NCBI GenBank assembly: GCA_015523335.1
Contig: WAKM01000056.1
Location: 1 to 46,281, forward strand
From: Archaeoglobaceae archaeon
GTDB taxonomy: Archaea; Halobacteriota; Archaeoglobi; Archaeoglobales; Archaeoglobaceae
Length of the DNA stretch: 46,281 nucleotides
Direction of reading: 5' to 3'
Position 1 is the stretch's first letter; each line of letters begins with the position of its first letter. This document shows positions 1 to 46,281 of the stretch, piece after piece. Made by a program: the position numbers and the translations under genes. A model generated the notes under the pieces. It did not search any database, was not told where the DNA came from, and saw only the letters and a program-made list of their open reading frames with translations.

Positions 1-90
<90 letters not shown>

Positions 91-100
91 TCATACCACC

Positions 101-1267
101 TCACGAATACGCTACCTCTCCGTGCTGTGATATGTCCAACCCCACGTATTCTTCATCTTCGCTGACCCTCAATCCGATCGTCGCATCGACTATTTTCGCG
201 ATGATCAGAGTAACCACGAACGCATACGCAACTGCAGAGACCGCACCGATTATCTGAACCACGAACTGGTGGACGTTGCCCAAAAGTAGACCCTTAGCGT
301 TTATGCTCGCAAAGATCCCGGTAGCAATGGCACCCCAGAAACCGCCCATTCCGTGGACTGCCCAAGCATCCAAGCTCTCGTCGATTCCCTTCTTAACCCT
401 AAATAGCATAGCCGAATAGCATAGAACGCCAGCTACCGCTCCGATTACGATCGATGACAGAGGATCCACGTAACCTGCCGCAGGAGTTATCGCAACCAAT
501 CCCGCAACCGCTCCGCTTGCAATTCCCAAGCTACCCGGCTTTCCTTTGATCCAGCTCGCAAACATCCATGCCAAAGCACCAGCAGCAGCCGCGGTATTCG
601 TTACTATGAAGGCGTTGCAGGCAATTTTGTTCGCCGCCAAAGCGCTACCGGCGTTAAATCCGAACCATCCGAACCAAAGCAAAGCCGTTCCAAGCAACGT
701 CATAGGAATGTTATGCGGCTCCATCGAGTATTCCCCAAAGCCCATCCTCTTACCTATCAGAAAAGCTAACGCCAAAGCGCTGAAGCCCGAACTTATGTGA
801 ACAACCGTTCCTCCGGCGAAATCCAAAGCGCCAAGCTTTGCAAGCCATCCATTGCCCCAGACCCAGTGGGCGAGCGGATCGTAAACGAAGGTCGTCCAAA
901 GTATTCCGAAAACTATGAATGCCGAGAGCTTTACCCTTTCCGCCATCGCCGACGTTATTATTGCAAGTGTTATAGCCGCGAACATCAGCTGGAAAGCTAC
1001 GAAAGCGTAGTCAATCATCTTAAGGTTCTTCAGTCCCAAGTGTTCCAAGTTACCAATTATTCCGTTAACATCGCTTCCAAACGACAGCGTGTATCCGATG
1101 ATTATCCACTGAATACTGACTATTGCAAGCGCCAAGAAGCATAAGGAGATCATCGATAGGACGTTTTTTCTTCTGACCATCCCTCCGTAGAACAATCCCA
1201 ATCCGGGGGTCATCAGCATGACCAATGCCGCCGATGTCAGCAACCAAGCCACGTCTCCGCTTTCCAT
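101..1267 (-). CDS. amt: Ammonium transporter Amt
   Basis: Polytopic membrane protein of about 388 residues with the Amt/Mep/Rh signatures: an N-terminal [20 protein letters not shown] segment, [12 protein letters not shown], and the two pore histidines in [10 protein letters not shown] and WAVHGMGG. It conducts ammonium/ammonia across the cytoplasmic membrane as a trimer and is gated by the GlnK encoded just downstream. I place the start at the ATG at 1265-1267. An in-frame TTG 14 codons upstream (1309) is possible, but the TTTTTAAAAA element at about 1291-1300 is 28 nt before the ATG, which fits a TATA box for a leaderless message, and Amt proteins usually begin near this MESGD-type motif. 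Confidence 0.95.
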
Positions 1268-1401
1268 AACCTCAGACGAATCTATGATGTTTTTAAAAAT
1301 TTTTAACAAAATGTCCTAAAGATTCATAATTTTTCATAGTTAGAACCACCAGTCTAAAGATTTTGGCTAAGCTCGTATCCGATTGCTGGCACAACTATCA
1401 T

Positions 1402-1417
1402 CGAAAAATATTTAAAA
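1402..1417 (+). promoter_or_regulatory. BRE/TATA promoter of the ilv leader
   Basis: CGAAAAA (1402-1408) followed by TATTTAAAA (1409-1417) is a textbook archaeal BRE plus TATA. The TATA centre is 27 nt before the leader-peptide ATG at 1440, so transcription should begin at or within a few bases of that ATG, giving a leaderless mRNA whose first codons are the leader peptide. The transcription start is inferred from spacing, not measured. Confidence 0.75.
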
Positions 1418-1439
1418 TTAGCAACACCACTGCAAAACA

Positions 1440-1499
1440 ATGCCTAAATTCATCCCAATTCCAGCCATTCTCGTATCCCTTTTGGTATTGGTAGAGTAA
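1440..1499 (+). CDS. Putative Ile/Leu/Val-rich leader peptide upstream of ilvBN
   Basis: A 19-codon ORF reading [19 protein letters not shown]. Ten of 19 residues are Ile, Leu or Val, including the run ILVSLLVLV, exactly the products of the pathway that the next gene starts. It ends at a TAA (1497-1499) six nt before a G/C hairpin with a T-rich 3' flank and 40 nt before ilvB. This matches the design of bacterial ivbL/ilv leader peptides, in which stalling at branched-chain codons controls termination. No homologue is known to me for archaea; function is inferred from composition and position. A chance ORF is possible, but the composition and the promoter placement argue against it. Confidence 0.62.
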
Positions 1500-1504
1500 A
1501 CTAT

Positions 1505-1527
1505 CCCGCTTTTTTGGCGGGTTTTCT
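1505..1527 (+). terminator. Candidate attenuator hairpin with T-tract before ilvB
   Basis: CCCGC (1505-1509) can pair with GCGGG (1517-1521) around a T-rich loop, followed by TTTTCTT. Archaeal RNA polymerase terminates readily at T-runs, so both the T-rich loop and the 3' T-run could act. Position directly after the leader-peptide stop codon suggests a regulated terminator rather than the end of an unrelated gene. The stem is only 5 bp, so strength is uncertain. Confidence 0.5.
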
Positions 1528-1539
1528 TGGGGTGGTTCT

Positions 1540-3204
1540 ATGCGTGCTGCAGATGCGATCGTCAAGGCTCTGGAGATGGAAGGCGTCGAGCACATATTCG
1601 GGATTCCCGGAGGTGCAATTCTGGAAGTTTACGATGCGCTATACGATTCAGAGATCGTCCACATTCTTACGAGGCACGAGCAAGCGGCTGTGCACGCGGC
1701 TGACGGATACGCGAGAGCTACCGGAAAAGTCGGAGTTGCTTTCGCAACCTCCGGCCCGGGAGCGACTAACACCGTTACTGGCATCGCCACGGCATACATG
1801 GATTCCTCACCGCTCGTTGTTATGACAGGGCAAGTGCCGAGAGCTATGATTGGAAACGATGCTTTTCAGGAAGCCGACACAACCGGCATAACGATGCCGA
1901 TAACAAAGCACAACTACCTCGTCACAGACGAGAGACAACTGCTCAGAATAATCAAGGAAGCTTTTCACATAGCTTCAACCGGAAGACCGGGCCCGGTTCT
2001 AATAGATCTGCCGAGAGATGTGACGATGGCCGATATCGAGTTCGATTATCCCGATAAAGTCGATCTGATCGGTTACAAACCCAAGATCAAAGGACATCCG
2101 AAGCAGATAAAAAAAGCAGTCGATATGATAATACAGTCCGAAAGACCGATAATCTTAGCTGGAGGAGGTGTCAGACTCTCCAACGCGCATGAGGAAGTGC
2201 TGAAACTTGCCGAAACCATACCGGCTTTTGTAGTCACGACGCTGATGGGCAAGGGAGCGATTCCAGAAACACATCCCCTCTGTTTGGGCTTCATCGGAAT
2301 GCACGGGACGAAATACGGAAACTACGCAGTAATGGAGGCGGATCTCATCATAGCGATAGGATGCAGGTTCAGCGACAGAACTGTCGGGAAGTTTTCGGAG
2401 TTCGCTCCCGAGGCTAAGATAATACATATAGACATAGATCCAGCTGAGATTGGTAAGAACGTCAGGGTGGACGTGCCAATAGTCGGAGATGCCAAACTGA
2501 TACTGCAGGAAATGATCAAGATGATAAAGACCAAGCAGAGGAAAGAGTGGTTCGAAAGGGTTGAAGAGCTCAAAAGGAAATATCCGCTGAAATATAAGCG
2601 GGACGAAAACGTCATAAAACCTCAGTTCGTGATAGAGAAGGTTTACGAATTGGCTCCTGATGCAATAGTAACTACGGAGGTCGGACAGAATCAGATGTGG
2701 GCGGCTCAATACTTCAAAGTCAAATATCCGAGGCAGTTCATAACCTCCGGTGGTTTAGGAACGATGGGGTTCGGATTTCCAGCTGCAATAGGCGCTCAAG
2801 TTGCATTTCCGGATAAGATCGTTGTCGATATAGCTGGAGATGGAAGCTTCCTGATGAACATTCAGGAATTAGCTACATGCGTCGATTACGATATCCCGGT
2901 TAAGGTCTGCGTTTTGAACAACGCCTACTTAGGTATGGTTAGGCAGTGGCAACAGCTGTTCTATAAGCGGAGATACTCTGCAACGAGGCTAAGGTATCCG
3001 GAGTTAAGCTTCGAGAAGATAGCTAAGGGATTCGGAGCTCACGGGATAACGGTGGAAAAACCGAGCGAAGTTGAGGATGCTTTAAAGGAGGCTTTTGAGA
3101 TCGACAAACCTGTGGTTATCGACTTCCACGTTGAAGTTGAAGAAAACGTCTTTCCGTTCGTTCCTCCGGGTAGATCGCTTAGAGAAGTGTTGGACGGTGA
3201 GTAA
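1540..3204 (+). CDS. ilvB: Acetolactate synthase (AHAS), large catalytic subunit
   Basis: A 554-residue ThDP enzyme that condenses two pyruvates, or pyruvate and 2-oxobutyrate, in the first common step of Val/Leu/Ile synthesis. The N-terminal Pyr domain carries the catalytic glutamate in [17 protein letters not shown] and the GPGATN motif; the middle FAD/DHAP-like domain follows; the C-terminal PP domain has [12 protein letters not shown] and [12 protein letters not shown], the Mg-ThDP site and substrate region. The start ATG has GGGGTGG 6-7 nt upstream. The ilvN start follows the TAA by one nucleotide, so the two subunits are co-translated. A leader peptide and hairpin precede the gene. Confidence 0.97.
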
Positions 3205-3205
3205 G

Positions 3206-3694
3206 ATGAAGAGGTGCACGATTGCGGTTTTGGTTGAAAACAAACCCGGAGTTCTCGCGAGGGTTTCATCACTATTTAGGCGAAGGGGTTTCAACATCGA
3301 GAGCTTAGCAGTCGGAACTACGGAGAGACCGGATATATCGAGGATGACGATTGTGGTTAGAGGGGACGACAGAACCCTTGAACAGGTTATGAAACAGCTG
3401 AACAAGCTGATTGAAGTCATAAAGGTCAGCGATTTGAGCGAAAATAGCGTAGAAAGAGAACTCGCGCTGATCAAGGTTCACGCTCCCCCGGCAAAGAGAA
3501 GCGAGATTATCGAGATCGCAAACATCTTCAGAGCACGTATAGTTGATGTTGCAAGGGACAGCTTCATAATTGAGATTACTGGAGACGAGGAAAAGATCAA
3601 CGCGTTCGTAGATCTTATGAGGCAGTTTGGAATAAAAGAGATGGCTCGAACCGGCAAAATCTCGATGGCGAGGGGTAGCAAGACCGTCGGTTAA
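3206..3694 (+). CDS. ilvN: Acetolactate synthase, small regulatory subunit
   Basis: A 162-residue protein beginning [20 protein letters not shown], the ACT-domain signature of IlvN, followed by the C-terminal small-subunit domain. It activates IlvB and confers end-product (valine-type) feedback inhibition. The reading frame is open further upstream inside ilvB, but the family N-terminus and the tight coupling to the ilvB stop codon (one base between them) fix the start at 3206. Together with the leader peptide, this locus would have both transcriptional and allosteric control. Confidence 0.96.
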
Positions 3695-3725
3695 GCTTAA
3701 ATATCCACTTCGGAGAGTGGTAGTC

Positions 3726-4250
3726 ATGGCGAGAAAGCCAGCGAGAATGTGGAGAAGGTTGGAAAGACCATACACAAGGGTAGAATACATCGATGGGGTT
3801 CCCGGAATCAGAATTAGGCAGTTTGAGATGGGCAACAGATCCGCAACGTTCCCCGTCATGGTTACCTTGGTTGCTGAGGAAGCAGTTCAAATCAGAGACG
3901 TAGCGCTCGAAGCGGCAAGACTCGCCGCTGGTAAATACATGTCGAAGATCGCTGGTGCGAGCAACTTCAAGCTGAAGATCAGAATCTATCCGCATCACGT
4001 TTTGAGGGAGCACAAGATGGCCGTCGGAGCTGGAGCTGACAGAATCTCGCAGGGTATGAGGAGAGCTTTCGGTAAACCAGTTGGAAGGGCTGCAAGAGTT
4101 CTGCCGGGCACTAAGATCCTAAGCCTTTGGGTTAAGCCCGAGCACTTCGACTTCGCAAAGGAGGCTTTGAAGAGAGCAGGTCAGAAGTTACCTACGCCCA
4201 CGAAGATCATCGTCGAGCAGGGTGCGGAGTTACTCAAGGGTAAGATCTGA
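3726..4250 (+). CDS. rpl10e: 50S ribosomal protein L10e (uL16 family)
   Basis: A 174-residue basic protein starting MARKPARMWRRLERPYTRVE with conserved IRIYPHHVLREHK and RRAFGKPVGRAAR segments, typical of archaeal L10e, which sits near the peptidyl-transferase centre and the 5S/A-site region. A GTG three codons upstream (3717) is in frame, but TTAAATATCC at about 3696-3706 lies about 25 nt before the ATG at 3726, which favours that ATG on a leaderless transcript. Family length is about 160-180 residues, so the gene is complete. Confidence 0.96.
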   Translation: MARKPARMWRRLERPYTRVEYIDGVPGIRIRQFEMGNRSATFPVMVTLVAEEAVQIRDVALEAARLAAGKYMSKIAGASNFKLKIRIYPHHVLREHKMAVGAGADRISQGMRRAFGKPVGRAARVLPGTKILSLWVKPEHFDFAKEALKRAGQKLPTPTKIIVEQGAELLKGKI

Positions 4251-4270
4251 ATATTTTTCTAACGATCTCC

Positions 4271-5026
4271 CTACCCCCTCTTTTCACCGAATTCCTTAAA
4301 CAGACCAAGCAATTCCGAGTATGTCCCTTCCCCACCCAAAAAATCCCAGAATTCTTGTCCAATTAAAAGCTCATCCATGCTGAAGAACTTCTTCGTAAAG
4401 CTTCACCTGTAGTTCTCCTTAACCTCACCGTAGGGATTGTATGGAAAAGCGTAGAACGTGATAGCGTTAAACCAAGGACTAGCCCTAAGATACAGAAACT
4501 TCTCCTTAGTTCTACGAGTTTGATCCTTATTCGGTTTCGGTGATTTTATCTCCAAAAAGTAATCATTATCATCCCTCTTAAGATAAAGATCGACGACGAT
4601 CTCCTTCTTGGCATCGTTTTCCGGCTTCGGGATCTCTACATTCGCGTATGGCTTGACTGTCTTCCGCTCTAACCTCTCGAGGTAATCGTCGACGAACGAC
4701 TGAACATTTGGAGATGCCGTAGCAATAAACCTTGCGTTTCTCTTAACATCATCCTACAGACCGCTGTCTTCGGCAATTATCTTTGCTATGTATTCGAAGA
4801 CGCCCTGCCCAAGAGATGTGGAAAATGATCTGAAGAAAGATTGAATTCTCAGAAACCCCTCCGGAATCAGAGCCATGTGAAACGGCTTGTATTCGCCCCT
4901 CTTCTCGCTGAAGAACTCTTTTTTCAAGACTTCGTTCTTAACTACGTCTGGATCGTATTTGTTAACTAAGCCTTGCATGAATCCTTCAAGGTAGTCCCAT
5001 ATCCTCTTCCTCGTTACCCTATCCAT
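4271..5026 (-). pseudogene. Broken TdeIII/MjaII-like type II restriction endonuclease
   Basis: One continuous frame of 252 codons runs from ATG (5024-5026) to TAG (4271-4273) and is interrupted only by TAG at 4754-4756 and TGA at 4403-4405. Both sides of each stop are coding: N-terminal MDRVTRKRIWDYLEGFM, a central PD-(D/E)XK-like core with EIVVDLYL then YFLEIKSPKP, and a C-terminal IGQEFWDFLGGEGTYSELL that I associate with the TdeIII family. The flanking sense suggests TGG to TGA (Trp lost before SFTKKF) and CAG or similar to TAG. There are no indels, so inactivation looks recent. The start lies 4 nt after the methyltransferase stop, forming an R-M operon. The family call is from memory of motifs, hence moderate. 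Confidence 0.8.
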
Positions 5027-5030
5027 AGTC

Positions 5031-6345
5031 TCACTTTTTAAGAAATATCAGATATTCAAACCTCAACTTCGCAAATCCTCCTAATATAGCCCTTTCCAAC
5101 TGCCAAGCGTCTTCAAATTCAATGTCCTTACTCCATTCGATTATCTTTTTGTTGAAGTTCGTCCTACTACCGTTTATGCTTATATCCCCCAAAACTACTA
5201 TCGCCCAGCCGTTCGGCTCGAGAACTCTGAACATCTCCTCTATGCTCCTCTTGAGGTCTCTCTCGTAAAGCACAAGCCTGTCTTTACCTCTCCCCTTCAA
5301 CCCGATCATGTGGTTTCTAAGCTCCCCGATGTCGACGCCCAAGTAGTTAAGGAGATGCTCGTCGTTCTTTATGTAGTCGAGGGCTATGCTGTAAGGTGGA
5401 GACGTAACTATACCCTTAACGCTCTCATCCTTAAGTTTTAAGTCCAACGCGGATCCTATGAGGATTTCGTAATCGCCCAACTCTATTCCTAATTGGTTAA
5501 TGACATTCCAACAACCCCTTATAGTTTCTATGTATTCTTTGAAGTTGTCGAAAAAGAACTGTTGGAGCGATTTCCCCTTCTTCGTTCCGGAAAGATAAGT
5601 GTAATCCGAGAGGGCGTGAAGATAGATCAGAAGAAGAAAGTTTCTCCATTCGAAGGGTAGATCGTGAAGAAAGGAGGACGGGAAGAATCTATCCCAAAGC
5701 ATCTCCAAGAGCTCCTTGGCTGTCAGGCAATCCTCGATAGTCGGCTTAATTGAGTTCTTTGGAATTTTGAGGCTTGAAAAGTATTCGAAGATCTTATAAA
5801 CTTTTCGAGAAATCGACTTCGGTTGAAATCTCTTCGTAATTTATCTTCAACGAGTCCAACTTGATCTGAGAGACTACGGCTAAGGCGGGGTTTATCTCGA
5901 CACCGTAGCCGTTGATACCCAATAGGGACGACTCTATCAAAGTCGTGCCAGAACCTAAGTAGGGATCCAAAATCAGATTACCCTCCTTAGCCTCGGCGAA
6001 GTTTATTAAAGCCTTGATCATCTGCCCGTGAAACTTTCCCTTGTAGGGATAGAACCAGTGCGTCATGTATTGGTTCGTGTGTCCGATCTGTCCCTTCCCC
6101 TTAACTCCGCTTATGAAGTAATGCCAGCTTTTCTTTCCGAGGATCTCCTCGAAATAAGCCGTTCTTCTTACGAATTCTTTTAAATCGTCACCGAATCTCA
6201 GAAATTCCAATTTTGCCAGTTGAAGTTCGTAAAGTTGCCTTGCATCATCAAACAGCTTTAACTCATTACTTGTAAATCTTCCATCCGTAATCCAAATTAC
6301 CGGATCGATTAAACTTTTGATGTCCTCGACGATTTCTTCCAACAT
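5031..6345 (-). pseudogene. Frameshifted SPPY-type DNA methyltransferase (m4C/m6A)
   Basis: Two coding pieces of one protein. The upstream piece (6345 to 5794) has SAM motif I as DPYLGSGTT at residues 127-135 and GYGVEINP. The downstream piece is coding in another frame from at least 5830 to 5031, with IVTSPPYSIALDYI (motif IV) and a typical GDI motif near the end. The 1315-bp span is 3n+1, so a single base was gained; an AAAA run (5802-5805 on the other strand) is a plausible site, since removing one A joins FSK to VYKIFEYF. SPPY favours N4-cytosine methylation. A sequencing error is possible, but the partner nuclease is also broken. Expected full length is about 437 residues. Confidence 0.85.
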
Positions 6346-6416
6346 CCAAAACAGATTCGAGTTACCGTATTTATTTATTCTGCCATAAGGTGCCTAGTAA
6401 AGAATTCCTAAAAAAT

Positions 6417-7496
6417 TCATGAGCGGAAGCAATCCCAATACTTCGAATGAATTCTTTTGACGGTTTCGATGTTCTTCTTAACTCTATCCCTAACGTTCAT
6501 CTTTCTCCACTTCAGCTCTTCAAGATAGTTCTCAGGTTCTCTTATGTAGCTAATATCGAGCCCAGCCATAGCCGCTATTATGCCCAAGTTTGTGTAGGGC
6601 AAAGCCGCCTCAACGCTGTAACCCCCTTCCAAAACCGCTACGAGCCTTCCCTCGCATAGCTCTTTAGAAAGTTCCACAGCCCTCCTCATCATCTCAGCAT
6701 AGCCTTTTGCCGTCAAAGCTAAGCCGGTAATCGGATCAGTGAAGTGATTGTCCTGCCCGGCGGAGATGGCAATAAATTCGGGCTGGAATTCCCTCGCAAC
6801 CGGTTCTATTATTTCATCGAAAACCATCAAATATTCTTCATCCGACGTGCCCGGTGGCAGAGGAACGTTTATCGTGTAACCTTCCCCCTTTCCAGATCCA
6901 ACCTCATCCGGATAGCCTGTTCCGGGGTAGAGAGGCATTTGATGGGTTGAGATGAAAAGAACCCGATCGTCTTCGTAGAATATCTCCTGAGTTCCATCTC
7001 CATGATGGGCATCCCAGTCCAATATCAGAATCCTCTCGAATCCTTGCTTGAGCAACCACTTGACCATTATAGCTATGTTGTTCAAATAGCAGAAACCCGC
7101 ACCTATGTACGGCTTCGCATGGTGCCCCGGTGGACGAACCATCGCGAATGCGTTGTCGACTTCTCCCTCAACAACAGCTTTAGCCGCCCTTATGGCTCCA
7201 CCAGCCGCCAAGAGGGCACTTTCGAAAACTCCTACGGGGATGTTCGTATCCCAGTCGATAACTCCGCCGATTTTGCTATATTTCTGAAGGTATTCGATGT
7301 AGTCTTTGGTGTGAACGGTCAAAACGTCATCGAGCGAAGCTGGAAACGGTTCGAGTAGCTTTACGTTTGGATTGTCGAAAATTCCTTCCTCCATCAGCTG
7401 ATCCATGGTATAGGCTAACCTTTCTCTTCTCTCCGGATGTGTGGGCGTCTGTTCGTGTTCGAGGTATTTGGGATGGTAGACCACTCCGGTTACCAT
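6417..7496 (-). CDS. Histone deacetylase / acetylpolyamine amidohydrolase family protein
   Basis: A 359-residue zinc hydrolase of the arginase/deacetylase fold. Visible motifs are MVRPPGHHAKPYIGAGFCYLNN (tandem catalytic His), LDWDAHHGDGTQEIFY (Zn-binding Asp and His), ISTHQMPLYPGTG, the later Asp in ISAGQDNHF and the GGYSVEA loop. Archaeal members may deacetylate proteins or acetylated polyamines; the substrate cannot be read from sequence. It is transcribed alone, divergently from the radical SAM gene, with 52 bp between the starts. The full family length is present. Confidence 0.93.
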   Translation of the reverse strand: MVTGVVYHPKYLEHEQTPTHPERRERLAYTMDQLMEEGIFDNPNVKLLEPFPASLDDVLTVHTKDYIEYLQKYSKIGGVIDWDTNIPVGVFESALLAAGGAIRAAKAVVEGEVDNAFAMVRPPGHHAKPYIGAGFCYLNNIAIMVKWLLKQGFERILILDWDAHHGDGTQEIFYEDDRVLFISTHQMPLYPGTGYPDEVGSGKGEGYTINVPLPPGTSDEEYLMVFDEIIEPVAREFQPEFIAISAGQDNHFTDPITGLALTAKGYAEMMRRAVELSKELCEGRLVAVLEGGYSVEAALPYTNLGIIAAMAGLDISYIREPENYLEELKWRKMNVRDRVKKNIETVKRIHSKYWDCFRS

Positions 7497-7548
7497 TGAA
7501 CGACTTTAACGATTACTCATAGAAAACAATTACTGATGTAACTGCCAA

Positions 7549-9198
7549 ATGCAGTTTAGGATGAAGGTAGCGATACTCGACGGATACGTCGATGAGCCTT
7601 CGTGCTTGGGAGTTCCTCCATACATTGCCCCGTATCCCCGCTACATCTACGGAATGCTAAGGGATTTGGGATTTCAAGCTAAATACGTAACGATTGACGA
7701 ATTCAGGAGAAACCCGAGCATTCGGCGAGAGCTCGAAGACTTCGACTTGGTGATAGTCATAGCCGGTATTGCGGTTCCGGGAAAGTATCTGGGTGGAAAT
7801 CCACTCTCGCTCAAAGAGCTTAAGACTATCCTTGATAATCCGAAGAAAGTTTTGGTTGGCCCCATTACGCTCGAATTGAGCGAAAGAGAAAAGAGATTGC
7901 TCGATTACGAGGTAATAGAATTTCCGTTTGAAAGGAAACTGTTCGAATTCCTATGCAGATTCCTAAAGCGGGAAGATCGGCTGAAGATTCTCGAAGTAGG
8001 AGGAAGGAACTTCTTAAACAGGTTTGCTGTCTTGGGGGCTGAAGTGGTAAGGCAACATCCCGATTTTCCCTATCTCATCTGCGAGATCGAAACCTACAGG
8101 GGTTGCTACTGGAGGAAATGTTCGTTCTGCATCGAAAGGATCCACGGGATTCCGTCGATGAGAGATCCAAACGCTGTGCTTGATGAGATTCAAGCTCTGT
8201 ATAATCGGGGGGTCAGATACTTCAGATTGGGTAATCAGACCGACTTCTTCACATACATGGCTGACTTCAGCTACGATTTCCCTAAGCCTAATCCGGAGTT
8301 CATAGAGAACTTCCATAGGGAAATTTGGAGGAGGTGTCCCAAGATTAAGACACTACACCTCGACAACGTCAATCCAAAGACCATTGCAGAGCATCCAAAT
8401 GAATCGGCTGAGATAATCAAAACGATCGTTCTCTATCAAACTCCCGGAAACATCGGAGCTATGGGGTTAGAGAGTGCCGATGAGAGGGTTGTCGAGAAAA
8501 ATACCCTCTGCGCTACGCCAGATGAAGTCATGTTCGCGATAGAGCTGATTAACCGTTACGGGAGATTCGTCGGATACAACGGACTTCCATACTTTCTGCC
8601 GGGAATAAACTTCGTTATCGGGCTTATTGGGGAAACTAAAGAGACTTTTGAGAAGAACTACGAATTCCTAGGGGAACTATTAGAAAAGGGTTTGCTCGTA
8701 AGAAGGATAAACATAAGGCAGGTTAGGGTGTTCAAGGGAACTCCCATGGAGAAAATCGGCTACAGAAACGTTGAGAGGCATAAGAAATACTTCAAGATAT
8801 TCAAAGAGAAAGTTAGGCGGAACATCGACAACGAGATGCTGAAGAGGATAGTTCCGATAGGCAGAAAGCTTACGGACTTGAGGTGTGAAGTTAGGAGGGG
8901 GAAGATCACGTTCGCAAGACAACTGGCAACGTATCCTCTGCTCGTCGGTATAATAGGAGAATTCGAAAGAAATACGTTTTTAGATGCGAGGGTTGTGGAT
9001 TACGGCAGAAGATCGATAACCGCAGTTCCAATATTAAATCCGAACACCGCAAAACTACACCAGCTTGAAGCCATCCCCGGAATAGGTAAGGCTACAGCCG
9101 GTAAGATAGTCGCGAATCGCCCATACGGAAGCTTGGACGATCTGAGAAAGGTCTTGGGAGATACCTTCGACAAGGTCAAGGATTTCTTTGTGATTTGA
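7549..9198 (+). CDS. Radical SAM protein with C-terminal helix-hairpin-helix
   Basis: A 549-residue protein: an N-terminal Rossmann-like, B12-binding-type region (about 1-160, starting MKVAILDGYVDEPS), a radical SAM core, and a C-terminal HhH motif (about 505-549, LEAIPGIGKATAGKIVANRP). The cluster cysteines are 186, 191 and 194 in CYWRKCSFC, a CX4CX2C spacing rather than the usual CX3CX2C. The HhH end suggests contact with nucleic acid. Function is unknown; it resembles YgiQ/UPF0313-like archaeal proteins. ATG at 7561 (codon 5) is an equally likely start because homologues usually open with MKVAILDGY. It converges on the next gene with one base between stop codons. Confidence 0.88.
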   Translation: MQFRMKVAILDGYVDEPSCLGVPPYIAPYPRYIYGMLRDLGFQAKYVTIDEFRRNPSIRRELEDFDLVIVIAGIAVPGKYLGGNPLSLKELKTILDNPKKVLVGPITLELSEREKRLLDYEVIEFPFERKLFEFLCRFLKREDRLKILEVGGRNFLNRFAVLGAEVVRQHPDFPYLICEIETYRGCYWRKCSFCIERIHGIPSMRDPNAVLDEIQALYNRGVRYFRLGNQTDFFTYMADFSYDFPKPNPEFIENFHREIWRRCPKIKTLHLDNVNPKTIAEHPNESAEIIKTIVLYQTPGNIGAMGLESADERVVEKNTLCATPDEVMFAIELINRYGRFVGYNGLPYFLPGINFVIGLIGETKETFEKNYEFLGELLEKGLLVRRINIRQVRVFKGTPMEKIGYRNVERHKKYFKIFKEKVRRNIDNEMLKRIVPIGRKLTDLRCEVRRGKITFARQLATYPLLVGIIGEFERNTFLDARVVDYGRRSITAVPILNPNTAKLHQLEAIPGIGKATAGKIVANRPYGSLDDLRKVLGDTFDKVKDFFVI

Positions 9199-9199
9199 A

Positions 9200-10045
9200 T
9201 TAGGATTCCAAGATCTCTTCCGTTTTCTCCTCAACTACCTCTTCAAGTTTCGGCAACTCTACGCTCGGCTTGATCCACACTCCGCTCTTTCCGATTATCG
9301 ATCCCTCCACAACGCACCTCTCTTCCATAAATACCTTATCAGCCTTTATATGCCCCAACACTACGCTACCGTTCACCAAGTAAACCTCCCTTCCTTCTAC
9401 AGCACCGTGAACTCTGCTCGAATCGATGATCAAAATCTCCCCTCTTAGGCTTCCGTATAGCTCCCCTCGTTCAACCTTAGCGTTCCTTGCCTTTATGTTT
9501 CCTAAAACTCTGCTTTCCGTAATTTCGATGTCCCTATCCGTCTTTATGACGTCGATGTTCATAACCGAATTTTCGGGAACTTCGAGGGGTGACAAGAATT
9601 CCTCAGCTTCAAATAGTTTCTCAGCCTCTTCAAGCCTGCCCAACCTGAGAAGTTCGAGTAAATAAAGAAATATGAACATAACTATTGGCATCGGGTCTTG
9701 AATCGTTATCAATCCCTTCGCTTCGAACCCGTTCTTTATTCTAACGTTTCTACCGATCTCCAAGTCGCCGTAAACCGTGAGTCTTCCATCTATCGAAGCG
9801 AACTCACCAATGTAAGCGTCGCCTTTGCTTATGACATCCCCCTTGACGTTGCACCAAGCCCCGAGCCTTACCTCTTCCCTTCCGAAAACATCTCCCTCTA
9901 TCGTCGTCTTCTCCCCTACGATGACCTTTCTCGCTATTATCCCGTAACCGAGCTCGCTGTTAGCCCCTATCAAAGCATCTCCTTCAACTACAAGATTCCT
10001 CTCCTCAAATTTTGTGTTCGGAGGGATCACCAATTTCTCAAGCAT
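9200..10045 (-). CDS. Beta-helix polymer-forming (bactofilin-like) protein
   Basis: A 281-residue protein made of short repeats such as VVEGDALIGANSELGYGI and LTVYGDLEIGRNVRI, the hydrophobic/Gly periodicity of a right-handed beta-helix seen in bactofilin-like and hexapeptide proteins. Two repeat blocks (about 1-120 and 165-265) are separated by a hydrophobic stretch, MPIVMFIFLYLLELLRL, and an acidic helix. The C-terminus is acidic (about 265-281). It starts 2 nt after the apgM stop and so shares an operon with it. A structural or scaffold role is inferred; no acyltransferase catalytic residues stand out. Confidence 0.75.
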   Translation of the reverse strand: MLEKLVIPPNTKFEERNLVVEGDALIGANSELGYGIIARKVIVGEKTTIEGDVFGREEVRLGAWCNVKGDVISKGDAYIGEFASIDGRLTVYGDLEIGRNVRIKNGFEAKGLITIQDPMPIVMFIFLYLLELLRLGRLEEAEKLFEAEEFLSPLEVPENSVMNIDVIKTDRDIEITESRVLGNIKARNAKVERGELYGSLRGEILIIDSSRVHGAVEGREVYLVNGSVVLGHIKADKVFMEERCVVEGSIIGKSGVWIKPSVELPKLEEVVEEKTEEILES

Positions 10046-10047
10046 GG

Positions 10048-11283
10048 TTACGCCCCGAACTTCTCGGCTTTATCTATTAAATCCATTACGATATTTATCA
10101 GATCCAAACCCCTTATTCTGCAAAGCCCACCCTTATAAGCTTCGAATTCTGAGAAGCTTTTGACATCATCCACCCTGACATCCTTGTAAACTATCGTTAT
10201 GGGAACCGGATCGCCCGTATGTTCTTTGGCAGTGACCGGAGTTGAATGATCCGCTGTTAGGATTAAGCAAACGTTCGAAAAGTCCAAGCTGAGTAATTGC
10301 TCAAAGTGTCTGTCGAGCTTCTCGATGAACTCTTTCTTTCCTTCGAAATCCCCATCGTGCCCGAGTTCATCGGTGGCTTTGAAGTGCAAAAGAACGAAGT
10401 CGTGGGTTTCCAAAGCCTCCAGAGCGGCTTCGACCTTCCCCTTTACATTCGTATACCTATTACCGGTAGCCCCCTCAACCTCTATAACATCTCCCTTCAG
10501 AATCCTTCCGATTCCTTTTATCAGCGTGGTGCCGGTTACAACCGCAAGCTTCATTCCGTATCTCTGCTCGAATGGCGGGATGTGAGGAACAACTCCGACA
10601 CCTCTCAGCAGTAAAACGTTAGCCTTCGGCAACCCCTTCTTAGCTCTCTCCTCGTTAAGCGGATGTTTGTCCAGAATCTCGTGAGCCTTTTCCATGAAGT
10701 AGTTCACTATCTCAGCCGTTCTCTTCGCATTCTCGTCATCTCTCAGAGGTTTACACCTCCAAACCTTCTCCCCAACCTTATGGGGATCGGTATCCGTTAT
10801 CTTATCCGATAGGCCTTCCCCCCTCAAAACCAAAGCTCCCCTGTGCCCGCTTCCCCTTCTGAAGATGAATTCGACTCCGAACTTGCTAAGATCTATTCCT
10901 TCGTTTATAGCCTTGACCAATTCGTCCGTATCGCTTATCCTTCCGGCCCTCCTATCAACCACGACCTTATCGAAAACACTTCCCTCGCCTTCGACCGTTC
11001 CGAAGTTTACTCTGAAGGCTATATCCCCCGGTTTAACCTCAATTCCGGCTCCAGCCGCCTCTATAGGCCCTCTTCCAGTGTAATACTTGTAGGGGTCGTA
11101 GCCCAGAAGAGATAGGTGACCCGTATCGCTCCCCGGTCTTATTCCGGGGGCTATCGGATCCATGATTCCGTTTATACCCATCTCGGCTAATTTATCCATA
11201 TTCGGCTTCTTCGCAGAACTGAGAGGAGTTTTCGTGCCCCTGTCGGAGAGACCATCTATGACAATTAGAAGAACCTTCTTCAT
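10048..11283 (-). CDS. apgM: 2,3-bisphosphoglycerate-independent phosphoglycerate mutase, archaeal type
   Basis: A 411-residue enzyme of the alkaline-phosphatase superfamily that interconverts 3- and 2-phosphoglycerate in glycolysis and gluconeogenesis. Diagnostic motifs are VLLIVIDGLSDRG (first metal-binding Asp), PGSDTGHLSLLGYDP, YTGRGPIEAAGAG and the late ILTADHSTP metal site. Length matches archaeal ApgM (about 400-415). TTTTAAATCC at about 11302-11311 is about 25 nt before the ATG, consistent with a leaderless promoter. It is the first gene of a pair with the beta-helix protein. Confidence 0.97.
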   Translation of the reverse strand: MKKVLLIVIDGLSDRGTKTPLSSAKKPNMDKLAEMGINGIMDPIAPGIRPGSDTGHLSLLGYDPYKYYTGRGPIEAAGAGIEVKPGDIAFRVNFGTVEGEGSVFDKVVVDRRAGRISDTDELVKAINEGIDLSKFGVEFIFRRGSGHRGALVLRGEGLSDKITDTDPHKVGEKVWRCKPLRDDENAKRTAEIVNYFMEKAHEILDKHPLNEERAKKGLPKANVLLLRGVGVVPHIPPFEQRYGMKLAVVTGTTLIKGIGRILKGDVIEVEGATGNRYTNVKGKVEAALEALETHDFVLLHFKATDELGHDGDFEGKKEFIEKLDRHFEQLLSLDFSNVCLILTADHSTPVTAKEHTGDPVPITIVYKDVRVDDVKSFSEFEAYKGGLCRIRGLDLINIVMDLIDKAEKFGA

Positions 11284-11381
11284 ACTTACATCTCATATTT
11301 ACGGATTTAAAACGGTTGCTAAGATAACCATCGTATGTCCACGGATCGCGCAATTACCCGAGCAACGAATTAAAAATTAAA

Positions 11382-11636
11382 CTAATACTCGTCCTCCTCA
11401 AAGTAAAATTCCTCTTCCTCCTCTTCAAATTCTTCGAATTCTTCCTCCTCTTCTTCTATCTCTTCTTCAAGCTCTTCAAGTTCGTATTCTTCGTTCGTGT
11501 CGAGATGCAGGAACTTGCCGTTTTGATATATCATAACCGCACCGCAGAGTTTACACTGAACTTCCATGCCCTCATATAAATCGCTGAGCTCTATTTCCTC
11601 TCCGCAGTATGGGCACCTTATGAGCTTCACTACCAT
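11382..11636 (-). CDS. Small zinc-ribbon protein with long acidic tail
   Basis: An 84-residue protein: residues 1-45 form a zinc ribbon (RCPYCGEEIEL and VQCKLCGAVMIY, two CXXC knuckles) and residues 50-84 are nearly all Glu, Asp, Phe and Tyr. I start it at the ATG at 11634-11636. The frame is open upstream to a TTG at 11660, but the CTTAAATTT element there lies about 29 nt before the ATG and would serve as TATA. It resembles lysine-biosynthesis carrier LysW in the ribbon plus acidic tail, but it lacks a recognisable LysW C-terminal EDWGE-type motif, so I do not call it LysW. Function unknown. Confidence 0.82.
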   Translation of the reverse strand: MVVKLIRCPYCGEEIELSDLYEGMEVQCKLCGAVMIYQNGKFLHLDTNEEYELEELEEEIEEEEEEFEEFEEEEEEFYFEEDEY

Positions 11637-11688
11637 ATCTTTCAGACCTCGACTTCCCAAATTTAAGCTTTTTCTTCATCTCGATTTA

Positions 11689-13557
11689 TCATGACCATAC
11701 ATCGAGCTTCTCAACCTCGTCGAAAACACCGACGATCTTGTAGAACGTCGTAACCTCCCTGAGTTCTACCAGCTCATCCTCGCTCAGATCCTTCTCAACC
11801 TCAACGAAGAATATGTAATCCCCCAAGCCAGTCCTAGCCGGACGGGATTCGAGCTTTCGCAGATTGATTCCCTTTCTGTAGAAGACCTCGAGCACATCCT
11901 TAAGCGCACCCGGCCTGTCTTCGACTCCGAAGAAGAGCGACGTTATCGAACCTTTCCTCTCACCCCTTCCGCGCTTTCTTATAAGGTAGAACCTGGTCAC
12001 GTTCCTTCCAATGTCCTGAATCCCCTTCCTAAGGATGAACAGCTTGTGAAGTCTCGCGGCATTTTCGGAAACTATTGCGGCGGAATAATCGTCCAAAAGC
12101 TCTATGGCATCGGACGTGCTCGACGTGTATCTGACTTCGGCATGCGGGAGGTAGTTGTTTATGAACCCCATGCACTGAGCTATGGCCTGCGGGTGAGAAT
12201 AGATCGTTCTGATTTCCCTCAGCGGTATCCTTCTCTTCGCAACCAAGCAGTGTATTACCTCAAGCTTAGTCTCGCCGAAGACCTCAACGTCGTGACTTAG
12301 CAGAGCATCCAAAACGGGTAAAACCGTTCCGTTTACCGAATTCTCTATCGGAACCAATCCGTAGTCTGCCTTTTCTTCGTCGACCAACTTTATGATCTCA
12401 TCCGTCGTGGAGCAGTAAACGAGGGGAAGCCTCGAACCAACGAGCCTCAAAGCAACCTCCTCGCTGAAGCTACCCATAGGGCCAAGAACTGCGAGTTTCT
12501 TGCAGATTCCTAAAACCTTATACTCCTCTTCTTTAGTCAGATTTATTATAGCCTCGAAAGCGTTCTGGATGTAGAGAGGATTCAGATCGGTCTGAACTAA
12601 GAGGTCTCTTATCTTGAATTCCTCAAGGTCGCTTAGCTCTATCGGCTCGTTTCTAACCTTCTTGTGAATCGCTATCTTCCTCCCCGCGTTAACCCTCCTC
12701 TCGATGAGCCTCAAAATTAGGGAATCCACAGCCCTTATGTATCCCCTAAGCAGATCGAGATCCTCAACGTTTATCGTAGCCTTGTATGCATCCAATATGA
12801 GCGTGCTGTCCTCGTAATCCTTATACTTCGTTTTTAGAGACCTGAAAATTATGTGGAATTCCTTCTCGTCCTTCAATTTCTCATTTAAGCTTGCGACGCT
12901 CTCAACAAACGCATCTCTGAGCTTTTCGGCGTTCTTCTGGATATGGTAATACATCCTCCAATCCTGATTGAGAATTCGAGAAGCCAACTTGTAGAGAACG
13001 CAGAAGATAGGAGAAGCATAAATTAGATCCTCTTCGCCGATCCTATCTGCCAAGAAGTTAGCCATAGCGAGCAGAGTGAAATGGCTGATCCCCTGAATCT
13101 CGGCCATCTTCTCATCGTGCTTATCCCTCGGCAGATAGCTTATCACAGCCCCAGCCTTCCTAAACTCGTCCAGTATGATCTTCTCCTCCTCTCTTCCGGA
13201 TTCAACGACGACTATGATGTTCGAAAGACCTATCTCGCTCTTCGGCCCGAACATCGGATGTATGCTGAGGTAATCGAATCCGGATTCGTCGAATAGCGGA
13301 AGGACGTTGCCTTTAATTGAGGATATGTCAACGAGCAACGCCTTAGGATTCGCATATCGCTTGATATTTGCTAACGCATCTCCTATCGCGTCCATGGGGA
13401 CGCAGACGAATATGACGTCGAAATCTCCAATCTGATCGAGCTCGACATCCCTTCTACCCACAACTATATCGTAACCTGCTACATCGTATCCTCTTGAGAA
13501 GAAGAACTCCTTGAAGAAACCACCCATCCCACCCACGCCGTATATGAGGATTTTCAT
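11689..13557 (-). CDS. Trifunctional prephenate dehydrogenase / chorismate mutase / prephenate dehydratase
   Basis: A 622-residue fusion covering the steps from chorismate to phenylpyruvate and 4-hydroxyphenylpyruvate. Order: TyrA NAD-binding domain (MKILIYGVGGMGGFF, then IHPMFGP, about 1-235), an AroQ chorismate mutase helical domain (about 250-335, DSLILRLIERRVNAGRKIA), a PheA dehydratase domain (about 345-530, GPMGSFSEEVAL, VPIENSVNG and the essential Thr in NVTRFYLI) and a C-terminal ACT domain with the Phe-binding ESRP motif (about 545-622). The same architecture is known from Archaeoglobus fulgidus. A TATATAG element lies about 29 nt before the ATG, in the space shared with the divergent kinase gene. 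Confidence 0.96.
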   Translation of the reverse strand: MKILIYGVGGMGGFFKEFFFSRGYDVAGYDIVVGRRDVELDQIGDFDVIFVCVPMDAIGDALANIKRYANPKALLVDISSIKGNVLPLFDESGFDYLSIHPMFGPKSEIGLSNIIVVVESGREEEKIILDEFRKAGAVISYLPRDKHDEKMAEIQGISHFTLLAMANFLADRIGEEDLIYASPIFCVLYKLASRILNQDWRMYYHIQKNAEKLRDAFVESVASLNEKLKDEKEFHIIFRSLKTKYKDYEDSTLILDAYKATINVEDLDLLRGYIRAVDSLILRLIERRVNAGRKIAIHKKVRNEPIELSDLEEFKIRDLLVQTDLNPLYIQNAFEAIINLTKEEEYKVLGICKKLAVLGPMGSFSEEVALRLVGSRLPLVYCSTTDEIIKLVDEEKADYGLVPIENSVNGTVLPVLDALLSHDVEVFGETKLEVIHCLVAKRRIPLREIRTIYSHPQAIAQCMGFINNYLPHAEVRYTSSTSDAIELLDDYSAAIVSENAARLHKLFILRKGIQDIGRNVTRFYLIRKRGRGERKGSITSLFFGVEDRPGALKDVLEVFYRKGINLRKLESRPARTGLGDYIFFVEVEKDLSEDELVELREVTTFYKIVGVFDEVEKLDVWS

Positions 13558-13601
13558 CCCTACCGCAAACGCTAAAAAGACCTATATAATTTTTGTCTTA
13601 A

Positions 13602-14570
13602 ATGAATTTAAGAGAGAAGCTGAAAAGTTCTGGAAAGGTTTTTATAGTTGGAATTGCCGGAGACAGCGGTTCTGGTAAGACTACATTCGCAAACGCGATA
13701 AGAAAGCTTTTGGGGGAAGATATAGTGGGCACTATTACATTGGATGATTATCACGTTTACGATCGAGCCATGAGGTGGAAATTAGGTATTACCCCACTTC
13801 ACCCAGATGCGAACAATCTGAAGCTCATCGAGACCCATCTGTTCATGCTCAAGAGGGGAGAGAAGATAAGGAAGCCGACATACGATCACAGAACCGGAAC
13901 TTTCGGCCCTTGGGAGGATTTCGAGCCCGCTCCGGTGATAATCGTCGAGGGATTACATACACTCTACGACGGAATAAGGAACTATTTGGACTTCAAGATA
14001 TTCGTCGATCCGGCGAGATACATTAAGAGGAGATGGAAGATAAAGAGGGATGTTGAGGAAAGGGGTTACGATAGGCAGAAGGTGATAGAGGAGATAATTC
14101 AAAGGGAACCGGATTACAAGAGATACATAGACTTCCAGAAGATATATGCGGATGTGGTCATCAAGATATTTCCGACGTCGATGATCAACGTGGAAAGGAT
14201 AACGTATCTATTTGAGGAGGAGAACTTCAGGAATGTTTACAGAGTTAGACTCATAATCAGAAAGGATGAAAGCATACCTGCAGAGCCAATAAGGCTAAAC
14301 ATCGATCTATCCGCACTCGTTAGGGCAAGCGAGAGAGACTTCGCGATCGGCTTCTTTTCCGATTACTACTATTCGAAGCCGGCGAGCTTTATAGATATCG
14401 ACGGATTCATGAACGTAGATCTCTTCAGTTCTCTTTTGGATGCGCTGAAAAAAGAGGTGGGCTCCGAAGAGATTTACGAGATTCCGAAGGGATACGTCAA
14501 CGCCATCGAGGTAGCCAAGCTTCTGGTGTGTTGGCGACTGCTTGAGGTTCTGAAGTCTAAACTCGGTTAA
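13602..14570 (+). CDS. prk: Phosphoribulokinase / uridine kinase-family kinase
   Basis: A 322-residue P-loop kinase with Walker A GIAGDSGSGKTTFANAI, TLDDYHVYDR, the PTYDHRTGTFGPWE substrate loop and a Walker B-like VIIVEGLHTLYD, matching archaeal PRK proteins. PRK phosphorylates ribulose 5-phosphate to ribulose 1,5-bisphosphate, the RuBisCO substrate; archaeal members feed the reductive hexulose-phosphate route or type III RuBisCO. Whether RuBisCO exists in this genome cannot be seen here. The gene stands alone, divergent from the TyrA-PheA gene and convergent with the fqo operon. A uridine kinase is the main alternative, but the length and C-terminal domain favour PRK. Confidence 0.87.
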   Translation: MNLREKLKSSGKVFIVGIAGDSGSGKTTFANAIRKLLGEDIVGTITLDDYHVYDRAMRWKLGITPLHPDANNLKLIETHLFMLKRGEKIRKPTYDHRTGTFGPWEDFEPAPVIIVEGLHTLYDGIRNYLDFKIFVDPARYIKRRWKIKRDVEERGYDRQKVIEEIIQREPDYKRYIDFQKIYADVVIKIFPTSMINVERITYLFEEENFRNVYRVRLIIRKDESIPAEPIRLNIDLSALVRASERDFAIGFFSDYYYSKPASFIDIDGFMNVDLFSSLLDALKKEVGSEEIYEIPKGYVNAIEVAKLLVCWRLLEVLKSKLG

Positions 14571-14635
14571 AAGAGAAACGAATTTTAATTAAATATAAAA
14601 TTAGAAATAATTTAGAGATAAAAAATCTTCATAAA

Positions 14636-15895
14636 TCATCTGTCAGCTTCTGGCGGGAAGTATCCGAAGCTACCGTAGATCGCTTGCAAATCGGCAAGTC
14701 TTTCTCCTCTGCAAGCTTCCATGAAGCCTTTGAGGTAAGCCCAGCCCGGAGTTACAACTCTAAGCCTGTACGGCATAGTCGACTTTCCGTCGCTGACCAA
14801 TGTGTAGAGCAAAGTACCCCTTGCGGCTTCAGTTAGAGTAGTGTATTCTCCGGCTGGAACGGTCATTCTGCCGAATATTCTGAAGAAGTAACCCCTCACA
14901 TTTTTGCCGACCTTCTCCTTCTCCTTCAGCTTTCCTATCAGCCCGTCGCTTAAAACTGGGCCTTCCGGAATGTTCTTGATAGCTCTCCTGATTATGTTCA
15001 GACTTTGCTGAACCTCGTTAACTCTGACTAAGAACCTCGAGTAGGAATCTCCTTCATCCGCAACCGGAATGTCGAAATCTATCTCGTCGTAGGCTTCGTA
15101 AGGCTCGACCTTCCTGACATCGTATTCAACGCCGGAAGCCCTTAGGAATGGCCCAACCAGACCGAACTTTATGGCCTCCTTCTTGTCAAGAACACCAACA
15201 TCCTTAAGCCTCATTATCACAGCAGGATTCTTAACGAATATCCTCTCGAATTTCCTGAGCTTTTCCTCAAGCGTATACGTTACGGCTTCGACGAACCTCA
15301 ACGTTTTTTCGTCAACGTCTCTCCTGACTCCTCCGGGAACTATGAAAGATGCCGTAACTCTTGCACCAGTGATTCTGCAAAGAGCCTCGCATATGTATTC
15401 TCTCAAGCCGAAGGGCCACATGAAGCCGGTTGTGTGTCCGATGAAGACAGCCAAAATTCCGGCATCGTAGAGGTGTGTTCCGATTCTGCCTAACTCGGCT
15501 AATATCGTTCTTATGTATTTCGCTCTCGGCGGGACTTCCAGATCCATAGCCTTCTCTATCGCCCTAACGTAACCCAAACTCATGTTTGCGCAATCCATTA
15601 TAGCCGGTCTTTCAACGAGAGGTATGTTCTGAATGAACAGCTTCGTCTCCGCAAGCTTTTCTATTGCTCTGTGAACGTAGCCCGGATCTGGAATAACTTC
15701 GGTCATTACGTCTCCCTTAACTCTGACTATCAGTCTCATGTGTCCACTGCCGGGATGCTGGGGTCCGACCAATATTACGAACTCATCCTTTCTGTATGCT
15801 TCCTCAACGAATTCGGGAGGAACTGGTAAGAATAAGGACTGATACTCCTGAGGCGGTTGAACCGGAACATCCAAAGCGAACTCATTCTCCTCCAT
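14636..15895 (-). CDS. fqoD: F420H2:quinone oxidoreductase subunit D (NuoD/FpoD-like)
   Basis: A 419-residue 49-kDa-type subunit of the complex I-like Fqo enzyme, forming with subunit B the quinone-reduction site. Motifs include VGPQHPGSGHMRLIVRVKGD (quinone-site His), YVHRAIEKLAE, GRIGTHLYDAG and the C-terminal PGWAYLKGFMEACRGERLADL. I start at the ATG at 15893-15895, which has GGAGGG 7 nt upstream, overlapping the BC stop region; a TTG at 15901 is too close to that motif. It is the last fqo gene here; the expected H, I and F genes do not follow. Confidence 0.95.
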   Translation of the reverse strand: MEENEFALDVPVQPPQEYQSLFLPVPPEFVEEAYRKDEFVILVGPQHPGSGHMRLIVRVKGDVMTEVIPDPGYVHRAIEKLAETKLFIQNIPLVERPAIMDCANMSLGYVRAIEKAMDLEVPPRAKYIRTILAELGRIGTHLYDAGILAVFIGHTTGFMWPFGLREYICEALCRITGARVTASFIVPGGVRRDVDEKTLRFVEAVTYTLEEKLRKFERIFVKNPAVIMRLKDVGVLDKKEAIKFGLVGPFLRASGVEYDVRKVEPYEAYDEIDFDIPVADEGDSYSRFLVRVNEVQQSLNIIRRAIKNIPEGPVLSDGLIGKLKEKEKVGKNVRGYFFRIFGRMTVPAGEYTTLTEAARGTLLYTLVSDGKSTMPYRLRVVTPGWAYLKGFMEACRGERLADLQAIYGSFGYFPPEADR

Positions 15896-15897
15896 AA

Positions 15898-16980
15898 TCA
15901 ACCCTCCAAAACGTAACTATCCTCTTCAAGCTTGAAATCCTTTCTAAGCGGATACTTCGGAGTGTCCGGGGAAAGCAGGAAGTTTCTACCCATCCAAGGA
16001 TTTCCTTCGAACCAAACGCCGAAGAGTTCGTGCATCTCCCTCTCCATGTAATCCGCTGACGGGAACACCTTAGCCAAGCTGGCTATCCTTGGATCGTCCC
16101 TCGGCACCTCAGTTGCGACGTTGACGAGAACGGGCATAAGCTCTTTGTTCGAGTAACTACCGAAGACATATTCGACTATGAACTTATTCTCATGCGGGAC
16201 ATCGATAACATTAACGGATTTCACGTGATCGAATCTGTTAGCAAGCTTACTTGCTACGGTAAGTAAATTGTCGGATCTAATCTTTACGCAGATTCTGTTG
16301 ATATCCGTGATTGTGATCGACTCAAATAAACCCGCCAACTCCTTTTGAAGCTCCTCAACGAGCTTCTGCCCGAACTCCCATTCAACCTCCTTAGGCTTGT
16401 CTATCACTATCTCCGGCTTCGGATCAACCTTCTTCGGAGACTTGGGCGGTTTCTTGGGCTTGGCTTCCTCAACAACACCCAGAAGCTTACCTAAGTCGAC
16501 CTCCTTAAATTCGGCAGAAGTCTTGGCTTCTCCTGTCATTATTTTATCCTGAAGCTGGACTATAGCCCTTATCAGGGCTTCCGGCGTTGGGGGACAGCCG
16601 GGAACGAAGAAATCTACTGGCACGACTTCGGAAGGTCTGACCATGTGGTAGCTGTTCCAGAACAGTCCACCCTTCAGACCGCAAGCTCCCATCACAATAA
16701 CGAACTTCGGATTGGGCATCTGCTCCCACGTAATCCTTAAAACTTTAGCCATCTTTCTCGTTATCGCTCCTTCGACGATTATAACGTTCGTCTGTCTGCA
16801 GATACCGTAGTTCAGCGAACCTATCCTTTCGGCATCGTATCCGCATGCGTAAGCGTGAGCAAGCTCGACTCCGCAACAAGCTGTAACGAGGTGAACGGGC
16901 CAGAGGCTCCACTTCGTTCCCCATCTCTTTATCGGCGAAAGGGGACCGGAATGCAGAAATCTGATGTCTTCACTACTCAT
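15898..16980 (-). CDS. fqoBC: Fused Fqo subunits B and C
   Basis: A 360-residue fusion. Residues 1-155 are NuoB-like with the N2 [4Fe-4S] ligands Cys35, Cys36 (TACCGVE), Cys100 (GACG) and Cys129 (PGCPP). A Lys/Pro-rich linker (about 172-200) joins a NuoC-like domain (about 200-360, YMEREMHELFGVWFEGNP and DTPKYPLRKDF). The B/C fusion is known in Archaeoglobus. Start: the ATG at 16978-16980 follows AGGTGGTGAGT at a good spacing; two upstream in-frame GTG codons (16986, 16989) are part of that ribosome site. Translation is coupled to subunit A. Confidence 0.96.
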   Translation of the reverse strand: MSSEDIRFLHSGPLSPIKRWGTKWSLWPVHLVTACCGVELAHAYACGYDAERIGSLNYGICRQTNVIIVEGAITRKMAKVLRITWEQMPNPKFVIVMGACGLKGGLFWNSYHMVRPSEVVPVDFFVPGCPPTPEALIRAIVQLQDKIMTGEAKTSAEFKEVDLGKLLGVVEEAKPKKPPKSPKKVDPKPEIVIDKPKEVEWEFGQKLVEELQKELAGLFESITITDINRICVKIRSDNLLTVASKLANRFDHVKSVNVIDVPHENKFIVEYVFGSYSNKELMPVLVNVATEVPRDDPRIASLAKVFPSADYMEREMHELFGVWFEGNPWMGRNFLLSPDTPKYPLRKDFKLEEDSYVLEG

Positions 16981-16982
16981 AC

Positions 16983-17348
16983 TCACCACCTCACCTTGTA
17001 GGCTATATCCAACGAATACTTATACGATATGTATATCGCTGGCGTAAGCAGGATGAAGGCTAAAACTGTTAGCAGAATCGTGAAAACGTTCGGATTGGCA
17101 ACGAACAGCAACAGTAGAACCAATATGGGCTCGCAAGCCATGAACATGAACACGTAGCCGAAATATTGCATGGGCAACTTGTATTTCGGCGGGATCGTTG
17201 GGACGTGTCCCGATTCGTATCTTTCGAGCTTAACCGGCGTCGGCTTCTTCATCGGAATGAATCTGATTAGAAACACCATTATTCCGTCTATAGCCAAACA
17301 GACGATTATCAACAACGCAACTGCCAAGAAGTTCTCAACCAGAGACAC
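16983..17348 (-). CDS. fqoA: Fqo subunit A (NuoA-like)
   Basis: A roughly 121-residue membrane protein with three transmembrane helices and the subunit A pattern KYLPMQYFGY-like (KLPMQYFGYVFMFMACEPI) plus RYESGHVP. It helps seal the junction between the hydrophilic arm and the membrane arm. Two GTG starts are possible, 17357 and 17348, in a small tandem GGTGTCT repeat. GGAGG is 8 nt before the second and essentially overlaps the first, so I choose 17348. The gene overlaps or abuts the fqoN stop (17350-17352). Confidence 0.92.
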   Translation of the reverse strand: MSLVENFLAVALLIIVCLAIDGIMVFLIRFIPMKKPTPVKLERYESGHVPTIPPKYKLPMQYFGYVFMFMACEPILVLLLLFVANPNVFTILLTVLAFILLTPAIYISYKYSLDIAYKVRW

Positions 17349-17349
17349 C

Positions 17350-18570
17350 TCAGACACCTCCTATTATAGCCTTAGCCAGATCGATAAACCAATTCGGCGG
17401 GACGATCGTTATGAACGTCAAAGCGACCGCAGATAACACTATAGCGTTGACGACGCTCGGTATCGTTGGCTTCGCCAAAATTCTAGCAAGTCGGATGTAA
17501 TAGGGAACGGACATAGCCGAGTTGATCACCAAGATCAACGCCAACCAGATGTAGCCTACCTTAACCAAGGAGAGCAGTATGAAAAGCTTACCCCAGAATC
17601 CGATGAGCGGTGGCATTCCGATGAACGAGAACGCCAAGGCATACGTAAGGTAAGTCGAAGCTCCTCCGTCCTTTATAGAAACGAAGAATCCAACCTTTCC
17701 GAAAGCGTTAGCCATCAGCTGAAGCAGTGCTCCGGCGAAAGCCAGATAAATCCAATTCAAGTTGATGAGCGCCACGAGCGTTGCTAAGATGTATCCCATG
17801 TTTGCAATCGTAGAGTAAGCTAAGATCCTCGCCGGATTCGTTGAAGTAAGCGCCCCTATATTTCCGATGAACATCGAAACCGCCGCTACGAATGCTACGA
17901 AGAGCACAATATTCGTCGTAAGCGGATTTGTGGTCATGATCAGTATTTTGTATGCGACCACGAACGGAACGATCTTAGCGATGGATGCAACGATCGAAAC
18001 GGGAATAGGATCAGCCGTATCGAAGACATCCGGAACCCACTCGTGCATTGGAGCGCATCCGACTTCCATGCCCAAGCCGAGTATCAGCATCACGAAGCCC
18101 AAGACGTAGAGGTAGCCGGCGTTTACGCTGTTAGCATATACGAGCAACATCGCTCCGGCTAGGAAAAGAACAGTTGCTAAAACCATGAAGGTTATGTATT
18201 TTATTGCAACTTCCACGTTCGCCTTGCCCTCGCTCGTCATTATCAGGACGTAAGTTGGAATGGATGTTATCACAAACATCAGTAGTATCATTGCGAGGTC
18301 GTTCGTAAAGACAACGTAAACCGTTGCTATCGCGATTAAAGCTGTCAAAGCGTAGTCAACGCCCTTGATCTGGTTTTTCATCAACGTCATCGAAAACAGA
18401 TTTAAGACACCTATTGCAATTACTAAAGCGACGTAGCTCCTGTATTCTGGCAGTAAAAGCATTATCAGCAAAGCTATCAGACTGATAACGAATACACTCT
18501 TCGGACTCTTGAACGACAGTGCGGATCCTAAGGCGATTAAAATTAGGGAGGTAACTATAAGCTCGATCAT
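17350..18570 (-). CDS. fqoN: Fqo subunit N (NuoN-like antiporter subunit)
   Basis: A 406-residue polytopic subunit, shorter than typical NuoN (about 450-490). The family core is clear: GCAPMHEWVPDVFDTADPIPVSIVASIAKIVPF and NPARILAYSTIANMGYILA. Aligned by eye with E. coli NuoN, the conserved TM5 glutamate position is Val100 (LLMFVITSIPTYVL) and the TM7 lysine position is Glu169 (GLGMEVGCAPMH), while the next lysine (Lys199) is kept. This suggests an altered ion path. The ATG is 4 nt beyond the fqoL stop. Confidence 0.94.
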   Translation of the reverse strand: MIELIVTSLILIALGSALSFKSPKSVFVISLIALLIMLLLPEYRSYVALVIAIGVLNLFSMTLMKNQIKGVDYALTALIAIATVYVVFTNDLAMILLMFVITSIPTYVLIMTSEGKANVEVAIKYITFMVLATVLFLAGAMLLVYANSVNAGYLYVLGFVMLILGLGMEVGCAPMHEWVPDVFDTADPIPVSIVASIAKIVPFVVAYKILIMTTNPLTTNIVLFVAFVAAVSMFIGNIGALTSTNPARILAYSTIANMGYILATLVALINLNWIYLAFAGALLQLMANAFGKVGFFVSIKDGGASTYLTYALAFSFIGMPPLIGFWGKLFILLSLVKVGYIWLALILVINSAMSVPYYIRLARILAKPTIPSVVNAIVLSAVALTFITIVPPNWFIDLAKAIIGGV

Positions 18571-18574
18571 GCTT

Positions 18575-20485
18575 TCACCACCTTACCAGCGAAGCAACTA
18601 TCAAGGCTACCATAACAAATCCCAAAGCGATCTTAACATACCTCTTGAGGTATCCGGACTGAATGGCTCGGATTCCGAGCGAATAAGTTGCAATCAGTTC
18701 AGGAATTGCTTGATGGCAGAAGGTGTCGATCAGTCTGTTGCCGTAGTCCACTATCTTAGCGATCGCCCAGCCGATCTTCGGAATTATGTAGTCGTTCAAA
18801 GCCGGCATATACATTCTATCGCCCAAGAATCTGCCGATAGGCGATTCGAGTCTTGGAACGACCAATGCGATAGCATAGGAGATCAGCACAGCTAAACCGA
18901 CTGCAAGCGACGACCTCTCGAAACCCTTCTCAACGAACCCGCCTGCTATGGGCTCCGCATGTCCGAGTATAGCGTATAGCAACACGGCAAGCATGGAAAC
19001 CATTATAGCGTAGGCAATCGGCATCAGAACTTCTCCGTGCAGATGGAGATGCTTGGGCTTGTCACCCTTGATGAAGTTGAGACTGAGGAACTTAGCCAGG
19101 AACGCCGAATAGATTACCGAAACCGCTATGAGCAAATAGAGTGGAGCGGAGCCAACTTCGTGCATCAGATGGTGCATTATCCCGTCCATTGCGGACTTGA
19201 CCCAGTATGCTGTGAACGGCGGGACTCCGGATAGGCATAGCGTAGCGAAGACCGTCGCTACGAATGCAACCTTCATCTTCCTTGCCAGCTCAAGGTCACC
19301 ACAACAGAACCTGTCGTGGGTTGCGTGGATGAGATGTCCGGCAACGAGGAAGAGCGTAGCCTTCGCAAATGCGTGAACGATCAGATACCAGAACGCAACG
19401 TAAATCGCTATCTTTCCGAGCCAGAAAGATGCTGCTGCACATGCGAACATCAAACCAAGGCTGGACATTGTTGAGGCTGCAAGCAGGACCTTCCTCTCCC
19501 TGCAACCCAAAGCGACAGAAGCTCCGTAGAGGGCTGAGATCAACCCGAGGAACAGAACGAACAGATAGACCATCTCAACTCCGTGCATGTGATGCAACTT
19601 CCAAGGCTCTATATACCAGCTCAGCCTCATGAACAGATAAGTTCCAGCGGCAACCATCGTAGCCGAGTGAAGCAGAGCGCTGACGGTAGTTGGGCCTGTC
19701 ATAGCTGTCATAAGCCACTCGCTGAACGGAAGCTGAGCCGATTTGGTAAACGGACCCATGAGGAGCGCTATCATTAGAATTACAGTTCCGATAGCTCCGA
19801 TGTGGTGGAACAGCCCAGCCCAATCGATCTCGGATATGTTGAGGTTTCCGGTCAAGGCGTAGATAGCCGCAATTGCGAAGAACATCGGCATGTCTCCGAA
19901 TCTTATCGTCGATATAGCCCTCCAGCCACCGAAGCTTGGAGACCAGAACATGTTGAGAGGCCCAACCTTCCTTCCGATTATTCCGACGTATGACAGTTCG
20001 TCGTCGTCCCTGAACCAGTGGCCTATGAGTCCCCAAGAAGCCAGACCCAAACCTTCCCATCCTATGAGTAACAACATCAGGTTGTCGCTGTAAACTACCA
20101 AGAGCATTGAAGATGTGAACATGTTGAAGAAGAACCAATACCATCCCAAACGGTAGTCGTGCCTCATGTATTCCAAGCCATAGACACCAATGAGGAAGGC
20201 TATCAAAGCCGTCAAAGCACCCATGTATTTGCTGAGGTAGTCGAATATGAACACGAAGTTTATGTTGTAATCCGGAAGCCACGGATACGTGTAGGTGCCG
20301 TTAGGGAAGTAAAATAATATATAGAGTGCAATGCAGAGCGATACGAATAAGCCGAAGACCGAAAGTATCGGTAGCTTACGAGCCCACTCGGCTCCGGGTC
20401 TGTAAACCCACGCAAACGCTATCGGGAGGCTACACGCAACCGGAGTTGCAAATAGGAGAAACAACAAGGTTGCGATATCGATCAT
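18575..20485 (-). CDS. fqoL: Fqo subunit L (NuoL-like antiporter subunit)
   Basis: A 636-residue protein with about 15-16 membrane helices, the distal antiporter subunit of the membrane arm. Key residues are present: the TM5 Glu in LLIGWEGLGLASWGLIG, the TM7 Lys in LLMGPFTKSAQLPFSEWL and the TM8 region SALLHSATMVAAGTYL. The C-terminal part (about 480-636) fits the long lateral helix and last anchor helix of NuoL. Its ATG overlaps the fqoM stop by 4 nt (ATGA), so translation is coupled. Confidence 0.96.
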   Translation of the reverse strand: MIDIATLLFLLFATPVACSLPIAFAWVYRPGAEWARKLPILSVFGLFVSLCIALYILFYFPNGTYTYPWLPDYNINFVFIFDYLSKYMGALTALIAFLIGVYGLEYMRHDYRLGWYWFFFNMFTSSMLLVVYSDNLMLLLIGWEGLGLASWGLIGHWFRDDDELSYVGIIGRKVGPLNMFWSPSFGGWRAISTIRFGDMPMFFAIAAIYALTGNLNISEIDWAGLFHHIGAIGTVILMIALLMGPFTKSAQLPFSEWLMTAMTGPTTVSALLHSATMVAAGTYLFMRLSWYIEPWKLHHMHGVEMVYLFVLFLGLISALYGASVALGCRERKVLLAASTMSSLGLMFACAAASFWLGKIAIYVAFWYLIVHAFAKATLFLVAGHLIHATHDRFCCGDLELARKMKVAFVATVFATLCLSGVPPFTAYWVKSAMDGIMHHLMHEVGSAPLYLLIAVSVIYSAFLAKFLSLNFIKGDKPKHLHLHGEVLMPIAYAIMVSMLAVLLYAILGHAEPIAGGFVEKGFERSSLAVGLAVLISYAIALVVPRLESPIGRFLGDRMYMPALNDYIIPKIGWAIAKIVDYGNRLIDTFCHQAIPELIATYSLGIRAIQSGYLKRYVKIALGFVMVALIVASLVRW

Positions 20486-21927
20486 GGGCAGACACCTCCC
20501 AATATGCAGAGCTTAAGGCTCTTGAGGAATAACGTCGCAAGCGGAGGGAATATGAACGCTATCGAGATTATTCCAATCACATACAGCGGCGTGTCCAAGA
20601 GTCTGCTGACCCTCGGACTCTCCATTCCCTTCGGAGTTCCGTAGAATATCCTCCTCAACGTGTAGAAGCTATACCATCCCGATATTATGAACACGAACAC
20701 CACCGCAAGTATAAGCTTGAGGTCGAGCCCGTAAACGTCGACGATGCCCTTGAGTATGAAGAACTCGCCGAACATACCGACAGCCAAGATTCCGCTTAGG
20801 TTCATGAAGCCTATAAGTGCGGCATTCGATATCGTCGGAATGTATTCGTGCAGACCACCCATCTTGTTTACGTCCCTCAAGCCGTGATAAAGAGCTATTA
20901 TTCCGCCCGCTGTCATGAACAAGATCGATTTGCCGAATGCATGGGATATGTATTGAATCACGACTCCGAGCAAACCGTAGCTTCCCAAACAGAGAGCTAT
21001 AAGCATGTATCCCATCTGCGAAACGGTCGAATACGCGAGTAGCTTCTTGTAATCGGTCTGCTTGAAAACCGAAAATCCGGCATAGATGCTCGTAAGGATT
21101 CCGTATGCGATTATTATGTTTCTGAACTCGTTTATGAACCAAGGACTGACCAGATAAATTCTCAGAAGAACGTATCCGGCAAGACCAACAGTAAGAGGAC
21201 TCAGCAAGGCGCTAACAGGCGTAGGAGCTTCCGCATGAGCCCACGGAAGCCATATGTGTGGCCCTAAGCCCGGAAGCTTTACGATCATTCCCAAGAATAT
21301 CAGAAGCCATGCGAGGAAGCTCACGGTCGTTATGCTTTTCAGAGCGAGGGTCGAGTTCTCGAAAGCTATCATCAGAAATCCTATGAGCGTTAGAACTCCG
21401 GCTATGTGCGTCCAGACGAAGTATAGCAAAGCAACCCACTGCCTGTTTCCGTAACCGTATTTGTAGATAAGTAGGAACGAAGCTAGCAACGATATTTCGA
21501 GGAATATGTATAGCAGAATCAGGTTGCCAGAATAGACGAGCCAGAGCATCGAAACGGCATAGAGGTTAAATAGGAGGAAGTATTTTCTGAACTCTCTTGT
21601 TACATCGTCTATTTCGTCCCTCATCTCCTCGAACCTATGCTTCATATACGGCAGAGAATAGAGAGCAACCATTGCGGAAACCAAGCATATCGTGGCTCCG
21701 AAGGCGTTCGATATGGAATCGGCAAACAAATAGAATTCGCCTATCGGCTTGCCGAGGTTCATCAACGGAAGCTCGAAACTCTGGTTGGTGAGTAAAGCCC
21801 AGAGAGTTACGAAGAACGGAATTATGAACGCTACGAATGAAACTATCGCCGCCGTCCTCGGTCTGAAGAAGGGAGCTATGAACGTAACCAGTAGGGGAAT
21901 CAATATCGCATAAACCACCAGATTCAT
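20482..21927 (-). CDS. fqoM: Fqo subunit M (NuoM-like antiporter subunit)
   Basis: A 481-residue antiporter-like membrane subunit. The TM5 glutamate is present (LYIFLEISLLASFLLIYKYG), as is the TM7 lysine (LGMIVKLPGLGPHIWLPWAHAEAPTPVSALL). The TM8 lysine found in NuoM (LLK before GGYGLLR) appears to be Gly here (TVGLAGYVLLR). KLLAYSTVSQMGYMLIAL is the usual helix 11-12 signature. The gene is linked to fqoK and fqoL by 4-nt ATGA overlaps. Confidence 0.95.
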   Translation of the reverse strand: MNLVVYAILIPLLVTFIAPFFRPRTAAIVSFVAFIIPFFVTLWALLTNQSFELPLMNLGKPIGEFYLFADSISNAFGATICLVSAMVALYSLPYMKHRFEEMRDEIDDVTREFRKYFLLFNLYAVSMLWLVYSGNLILLYIFLEISLLASFLLIYKYGYGNRQWVALLYFVWTHIAGVLTLIGFLMIAFENSTLALKSITTVSFLAWLLIFLGMIVKLPGLGPHIWLPWAHAEAPTPVSALLSPLTVGLAGYVLLRIYLVSPWFINEFRNIIIAYGILTSIYAGFSVFKQTDYKKLLAYSTVSQMGYMLIALCLGSYGLLGVVIQYISHAFGKSILFMTAGGIIALYHGLRDVNKMGGLHEYIPTISNAALIGFMNLSGILAVGMFGEFFILKGIVDVYGLDLKLILAVVFVFIISGWYSFYTLRRIFYGTPKGMESPRVSRLLDTPLYVIGIISIAFIFPPLATLFLKSLKLCILGGVCP

Positions 21928-22235
21928 AGCTGGTCACCTCCCGAGGAAACTATATCGGTCGACACATCTCTCGTCATTCTATTGAGGAGGACTATCGAAG
22001 CTATCAGAACGAGGAGCTCGCTACTGCTCGTGAATATGGTTATGACGAGAACGCCGAAAGCCGTGTTGGTCATCTCCGGAATCGAAAACACCGGAATTAA
22101 AGCTAAAAAAACCGCACCGAACATCATCTCCAGTGAGATCAGTAGCCTGATCAGATCCCTGCTTGAGATTGCCGTGAGATATGCTATCAGTAATACGACT
22201 ACAGCTGTAATCAAGACTATGGCTACTTCAAACAC
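21924..22235 (-). CDS. fqoK: Fqo subunit K (NuoK-like)
   Basis: A 103-residue, three-helix subunit with a glutamate-bearing helix in LIRLLISLEMMFGAVFLALI and a C-terminal helix ELLVLIASIVLLNR, the NuoK/MnhC pattern. It starts with GTG (22233-22235), supported by GGAGGG 7 nt upstream, and overlaps the end of fqoJ by 13 nt. Confidence 0.93.
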   Translation of the reverse strand: MFEVAIVLITAVVVLLIAYLTAISSRDLIRLLISLEMMFGAVFLALIPVFSIPEMTNTAFGVLVITIFTSSSELLVLIASIVLLNRMTRDVSTDIVSSGGDQL

Positions 22236-22696
22236 AGCTCTTCCCTCCTAACTATCTTTACTATTGATATCATGAGCAGAACCATCAGACAGACCAAAAA
22301 CACAACAGCGAGAGCGTATTGCGATTGGAAGGCGGATATGTCGACTGATGCTTGGGAGAGGTTGAACGTCGCATACTTGTAGAGGGTGTATGTGAGAACG
22401 GCGATCGTTAAAATCGTCGGGATTATCCAAAGCCTATCGACGGGAATACTTTTCGGCACGTATCTGAAAACGGCCGCCAATGCAACCGTAACAATACCGA
22501 CGGCACCGATGAAGATGAACGCAATCAGTATGAATGCCGACTGTATGTTGAATACTGCAAATGTCGTAGCAATGAATATCATGGTCAAAGCCATGTATAA
22601 TGCGGAGTAGAAGTTATCTCTCGATAGCAGAACACCCAAAGATGACAAGACGGTCACAGATCCTAAAGCTAATAAAATTAAGCTTACAGTATCCAT
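22223..22696 (-). CDS. fqoJ: Fqo subunit J (NuoJ-like)
   Basis: A 157-residue subunit with about five membrane helices and the NuoJ signature AFILIAFIFIGAVGIVTVALAAVF around the pi-bulge helix. It is the first gene of the operon J-K-M-L-N-A-BC-D. The ATG (22694-22696) follows TTTATTAATT at about 22713-22722, a plausible TATA 21-27 nt upstream, and GGCGGG. A LysR gene diverges from the same intergenic space. Confidence 0.93.
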   Translation of the reverse strand: MDTVSLILLALGSVTVLSSLGVLLSRDNFYSALYMALTMIFIATTFAVFNIQSAFILIAFIFIGAVGIVTVALAAVFRYVPKSIPVDRLWIIPTILTIAVLTYTLYKYATFNLSQASVDISAFQSQYALAVVFLVCLMVLLMISIVKIVRREELCLK

Positions 22697-22854
22697 ATCC
22701 CGCCTTTAGAATTTTCAATTAATAAATCTTACTATTTTTATTGTTTGTGAAGGTTATTTTCGAAAATTTATAAGGTTTAAATCCTCCAGAGCATACGACT
22801 ATTTCGAAAAGTATGACAAAAAATTTAAAAAAGCGATATTTTTAGTCTATTGTC
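22697..22854. promoter_or_regulatory. Divergent fqo/LysR control region with two palindromes
   Basis: 158 bp between fqoJ (leftward) and the LysR gene (rightward). It has a leftward TATA-like TTTATTAATT (22713-22722) and a rightward AAATTTAAAA (22821-22830) 25-34 nt before the LysR GTG. Between them are the perfect 12-bp palindrome ATTTTCGAAAAT (22756-22767) and a second TTTCGAAA core (22802-22809), with centres 44 bp apart, about four helical turns. Such paired sites in a divergent LysR arrangement are candidate operators. Confidence 0.5.
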
Positions 22855-23793
22855 GTGGTTAGGGTAGATTTCATGAAAACGTATTTAAAGGTTATAGAGT
22901 GCGGAAGTCTGAAAAAAGCGGCAAAAGCGCTTGGAATGTCCGTAAGCACCGTTAGTTTTCAGATAAAGTCGCTCGAGGAATTCTACGGTGTCAAGTTGTT
23001 CAAGAGGGACGTGAACGGAATAGAACTCACGGAAGAGGGCAAGATAGTTCTAAAGAACGTGGAATACATCCTCGGAAGCATAGAAGAAACTAAGAGGTTG
23101 ATTTTGAACCTGAGAAACAGGGAGATATCCATAGCCTCTGGAATGGTCGGTATAGACATCATATTCAGTATAAAGACGCTCTTAAAGGCAAAGTATCCCG
23201 ACCTCGAAGTTAAAGTGGAGCTCAAAGGCGCTCACGAGTGCGTAAAGGACGTTATCAACGGGAAGGTGGATTTCGCAATAGTCGGAGATCTGAACGATGG
23301 AGCGATTAGAGAGAACGATCTATTCGTGACGGAGTTGGGAAAAGATCTACTCGTCCTCGTAGTTCCGGTGGATCATCGTTTGGCGAGAAAGGATACAGTA
23401 ACGCTCGAAGACGTTTTGAGTGAACAGATAATAATTCTTAACGAAAACTACGGAATAACGACAAGCACGATGAAGGCTTTAAAGAAAAGCGGTGTAAACC
23501 CGGACGATTTAAACATAGCTTATGTTGTGAACGATTTCTTTTCGAAAATTAACGCCGTAAGCAACGGTCTCGGAGTGGCCGTAACTTCGTTCATCGCCGC
23601 ATGGAAGGCTTGCGAGGTGGGACTCATAAAAATGAGAAAGATCGCGAACTTCGACGGCGAAAGGACGGTATACTTCATAGCGAGCAAATTAGCAATGGAG
23701 AGCGACAAGCTCAGAGAATACGCAGATTTCGTAATTAGAAACAGTAAGAAGTTTTTCAGCAGTATGGAGAAAAGATGTAAGCTCTTGAACTGA
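22855..23793 (+). CDS. LysR-family transcriptional regulator
   Basis: A 312-residue protein with an N-terminal winged HTH (about 1-60, SLKKAAKALGMSVSTVSFQIKS in pattern) and a periplasmic-binding-like effector domain (about 90-295, VDFAIVGDLNDGA; GLGVAVTSFIAAW). LysR proteins bind DNA as tetramers and respond to small ligands. It is divergent from fqoJ and could control it or itself; the ligand is unknown. The start is GTG at 22855, about 27 nt after the TATA centre, consistent with a leaderless message. ATG at codon 7 is an alternative. Confidence 0.93.
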   Translation: MVRVDFMKTYLKVIECGSLKKAAKALGMSVSTVSFQIKSLEEFYGVKLFKRDVNGIELTEEGKIVLKNVEYILGSIEETKRLILNLRNREISIASGMVGIDIIFSIKTLLKAKYPDLEVKVELKGAHECVKDVINGKVDFAIVGDLNDGAIRENDLFVTELGKDLLVLVVPVDHRLARKDTVTLEDVLSEQIIILNENYGITTSTMKALKKSGVNPDDLNIAYVVNDFFSKINAVSNGLGVAVTSFIAAWKACEVGLIKMRKIANFDGERTVYFIASKLAMESDKLREYADFVIRNSKKFFSSMEKRCKLLN

Positions 23794-23891
23794 GTTCTTC
23801 GAAACTTCGGCTTACTAAAAATATTAAAATCCTCGTTCTGCTTAGGTAAACCTTAAATATCATCAAGCTCTTTCGATTTAGGGGATCAGCG

Positions 23892-24185
23892 ATGGGATGG
23901 AAATCTCACGGTTTCAGGTTTAAATCAGGAAGAAAGCTCAGAAAAAAGGTGAGGGAAAAGGGAATCAAGATAAGAAGAGCCCTGCAGACTTTCGAAGTCG
24001 GACAGACCGTCCACATCGACATCGATCCATCGGTGCACAAGGGAATGCCGCACCCGAGGTTTCAGGGAAGAACGGGCGTAGTCGTAGGACAGAGGGGCAG
24101 AGCATACTTGGTAAGAATTAGGGACGGCGGAAAATACAAGATCCTGATCGTTCGCCCAGAACACCTCAAACCGCAAGGAGGTTAG
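23892..24185 (+). CDS. rpl21e: 50S ribosomal protein L21e
   Basis: A 97-residue basic protein, MGWKSHGFRFKSGRKLRKKV with IDIDPSVHKGMPHPRFQGRTG and a C-terminal RPEHLKP, matching archaeal L21e in sequence and length. CTTAAATATC at about 23851-23860 is the likely TATA. It heads the conserved archaeal cluster rpl21e-rpoF-DUF655; the rpoF start follows its stop by 2 nt. Confidence 0.97.
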   Translation: MGWKSHGFRFKSGRKLRKKVREKGIKIRRALQTFEVGQTVHIDIDPSVHKGMPHPRFQGRTGVVVGQRGRAYLVRIRDGGKYKILIVRPEHLKPQGG

Positions 24186-24187
24186 AG

Positions 24188-24538
24188 ATGTTTAAAGAGG
24201 TAAAGGAGTTCGATTTCATCACGATTGCCGAAGCTAAGGAGATAATGGAGAAGATAGCTAAGGAGAGACAGGAGAGGGCAGAGTTGCTTTTCGAGACCAG
24301 AAGAGCTCTGAAGCACCTCAGAACTTTCGCAAAACTTCCCGCGGATAAGGCTAAGGAGTTGGTTGAGGAGTTGATGAAACTTCCTCAGGTTCCGAGAAAG
24401 GACATCGCCGTCAAGTTGGCAGACATAATGCCGAGAGTTCCCGATGAAGTTAGGATAATCTACGCAAAAGAGAGGTTTACGCTAACTCCCGAGCAGATTC
24501 AGGAGATTTTGGATATCATCGACAAATACAGAATTTGA
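24188..24538 (+). CDS. rpoF: DNA-directed RNA polymerase subunit F (Rpo4)
   Basis: A 116-residue protein matching archaeal Rpo4/RPB4, which forms the stalk with Rpo7 and binds exiting RNA. Signatures are ITIAEAKEIMEKIAKER near the N-terminus and the HRDC-like end with ERFTLTPEQIQEILDII. AGGAGGT lies directly upstream, overlapping the rpl21e stop region, showing translational coupling. Confidence 0.96.
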   Translation: MFKEVKEFDFITIAEAKEIMEKIAKERQERAELLFETRRALKHLRTFAKLPADKAKELVEELMKLPQVPRKDIAVKLADIMPRVPDEVRIIYAKERFTLTPEQIQEILDIIDKYRI

Positions 24539-24583
24539 AGAAAGAATTAAATAGTTTTTGACCTATTTTTGTTCGGTGGTGAA

Positions 24584-25165
24584 ATGGTTAGGCGTAAGAA
24601 GGAGGTCGATAAGGAAAAGCTTGAGGATTATGCCTACGTTTTGGATTTCCTTCCTTACGGTTATCCCGATGATAAAAGACCAATTCACAAGCGTGAGCCT
24701 TTAGCTCAGGTTGTCGGGGAGAAGTTCTTCACCCTGCTTGAGGTCAGCATTAAAAAGGGGCAAAATCCGATTATTATGGACAGACTCTACATAGGAAAGG
24801 GCGAAAGGGATGTCGTAAACAAGATTAAGAGAAGGTTGAGATACGACCAACTTACCCCCGCTGCAAAATCCGAGTTACCTTACGTTTTGGAGCATATAGT
24901 TAAGCAGCAAGAGGAGAGGTTTGTTGAATTTTTTAACAAGGCTGAGTCGATTACCACAAGGCTACACCAACTCGAACTTTTACCGGGCATAGGCAAGAAG
25001 ACAATGTGGGCTATAATCGAGGAAAGAAAGAAGGAGCCTTTTAAGAGTTTTGAAGATATAGCGAAGAGGGTTAAGGGTTTACAGCATCCTGAGAAGTATA
25101 TAGTCAATAGGATTATTTACGAGCTTCAAAATCCGAACACGAAGTATAAGCTCTTTACTCTGTAG
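24584..25165 (+). CDS. DUF655 protein with helix-hairpin-helix
   Basis: A 193-residue conserved archaeal protein: an OB-like N-terminal half (YAYVLDFLPYGYPDD, LLEVSIKKGQNPIIMDRLYIGKG in pattern) and a C-terminal HhH (LELLPGIGKKTMWAIIEERK), suggesting nucleic-acid binding. It usually sits between rpoF and the rRNA dimethyltransferase gene ksgA; here ksgA does not follow. Start chosen at ATG 24584, preceded by GGTGGTGAA; a TTG at 24569 is in frame but precedes that ribosome site. Molecular function unknown. Confidence 0.92.
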   Translation: MVRRKKEVDKEKLEDYAYVLDFLPYGYPDDKRPIHKREPLAQVVGEKFFTLLEVSIKKGQNPIIMDRLYIGKGERDVVNKIKRRLRYDQLTPAAKSELPYVLEHIVKQQEERFVEFFNKAESITTRLHQLELLPGIGKKTMWAIIEERKKEPFKSFEDIAKRVKGLQHPEKYIVNRIIYELQNPNTKYKLFTL

Positions 25166-25330
25166 TTGGTTTTAATTTTATTATGATGCTATGATGCTAC
25201 GTGTATTCCTAAGCACCGCCTAATACCTCCAAAGCAAGCGGGTTTTTTTGAAATGATAATATTATAATATTCCACACATTCTAAACCGAAAGACAATAAC
25301 ATTTTTAACTATTACGTTTTCCTAATAAGC

Positions 25331-26086
25331 ATGATAGACGAAATTACTATTACAAAAGCCATAACGAGCAAGTTCGTTGAGAAGTTTTTGGACGGAATCG
25401 AATGCGACGTTGCGATTGTTGGCGCCGGTCCTTCAGGATTAACCGCTTCCTACTATCTCGCCAAAGCTGGTTTTAAAGTTTCCCTCTTCGAGAAAAAGTT
25501 AAGCTTGGGTGGAGGTATTTGGGGCGGGGGGATGATGTTCAACAAGGTTGTGGTTCAAACTCCCGCTCTGGAGATCTTAGATGATTTTGGTATCACATAC
25601 GAGCAATTCGATGAGAACCATTACGTTGTTGATGCGATCGAGTTGGCAGGCGCTCTAATACACAGGGCTGTCAAGGCTGGTGTTAAGGTGTTCAACCTTA
25701 CGAGCGTCGAAGATGTAATGATAAGAGACGGAAAGATAACCGGCTTAGTCATAAACTGGACTGCTGTGGAGATGAGCGGGCTTCATGTGGATCCGATGAC
25801 AATCTCAGCCAAAGCTGTTGTCGATGCAACCGGGCACGATGCTATAGTCTGCAGACTCGTTGCGAAGAAGACGGGAGAGCTTGAGCTTAGGGGTGAAAAA
25901 TACATGCACGCAGAAGCTGGAGAGTCGGGTGTCGTTGAGAACACATCTGAAGTCTTTCCCGGACTGTTTGTCACTGGAATGGCCGTCGCAGCCGTTTACG
26001 GCTTGCCAAGAATGGGTCCAATATTCGGTGGAATGCTCTTAAGCGGTAAGAAGGTTGCAGAATTGATTGCTAAGAAGTTAAAGTGA
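25331..26086 (+). CDS. thi4: Sulfide-dependent ADP-thiazole synthase (archaeal Thi4)
   Basis: A 251-residue FAD/NAD-fold protein ([33 protein letters not shown]) that makes the thiazole half of thiamin from NAD and glycine. In eukaryotic Thi4 a cysteine donates its sulfur once; at the matching spot this protein has His152 (SGLHVDP), as in methanogen enzymes that use free sulfide catalytically. TTTTTAA at 25302-25308 is about 26 nt before the ATG. The 165-bp upstream gap also holds a 14-bp AT palindrome (25258-25271); I see no TPP riboswitch in it. Confidence 0.95.
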
Positions 26087-26134
26087 TTTTTTCCGGGCTA
26101 TTTTTTCAGCTATTGCTATATCTTTTCCGTTAAT

Positions 26135-27328
26135 CTAAACCCACAAATAAAGCAGGATCGTCGGCAGTATTAGGCAACCCATGCAGTTTATCCTTCTAAC
26201 TTTGAAAATCACTGCTAACAATCCTATAATCGTTGCGAGTGAGAATACGAATAGCCCAAATGCTCCAGTCATAACATATATAAAGGCTATCAGCATTGCA
26301 AAGACTAATACCGACAGCTTAAGCGGGTCGATTTTTGGAACTATCCTACCAGCCAACAATCCGAAGGCAATCGTTAAAAGAGTTCCAGCTAAAGCGGAAA
26401 TAAGTCCTATCAGAAGGAATGCTGCTAAATCTATGTTTCCACCTAATTTCATGAAAGCATCAACTGCACCACTCCTAACCCTATGAATCGAGAACAGAAC
26501 CGCAAAGCATAACAATGCATTGGCTGTGTTTGCGGAACTTATAGCCGAAACTATTCTCTTCTTATCTCTCAAATGGTTTGATGCTATTACAGTAGCAATC
26601 CCAGAGCTTATCCCCGGGAACAAAGACACCAGCGCTCCAGCCAAACTTCCTGAAAGGACATCCCTATGATTCGGAATCTCAAGTGAAATCTCCTGCATTG
26701 GAACATTCGACTTGCTAAAAGCCGAAATTAGGAGCGTTGGAGATGAAAACAGTCCAGTGAGAAGGGGTAGCAGTATCGTATCATCCCTGCCAAAGCTGTA
26801 AAATCCCAACAATCCGGAGAGCAAGAAAATTAAACCTGCAAGAGCCCGTTTTCGCCAAGCCGATAGCGAACCTTCGAACATCTCTCCCTTTTCGCCGAGT
26901 ATCATGGCTATCGAAACTGCAAAGAGCAAAAACGGTGTTGTCGCCGACAGTCCGAATTCCATATTGGGAAGCACGAGCAGAAAAATCAGAAATATCGGTA
27001 GAGAAATCAGGAAAGATAGCAGACTTGAGTATGCGGAGATCGAAGTTGCAATGATTCCTTTTCCATCCAAAACTAATTCGTGAGTAGGTAAGACCGCAAT
27101 GGCAGTATCTTCATCCGGAACACCCAAGAACATCGACGGTAAGATGTCTAAAAACGTGTGGACGATCGCGTTGACGAATACTACGACGGCAAGATCTTCT
27201 ACGCTGAAATATTTCGATAAAATAGCGGAATACGAGAGTATGAATGCTGAAAGGGTGTTAGTGTGAATTCCCGGCGTCAAACCGCTCACGATGCCCATGA
27301 GTATTCCCAAAATTATCGCATTAAGCAT
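26135..27328 (-). CDS. TctA/DUF112-family membrane protein
   Basis: A 397-residue hydrophobic protein with about 10 helices in two related halves. The repeated GIVSGLTPGIHTNTL and GALVSLFPGISSGIATV motifs match the tripartite tricarboxylate transporter TctA/DUF112 family, which imports organic acids in bacteria with TctB and TctC. No TctB or binding protein is adjacent, so the substrate and mechanism are unknown. Start taken as ATG 27326-27328, because TTTATATTTTTAAC (about 27345-27358) then sits 24 nt upstream; a TTG at 27343 falls at the edge of that TATA. Confidence 0.8.
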   Translation of the reverse strand: MLNAIILGILMGIVSGLTPGIHTNTLSAFILSYSAILSKYFSVEDLAVVVFVNAIVHTFLDILPSMFLGVPDEDTAIAVLPTHELVLDGKGIIATSISAYSSLLSFLISLPIFLIFLLVLPNMEFGLSATTPFLLFAVSIAMILGEKGEMFEGSLSAWRKRALAGLIFLLSGLLGFYSFGRDDTILLPLLTGLFSSPTLLISAFSKSNVPMQEISLEIPNHRDVLSGSLAGALVSLFPGISSGIATVIASNHLRDKKRIVSAISSANTANALLCFAVLFSIHRVRSGAVDAFMKLGGNIDLAAFLLIGLISALAGTLLTIAFGLLAGRIVPKIDPLKLSVLVFAMLIAFIYVMTGAFGLFVFSLATIIGLLAVIFKVRRINCMGCLILPTILLYLWV

Positions 27329-27456
27329 AAGTCTAAAGATCAAGTTAAAAATATAAATTTAACCGTGCTTGTTATCGATCGGCGTTGCGCAAACGTAGAC
27401 CCGTCATGTATATCTTCGAAGGGGTTATATAGTATTCCCTCCCATCTACAATAGAA

Positions 27457-28404
27457 ATGCAACAGCTTGCAATAGTCGATGCGGTCGTGAAGATATTGAA
27501 GAAAGCCGGATTCGTTGTTACGGACTTAGTCGAAACTAAGCCGAGATGTTTCGACATAGTCGCGAGAAAGGATAATACCGTCCTTCTCCTCAAGGTACTA
27601 TACAATATCGATTCCCTAAAGCCTGAAATGGCTGAGGAGATGAAGATCGTTGCGAAGTTACTCAAAGCGAGTCCGATTGTAATTGGAGAGAAGTTCAAGT
27701 TCGATTATCTTGAAAGGGGAGTTGTTTACAACAGACACGGCTTGCCCGTTATAAACACCGCTACGTTCTATGATTTCATAGTCGAGGGAATAGCCCCGAT
27801 GGTCTATTCAGCTCCGGGCGGTTATTACGTGAAGTTGGACAACGAGAAGATCAGAGAAGTGAGGGAAAAGTTGGGGATTTCGTTGGGCGAGATGGCGAAG
27901 CTTTTGGGGGTTTCGAGGAGAACGGTTAAGAAGTACGAGGAGGGAATCGACACCACCGTCGAAACAGCTCTTAAGATTGAGGAGATACTCGGAACTTACG
28001 TTATAAAGGCTATAGACATTCTGAACTTCGTCAAGGACGATGTCGTTGAGGAGGAGAAGGTGCCGAGCTTCAGCGGAGAAGAGGCAGAAATAATCGAGCA
28101 ACTAAGAATAATCGGCGTTAAGGTTTATCCGATAAAGCACGCTCCGTTCGATGTGGTTTCAAAAGCGGACGATGAGAGAATACTCACTGGCGTTAAGCAG
28201 GTTAGGGAGATCGACAAGAGGGCGTCCATCCTCGGCAGGATTTCCGAGGTTCTATCAACCAAAGCAGCGTATATCGTAGAAAAGAAGATCAAAGCGGATG
28301 TGAATTCAGTTGTATTCGTCATGAAGGAAGAACTGGAGTGCGTTAGCTCTGCAAAAGATTTCGTATCGCTGTTGCATGAGAAACTGACATCAGCTAAGAA
28401 TTAA
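27457..28404 (+). CDS. Archaeal HTH regulator with nuclease-like N-terminal domain
   Basis: A 315-residue protein: a restriction-endonuclease-like N-terminal part (about 1-115, RCFDIVARKDNTVLLLKVLYN), a Cro/C1-type HTH (about 130-185, KLGISLGEMAKLLGVSRRTVKKYEEG) and a C-terminal domain with VYPIKHAPFDVVSK. This matches the conserved archaeal putative HTH regulator family. GTTATATAG at about 27424-27432 is about 28 nt before the ATG, suggesting a leaderless message. It sits just upstream of the thermosome, but a regulatory link is only suggested by position. Confidence 0.9.
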   Translation: MQQLAIVDAVVKILKKAGFVVTDLVETKPRCFDIVARKDNTVLLLKVLYNIDSLKPEMAEEMKIVAKLLKASPIVIGEKFKFDYLERGVVYNRHGLPVINTATFYDFIVEGIAPMVYSAPGGYYVKLDNEKIREVREKLGISLGEMAKLLGVSRRTVKKYEEGIDTTVETALKIEEILGTYVIKAIDILNFVKDDVVEEEKVPSFSGEEAEIIEQLRIIGVKVYPIKHAPFDVVSKADDERILTGVKQVREIDKRASILGRISEVLSTKAAYIVEKKIKADVNSVVFVMKEELECVSSAKDFVSLLHEKLTSAKN

Positions 28405-28473
28405 ACTTTTTATATTATTCTTTAAATTGAAAAATTAAATTGAGTAATTCTATATACTATCTTGGATTTACCA

Positions 28474-28522
28474 AAAATCTTATATAGAACTTTTATCCTA
28501 CTTTTCCACACAAGGAGGTGAT
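28474..28522 (+). promoter_or_regulatory. Thermosome promoter and strong Shine-Dalgarno
   Basis: AAAAATC followed by TTATATAG (about 28480-28487) forms a BRE/TATA; the expected transcript start is near 28510. AAGGAGGTGAT (28512-28522) is a near-perfect Shine-Dalgarno with 4-5 nt to the ATG. Unlike most genes here, this one has a short leader with a strong ribosome site, fitting high expression. Confidence 0.7.
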
Positions 28523-28526
28523 GTAA

Positions 28527-30167
28527 ATGGCTACGTTGCAGGGAACTCCGATTCTGATACTTAAGGAGGGAACGCAGAGAACGGTGGGTAGAGACGCTCA
28601 GAGGATGAACATAATGGCTGCGAGGGTTATCGCTGAGGCTGTAAGAACAACACTTGGCCCGAGGGGAATGGACAAGATGCTCGTCGACAGCCTTGGTGAT
28701 GTGGTAATCACGAACGACGGTGTTACGATTCTCAAGGAGATGGATGTAGAACACCCGGCTGCGAAGATGATCATCGAAGTCGCTAAAACGCAGGAGAACG
28801 AGGTCGGAGACGGAACTACAACAGCAGTAGTTTTGGCTGGAGAGTTGCTCAAGAAAGCTGAGGAGTTGCTCGATCAGGACATCCATCCGACGGTAATTGC
28901 GAGAGGTTACAGATTGGCTGCTGAGAAGGCAATAGAAATTTTGGATGAGATAGCGATCAACATCGACATCGAGGATGAGGAAATCTTGAAGAAGGTTGCC
29001 GCTACGGCTATAACAGGAAAACACGCTGAGTATGCTGTAGAGCACTTGGCAAGCTTGGTAGTTCAAGCGGTTAAGAAGGTTGCAGAGAAGACTGATTCAG
29101 GCTACAAGGTCGACGAGGACAACATCAAATTAGAGAAGAAGCACGGTGGCGGTGTCGAAGATACGGAACTTATCGACGGTATCGTCATCGACAAGGAGGT
29201 CGTTCATCCGGGAATGCCGAAGAGAGTGAAGAATGCCAAGATTGCAGTTCTAAAGGCTGCGCTTGAGGTTAAGGAGACTGAAACTGATGCGGAAATAAAC
29301 ATCACAGATCCAGAGATGCTCCAGAAGTTCATCGAGCAGGAGGAGAGGATGATCAAGGAGATGGTCGATAAGATCGTTGAAGCCGGAGCTAATGTAGTAT
29401 TCTGCCAGAAGGGTATCGACGACCTCGCCCAATACTACTTGGCTAAGGCCGGTGTATTGGCAGTTAGAAGAGTCAAGCAGAGTGACATCGAGAAACTTGC
29501 TAAGGCTACCGGAGCTAAGATAATAACTGACATCAGGGACATCAAGCCGGAGGATTTAGGAGAGGCTGAGCTCGTCGAGGAGAGGAAGGTTGGAGACGAA
29601 GAGATGGTCTTCGTAACGGGATGCAAGAACCCGAAGGCTGTGACGATACTCGTAAGAGGTGGAACCGAACATGTAGTCGATGAGGTAGAGAGATCATTGA
29701 CTGATGCCATCAAGGCCGTCAAGGCTGCATTGGAGAGCGGTAAGGTCGTTGCTGGCGGTGGAGCTCCAGAGATCGAGCTCAGCCTAAGACTTAAGCAGTG
29801 GGCACCAACGCTCGGCGGAAGAGAGCAATTGGCAGCTGAAGCCTTCGCCGCTGCACTCGAGATAATTCCAAGGAGCTTGGCAGAGAACGCTGGACTTGAT
29901 CCAATCGACATCCTCGTCGAGCTAAGGAGAGCTCACGAAGAGGGCAAGGTTACATACGGTGTCGATGTGTTCAGCGGTAAAGTTGTCTGCATGAAGGAAA
30001 AGGGAGTCCTCGAGCCTCTCAGGGTGAAGAAGCAGGCCATAAGCAGTGCTACAGAAGTAGCAATAATGATCCTGAGAATCGACGACGTCATCGCCGCTAA
30101 GGGCTTGGAGAAGGAGAAAGAGAAGGAAGGCGGAGAAGAATCTGAATCAGAATCAGATTCTGAATAA
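28527..30167 (+). CDS. ths: Thermosome subunit (group II chaperonin)
   Basis: A 546-residue CCT/thermosome subunit that folds proteins in the cytoplasm in ATP-driven double rings. Motifs: [13 protein letters not shown] and [12 protein letters not shown] near the N-terminus, the nucleotide site [16 protein letters not shown], and late [15 protein letters not shown] and [13 protein letters not shown]. The C-terminus is a Glu/Lys then Glu/Ser tail ([17 protein letters not shown]) in place of the Gly/Met-rich tail of some homologues. Other thermosome genes may exist elsewhere, so alpha or beta cannot be assigned. A 9-bp inverted repeat covers the last codons. Confidence 0.97.
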
Positions 30168-30287
30168 CCAATTTTTTAATCTATTCTTTTATCGACCTTT
30201 CTTTTGCTGTTCTGATGTAAGTGATGCTTAGTCATAAACCAACCAAAAGCCAAAAACGATTTTAAAAGTATCTGCTAAATCGGTACG

Positions 30288-31346
30288 ATGTTACTTGTAA
30301 AAACACCGCGAGAGCTTGAGTACGTAGCAGCCGATCACATAAGGGAAAGACTCGGTAATGTAAAGCTTGAGATCCGTCCTTCCGGCTATTTGGGGCTCAT
30401 TATTGTTCATTCGGACGAGATAGAAAAGATAAGAGATATTCCAGAGATCGAGCGTATAATCCCAATATCGATAGTCTGCAAAGCCGATCCGGATGAGATT
30501 GCATCAAAAGCTGAAGAGATAGTTAAGATTGCTGGAGAGTTCAAGACATTCGCAATCAGAACTAAGAGGAGAGGAAAGAAGCATAACTTCACAAGCACAG
30601 ACGTTAACGTAAAGCTTGGAGCCAGAATAAAGGAGCTTACGAATGCAGACGTAGACTTGGATTTTCCAGAAAAAGCGATTTATGTCGAAATAATCGGAGA
30701 TGCAGCATACATCGGAGTGATCGACGGAAGTGAGGAGCGGAAGAAGTACACTCCAGAGAAGGTCGATGCGAGAAAGTTGCTTGAGAAGATATCGATTGTT
30801 CAACTACCCTACTTGGAAGACATCAGCGCAGCCAAGGAGATGGGCGAAAGGATCGGTAGAGCTGCGCAATCTTTTGAGGTTAAAGAGCTAATAATATCAC
30901 CCTTCGGCTACGTCGATGCATTTGAGCTTGAGGCTTTTTTGAGGGGCGTTAGAAAAGGTAGATGGACTAGGCTTGAAATTCAGAAGAAGGCTTACAGTAG
31001 AGAAGTAAGAGAAGTGCCAGTTTACGTCCACGATCTATATCAAACTGCGAGAGACAAGCGTAGAAAGAATTACGTGCTGATAGTTACCGATCCAACTGGC
31101 AAGCAGATAGCTGACGTTAAGGATCAGCTTAAGAAGGATTTGAAGTATGCTAAGGAGGTTGTTGTGTTCATAGGAAGCAGAGTAGGCATTCCGAAAGGTG
31201 TGTTCAGGCTTGCAGATTATGTGATAGATCTAGCTCCATACATAACGTTCGCAACCGAGCAGGCGATTCCCGCAACGCTTATAGCCCTAATCGGAATTTA
31301 CGAGGAAGCAGAACTCGAAGAATCTGATGAATCAGAGGATAAGTAG
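30288..31346 (+). CDS. THUMP-SPOUT RNA methyltransferase
   Basis: A 352-residue protein: an N-terminal NFLD-THUMP RNA-binding region (about 1-155, TFAIRTKRRGKKHNFTSTDV and AIYVEIIGDAAYIGV) and a C-terminal SPOUT (alpha/beta knot) methyltransferase domain (about 165-335, VVVFIGSRVGIPKGVFRLAD and ITFATEQAIPATLIALIG). It probably 2'-O-methylates or otherwise methylates tRNA using SAM; an archaeal THUMP-SPOUT enzyme modifying tRNA position 6 is one possible equivalent. The end is acidic (ELEESDESEDK), and the last 49 bp overlap thiE on the other strand. Confidence 0.85.
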   Translation: MLLVKTPRELEYVAADHIRERLGNVKLEIRPSGYLGLIIVHSDEIEKIRDIPEIERIIPISIVCKADPDEIASKAEEIVKIAGEFKTFAIRTKRRGKKHNFTSTDVNVKLGARIKELTNADVDLDFPEKAIYVEIIGDAAYIGVIDGSEERKKYTPEKVDARKLLEKISIVQLPYLEDISAAKEMGERIGRAAQSFEVKELIISPFGYVDAFELEAFLRGVRKGRWTRLEIQKKAYSREVREVPVYVHDLYQTARDKRRKNYVLIVTDPTGKQIADVKDQLKKDLKYAKEVVVFIGSRVGIPKGVFRLADYVIDLAPYITFATEQAIPATLIALIGIYEEAELEESDESEDK

Positions 31347-31957
31347 TCCCTAACGATTTCAAGCAATTTTTTGGCCTCCTCTTCTGGATTCTTTGCTCCT
31401 GCTATCGCGGATATCACTGCAACTCCAGCAACTCCGGTTTTCAGCACATCCAGAACGTTGTTTCGATTTATCGAGCCTATAGCGACAACGGGAATTGATA
31501 CTGCTTGAACGATCTTTCTTAATCCTTCAATTCCAATCGGCTCCTTTGCATCCTCCTTCGTTTTAGTTGCAAAGACTGGTCCTGCGCCTAAGTAGTCTGC
31601 ATACCTCTCAGCCTTCTTTGCTTCTTCAACTGTATGTGCAGAAACTCCTATTATTCCGTCAAAGATTTCTCTGACTACTTCAGCCGGCAGATCATCCTGT
31701 CCTACGTGAACGCCGTCAGCACCAACAGCTAAAGCTAAATCGACTCGATCGTTGATGATCAAAATAGCATCGTAATCTTCAGTAAGCTTTCTTAGCCTTT
31801 TTGCTATTTCGAACATACGCTTGGTGCTCATCTTCTTCTCTCTGAACTGTATAACCTTTATTCCTGCTCTCAGTGCCATCTCTGCAAGTTGCTCATGAGT
31901 CCAGCCGAAGCTTGAGTCGGTTATGAAATATACGTCGAACCTTAACTTTTTCATCAT
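31298..31957 (-). CDS. thiE: Thiamin-phosphate synthase
   Basis: A 219-residue TIM-barrel enzyme that joins hydroxymethylpyrimidine diphosphate and thiazole phosphate. Motifs: VIQFREKKMS, AILIINDRVDLALAVGADGVHVGQDDLP, GVSAHTVEEA, YLGAGPVFATKTK and VAIGSINRNN. A serine/aspartate tail (SSDSSDSSSSASS) extends past the usual end; these codons overlap the acidic tail of the convergent THUMP-SPOUT gene. Start is ATG 31955-31957, with a second ATG immediately after. Confidence 0.96.
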   Translation of the reverse strand: MMKKLRFDVYFITDSSFGWTHEQLAEMALRAGIKVIQFREKKMSTKRMFEIAKRLRKLTEDYDAILIINDRVDLALAVGADGVHVGQDDLPAEVVREIFDGIIGVSAHTVEEAKKAERYADYLGAGPVFATKTKEDAKEPIGIEGLRKIVQAVSIPVVAIGSINRNNVLDVLKTGVAGVAVISAIAGAKNPEEEAKKLLEIVRDYLSSDSSDSSSSASS

Positions 31958-32034
31958 TGAAATTAGCTCAACTCGGAATATATTAATCGATTACTCCAAA
32001 ATAATTAAATTTTGGAAAATTCAAAAAAATTGGT

Positions 32035-32271
32035 ATGATTGTATCCATGGATCCACAAGGGAGAATATACATTCCAGCTGAAGTTAGGAATAAGATCAAA
32101 TCAAAGAAATTTAAGCTGACGGTTGAAGGTGACAAGATCATTCTGAAACCGATTAAAAAGAAAATAGAGAAATACTACAGCATTGTAAGAGTTGAAAAGC
32201 ATTTAACAGTGGAAAAAATAGAGGAAAAAGCCAAAGAGCTAATAATCAAAGCTGTGAGGGATGAATTATGA
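32035..32271 (+). CDS. AbrB/SpoVT-type antitoxin (VapB-like)
   Basis: A 78-residue protein whose N-terminus (SMDPQGRIYIPAEVRNKIKS, KFKLTVEGDKIILKPI) is the swapped-hairpin AbrB DNA-binding fold of VapB antitoxins; the rest is a charged helix that would wrap a PIN toxin. Its TGA overlaps the ATG of a degenerate PIN gene by 4 nt (ATGA), the normal toxin-antitoxin layout. With the toxin broken, it may be an orphan repressor. The area is AT-rich compared with its neighbours. Confidence 0.88.
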   Translation: MIVSMDPQGRIYIPAEVRNKIKSKKFKLTVEGDKIILKPIKKKIEKYYSIVRVEKHLTVEKIEEKAKELIIKAVRDEL

Positions 32272-32594
32272 TTTACGTTGACGTTAATGTATTATATTAT
32301 TATCTAAACAGCTCATCCAGAATTTGGTGAAAAAGCCAAGAGGAATTCGACGATATTTGCACATCCGCTTTGACAATTTGAATACTGCATGTGCTAACAA
32401 AACTGAGAAACATTCCAGAGATCATGGAGAAGATTGGTATAACTATTCTACCGCTAACTCAAGAAGTACTAAACTTTGCAATGGGTTTCGAAAAGCTGAA
32501 GTTTGAGGATACAATACACTACGCAACGATGAAACTGAACAGTATAGATACTATTCTTTCAAACGATAGCGATTTTAGTAAGGTCGATGTTTAA
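32268..32594 (+). pseudogene. Degenerate VapC-type PIN-domain toxin
   Basis: The ATG frame gives MIYVDVNVLYYYL (PIN catalytic Asp5), a stop at 32328-32330, EEFDDICTSALTI, a stop TGA at 32379-32381, then an open stretch to 32594 with LPLTQEVLNFAMGFEKL and FEDTIHYATMKLNSIDTILSNDSDF, the C-terminal PIN motifs. Around 32315-32345 the protein-like sense moves to another frame (HPEFGEKAK), so a pair of compensating indels is likely. The second TGA sits where PIN proteins would read Trp. The gene is clearly non-functional as a whole. Confidence 0.85.
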
Positions 32595-32701
32595 AAGGAT
32601 TTTTTAGGAAATTTATCAGCCTTACTAATCTAAATCTTGTAAGGACATCCTATTTCTACTTCAGAATTAGGTTTTATTTTCCACATGTACAACAAAAGAG
32701 C

Positions 32702-33295
32702 ATGGGAGATGAACATACTGGAGTTCCAACAAATATTAAGTTGAAAGTCCTAGAAAGAGACGAGTTTAAGTGCCAGCGTTGCGGATATGCTTTTTTAGAA
32801 GTTCATCATATAGATGGAAATCGAGAGAATAACGACCTAAATAACCTAATAACACTCTGCAGAAAATGCCATTTTGAGATTCATGCAATTGAGTATTTAG
32901 CCCCTACATCATACTATCAACAAGAAAAAACATACATAAAAACGATTTTATCAAAACATAAAGTCGTTGAACAGATAGTAGATAGAATATTAGATAATTG
33001 TATAAAAAATATAAATATTAATATAAATATAAAAATAGCTAAAAAATCTAAAAAGTCCCGTTCGAGCATCACAATTGAAATTGGAACTGATAAGCTTAGT
33101 ATAGACGAATCCATACAGTATAATTTATGTGCAAAGCTCAGAAATAAAATTATCGATAGATTAAAACATTATTTCAAGTCAGGACTAATTATTGAGGATA
33201 TTAAAAATACTGTCGCATACGTAATTGCAAAAGAGATTCACAAAGAGCTTGAATTAGAACGTTTTTCTATTGCTTTAAAAGAAAAATCAAATTAA
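32702..33295 (+). CDS. HNH endonuclease-domain protein
   Basis: A 197-residue protein with an N-terminal HNH zinc domain (about 10-62): [32 protein letters not shown] and RKCHFEIH, giving two CXXC pairs and the His/Asn nuclease core. The remainder is Lys/Ile/Asn-rich and unrecognised. Base composition is strongly AT-rich, unlike rtcB next to it. TTAGGTTTTATTTT at about 32666-32679 could be its promoter. Its 3' end overlaps the rtcB stop by 4 nt. It may be a stand-alone defence or mobile nuclease; function unknown. Confidence 0.8.
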
Positions 33296-34743
33296 CCCTT
33301 AGCTACGCCCAGAGGTAGCAACCTTGCAACGAGCTTCGATATTCCAGCCCTATGCACTACATCCACGACATCATCGCTCGACTTATAAGCTTCCGGCGCC
33401 TCCTCAGCTAACAAAGCTCCGTGAGTAGCTCTAACGTAAATTCCTCTCCTTTCTAAGTTCTGCTTGACGATATTACCTCTGAGCTTTCTCTTAGCAGCGG
33501 CTCTGCTCATCACTCTACCGCTTCCGTGGCAAGTGCTACCGAAGGTTTCCTCCATAGCCTTTTCGGTTCCGATGAGCACGTAGCTTGGAGTTCCCATCGA
33601 ACCCGGTATCAGGACGGGCTGTCCGATTTCTCTGTAATCCTTCGGAACATCCGGATGCCCTGGGCCAAACGCTCTCGTCGCACCCTTTCTGTGGACGCAG
33701 ACTTTCTTCTTTTTGCCATCAACTTTGTGCACTTCGAGCTTAGCTATGTTGTGTGCAACATCGTATACAAGCTCCATTCCCAAGTCTTCTTCACTCATCT
33801 TGAATACCTTCTGGAATGTCTCCCTGACCCAATGCGTTATGATCTGCCTGTTGCACCAAGCGTAGTTTGCGCTTGCGGCCATTCCTCCGAAGTAATCCTG
33901 CCCTTCTTTGCTCTTAATCGGAGCGCAAGCAAGCTGTCTATCTGGCAATTTTATACCGTATTTCCTCACAGCCCTGTCGAGAACAACCAAGAAGTCTGAA
34001 CAGACCTGATGTCCCAAACCTCTGCTGCCGCAGTGAACCATTACCGTCACCTGCCCCTCCTGAAGCCCCATCGCTTTGGCTGCTTTCTCGTCGAATATCT
34101 TATCCACATACTGCACTTCCAAGAAGTGGTTTCCACTGCCAAGAGTTCCGAGTTGAGGTCTTCCCCTTTCTCTCGCTTTCCTGCTCACTACTTCCGGCTT
34201 TGCACCTTCCAATGCTCCGTTCTCCTCGCAGTGCTCTAAGTCTTTCTCGTAGCCGTAGCCGTTCTCTACAGCCCATCTGGCACCTTCAACAAGCACCTCA
34301 TCCAATTCGTGATCCTTAACCCTCAACCTGCCCTCGCTTCCGACTCCGGAAGGAACCGCAACAAAAAGCTCGTCTATAAGCTCCCTGATTTTCGGTCTAA
34401 CTTCATCCACCGTTAGGTTAGTTCTGATTAGCCTGACACCGCAGTTTATATCGAAACCTACGCCTCCCGGGCTAACAACTCCTTCCTCAGCATCGAAAGC
34501 AGCCACACCGCCAATCGGAAAACCGTAACCGACGTGAACGTCGGGCATAACCAAGCTAGCAACCTGAATTCCGGGCATCGTGGCAACGTTCGCAGCCTGC
34601 TCGACGGCATCTCTCTCAAGTATCTGCATCAGCTTGCGGTTGATGTAGAATACAGCTGGAACTCTCATTCCCGGTTTGTAACCCTTAGGTAATTCCCACT
34701 TGTAATCGGTAATCTTTCTGAAAATACTCTCAAATCCTGCCAT
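33292..34743 (-). CDS. rtcB: RNA-splicing ligase RtcB
   Basis: A 483-residue Mn/GTP-dependent 3'-phosphate RNA ligase that joins tRNA exon halves after intron removal. Visible: [14 protein letters not shown] (metal Cys), [22 protein letters not shown] and the guanylylated His at about residue 406 in [12 protein letters not shown]. No intein is present, although several archaeal RtcB proteins carry one. It is divergent from glyS. Confidence 0.97.
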
Positions 34744-34852
34744 GTTGTAAATCTGAAGCTATGGATTTTTAAAGCTTTAGTAATCGCCAGAGCAAGTCAA
34801 GGATTATAAGCATTCAAAAAGCCTTTTAAAAAGTTCGTTATTATGGCTGAGC

Positions 34853-36559
34853 ATGAGTGAACTGATGGAAATGCTCATCAGAAGGGGATTCCTTTGGCAA
34901 TCATTCGAGATATACGGAGGAATGGCCGGGTTTATAGATTACGGTCCTCTCGGAAACGGTTTGAGGAGGAGGCTCGAAAATCTTTGGAGGGAATTTTTCG
35001 TAATAAACGAAAGGGCTGTCGAAATAGATACGCCGACTGTGAACGTTGAGGAGGTTTTCATAGCTTCCGGTCATGCGGAATCGTTCACCGATGTAGCTAT
35101 AGAATGCCAGAAGTGCGGCAAGGTTTTCAGGGCCGATCATTACATAAAGGAGAAGCTGAACATCGAAGCGGATTGCACGATCGAAGCAGTTAAGGAGATA
35201 ATAGAGACATACAACCTAAGATGCGACTGCGGCGGAAGGTTCGGAGAGCCGTTCCACTTTAATCTGATGTTCACAACATCTATAGGCCCGGGCAAAGGCA
35301 AGAAGGGTTATCTGCGTCCCGAGACAGCTCAAGGTATATTCATAGCGTTCAAGAGGTTACTCGATTACTTCAGGGGTAAGCTTCCTTTCGGCGTTGCTCA
35401 GATAGGGAGAGCATACAGGAACGAGATAAGTCCGAGGCAGGGAGTTATAAGGCTGAGGGAGTTCAATCAGGCCGAATTGGAATACTTCGTAAATCCAAAG
35501 GAAAAGACCCATCCCCAATTCGAAAGGTATGCGAACGATGTTGTCAAACTTGTTGATAAGTTCGACAACGAGTATAAAATAACGCTAAAAGAAGCTGTAG
35601 AGAAAGGCATCATCGCACACGAACTTTTGGCATACTTCATAGGAAAGACGAGAAGATTCCTGTTGAAGGCTGGAATCAGAGATGATAGGCTTAGGTTCAG
35701 ACAGCACAAGGACGATGAGAGAGCACACTATGCTGTTGATTGCTGGGATGCCGAAGCTTTAACGAGCTACGGCTGGATAGAAATAGTTGGAATTGCTGAC
35801 AGAACCGATTACGACTTAAGGAAGCATATCGAGCACAGCGGAGAAGATTTAACGGTTTTCGTTCAGTTTAAAGAGCCGATTAAGGTTAAGAAGCTGAAGA
35901 TAGTTCCGGATTTGAAGAAGCTTGGTCCCGTGTATAGGAAGAAGGCAAAGGCGATTGCAAAAGCTTTAGAAGAGCTCGAAGTTAAGGATAAGAACATCGA
36001 AAAGGTTACCGTAGAGGTTGATGGAGAAAAGATCGAAATCAGCAGTGAGTTCTTCAATGTTGAAGAGGTTGAAGAGGAGATATACGGTGAAAAGATAATT
36101 CCACACGTAATAGAGCCTTCGTTTGGGCTCGACAGAATCACATACACGATCTTGGAGCACTCGTTTGAAAAGGATACAGTGGATGGAGAGGAAAGAAAGG
36201 TTCTAAGACTCAAAAGATGGATAGCTCCCGTTCAGGTTGCAGTTCTTCCGTTACTTTCGAAGAATGAGTTCATCAAAGTCTCGCTGGAGTTAGTAGATAT
36301 GCTAAGGAATGCAGGAATATACACGGAATACGACGATTCGGGTAGTATAGGAAGGAGATACAGGAGGTTCGACGAAATAGGAACACCTTTCTGCGTAACG
36401 GTTGATCATCAGACGCTCGAAGATAGAACTGTAACAATAAGAGACAGAGATACGACTAAACAAGTTAGAGTCGAAATCGACAGGCTTGTGAACGTTCTAA
36501 AGGAGTTATTAAGCTCTGAAAAGGATATAACGGAATTCGGAGAGATCTTCAAAGCTTGA
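34853..36559 (+). CDS. glyS: Glycyl-tRNA synthetase, archaeal/eukaryal dimeric type
   Basis: A 568-residue class II synthetase: motif 1 region near GFIDYGPLGNGLRRRL, motif 2 FGVAQIGRAYRNEISPRQG, motif 3 VIEPSFGLDRITYTIL and a C-terminal anticodon-binding domain (QVAVLPLLSKNEFIKVSLEL). Four cysteines around ECQKCGKVF and LRCDCGGRF suggest a zinc site in the insertion. TTTTAAAAAG centred near 34828 is 25 nt before the ATG, so the message is probably leaderless. Confidence 0.97.
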   Translation: MSELMEMLIRRGFLWQSFEIYGGMAGFIDYGPLGNGLRRRLENLWREFFVINERAVEIDTPTVNVEEVFIASGHAESFTDVAIECQKCGKVFRADHYIKEKLNIEADCTIEAVKEIIETYNLRCDCGGRFGEPFHFNLMFTTSIGPGKGKKGYLRPETAQGIFIAFKRLLDYFRGKLPFGVAQIGRAYRNEISPRQGVIRLREFNQAELEYFVNPKEKTHPQFERYANDVVKLVDKFDNEYKITLKEAVEKGIIAHELLAYFIGKTRRFLLKAGIRDDRLRFRQHKDDERAHYAVDCWDAEALTSYGWIEIVGIADRTDYDLRKHIEHSGEDLTVFVQFKEPIKVKKLKIVPDLKKLGPVYRKKAKAIAKALEELEVKDKNIEKVTVEVDGEKIEISSEFFNVEEVEEEIYGEKIIPHVIEPSFGLDRITYTILEHSFEKDTVDGEERKVLRLKRWIAPVQVAVLPLLSKNEFIKVSLELVDMLRNAGIYTEYDDSGSIGRRYRRFDEIGTPFCVTVDHQTLEDRTVTIRDRDTTKQVRVEIDRLVNVLKELLSSEKDITEFGEIFKA

Positions 36560-36564
36560 CGGAT

Positions 36565-36600
36565 ATTTATATACCCCCTCCCCCCTTCATTTCCTGTGGA
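36565..36600 (+). repeat. Left arm of a 36-bp inverted repeat with TATA and C-tract
   Basis: The arm reads ATTTATATA, CCCCCTCCCCCC, TT, two variable bases, then TTTCCTGTGGA. The reverse complement of 37948-37983 matches at 34 of 36 positions. It begins 6 nt after the glyS stop. ATTTATATA looks like a TATA element, so each arm could fire transcription inward (a start near 36594) or, since TATA is nearly symmetric and the other side is purine-rich, outward. Confidence 0.85.
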
Positions 36601-36969
36601 GAACTGGAACGGGGATATACGGCACATAATGTAAAAGCCGGAAATACAATATAGGGTTGCAATTTCGAAATTAAAGACGATCTACGGTGAAATCCAGTTA
36701 AAATGGACTAAACAGATAAAGAAATAACTACTTCCAGACAATAAATTTTATTTCGGAATAGTTATAAAATTGACTGGCTACATTTTCTCGTGGAGCTACC
36801 AATATGGTTTTGAATATTCATATAGTTTAAACAATATTATTATATTTTTATAATAGTTTTTTATATTTATAACAGCAATTCCCCATATCTAGTTCAATAC
36901 GATTCATTTATACTTTACCATCAATTTCATAATAATAAATATTATATTATAAATATTTTATTAAATCAT
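36601..36969. other. AT-rich intergenic stretch without a gene
   Basis: About 370 bp with no supported ORF. The first 60 bp weakly continue the repeat similarity (ATATACGGCACATAATG side) and hold CGGC/GCCG that could pair around an ACATAATGT core; a TCCA/TGGA mini-hairpin lies at about 36694-36708. From about 36770 it is extremely AT-rich up to the stop of the zinc-ribbon gene. A small RNA from the left-arm promoter is possible but unproven. Confidence 0.4.
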
Positions 36970-37380
36970 TTATATTTTTAAACATCTAACTTTTTCGAGA
37001 AGATTTACCAAGTCCGTAATTACTTCAACGTATTCTTTTATTATGGTTATCTTCTCTTCAGACGAGATTTCCACGAGTCTTTTCACAGTTATTTGTATTG
37101 CTTGCTTTAAAGTAGCCTCTATGTCCGTTTCAGATTTTATTACTGAAACTTTTGGTTCTTCTGGAGTTCTGTCTTCTCCTTCTTCAACTTCGTCATCTTT
37201 AAGCTTAACTACCGCATTTTTACCCTCACCTATTATTTCAGCCTCCTTTTTGCAGATCGGACAGATTACCTTATCTTCGTATTTAAACAGGGGCATGTTA
37301 CACTGGGGACAATGGTAGGCTAACATCTTCGCACCCTTGAATAGGAGTTCCACAGCTTCCGAAATTTTTTTATCCTCCAC
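36970..37380 (-). CDS. Zinc-ribbon protein of the Sjogren/scleroderma autoantigen 1 family
   Basis: A 136-residue protein with an N-terminal helix, a zinc ribbon (MLAYHCPQCNMPLFKYEDKV and ICPICKKEA, residues about 20-50), an acidic linker and a C-terminal helix rich in Ile/Val/Lys. The MLAYHCPQCNMPLF segment is typical of the p27/ZNRD2-like archaeal family of unknown function. Start is GTG 37378-37380, about 25 nt from TTTTAATACC. It diverges from the UPF0147 gene. Confidence 0.85.
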   Translation of the reverse strand: MEDKKISEAVELLFKGAKMLAYHCPQCNMPLFKYEDKVICPICKKEAEIIGEGKNAVVKLKDDEVEEGEDRTPEEPKVSVIKSETDIEATLKQAIQITVKRLVEISSEEKITIIKEYVEVITDLVNLLEKVRCLKI

Positions 37381-37436
37381 GTTATTATGATCAATGATAC
37401 GGTATTAAAACATTGCAGTTCTGCGAGGTGATGTGC

Positions 37437-37697
37437 ATGGCTGAAAAGGTGCCAGATAGTATTTTAGAAGCCTTAGATAGGATCATTCAAGACGATACAG
37501 TGCCAAGAAATATAAGGAGGGCTGCAAGTGAAATCAAAGAGAGTCTACTGCATGGGAAAGACAGCTTGGCCGTAAGAGCCGCAACTGCGATTTCCATTCT
37601 TGAAGAACTATCTTCAGACCCGAACTTGCCGATGCATGTCAGAACTCTCATTTGGAACGTATCCAGCCAGCTTGAGAGAATCGCGGTCGAGGAGTGA
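37437..37697 (+). CDS. UPF0147 family protein
   Basis: An 86-residue all-helical protein beginning MAEKVPDSILEALDRIIQDD with TVPRNIRRAASEIK and LPMHVRTLIWNVSSQLE, a strong match to the archaeal UPF0147 family of unknown function. ATG 37437 is chosen because GAGGTG lies 7 nt upstream; ATG 37431 and TTG 37413 are in frame but overlap that site. It is divergent from the zinc-ribbon gene, and both lie within the 36-bp inverted repeat. Confidence 0.88.
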   Translation: MAEKVPDSILEALDRIIQDDTVPRNIRRAASEIKESLLHGKDSLAVRAATAISILEELSSDPNLPMHVRTLIWNVSSQLERIAVEE

Positions 37698-37947
37698 TAC
37701 ACTCTTTTTGCGAACTTTATATTATTTTTACATTCCAATCGCCGATGTAAAACCTCCAATGGAAATTAACAATCAACTATTTTTATAAATTGTAATTGTA
37801 AATAATTCTGTCGGATTTCATACTGGATTGATGTTACAGATGTCGTAAATTGTTCATTGAACGATTTATTTTGTTTTCTTATGAATTTTGCCGTATTTAG
37901 TCTAAATTCGTCAATTCACATCTGACGTTGCATACCCTCATCGGAGT
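37698..37947. other. AT-rich intergenic stretch without a gene
   Basis: About 250 bp after UPF0147 with no supported ORF. The part next to the right arm (37925-37947, GTTGCATACCCTCATCGGAG in part) weakly resembles the matching flank of the left arm, so the repeat similarity continues past the 36-bp core. No tRNA or box C/D RNA could be recognised. Confidence 0.4.
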
Positions 37948-37983
37948 TCCACAGGAAACAAAGGGGGGAGGGGGTATATAAAT
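37948..37983 (-). repeat. Right arm of the 36-bp inverted repeat
   Basis: The reverse complement of the left arm with two mismatches; on the plus strand it reads TCCACAGGAAA, two variable bases, AAGGGGGGAGGGGG, TATATAAAT. From here to prs (38070) the sequence shows GTTTTAAT at about 38038-38045, a TATA about 28 nt before the prs ATG. TATATAAAT with its purine-rich flank could also start a longer prs transcript near 38008. Confidence 0.85.
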
Positions 37984-38069
37984 ACGACTCATCGTGACTT
38001 CGGCTACTGGGGTGCCACGATTATAAAGTGTAGCAAAAGTTTTAATCGATCCTACCTAAAATTAATCAT

Positions 38070-38960
38070 ATGCCGTTAATAATTCCAGCTACTCAGGGCG
38101 TTCTCGCGATTAAGGTTTCCCGTCTTACGGGTTTTCCCTTGGGCTACGCACAGCTTGAGAAGTTGCCCGACGGCGAGAAATACGTTAGAATTTCTGCGGA
38201 TGTTAAAGGGGAGGATGTGATCCTCGTAAATTCCTTCGCCCACAATCCAGATGAGATGCTGATCGAGACTATCTTTCTCGTAGAAACACTGAAGGATTAC
38301 AACGCGAAATCCGTCACCGGCGTTTTTCCGTATTTCCCGTATTCGAGGCAAGATGGGAGATTCATAAAGGGTGAAGCCTTTTCCTTAAAAATCGTTGCGG
38401 ATCTACTGAGAAATGCGGGATTGGATGGGATGATAGTCGTCGACTTTCACCTCCACAGATTGAAGGATCTGACATCGATCTTCGGATTCGAAGTTAAAAA
38501 TCTGACGGCAATGCACAAGCTTGCCGAATTTGCTAATGAAAACTTCGAGATGAAGGATCCGATTGTGGTTGCTCCGGATGAAGAAGCCGTTCAGTGGGCG
38601 AAACTAGTTGCCAATGATTTGGGCTTGAACTACGTTGCGTTGCGGAAGATTAGGATCGATGCGGAAAACGTTATCATAGATTCCGCTCCAAAGGAAGTGG
38701 AGGGCAGGGATGTTTTGATTGTGGACGATATGATATCAACGGGCGGAACCGTTATTCAAGCGGTTAAGGCTTTGAAGAGGGCGGGATGCGGAAAAGTCTT
38801 CGTAGCCTGCACGCACGCGATACTTGCGAAGGACGCTTTAAGGAGGTTGCTCGAATGCGGGGTTGAAGGGTTGGTTGCCGCAGATACGGTTTTAAGTCCG
38901 ATAAGCCACGTAAGCGTTGCGGACATCATTTCCGAATGCCTTCTGGAGATGTTCGGTTAG
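38070..38960 (+). CDS. prs: Ribose-phosphate pyrophosphokinase
   Basis: A 296-residue PRPP synthetase: two phosphoribosyltransferase-like domains with FPYFPYSRQDGRF, MIVVDFHLHRLKDL and the PRPP-binding loop VLIVDDMISTGGTVIQAV. It makes PRPP from ribose 5-phosphate and ATP for nucleotide, His and Trp synthesis. Length fits the short archaeal class. The promoter TATA is at about 38038-38045, giving a leaderless message. The next gene, an NTPase, starts 17 nt after the stop. Confidence 0.96.
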   Translation: MPLIIPATQGVLAIKVSRLTGFPLGYAQLEKLPDGEKYVRISADVKGEDVILVNSFAHNPDEMLIETIFLVETLKDYNAKSVTGVFPYFPYSRQDGRFIKGEAFSLKIVADLLRNAGLDGMIVVDFHLHRLKDLTSIFGFEVKNLTAMHKLAEFANENFEMKDPIVVAPDEEAVQWAKLVANDLGLNYVALRKIRIDAENVIIDSAPKEVEGRDVLIVDDMISTGGTVIQAVKALKRAGCGKVFVACTHAILAKDALRRLLECGVEGLVAADTVLSPISHVSVADIISECLLEMFG

Positions 38961-38977
38961 CAAACTATTTAGCATCA

Positions 38978-39508
38978 ATGCGCGAACGTAATCGTGTGAA
39001 GATAGCCGTCACCGGCAGACCGGGCATAGGAAAGACGACTCTCTGCCTGAAGGTTTATGATGCGCTTAAGGATAAGCTTGAGATTGAGGGTTTCGTGACG
39101 AGGGAAGTTAGGGAAAAAGGGGTTAGGATAGGCTTCAAGCTTATCGATTTGAAGAGCGGAGAGGAAGCTTGGCTCGCCAAGGTTGGATATAAAAGTCCGT
39201 TTAAAGTGGGGAAGTATGGCGTAATTCTTGAATCCATCGACAGGTTTGCCGAAAGAATAGAGGGTTATTCCAATGCTGACCTCATCATATTGGACGAAAT
39301 AGGGCCTATGGAACTCAAAAGCAGGAAGTTCGTTGAAGCCGTTGAGGGTATATTGGATCGGGATGATCTCCTCTTCACGATCCATCTGAAGTCTCATCAT
39401 CCTCTCCTAAAGAGAATACGCTCAGAATTCGAAGTTATAACGCTGAGCGAAGAGAACAGGAATGCTGTTGCCGATGAAATCGTAAGGAGGTTAACGCATG
39501 ATAGTTGA
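38978..39508 (+). CDS. Nucleoside-triphosphatase THEP1 family
   Basis: A 176-residue P-loop NTPase: Walker A VTGRPGIGKTTLCLKV, GFVTREVREKGVRIGF and Walker B ADLIILDEIGPMELKS, the archaeal THEP1/NTPase_1 pattern. It hydrolyses NTPs in vitro; the cell role is unclear. ATG 38978 is used; GTG 38996 gives the more typical family N-terminus (MKIAVTG) and lies 28 nt after CTATTTAG, so it may be the true start of a leaderless message. Its end overlaps trm1 by 11 nt. Confidence 0.9.
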   Translation: MRERNRVKIAVTGRPGIGKTTLCLKVYDALKDKLEIEGFVTREVREKGVRIGFKLIDLKSGEEAWLAKVGYKSPFKVGKYGVILESIDRFAERIEGYSNADLIILDEIGPMELKSRKFVEAVEGILDRDDLLFTIHLKSHHPLLKRIRSEFEVITLSEENRNAVADEIVRRLTHDS

Positions 39509-40598
39509 GGAGGGTAAAGCTAAGATAAAGCTGAGCAGAGATGTATTCTACAATCCCCGAATGACCTTCTGCAGACATTTGGACGTCTTGGCTTACAAGG
39601 TTATATTCGATGTGGAGGACAGGGAAGTGAGATCTCTCGACGCGTTAGCGGCTACAGGCGTAAGGGGTATAAGGGCTCGCTTGGAAGCTGGGTTTTTACC
39701 AACTTTCAATGACAGAAATCCGAAAGCTGTTGAGCTTATAAGGGAGAACCTAAAGCTTAACGGAATTGATGCTGAGGTATTCAACAGGGATGCCGTTGCC
39801 CTTATGAGGGAAAACAGATACACGCACATCGATCTCGACCCCTTCGGTTCTCCGGCAGAGTTCATCGATACCGCATGCCTTTCAGCTTTAAAGTACCTCA
39901 GCGTAACAGCAACCGATACAGCCGCTCTGTGCGGTTCAGCCCCGTTGGCTGGCTTGAGGAAATACGCCATCTATGCGGAAAAGACGGAGTTCTATCCAGA
40001 GCTTGGACTGAGAACATTAATAGGTAAGATCGTTAGAGAGGCAACGAAATACGATAAGGCGATCGATGTCCTCGTTTCTTGGGCTAAGGAGCACTATTAC
40101 AGGGTTCACATAAAGCTTAGGAGATCTGTAGCATTGGCTGGAAAGATATACGAGAACGTGGGATATCTTTTCTACTGCTTCAACTGCGGGAACAGAGTAT
40201 GGGCTCCGATGGACGGCTCATCGTTCGAGAGATGCAGATGCGGAGGCAGATTTAAGATGATCGGTCCTCTCTGGCTCGGGAAATTGCATGACAAGGAGTT
40301 CGTCAGATCGATGATTAACAAAGTTGGGGAGATGAGTGTAGGAGATGATACGAAAGATAAGCTGAAAAAATTCCTGCAGTCGATACACGATGAGATAGAT
40401 GTTCCTTTCGCTTATACAACTCATCACATCGCGAGGATGCTTAAAACATCTCCGCCTCAGGTTGCCAGAATAATCGAAGAACTTAGGAGGATGGGATATA
40501 AGGCTTCGAAGGTTCACTATTCCGGATTCGGATTTAAAACCGATGCGAGCGTGGATGAAATAAAAAAGATCGTTTTAGCTCTTAACGCCCAGTATTGA
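39498..40598 (+). CDS. trm1: tRNA (guanine(26)-N2)-dimethyltransferase
   Basis: A 366-residue Trm1: SAM fold with SLDALAATGVRGIRARLE and DLDPFGSPAEFIDTACLS (the DPFGSP catalytic region), then a C-terminal zinc-ribbon domain (YCFNCGNRVWAP, RCRCGGRFKMIGPLW) and an archaeal winged-helix end. It dimethylates G26 in tRNA. It overlaps the NTPase gene by 11 nt and converges on the small basic gene, sharing the last 24 bp (40575-40598). Confidence 0.96.
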   Translation: MIVEEGKAKIKLSRDVFYNPRMTFCRHLDVLAYKVIFDVEDREVRSLDALAATGVRGIRARLEAGFLPTFNDRNPKAVELIRENLKLNGIDAEVFNRDAVALMRENRYTHIDLDPFGSPAEFIDTACLSALKYLSVTATDTAALCGSAPLAGLRKYAIYAEKTEFYPELGLRTLIGKIVREATKYDKAIDVLVSWAKEHYYRVHIKLRRSVALAGKIYENVGYLFYCFNCGNRVWAPMDGSSFERCRCGGRFKMIGPLWLGKLHDKEFVRSMINKVGEMSVGDDTKDKLKKFLQSIHDEIDVPFAYTTHHIARMLKTSPPQVARIIEELRRMGYKASKVHYSGFGFKTDASVDEIKKIVLALNAQY

Positions 40599-40757
40599 CT
40601 TCGGCTTTCTGGGAATTCTCCTTCTCTTCTTTCCATCCGACGTGTATTTCTGATTTGGACCGGGCTTCTTATAATTCTGCCACTTCGTCGGAACGAGCCT
40701 GTATCCGCCTCTTCTGTTCTTGATCTTAACCCATGTTACGCTACCAGTCTTACCCAT
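40575..40757 (-). CDS. Small basic archaeal protein (DUF5350-like)
   Basis: A 60-residue protein, MGKTGSVTWVKIKNRRGGYR then KKPGPNQKYTSDGKKRRRI, highly basic and without cysteines. I recognise it as a small conserved euryarchaeal protein of the DUF5350 type; charge suggests RNA or ribosome binding. The start is the ATG at 40755-40757, with TTTTTAAG at about 40780-40787 some 27 nt upstream. The frame stays open upstream to 40943, but that part has no protein-like sense. Its 3' end overlaps trm1 by 24 bp. Confidence 0.78.
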   Translation of the reverse strand: MGKTGSVTWVKIKNRRGGYRLVPTKWQNYKKPGPNQKYTSDGKKRRRIPRKPKSILGVKS

Positions 40758-40887
40758 GTTTCTTGCTTTCGACAGCCAACTTAAAAATGTTGTGGTGTGC
40801 AAGCGATATCGATGTTTCGCCTTCTTTCCTTGGGGCTCTCGACTCCGTAAGATGACACACCAAACAGCAGTTCCAATTGCAGATACT

Positions 40888-40913
40888 GTCGTGACGAGCC
40901 GAAGCTCAGCGAC
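40888..40913 (-). other. Stable hairpin in the 180-bp gap after the TtuA-like gene
   Basis: On the minus strand GAGC-TTCG-GCTC forms a UUCG-tetraloop hairpin, and outside it GTCG and CGAC can pair across an asymmetric internal loop (CT opposite GTCA). It begins 27 nt downstream of the TtuA-like stop codon. It may be a 3'-end structure or part of a small RNA; there is no strong T-run behind it. Nothing else was recognised in 40790-40940. Confidence 0.35.
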
Positions 40914-40939
40914 GTTCTGTAAATTTCCGCCAAATACTC

Positions 40940-41812
40940 TCAAACCCTTCCGAACTTCTCAACGTATCTGCAGAATGCACAGATATCCGAGCTTGAGGTT
41001 TCACCGCAAATCCTGCACTTCTTAAGCTCCCACTCCTTCTCAACCTTCACGCTCTTCGCGAGCTTGATCAACCCCCTAACGAAGTTCTGCTTGAATCCCG
41101 GCTTTTTTATTTCTATATCGTATATTATCTCCTTCCAGACATCCCTCGGAGCGTGCGGACATTCGTCCGTAACGAATGGAACGTTCAGCGAGAGGACGAA
41201 CAGCATGTTTTCCTTCTCACTTCTCTCAAAAAGAGGTCTCGCCCTTGCGATCAATCCGTCGGAACTTTCCGATCTCGGGATAAGTTTGGGAATCCACTCA
41301 ATTCCACCGCTTAGAACGTTCTTAAAGAAGAAAAGAATCAAATCTTCAGCCGTATGTCCGGTAGAAATAACGTCAAATCCGTTTAACCTTGCGAATCTGT
41401 TCATAAGATACCTCTTAGCTGTTCCGCAGACCGAGCAAACCTTCTTAACATCGACGTCATCGATCGTAAAACCGTATTCCGATAGTTCAACTACATGAAT
41501 TGGAACGTCTAATTCCTCTGCAAGCTCCTCCGCAACCTTTTTCGATTTAACCGAATACTCCTTTATCCCCAAATCGATGTGGAGGATCTCGATGTTGTAG
41601 CCGAGTTTTTTTAAGGCGAAAGCCATCGCGGAACTGTCCTTTCCACCCGAAACGCAGGCTAAGATCCTTTCAACCTTCCTCAATATCCCGTATTTTTTTA
41701 TGCTCCTGCTGACGAGATTTAAATAGAAGTTCGGATAGCAGTTCTTGCATAAAGCAATTCTGTATGGCTTCAGGTATGCTATGGCTTTTTCCTTGCACTT
41801 TGAGCATTTCAT
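40940..41812 (-). CDS. ttuA: TtuA-like tRNA 2-thiolation enzyme
   Basis: A 290-residue TtcA/TtuA-family enzyme: an N-terminal zinc finger (CSKCKEKA, CKNCY), PP-loop CVSGGKDSSAMAF, iron-sulfur cysteines Cys126 and Cys129 (VCSVCGTAKRY) with Cys218 (TDECPHAP), and a C-terminal zinc finger (KCRICGETSSSDICAFC). TtuA adds sulfur to U54 of tRNA to stabilise it at high temperature, which fits a thermophile. Cysteine placement fits a [4Fe-4S] TtuA better than the dimethyl or lysidine relatives. Other TtcA-family activities remain possible. Confidence 0.9.
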   Translation of the reverse strand: MKCSKCKEKAIAYLKPYRIALCKNCYPNFYLNLVSRSIKKYGILRKVERILACVSGGKDSSAMAFALKKLGYNIEILHIDLGIKEYSVKSKKVAEELAEELDVPIHVVELSEYGFTIDDVDVKKVCSVCGTAKRYLMNRFARLNGFDVISTGHTAEDLILFFFKNVLSGGIEWIPKLIPRSESSDGLIARARPLFERSEKENMLFVLSLNVPFVTDECPHAPRDVWKEIIYDIEIKKPGFKQNFVRGLIKLAKSVKVEKEWELKKCRICGETSSSDICAFCRYVEKFGRV

Positions 41813-41886
41813 TGTCTCAACTTTCTATTCTTTGCTGTTAAGCGTTTTGCAAAAAGTTTAATAACAAACGTTCGTTGCTCAATTTG

Positions 41887-43320
41887 ATGCTACCGCCGAA
41901 GCAGAACTTCTCAGAGTGGTTCCATGAGATCATTCAGCAGGCTGAGATAATGGATATAAGGTATCCCGTCAAGGGGTTATACGTCTGGTGTCCGTTCGGC
42001 TTTAAGCTGCGTCAGCTGGTTTATTCGAAGCTGAGAGAGCTCTTGGATAGGGATCACGATGAGGTGTATTTCCCCGCTTTGATTCCCGAAACGGAATTGG
42101 GTAAAGAAGGGGAACACATAAAGGGTTTCGAGGACGAGGTTTTCTGGGTCACTCACGGCGGTTTGGAGCCGTTGGATGTCAAACTGGCTTTAAGACCTAC
42201 GAGCGAAACTGCGATGTATCCGATTTTCAAGCTTTGGATCAGAAGTCATGCGGATCTCCCGCTCAAGGTCTATCAAATCGTGAACACGTTTAGATACGAA
42301 ACCAAGCATACAAGACCTCTCATAAGGCTTAGGGAGATAACGTCTTTCAAAGAGGCACACACCGCTCATAGAAATTATGAGGAGGCTGAGGAACAGGTTA
42401 GGGAGGCGGTTAAGCTTTACAAGGAATTTTACGATTTCTTAGCCGTTCCGTATCTCATCTTCAGACGTCCCGACTGGGATAAGTTCCCCGGAGCGGATTA
42501 CACGATAGCCTTCGATACCATAATGCCCGACGGAAGAACGTTGCAGATTGGAACGGTTCATCATTTGGCGGATAACTTCGCCAAAACCTTTGATATCAAA
42601 TACGAAACCCCTGACGGCGGTCACGCCTATGTTCACCAGACGTGCTACGGAATATCCGAAAGGTGTATAGCATCGCTTATAAGCATTCACGGCGACGATT
42701 TGGGACTGATTTTGCCGTTCGAAGTGGCTCCGATTCAAATAGTGATAATACCGATTCTTTACAAGGGTAAGGAGACTCAGGTTGAGGAACTTTCGAGAAG
42801 GCTCTTCGAGAAGTTGAAGGGTTACGGCTACAGGGTGTTGCTGGATGACAGCGATGAAAGACCGGGAGCCAAATATTACAAGTGGGAGCTCAAGGGCGTT
42901 CCGATAAGATTCGAGATCGGGCCAAAGGAGGCTGAAAAGGGCGATGTGGTGGTATCCTTCAGGGATGAGAAGAAAAAGTTCAGCATCAGCTTCGATGAGG
43001 TGACGAAAGAGAGGATCGAAAGGTGGGCCGAGGAGTTGAAGCAGAGGCTTAGGAATAGGGCTATCGAGATGGCTAAATCGAAGATCGGGTTCTTCGACGA
43101 TTTAGATGATTTGGCGAATTGGATCGAGCGGAGGGGCGTCGGGCTTATATACTTATGCGGTTCTACGGAATGCGGTGAGGTTGTTGAGGAAAAAGCGAAG
43201 GGATCGGTTTTGGGAATGTTCGAGGAGATTCCAGACTGGCTCGAGGGTTTCGAATACAGGGGGAGATGCATAGTCTGCGGGGAAGAAGGTTATCTGACCG
43301 GCGTGGCTAAGACTTACTAA
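41887..43320 (+). CDS. proS: Prolyl-tRNA synthetase, archaeal/eukaryal type
   Basis: A 477-residue class II synthetase: [37 protein letters not shown], motif 2 [20 protein letters not shown], the Pro-specific [22 protein letters not shown] region, an anticodon-binding domain and a C-terminal zinc domain (CGSTECG and CIVCGEE). Start chosen at ATG 41887, 29 nt after the GTTTAATAAC TATA; a TTG at 41875 is in frame. It converges on purP, with stops overlapping by 4 nt. Confidence 0.97.
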
Positions 43321-44453
43321 GTTACTATTTCGCTCAACCTTCCCGTTTCCAGAGCCTTCTTTATTTCCATCATGCTCAAGTCGAGAGGATCCTCAATTTT
43401 TACGCCGTGCTTCAGCGTCAGATTCCTCATCTCCGGTGATGTTGGCCCTATGCAGGGATCCCCCGGAACCCTCATAGAAACATCGAAGACTACAAACTCA
43501 AGCTTCGTATCGTCTTCCGGCGAATAGGCAACAGCTCCCTGTAAGCCGAAGAGTCCTATCATGCCCGGCGGATATTCTTCTTCGCAAACCCTCAGGAATT
43601 TCTCCGCCGCTTCGTAAACCATATCTTGCTTGCTTTCCCTCATTGTTACGCCGAAGTGCCCTATTTCCTCGTTCTTAACCGGAACGTCTATCTTAAGCTG
43701 ATCCTTCGCCGGCAGATTTAGAAATCCCTGTAGATTCACCTGCCTTCTGTCGCTGAAGCCGACGAAGTCGAAGTCTCCAAAGAAGTCCTTCAAAGCGTAG
43801 CTGTGGAAGTTTGCGTTGAATCTCGCTCCTAAAACGTATTCCTCAATCCTCGCCTTCTTCAAACCTTCCTCATCGATCACACCTGCTTTTATAAGCTCTT
43901 CAGCCTGCCTGTAATAATCTTCGGGAGATTTTGCGTAGAAGAAGGCCCTTTCAAGCGGATTCTTAGCCTGCTGAACCTTAACCACCACAAGCCTGTCTAT
44001 TTCTTCGGGGCTCTTGAACTCCTTGGGAATCCTTATTCCAGCCTTTTTAAGCAGGTAATACTGCCCCCTCTCGAAATTCCTCTCCTCAGCCCTCAGCAGA
44101 TATCTGTTGCCGTATATCGGAACTTCGAACTCGTTTTCGATCCCGTCGTAGCCTACGTAAACCGCGAAGCTTCGATTTGGAATGAAGATCGTATTTAGCT
44201 CCCTCAGTCTTTCCTGAATCTCCTCGTTAAGCATATCCTTAAATCGATCGACGACTATGAATTCATCGTAAAGGTGGCGGTTGTATTTCGTGTATAGCTT
44301 ATCCCTCCCCTTCTGAACGACTATGACCGTTTTGAATCCCCAAGCCTTCGCGGACATTCCGATCTCCTTTGCGGAATGTGATCCGAATATTCCTATCGTT
44401 ACGTTTTTGTAGTCTTCCACAAGCCTCCTAACCCTTTCGGTCATCTTTTCCAT
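43317..44453 (-). CDS. purP: Formate-dependent AICAR formyltransferase-type ligase PurP
   Basis: A 378-residue ATP-grasp enzyme of the archaeal PurP family: [47 protein letters not shown] and the ATP-grasp end [20 protein letters not shown]. PurP uses formate and ATP to formylate AICAR in the penultimate step of IMP synthesis in archaea without PurH. Paralogues exist, so exact activity is inferred. CATAAATATTATC at about 44474-44486 is the likely promoter. Confidence 0.93.
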
Positions 44454-44520
44454 GATTCAAGTTGGTTGGGATTTGATAATATTTATGGTGAAACCCGTGT
44501 GGGTTCACAACGAAATGTCA

Positions 44521-45999
44521 CTACCCTAAGAATCTCCTAATATACGCCGCTCTGACTATCTTCTCCACATCCAGCTTGTCAAGATTTCGAATGATCTCGT
44601 CCGTAACGGCTTTGTGCTCTTCGTTTACCTCAAATTCGAATCTATTCACGGACAAACGCTTTGCGACTTCGTTCGGAATTATCTTAAGGACGTTCGGATT
44701 GAAGAACTGTAAAGCGTCGATTATGTCTTCACCGCAGATTTCCATAACGAAATCCAATTCTGACTCGTTCAAACAGCTCAGTCCCAATATTTCCGGCGGT
44801 AAGCCGATTGAATACAGGGCACAGCAGAAGGGAATAGCCCTCGGCAAAGTTGAGCCGTTTAGGCTTCTTGAGTAACCGAACAAACCGATATGTAATCTTC
44901 TTTCCCTTCTCTTCGGAACGTAATTCGCTATGCGATTTATTAAGCCAACGAGAACGGATATGAGCTTTCTGTATTCGTTCGAAGTCTTTCCGATTATGTT
45001 CAAAGCTCGATCAACCTCTATACCCTCACCCTTCCTTCTCTTGCTCTTATTTATCTTCTCGATCCCGTTAACTACTTCCCTTTCCGGATGATCGTATTTG
45101 AAAGCTGATTGAATAGTGAACGTCTGGACGTTCCTCCATTCGTCCAAAATCCTATCTACTGTGCTGGGTCTCAGGTTACCTCTGAAGGGTGAACTCCCAA
45201 AGCCGACGATGGGATAAATCGGAATGGATAGCTTCTCTTCCAAATCTTCGATCTTCATGAGCGCTATTTTTAATGCGAGGGTTGATGCAACCATCCCGTA
45301 ATTCAAAGCCAAATCGGACTTAGCTAAAAACACCCTCTGATATTCGACGAACTTGTCGCTCAAATACCTTTTAACTATCTTGTCGCAGTTCAGAATGTAA
45401 GGTAGATCTTCTATAAGCGGAATGACGTTTATTTCGTGAGGCTTGAATTCTCCAATCCATTCTGCAATCGTTATATCGCCGTAGAAGAAAGATTTGTTTT
45501 GCTTTCCGACGACGAAGTTCTTGTAATAGTAAAAAACCCTGTTAAGTTCGATGTGCGAAGTGACCATCGGCAGTATAACTTCGAAGATCGGTGCTATGTC
45601 TTCACCGTAAAACAACTTAGATGCGTCGAAGCTTCGGGGAATGCTTTCGAGCGTTTCTAACAAAACCTTGGCTTCAGCCTTTTCCCAGCTGGGGTTCGGA
45701 ACTCTGAGAGTAAGTCTGACGTCCTTGCCCAAAATAACGTCTCTGAAGAAGTGTTCATACCTCGAAAGGAGCTTCTTAACTACGAAGTTGTCTACCTCCT
45801 TTCCCTCGTAATCCCACATCTGCTCTTGGCAACCCAAGTGAGAGAAAACGTAAAAAGCCTCTTTAACTTCGTCATCTCCTTTAATAACCGGAGATTCCGC
45901 GAAGAATGGAGTTATGACGTTATCCGGATGCTGAGTGCTCATAGTTCGCGGAACCATCCTGTTCGGTTTATCCGAAATGGAATAAAAATGTTTCCCCAT
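44521..45999 (-). CDS. ppcA: Phosphoenolpyruvate carboxylase, archaeal type
   Basis: A 492-residue PpcA, much shorter than bacterial Ppc. Motifs: RTMSTQHPDNVITPFF near the N-terminus, VGFGSSPFRGNLRPSTVD, TIQSAFKYDHP and FGYSRSLNGSTLPRAIPF. It carboxylates PEP to oxaloacetate, supplying the C4 pool. An internal ATG 14 codons in (MVPRTMSTQ) could also serve as start. It is transcribed alone. Confidence 0.96.
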   Translation of the reverse strand: MGKHFYSISDKPNRMVPRTMSTQHPDNVITPFFAESPVIKGDDEVKEAFYVFSHLGCQEQMWDYEGKEVDNFVVKKLLSRYEHFFRDVILGKDVRLTLRVPNPSWEKAEAKVLLETLESIPRSFDASKLFYGEDIAPIFEVILPMVTSHIELNRVFYYYKNFVVGKQNKSFFYGDITIAEWIGEFKPHEINVIPLIEDLPYILNCDKIVKRYLSDKFVEYQRVFLAKSDLALNYGMVASTLALKIALMKIEDLEEKLSIPIYPIVGFGSSPFRGNLRPSTVDRILDEWRNVQTFTIQSAFKYDHPEREVVNGIEKINKSKRRKGEGIEVDRALNIIGKTSNEYRKLISVLVGLINRIANYVPKRRERRLHIGLFGYSRSLNGSTLPRAIPFCCALYSIGLPPEILGLSCLNESELDFVMEICGEDIIDALQFFNPNVLKIIPNEVAKRLSVNRFEFEVNEEHKAVTDEIIRNLDKLDVEKIVRAAYIRRFLG

Positions 46000-46281
46000 T
46001 TACTGATTACGGTTGACATTGTCGATAGTTATTAACGGCCATTTGCGGTTTATTTTACGGTGGAGTATGTTAGGTTCGGTTATACTCTGATTGGAGGGAT
46101 CTGAGATAGTTGGGGAGATTTTAAGATTTTTGAGATTTATAGGTTAGACTTGTAATTTAGATTTAGTTAATTTGGGTAATGGAGGTATAGGATAATTATT
46201 CTGAAGTTTATCCCTGACGAAATTGATTAGATTTTCGATTAGGTGAACGACAGTGGATTAAACTGGAAGAAATCATAAAGA
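46000..46281. other. Intergenic end of window, no gene recognised
   Basis: About 280 bp upstream of ppcA to the window edge. Every frame on both strands has several stops. The plus strand is rich in G, T and A with few C. GTTAATAAC at about 46026-46034 may be the ppcA TATA. No RNA gene or repeat stands out. Confidence 0.4.

Follow-up and report, generated by a model that had tools for sequence, protein, structure and literature searches.

Ribosome-mediated transcription attenuators control branched-chain operons of bacteria, examples being the ivbL leader of ilvB and the ilvL leader of ilvG in Escherichia coli. In a 46,281-nucleotide stretch of DNA from an archaeon of the family Archaeoglobaceae (contig WAKM01000056.1; the whole stretch is referred to as the window), a short open reading frame (ORF) rich in isoleucine, leucine and valine (I/L/V) codons lies directly upstream of ilvBN, the gene pair with which valine and leucine synthesis begins. 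This raises the question of whether an archaeon regulates this pathway in a comparable manner. A paper published in 2021 states that no mechanism of transcription attenuation or antitermination was known in archaea (PMC8448881), and no archaeal leader-peptide attenuator was found in the open-access literature that we searched. An initial annotation of the window had proposed a translation-dependent attenuator in which ribosomes stall at Ile, Leu and Val codons ahead of a G/C hairpin and a T-tract. Here this proposal is considered in the light of related genomes.

The leader and its conservation

The components named in the initial annotation, a BRE/TATA element followed by a short ORF, a hairpin, a T-tract and ilvB, are all present in the window in that order (Table 1). 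The ATG of the leader is located 29 nt past the start of the TATA box and 26.5 nt from its centre, the latter in keeping with the value of about 27 nt previously given, and 10 of the 19 residues are, as reported, I/L/V. The end of the leader is separated from the ilvB start by 40 nt. The promoter-like element upstream of the leader is the candidate promoter of a transcript that, judging by the layout, would encompass both the leader and ilvBN.

Table 1. Features of the ilvBN locus and its upstream region in the window
Feature	Position	Strand	Description
amt	101-1309	minus	Divergent gene upstream of the leader
Candidate promoter	1401-1418	+	BRE-like TCGAAAAA (1401-1408) and TATA core TTTAAA (1411-1416), identified from sequence
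Leader ORF	1440-1499	+	19 codons, 60 nt; ATG 1440-1442, stop TAA 1497-1499; identified from sequence
Putative sensor codons	1473-1493	+	GTA at 1473-1475, 1485-1487 and 1491-1493; identified from sequence
G/C hairpin	1505-1521	+	CCCGC-TTTTTT(G)-GCGGG, the loop containing U6; window's genus only
U-rich tract	1522-1528	+	TTTTCTT between leader and ilvB; candidate archaeal termination signal
Shine-Dalgarno-like sequence of ilvB	1529-1535	+	GGGGTGG; a GGTGG-type sequence recurs in relatives
ilvB	1540-3204	+	Acetolactate synthase large subunit; NCBIfam NF004710 (1046.8 bits) and TIGR00118 (890.8 bits), both above cut-off
ilvN	3206-3694	+	Acetolactate synthase small subunit; NCBIfam NF008864 (236.7 bits) and TIGR00119 (232.9 bits), both above cut-off

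An ilvB gene was detected in 52 of 55 genomes of the heat-loving Archaeoglobaceae, and 48 upstream regions, representing 12 genera, were compared. In every one of the 48 a short ATG-initiated ORF precedes ilvB, and thus lies between the promoter and the first structural gene of a biosynthetic operon; leaders of relatives include MKKFSGKEFIVVQLLLLF, MQTKLSLPSIVVVC, MFVNCEIRSIELFLIVVVQ, MHTHYVNSIIISVSLVVLLVE, MATGLGLPVFLPVPVAIIVVH and MFVSLLLGVVVLF. The ORFs range from 13 to 28 codons, with 16 different lengths, and terminate 12-40 nt before the ilvB start. The distance from the first base of the TATA hexamer to the leader ATG is confined to 27-31 nt in all 48 regions and is exactly 28 nt in 31 of them. 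Such spacing predicts a leaderless mRNA, and the leader is thus expected to be translated from a leaderless start, with the 5′ end of the transcript in the window at, or within a few nucleotides of, position 1440. The initial annotation had held that the ORF would lose credibility if it, or its composition, were not conserved in relatives; instead, the family retains the ORF together with its position and its I/L/V content, while the nucleotides, the length and the N-terminal sequence change freely. We therefore regard it as highly probable that this is a genuine, conserved regulatory leader ORF.

The composition of the leader is a property of its reading frame. Across the 48 leaders I/L/V residues average 50% in frame (genus means range from 41% to 57%), compared with 19% and 13% in the other two frames, while shuffled leaders reach 29.0 ± 1.4%, with a maximum of 33.5% in 1000 shuffles. 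The retention of an I/L/V-rich frame through 16 different lengths implies that insertions and deletions occurred in threes, as selection on a coding sequence predicts. An exception was observed in the draft genome G045 (locus L119, on G045:C210 just upstream of 12794), where the ATG frame meets a TAG before the GTA run and the latter is in another frame (VPVVVLF*), reflecting either a frameshift or an assembly error.

It could be argued that the ORF has simply arisen by chance in a T-rich 5′ region. When the leader of the window is considered in isolation, 66 of 9190 stop-free shuffles attain 10 I/L/V residues (p ~0.007), a value that is not negligible on a genome-wide scale, and thus the case rests on the relatives. 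Conservation in 48 of 48 regions, the fixed spacing from the TATA box and the frame specificity contradict a chance origin, as does a control search of 270 kb for short ORFs that are rich in I/L/V and placed at TATA spacing, which returned five matches, two of them ilvB leaders, leaving about three attributable to chance. The occurrence of the leader in all 48 related genomes is far beyond chance, and we attach almost no weight to this explanation.

A second possibility is that the leader encodes a small hydrophobic, perhaps membrane-associated, peptide that acts in trans. I/L/V make up half of the residues, and peptides of 15-25 residues are common, which would suit such a role. The peptides, however, vary from 13 to 28 residues with no conserved sequence, and the enrichment extends to V, L and I but not to F, A or M (the last ten residues of the family leaders comprise V159, L127, I50, F27 and A13). 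Selection at the level of the GTA codon, described below, would also not be expected of a membrane peptide, making this function highly unlikely.

Valine codons and the putative signal

All three Val codons of the leader in the window are GTA, and this preference extends to the family. In the second half of the leaders GTA accounts for 143 of 163 Val codons, and in the first half for only 6 of 27. In 138 ordinary genes from these genomes its share of Val codons is 13% (odds ratio for second halves relative to genes 47; Fisher p = 4e-97). The second-half bias is evident as a GTA majority in 11 of the 12 genera and as two of four codons in the remaining genus. Runs of valine (VVV) occur in many genera, so that codons for one amino acid are clustered; the bias is shared by tandem codons and by isolated Val codons at varying positions, where 56 of 76 are GTA. 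The I/L/V content, at 50% against 29% in shuffles, together with the GTA bias, shows that the leader is enriched in codons for end products of the pathway.

The leucine and isoleucine codons behave differently. In the second half of the leaders these residues are specified mainly by U-rich codons (CTT 50, TTG 43, ATT 42), and ATA, which comprises 50% of Ile codons in genes, is used for only 1 of 47; the shift is thus towards U-rich rather than rare synonyms. We read two selections in this pattern, one apparently for GTA as the sensing codon and one for U-rich RNA around the end of the leader. In bacterial attenuators it is the rare or poorly charged isoacceptors that are sensitive, and GTA is interpreted as the sensing codon on this basis. 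Given the GTA bias, and the lack of a shift to rare synonyms for Leu and Ile, valine is the most probable signal, sensed at GTA codons, in place of the three amino acids equally. The proposal that ribosomes stall at Ile, Leu and Val codons alike is therefore retained with respect to a branched-chain-rich leader but narrowed with respect to what is sensed. That the leader senses valine through its own translation is likely.

It is conceivable that GTA serves as a nucleotide element instead of a sensor codon, the GTA repeats and U-rich DNA constituting an operator or RNA-binding site of which the open frame is a by-product. GTAGTA is conserved at the nucleotide level in many genera, and the codon bias could mirror a binding site. 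Against this view, the I/L/V-rich frame is maintained through many ORF lengths, GTA also prevails among Val codons that stand singly at varying positions, and the leader of the window contains no GTAGTA at all yet uses GTA for every Val codon. We consider a nucleotide element very unlikely.

It should be noted that no tRNA-Val(UAC) was found among the 42 tRNAs detected in the draft genome to which the window belongs (G000), in which the Val GAC and CAC tRNAs were identified. The detected set also lacks Trp, Tyr and some Ala and Gly tRNAs, and the missing genes probably reflect introns or gaps in the draft. If tRNA-Val(UAC) were truly absent, the reading of GTA would be unusual.

Candidate control point between the leader and ilvB

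The G/C hairpin after the leader stop had been presented as part of the attenuator. It is not general: the CCCGC..GCGGG stem is confined to genomes of genus 1, that of the window, and GC-rich hairpins after the stop otherwise occur only in members of two further genera, with different structures or none elsewhere. Genus 6 has GGGC..GCCC, and some genus 3 genomes have GCCC..GGGC or GGC..GCC. Most genera show hardly any predicted structure at 75 °C. A conserved hairpin switch was consequently rejected, as the hairpins are genus-specific, no fold is common to the genera and predicted structure nearly vanishes at 75 °C in most of them. Similarly, no conserved alternative structure that could act as a mutually exclusive antiterminator hairpin was found across the genera, and Rfam covariance models, including those of the T-box, the ppGpp riboswitch and the ilvB motifs, produced in the region 1200-1700 only a chance snoRNA match (E 0.33) below the gathering score. 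The GTA codons were also considered as GUA repeats that pair with the ilvB start, which was dismissed as a general explanation, since the mean energy for cognate pairs was −13.3 kcal/mol and that for pairs with other genera −13.0 kcal/mol.

The leader might nevertheless act at the level of translation, a ribosome stalled on valine codons opening a structure that hides the Shine-Dalgarno (SD) sequence and start of ilvB, without premature termination, in the manner of the mycobacterial leaderless polycysteine ORFs or of the erm leaders. The layout, in which a short ORF with a predicted leaderless start carries repeats of a single codon towards its end and an SD-led gene begins 12-40 nt downstream, is close to that in mycobacteria. 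There are, moreover, genus-specific stems, which in the Geoglobus-like genus 8 span the leader stop and abut the SD (97% of cells paired) and in genera 3 and 12 lie inside the leader ORF (100% of cells paired), with changes on both sides in four pairs, and some leaders of genus 13 can pair with the SD directly. In contrast, the counts of such pairs are not clearly greater than in shuffle controls and no structure is common to the genera. Masking the footprint of the stalled ribosome alters the cost of opening the SD only from 2.9 to 2.6 kcal/mol at 75 °C (6.8 to 6.4 kcal/mol at 37 °C), and the Val-codon region shows no preference for the cognate ilvB start; thus neither the masking nor the cognate-pairing test revealed a ribosome-binding site (RBS) that is hidden by structure and freed by the stalled ribosome. 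A translational attenuator is, in our view, possible but less likely than one acting at termination. In the same interval, some members of genus 2 (G004, G007 and G008) display a duplication of the SD-like GGTGGT between the leader stop and the ilvB ATG, exemplified by AGAGGTGGTATGAGGTGGTTTTAA in G007.

What recurs between the leader and ilvB is a U-rich tract. In 42 of 47 relatives the interval from the last Val codon to the SD contains at least 5 T in 7 nt, and T exceeds A there in 10 of 12 genera (p = 0.002). The longest run averages 4.4, only moderately longer than the 3.4 of shuffles of the same bases; the tract is weak in a few genomes (G019, G027 and G030), and the combination of hairpin plus T-tract is limited to a few. 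Archaeal terminators are U-tracts that do not require a hairpin and are bound by aCPSF1 (PMC8716108). In the FttA structure the best position for U-rich RNA is 30-36 nt back from the RNA 3′ end (PMC11616081), which, with the tract beside the sensor codons, would place the polymerase near the ilvB start. Steric, mutual exclusion between the ribosome and FttA has been proposed (PMC11616081; PMC8116511). The recurrence of the tract, the nature of archaeal terminators and the geometry and exclusion described for FttA favour an attenuator that operates at termination; whether a U-tract terminator is the control point seems to us about evenly balanced.

We propose that the leader would be translated from its leaderless start once RNA polymerase leaves the promoter. 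When charged valyl-tRNA is plentiful, the ribosome would traverse the GTA-rich end, terminate and depart, exposing the stretch of U-rich RNA that separates the leader from the ilvB SD to U-tract termination by RNA polymerase with aCPSF1/FttA, such that in valine-replete cells much of the transcription would end ahead of ilvB or in its first part. Under valine shortage the ribosome would dwell on the GTA codons beside the U-tract and bar the termination factor from the nascent RNA, or from polymerase-bound Spt5, allowing the polymerase to read into ilvBN. In the genus of the window, a ribosome halted at the last GTA would, by estimate, have its leading edge some 5-20 nt short of the U-tracts, making physical occlusion borderline there; because the tract is slightly past the ribosome edge, the mechanism in this genus might instead act through competition for polymerase-bound Spt5.

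The leader could also be translated solely to load or couple ribosomes onto ilvB by reinitiation, with no sensing of amino acids. The leader stop is within a compatible distance of the ilvB start, 12-40 nt, in all genomes. Reinitiation, however, leaves unexplained the I/L/V enrichment, the restriction of the GTA bias to the second half of the leader and the confinement of the leader to a branched-chain gene, and under starvation it would reduce IlvB, opposite to what a biosynthetic gene calls for. It is thus an improbable function.

Taken as a whole, the comparison shows the ORF, its distance from the TATA box, its frame, the I/L/V enrichment, the GTA bias, the U-tract and the restriction to ilvBN; translation, stalling, the direction of regulation and an effect on termination rather than on access to the ilvB start are what we infer from them. 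We lean towards a leaderless, valine-sensing leader-peptide attenuator of ilvBN that probably gates U-tract termination without a conserved hairpin. The more specific version, an archaeal transcription attenuator lacking alternative hairpins in which a ribosome at GTA shields the U-tract from aCPSF1/FttA-dependent termination, is advanced tentatively, at slightly short of even confidence. Thus, of the translation-dependent attenuator originally envisaged before ilvBN, the conserved I/L/V leader at a fixed position stands, while the hairpin is not general and valine, not Ile, Leu and Val equally, is the most likely signal.

Distribution and relation to known leaders

The leader appears to be a property of ilvBN in this family. 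No such leader was found in the upstream regions of leuA, ilvC and ilvD in the Archaeoglobaceae genomes, where these genes appear to be leaderless themselves, nor ahead of the second leuA-like gene of the genome of the window. It was likewise not found upstream of ilvB at 36 loci outside the Archaeoglobaceae, where ilvB mostly follows leuA directly, or at locus L130, in one genome of a sister family of the same class. A search for the GTAGTA-leader pattern elsewhere in the family recovered a number of ilvB leaders together with many scattered matches, about as frequent as those of a reversed-pattern control, and a search for Trp leaders using TGGTGG returned noise; as trpE is inside its operon, its upstream region is uninformative with respect to a trp leader. 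In genomes of genera 3 and 5 (for example G013:C1:85856-89170 and G020:C1:1262133-1265438) a leuA-type gene is positioned directly upstream of ilvB in the same direction, and ilvB still has its own TATA box and leader. This arrangement suggests an older leuA-ilvB cluster that was given a separate promoter.

Similar to bacterial ilv attenuators, the archaeal locus has a short ORF, rich in amino acids of the pathway, directly before ilvB on the same presumed transcript, and the peptide varies in sequence and length while its composition is kept. In contrast to those systems, the leader has an archaeal promoter and a predicted leaderless start, its stop is only 12-40 nt from ilvB, there is no conserved pair of terminator and antiterminator hairpins, and a U-tract takes the place of the hairpin terminator. 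The uORF, or ilvB-II motif, of Corynebacterium ilvBNC is another bacterial branched-chain leader (PMC10272879, PMC11857589). The ilvB-OMG and Leptospira ilvB RNA motifs are also ilvB leaders with uORFs rich in branched-chain amino acids, that of Leptospira containing at least three consecutive Val codons (PMC10272879); these, however, are bacterial and have a conserved RNA structure, whereas the archaeal locus has no Rfam match.

In mycobacteria leaderless polycysteine short ORFs mediate attenuation that is tied to the supply of cysteine (Canestrari et al. 2020, as described in PMC9031893). The archaeal leader resembles these in being a predicted leaderless short ORF, with clustered codons for one amino acid, ahead of operonic genes, and differs in its domain, in the putative use of valine for cysteine and in the lack of a conserved RBS-sequestering structure. 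As neither alternative hairpins nor an RBS-sequestering structure was found to be conserved, membership of the bacterial or the polycysteine class is not claimed. With archaeal U-tract/aCPSF1 (FttA) terminators the locus shares U-rich RNA that does not require a hairpin (PMC8716108, PMC11616081), with the distinction that the candidate tract of ilvB is in a 5′ leader beside putative sensor codons.

The presence of the leader and its coding nature appear well supported; that it regulates, and at what level, we infer. The locus thus constitutes a family-wide, sequence-defined candidate attenuator, with valine, via GUA codons, as the putative signal and the U-tract before ilvB as the putative control point. 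If correct, it would represent a form of attenuation in which leaderless translation, the coupling of transcription to translation and U-tract termination are combined, and which would work at ~80 °C, a temperature at which switches based on hairpins are difficult to sustain. It bears on the question of whether archaeal ribosomes control RNA polymerase or FttA through coupling, and of whether archaea evolved leader peptides that sense amino acids independently or such sensing was transferred from one domain to another.

Two other features of the window were observed. Three consecutive ORFs on the minus strand (4754-6345) match the N-terminus of a TdeIII-type restriction endonuclease and two pieces of an N6/N4 DNA methylase, a restriction-modification locus that looks broken or rearranged. 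Paired divergent TTTAAA-N(18-26)-ATG sites are present at 11281-11337, 30233-30290 and 34741-34855, as would be expected if divergent genes in this genome are usually leaderless.
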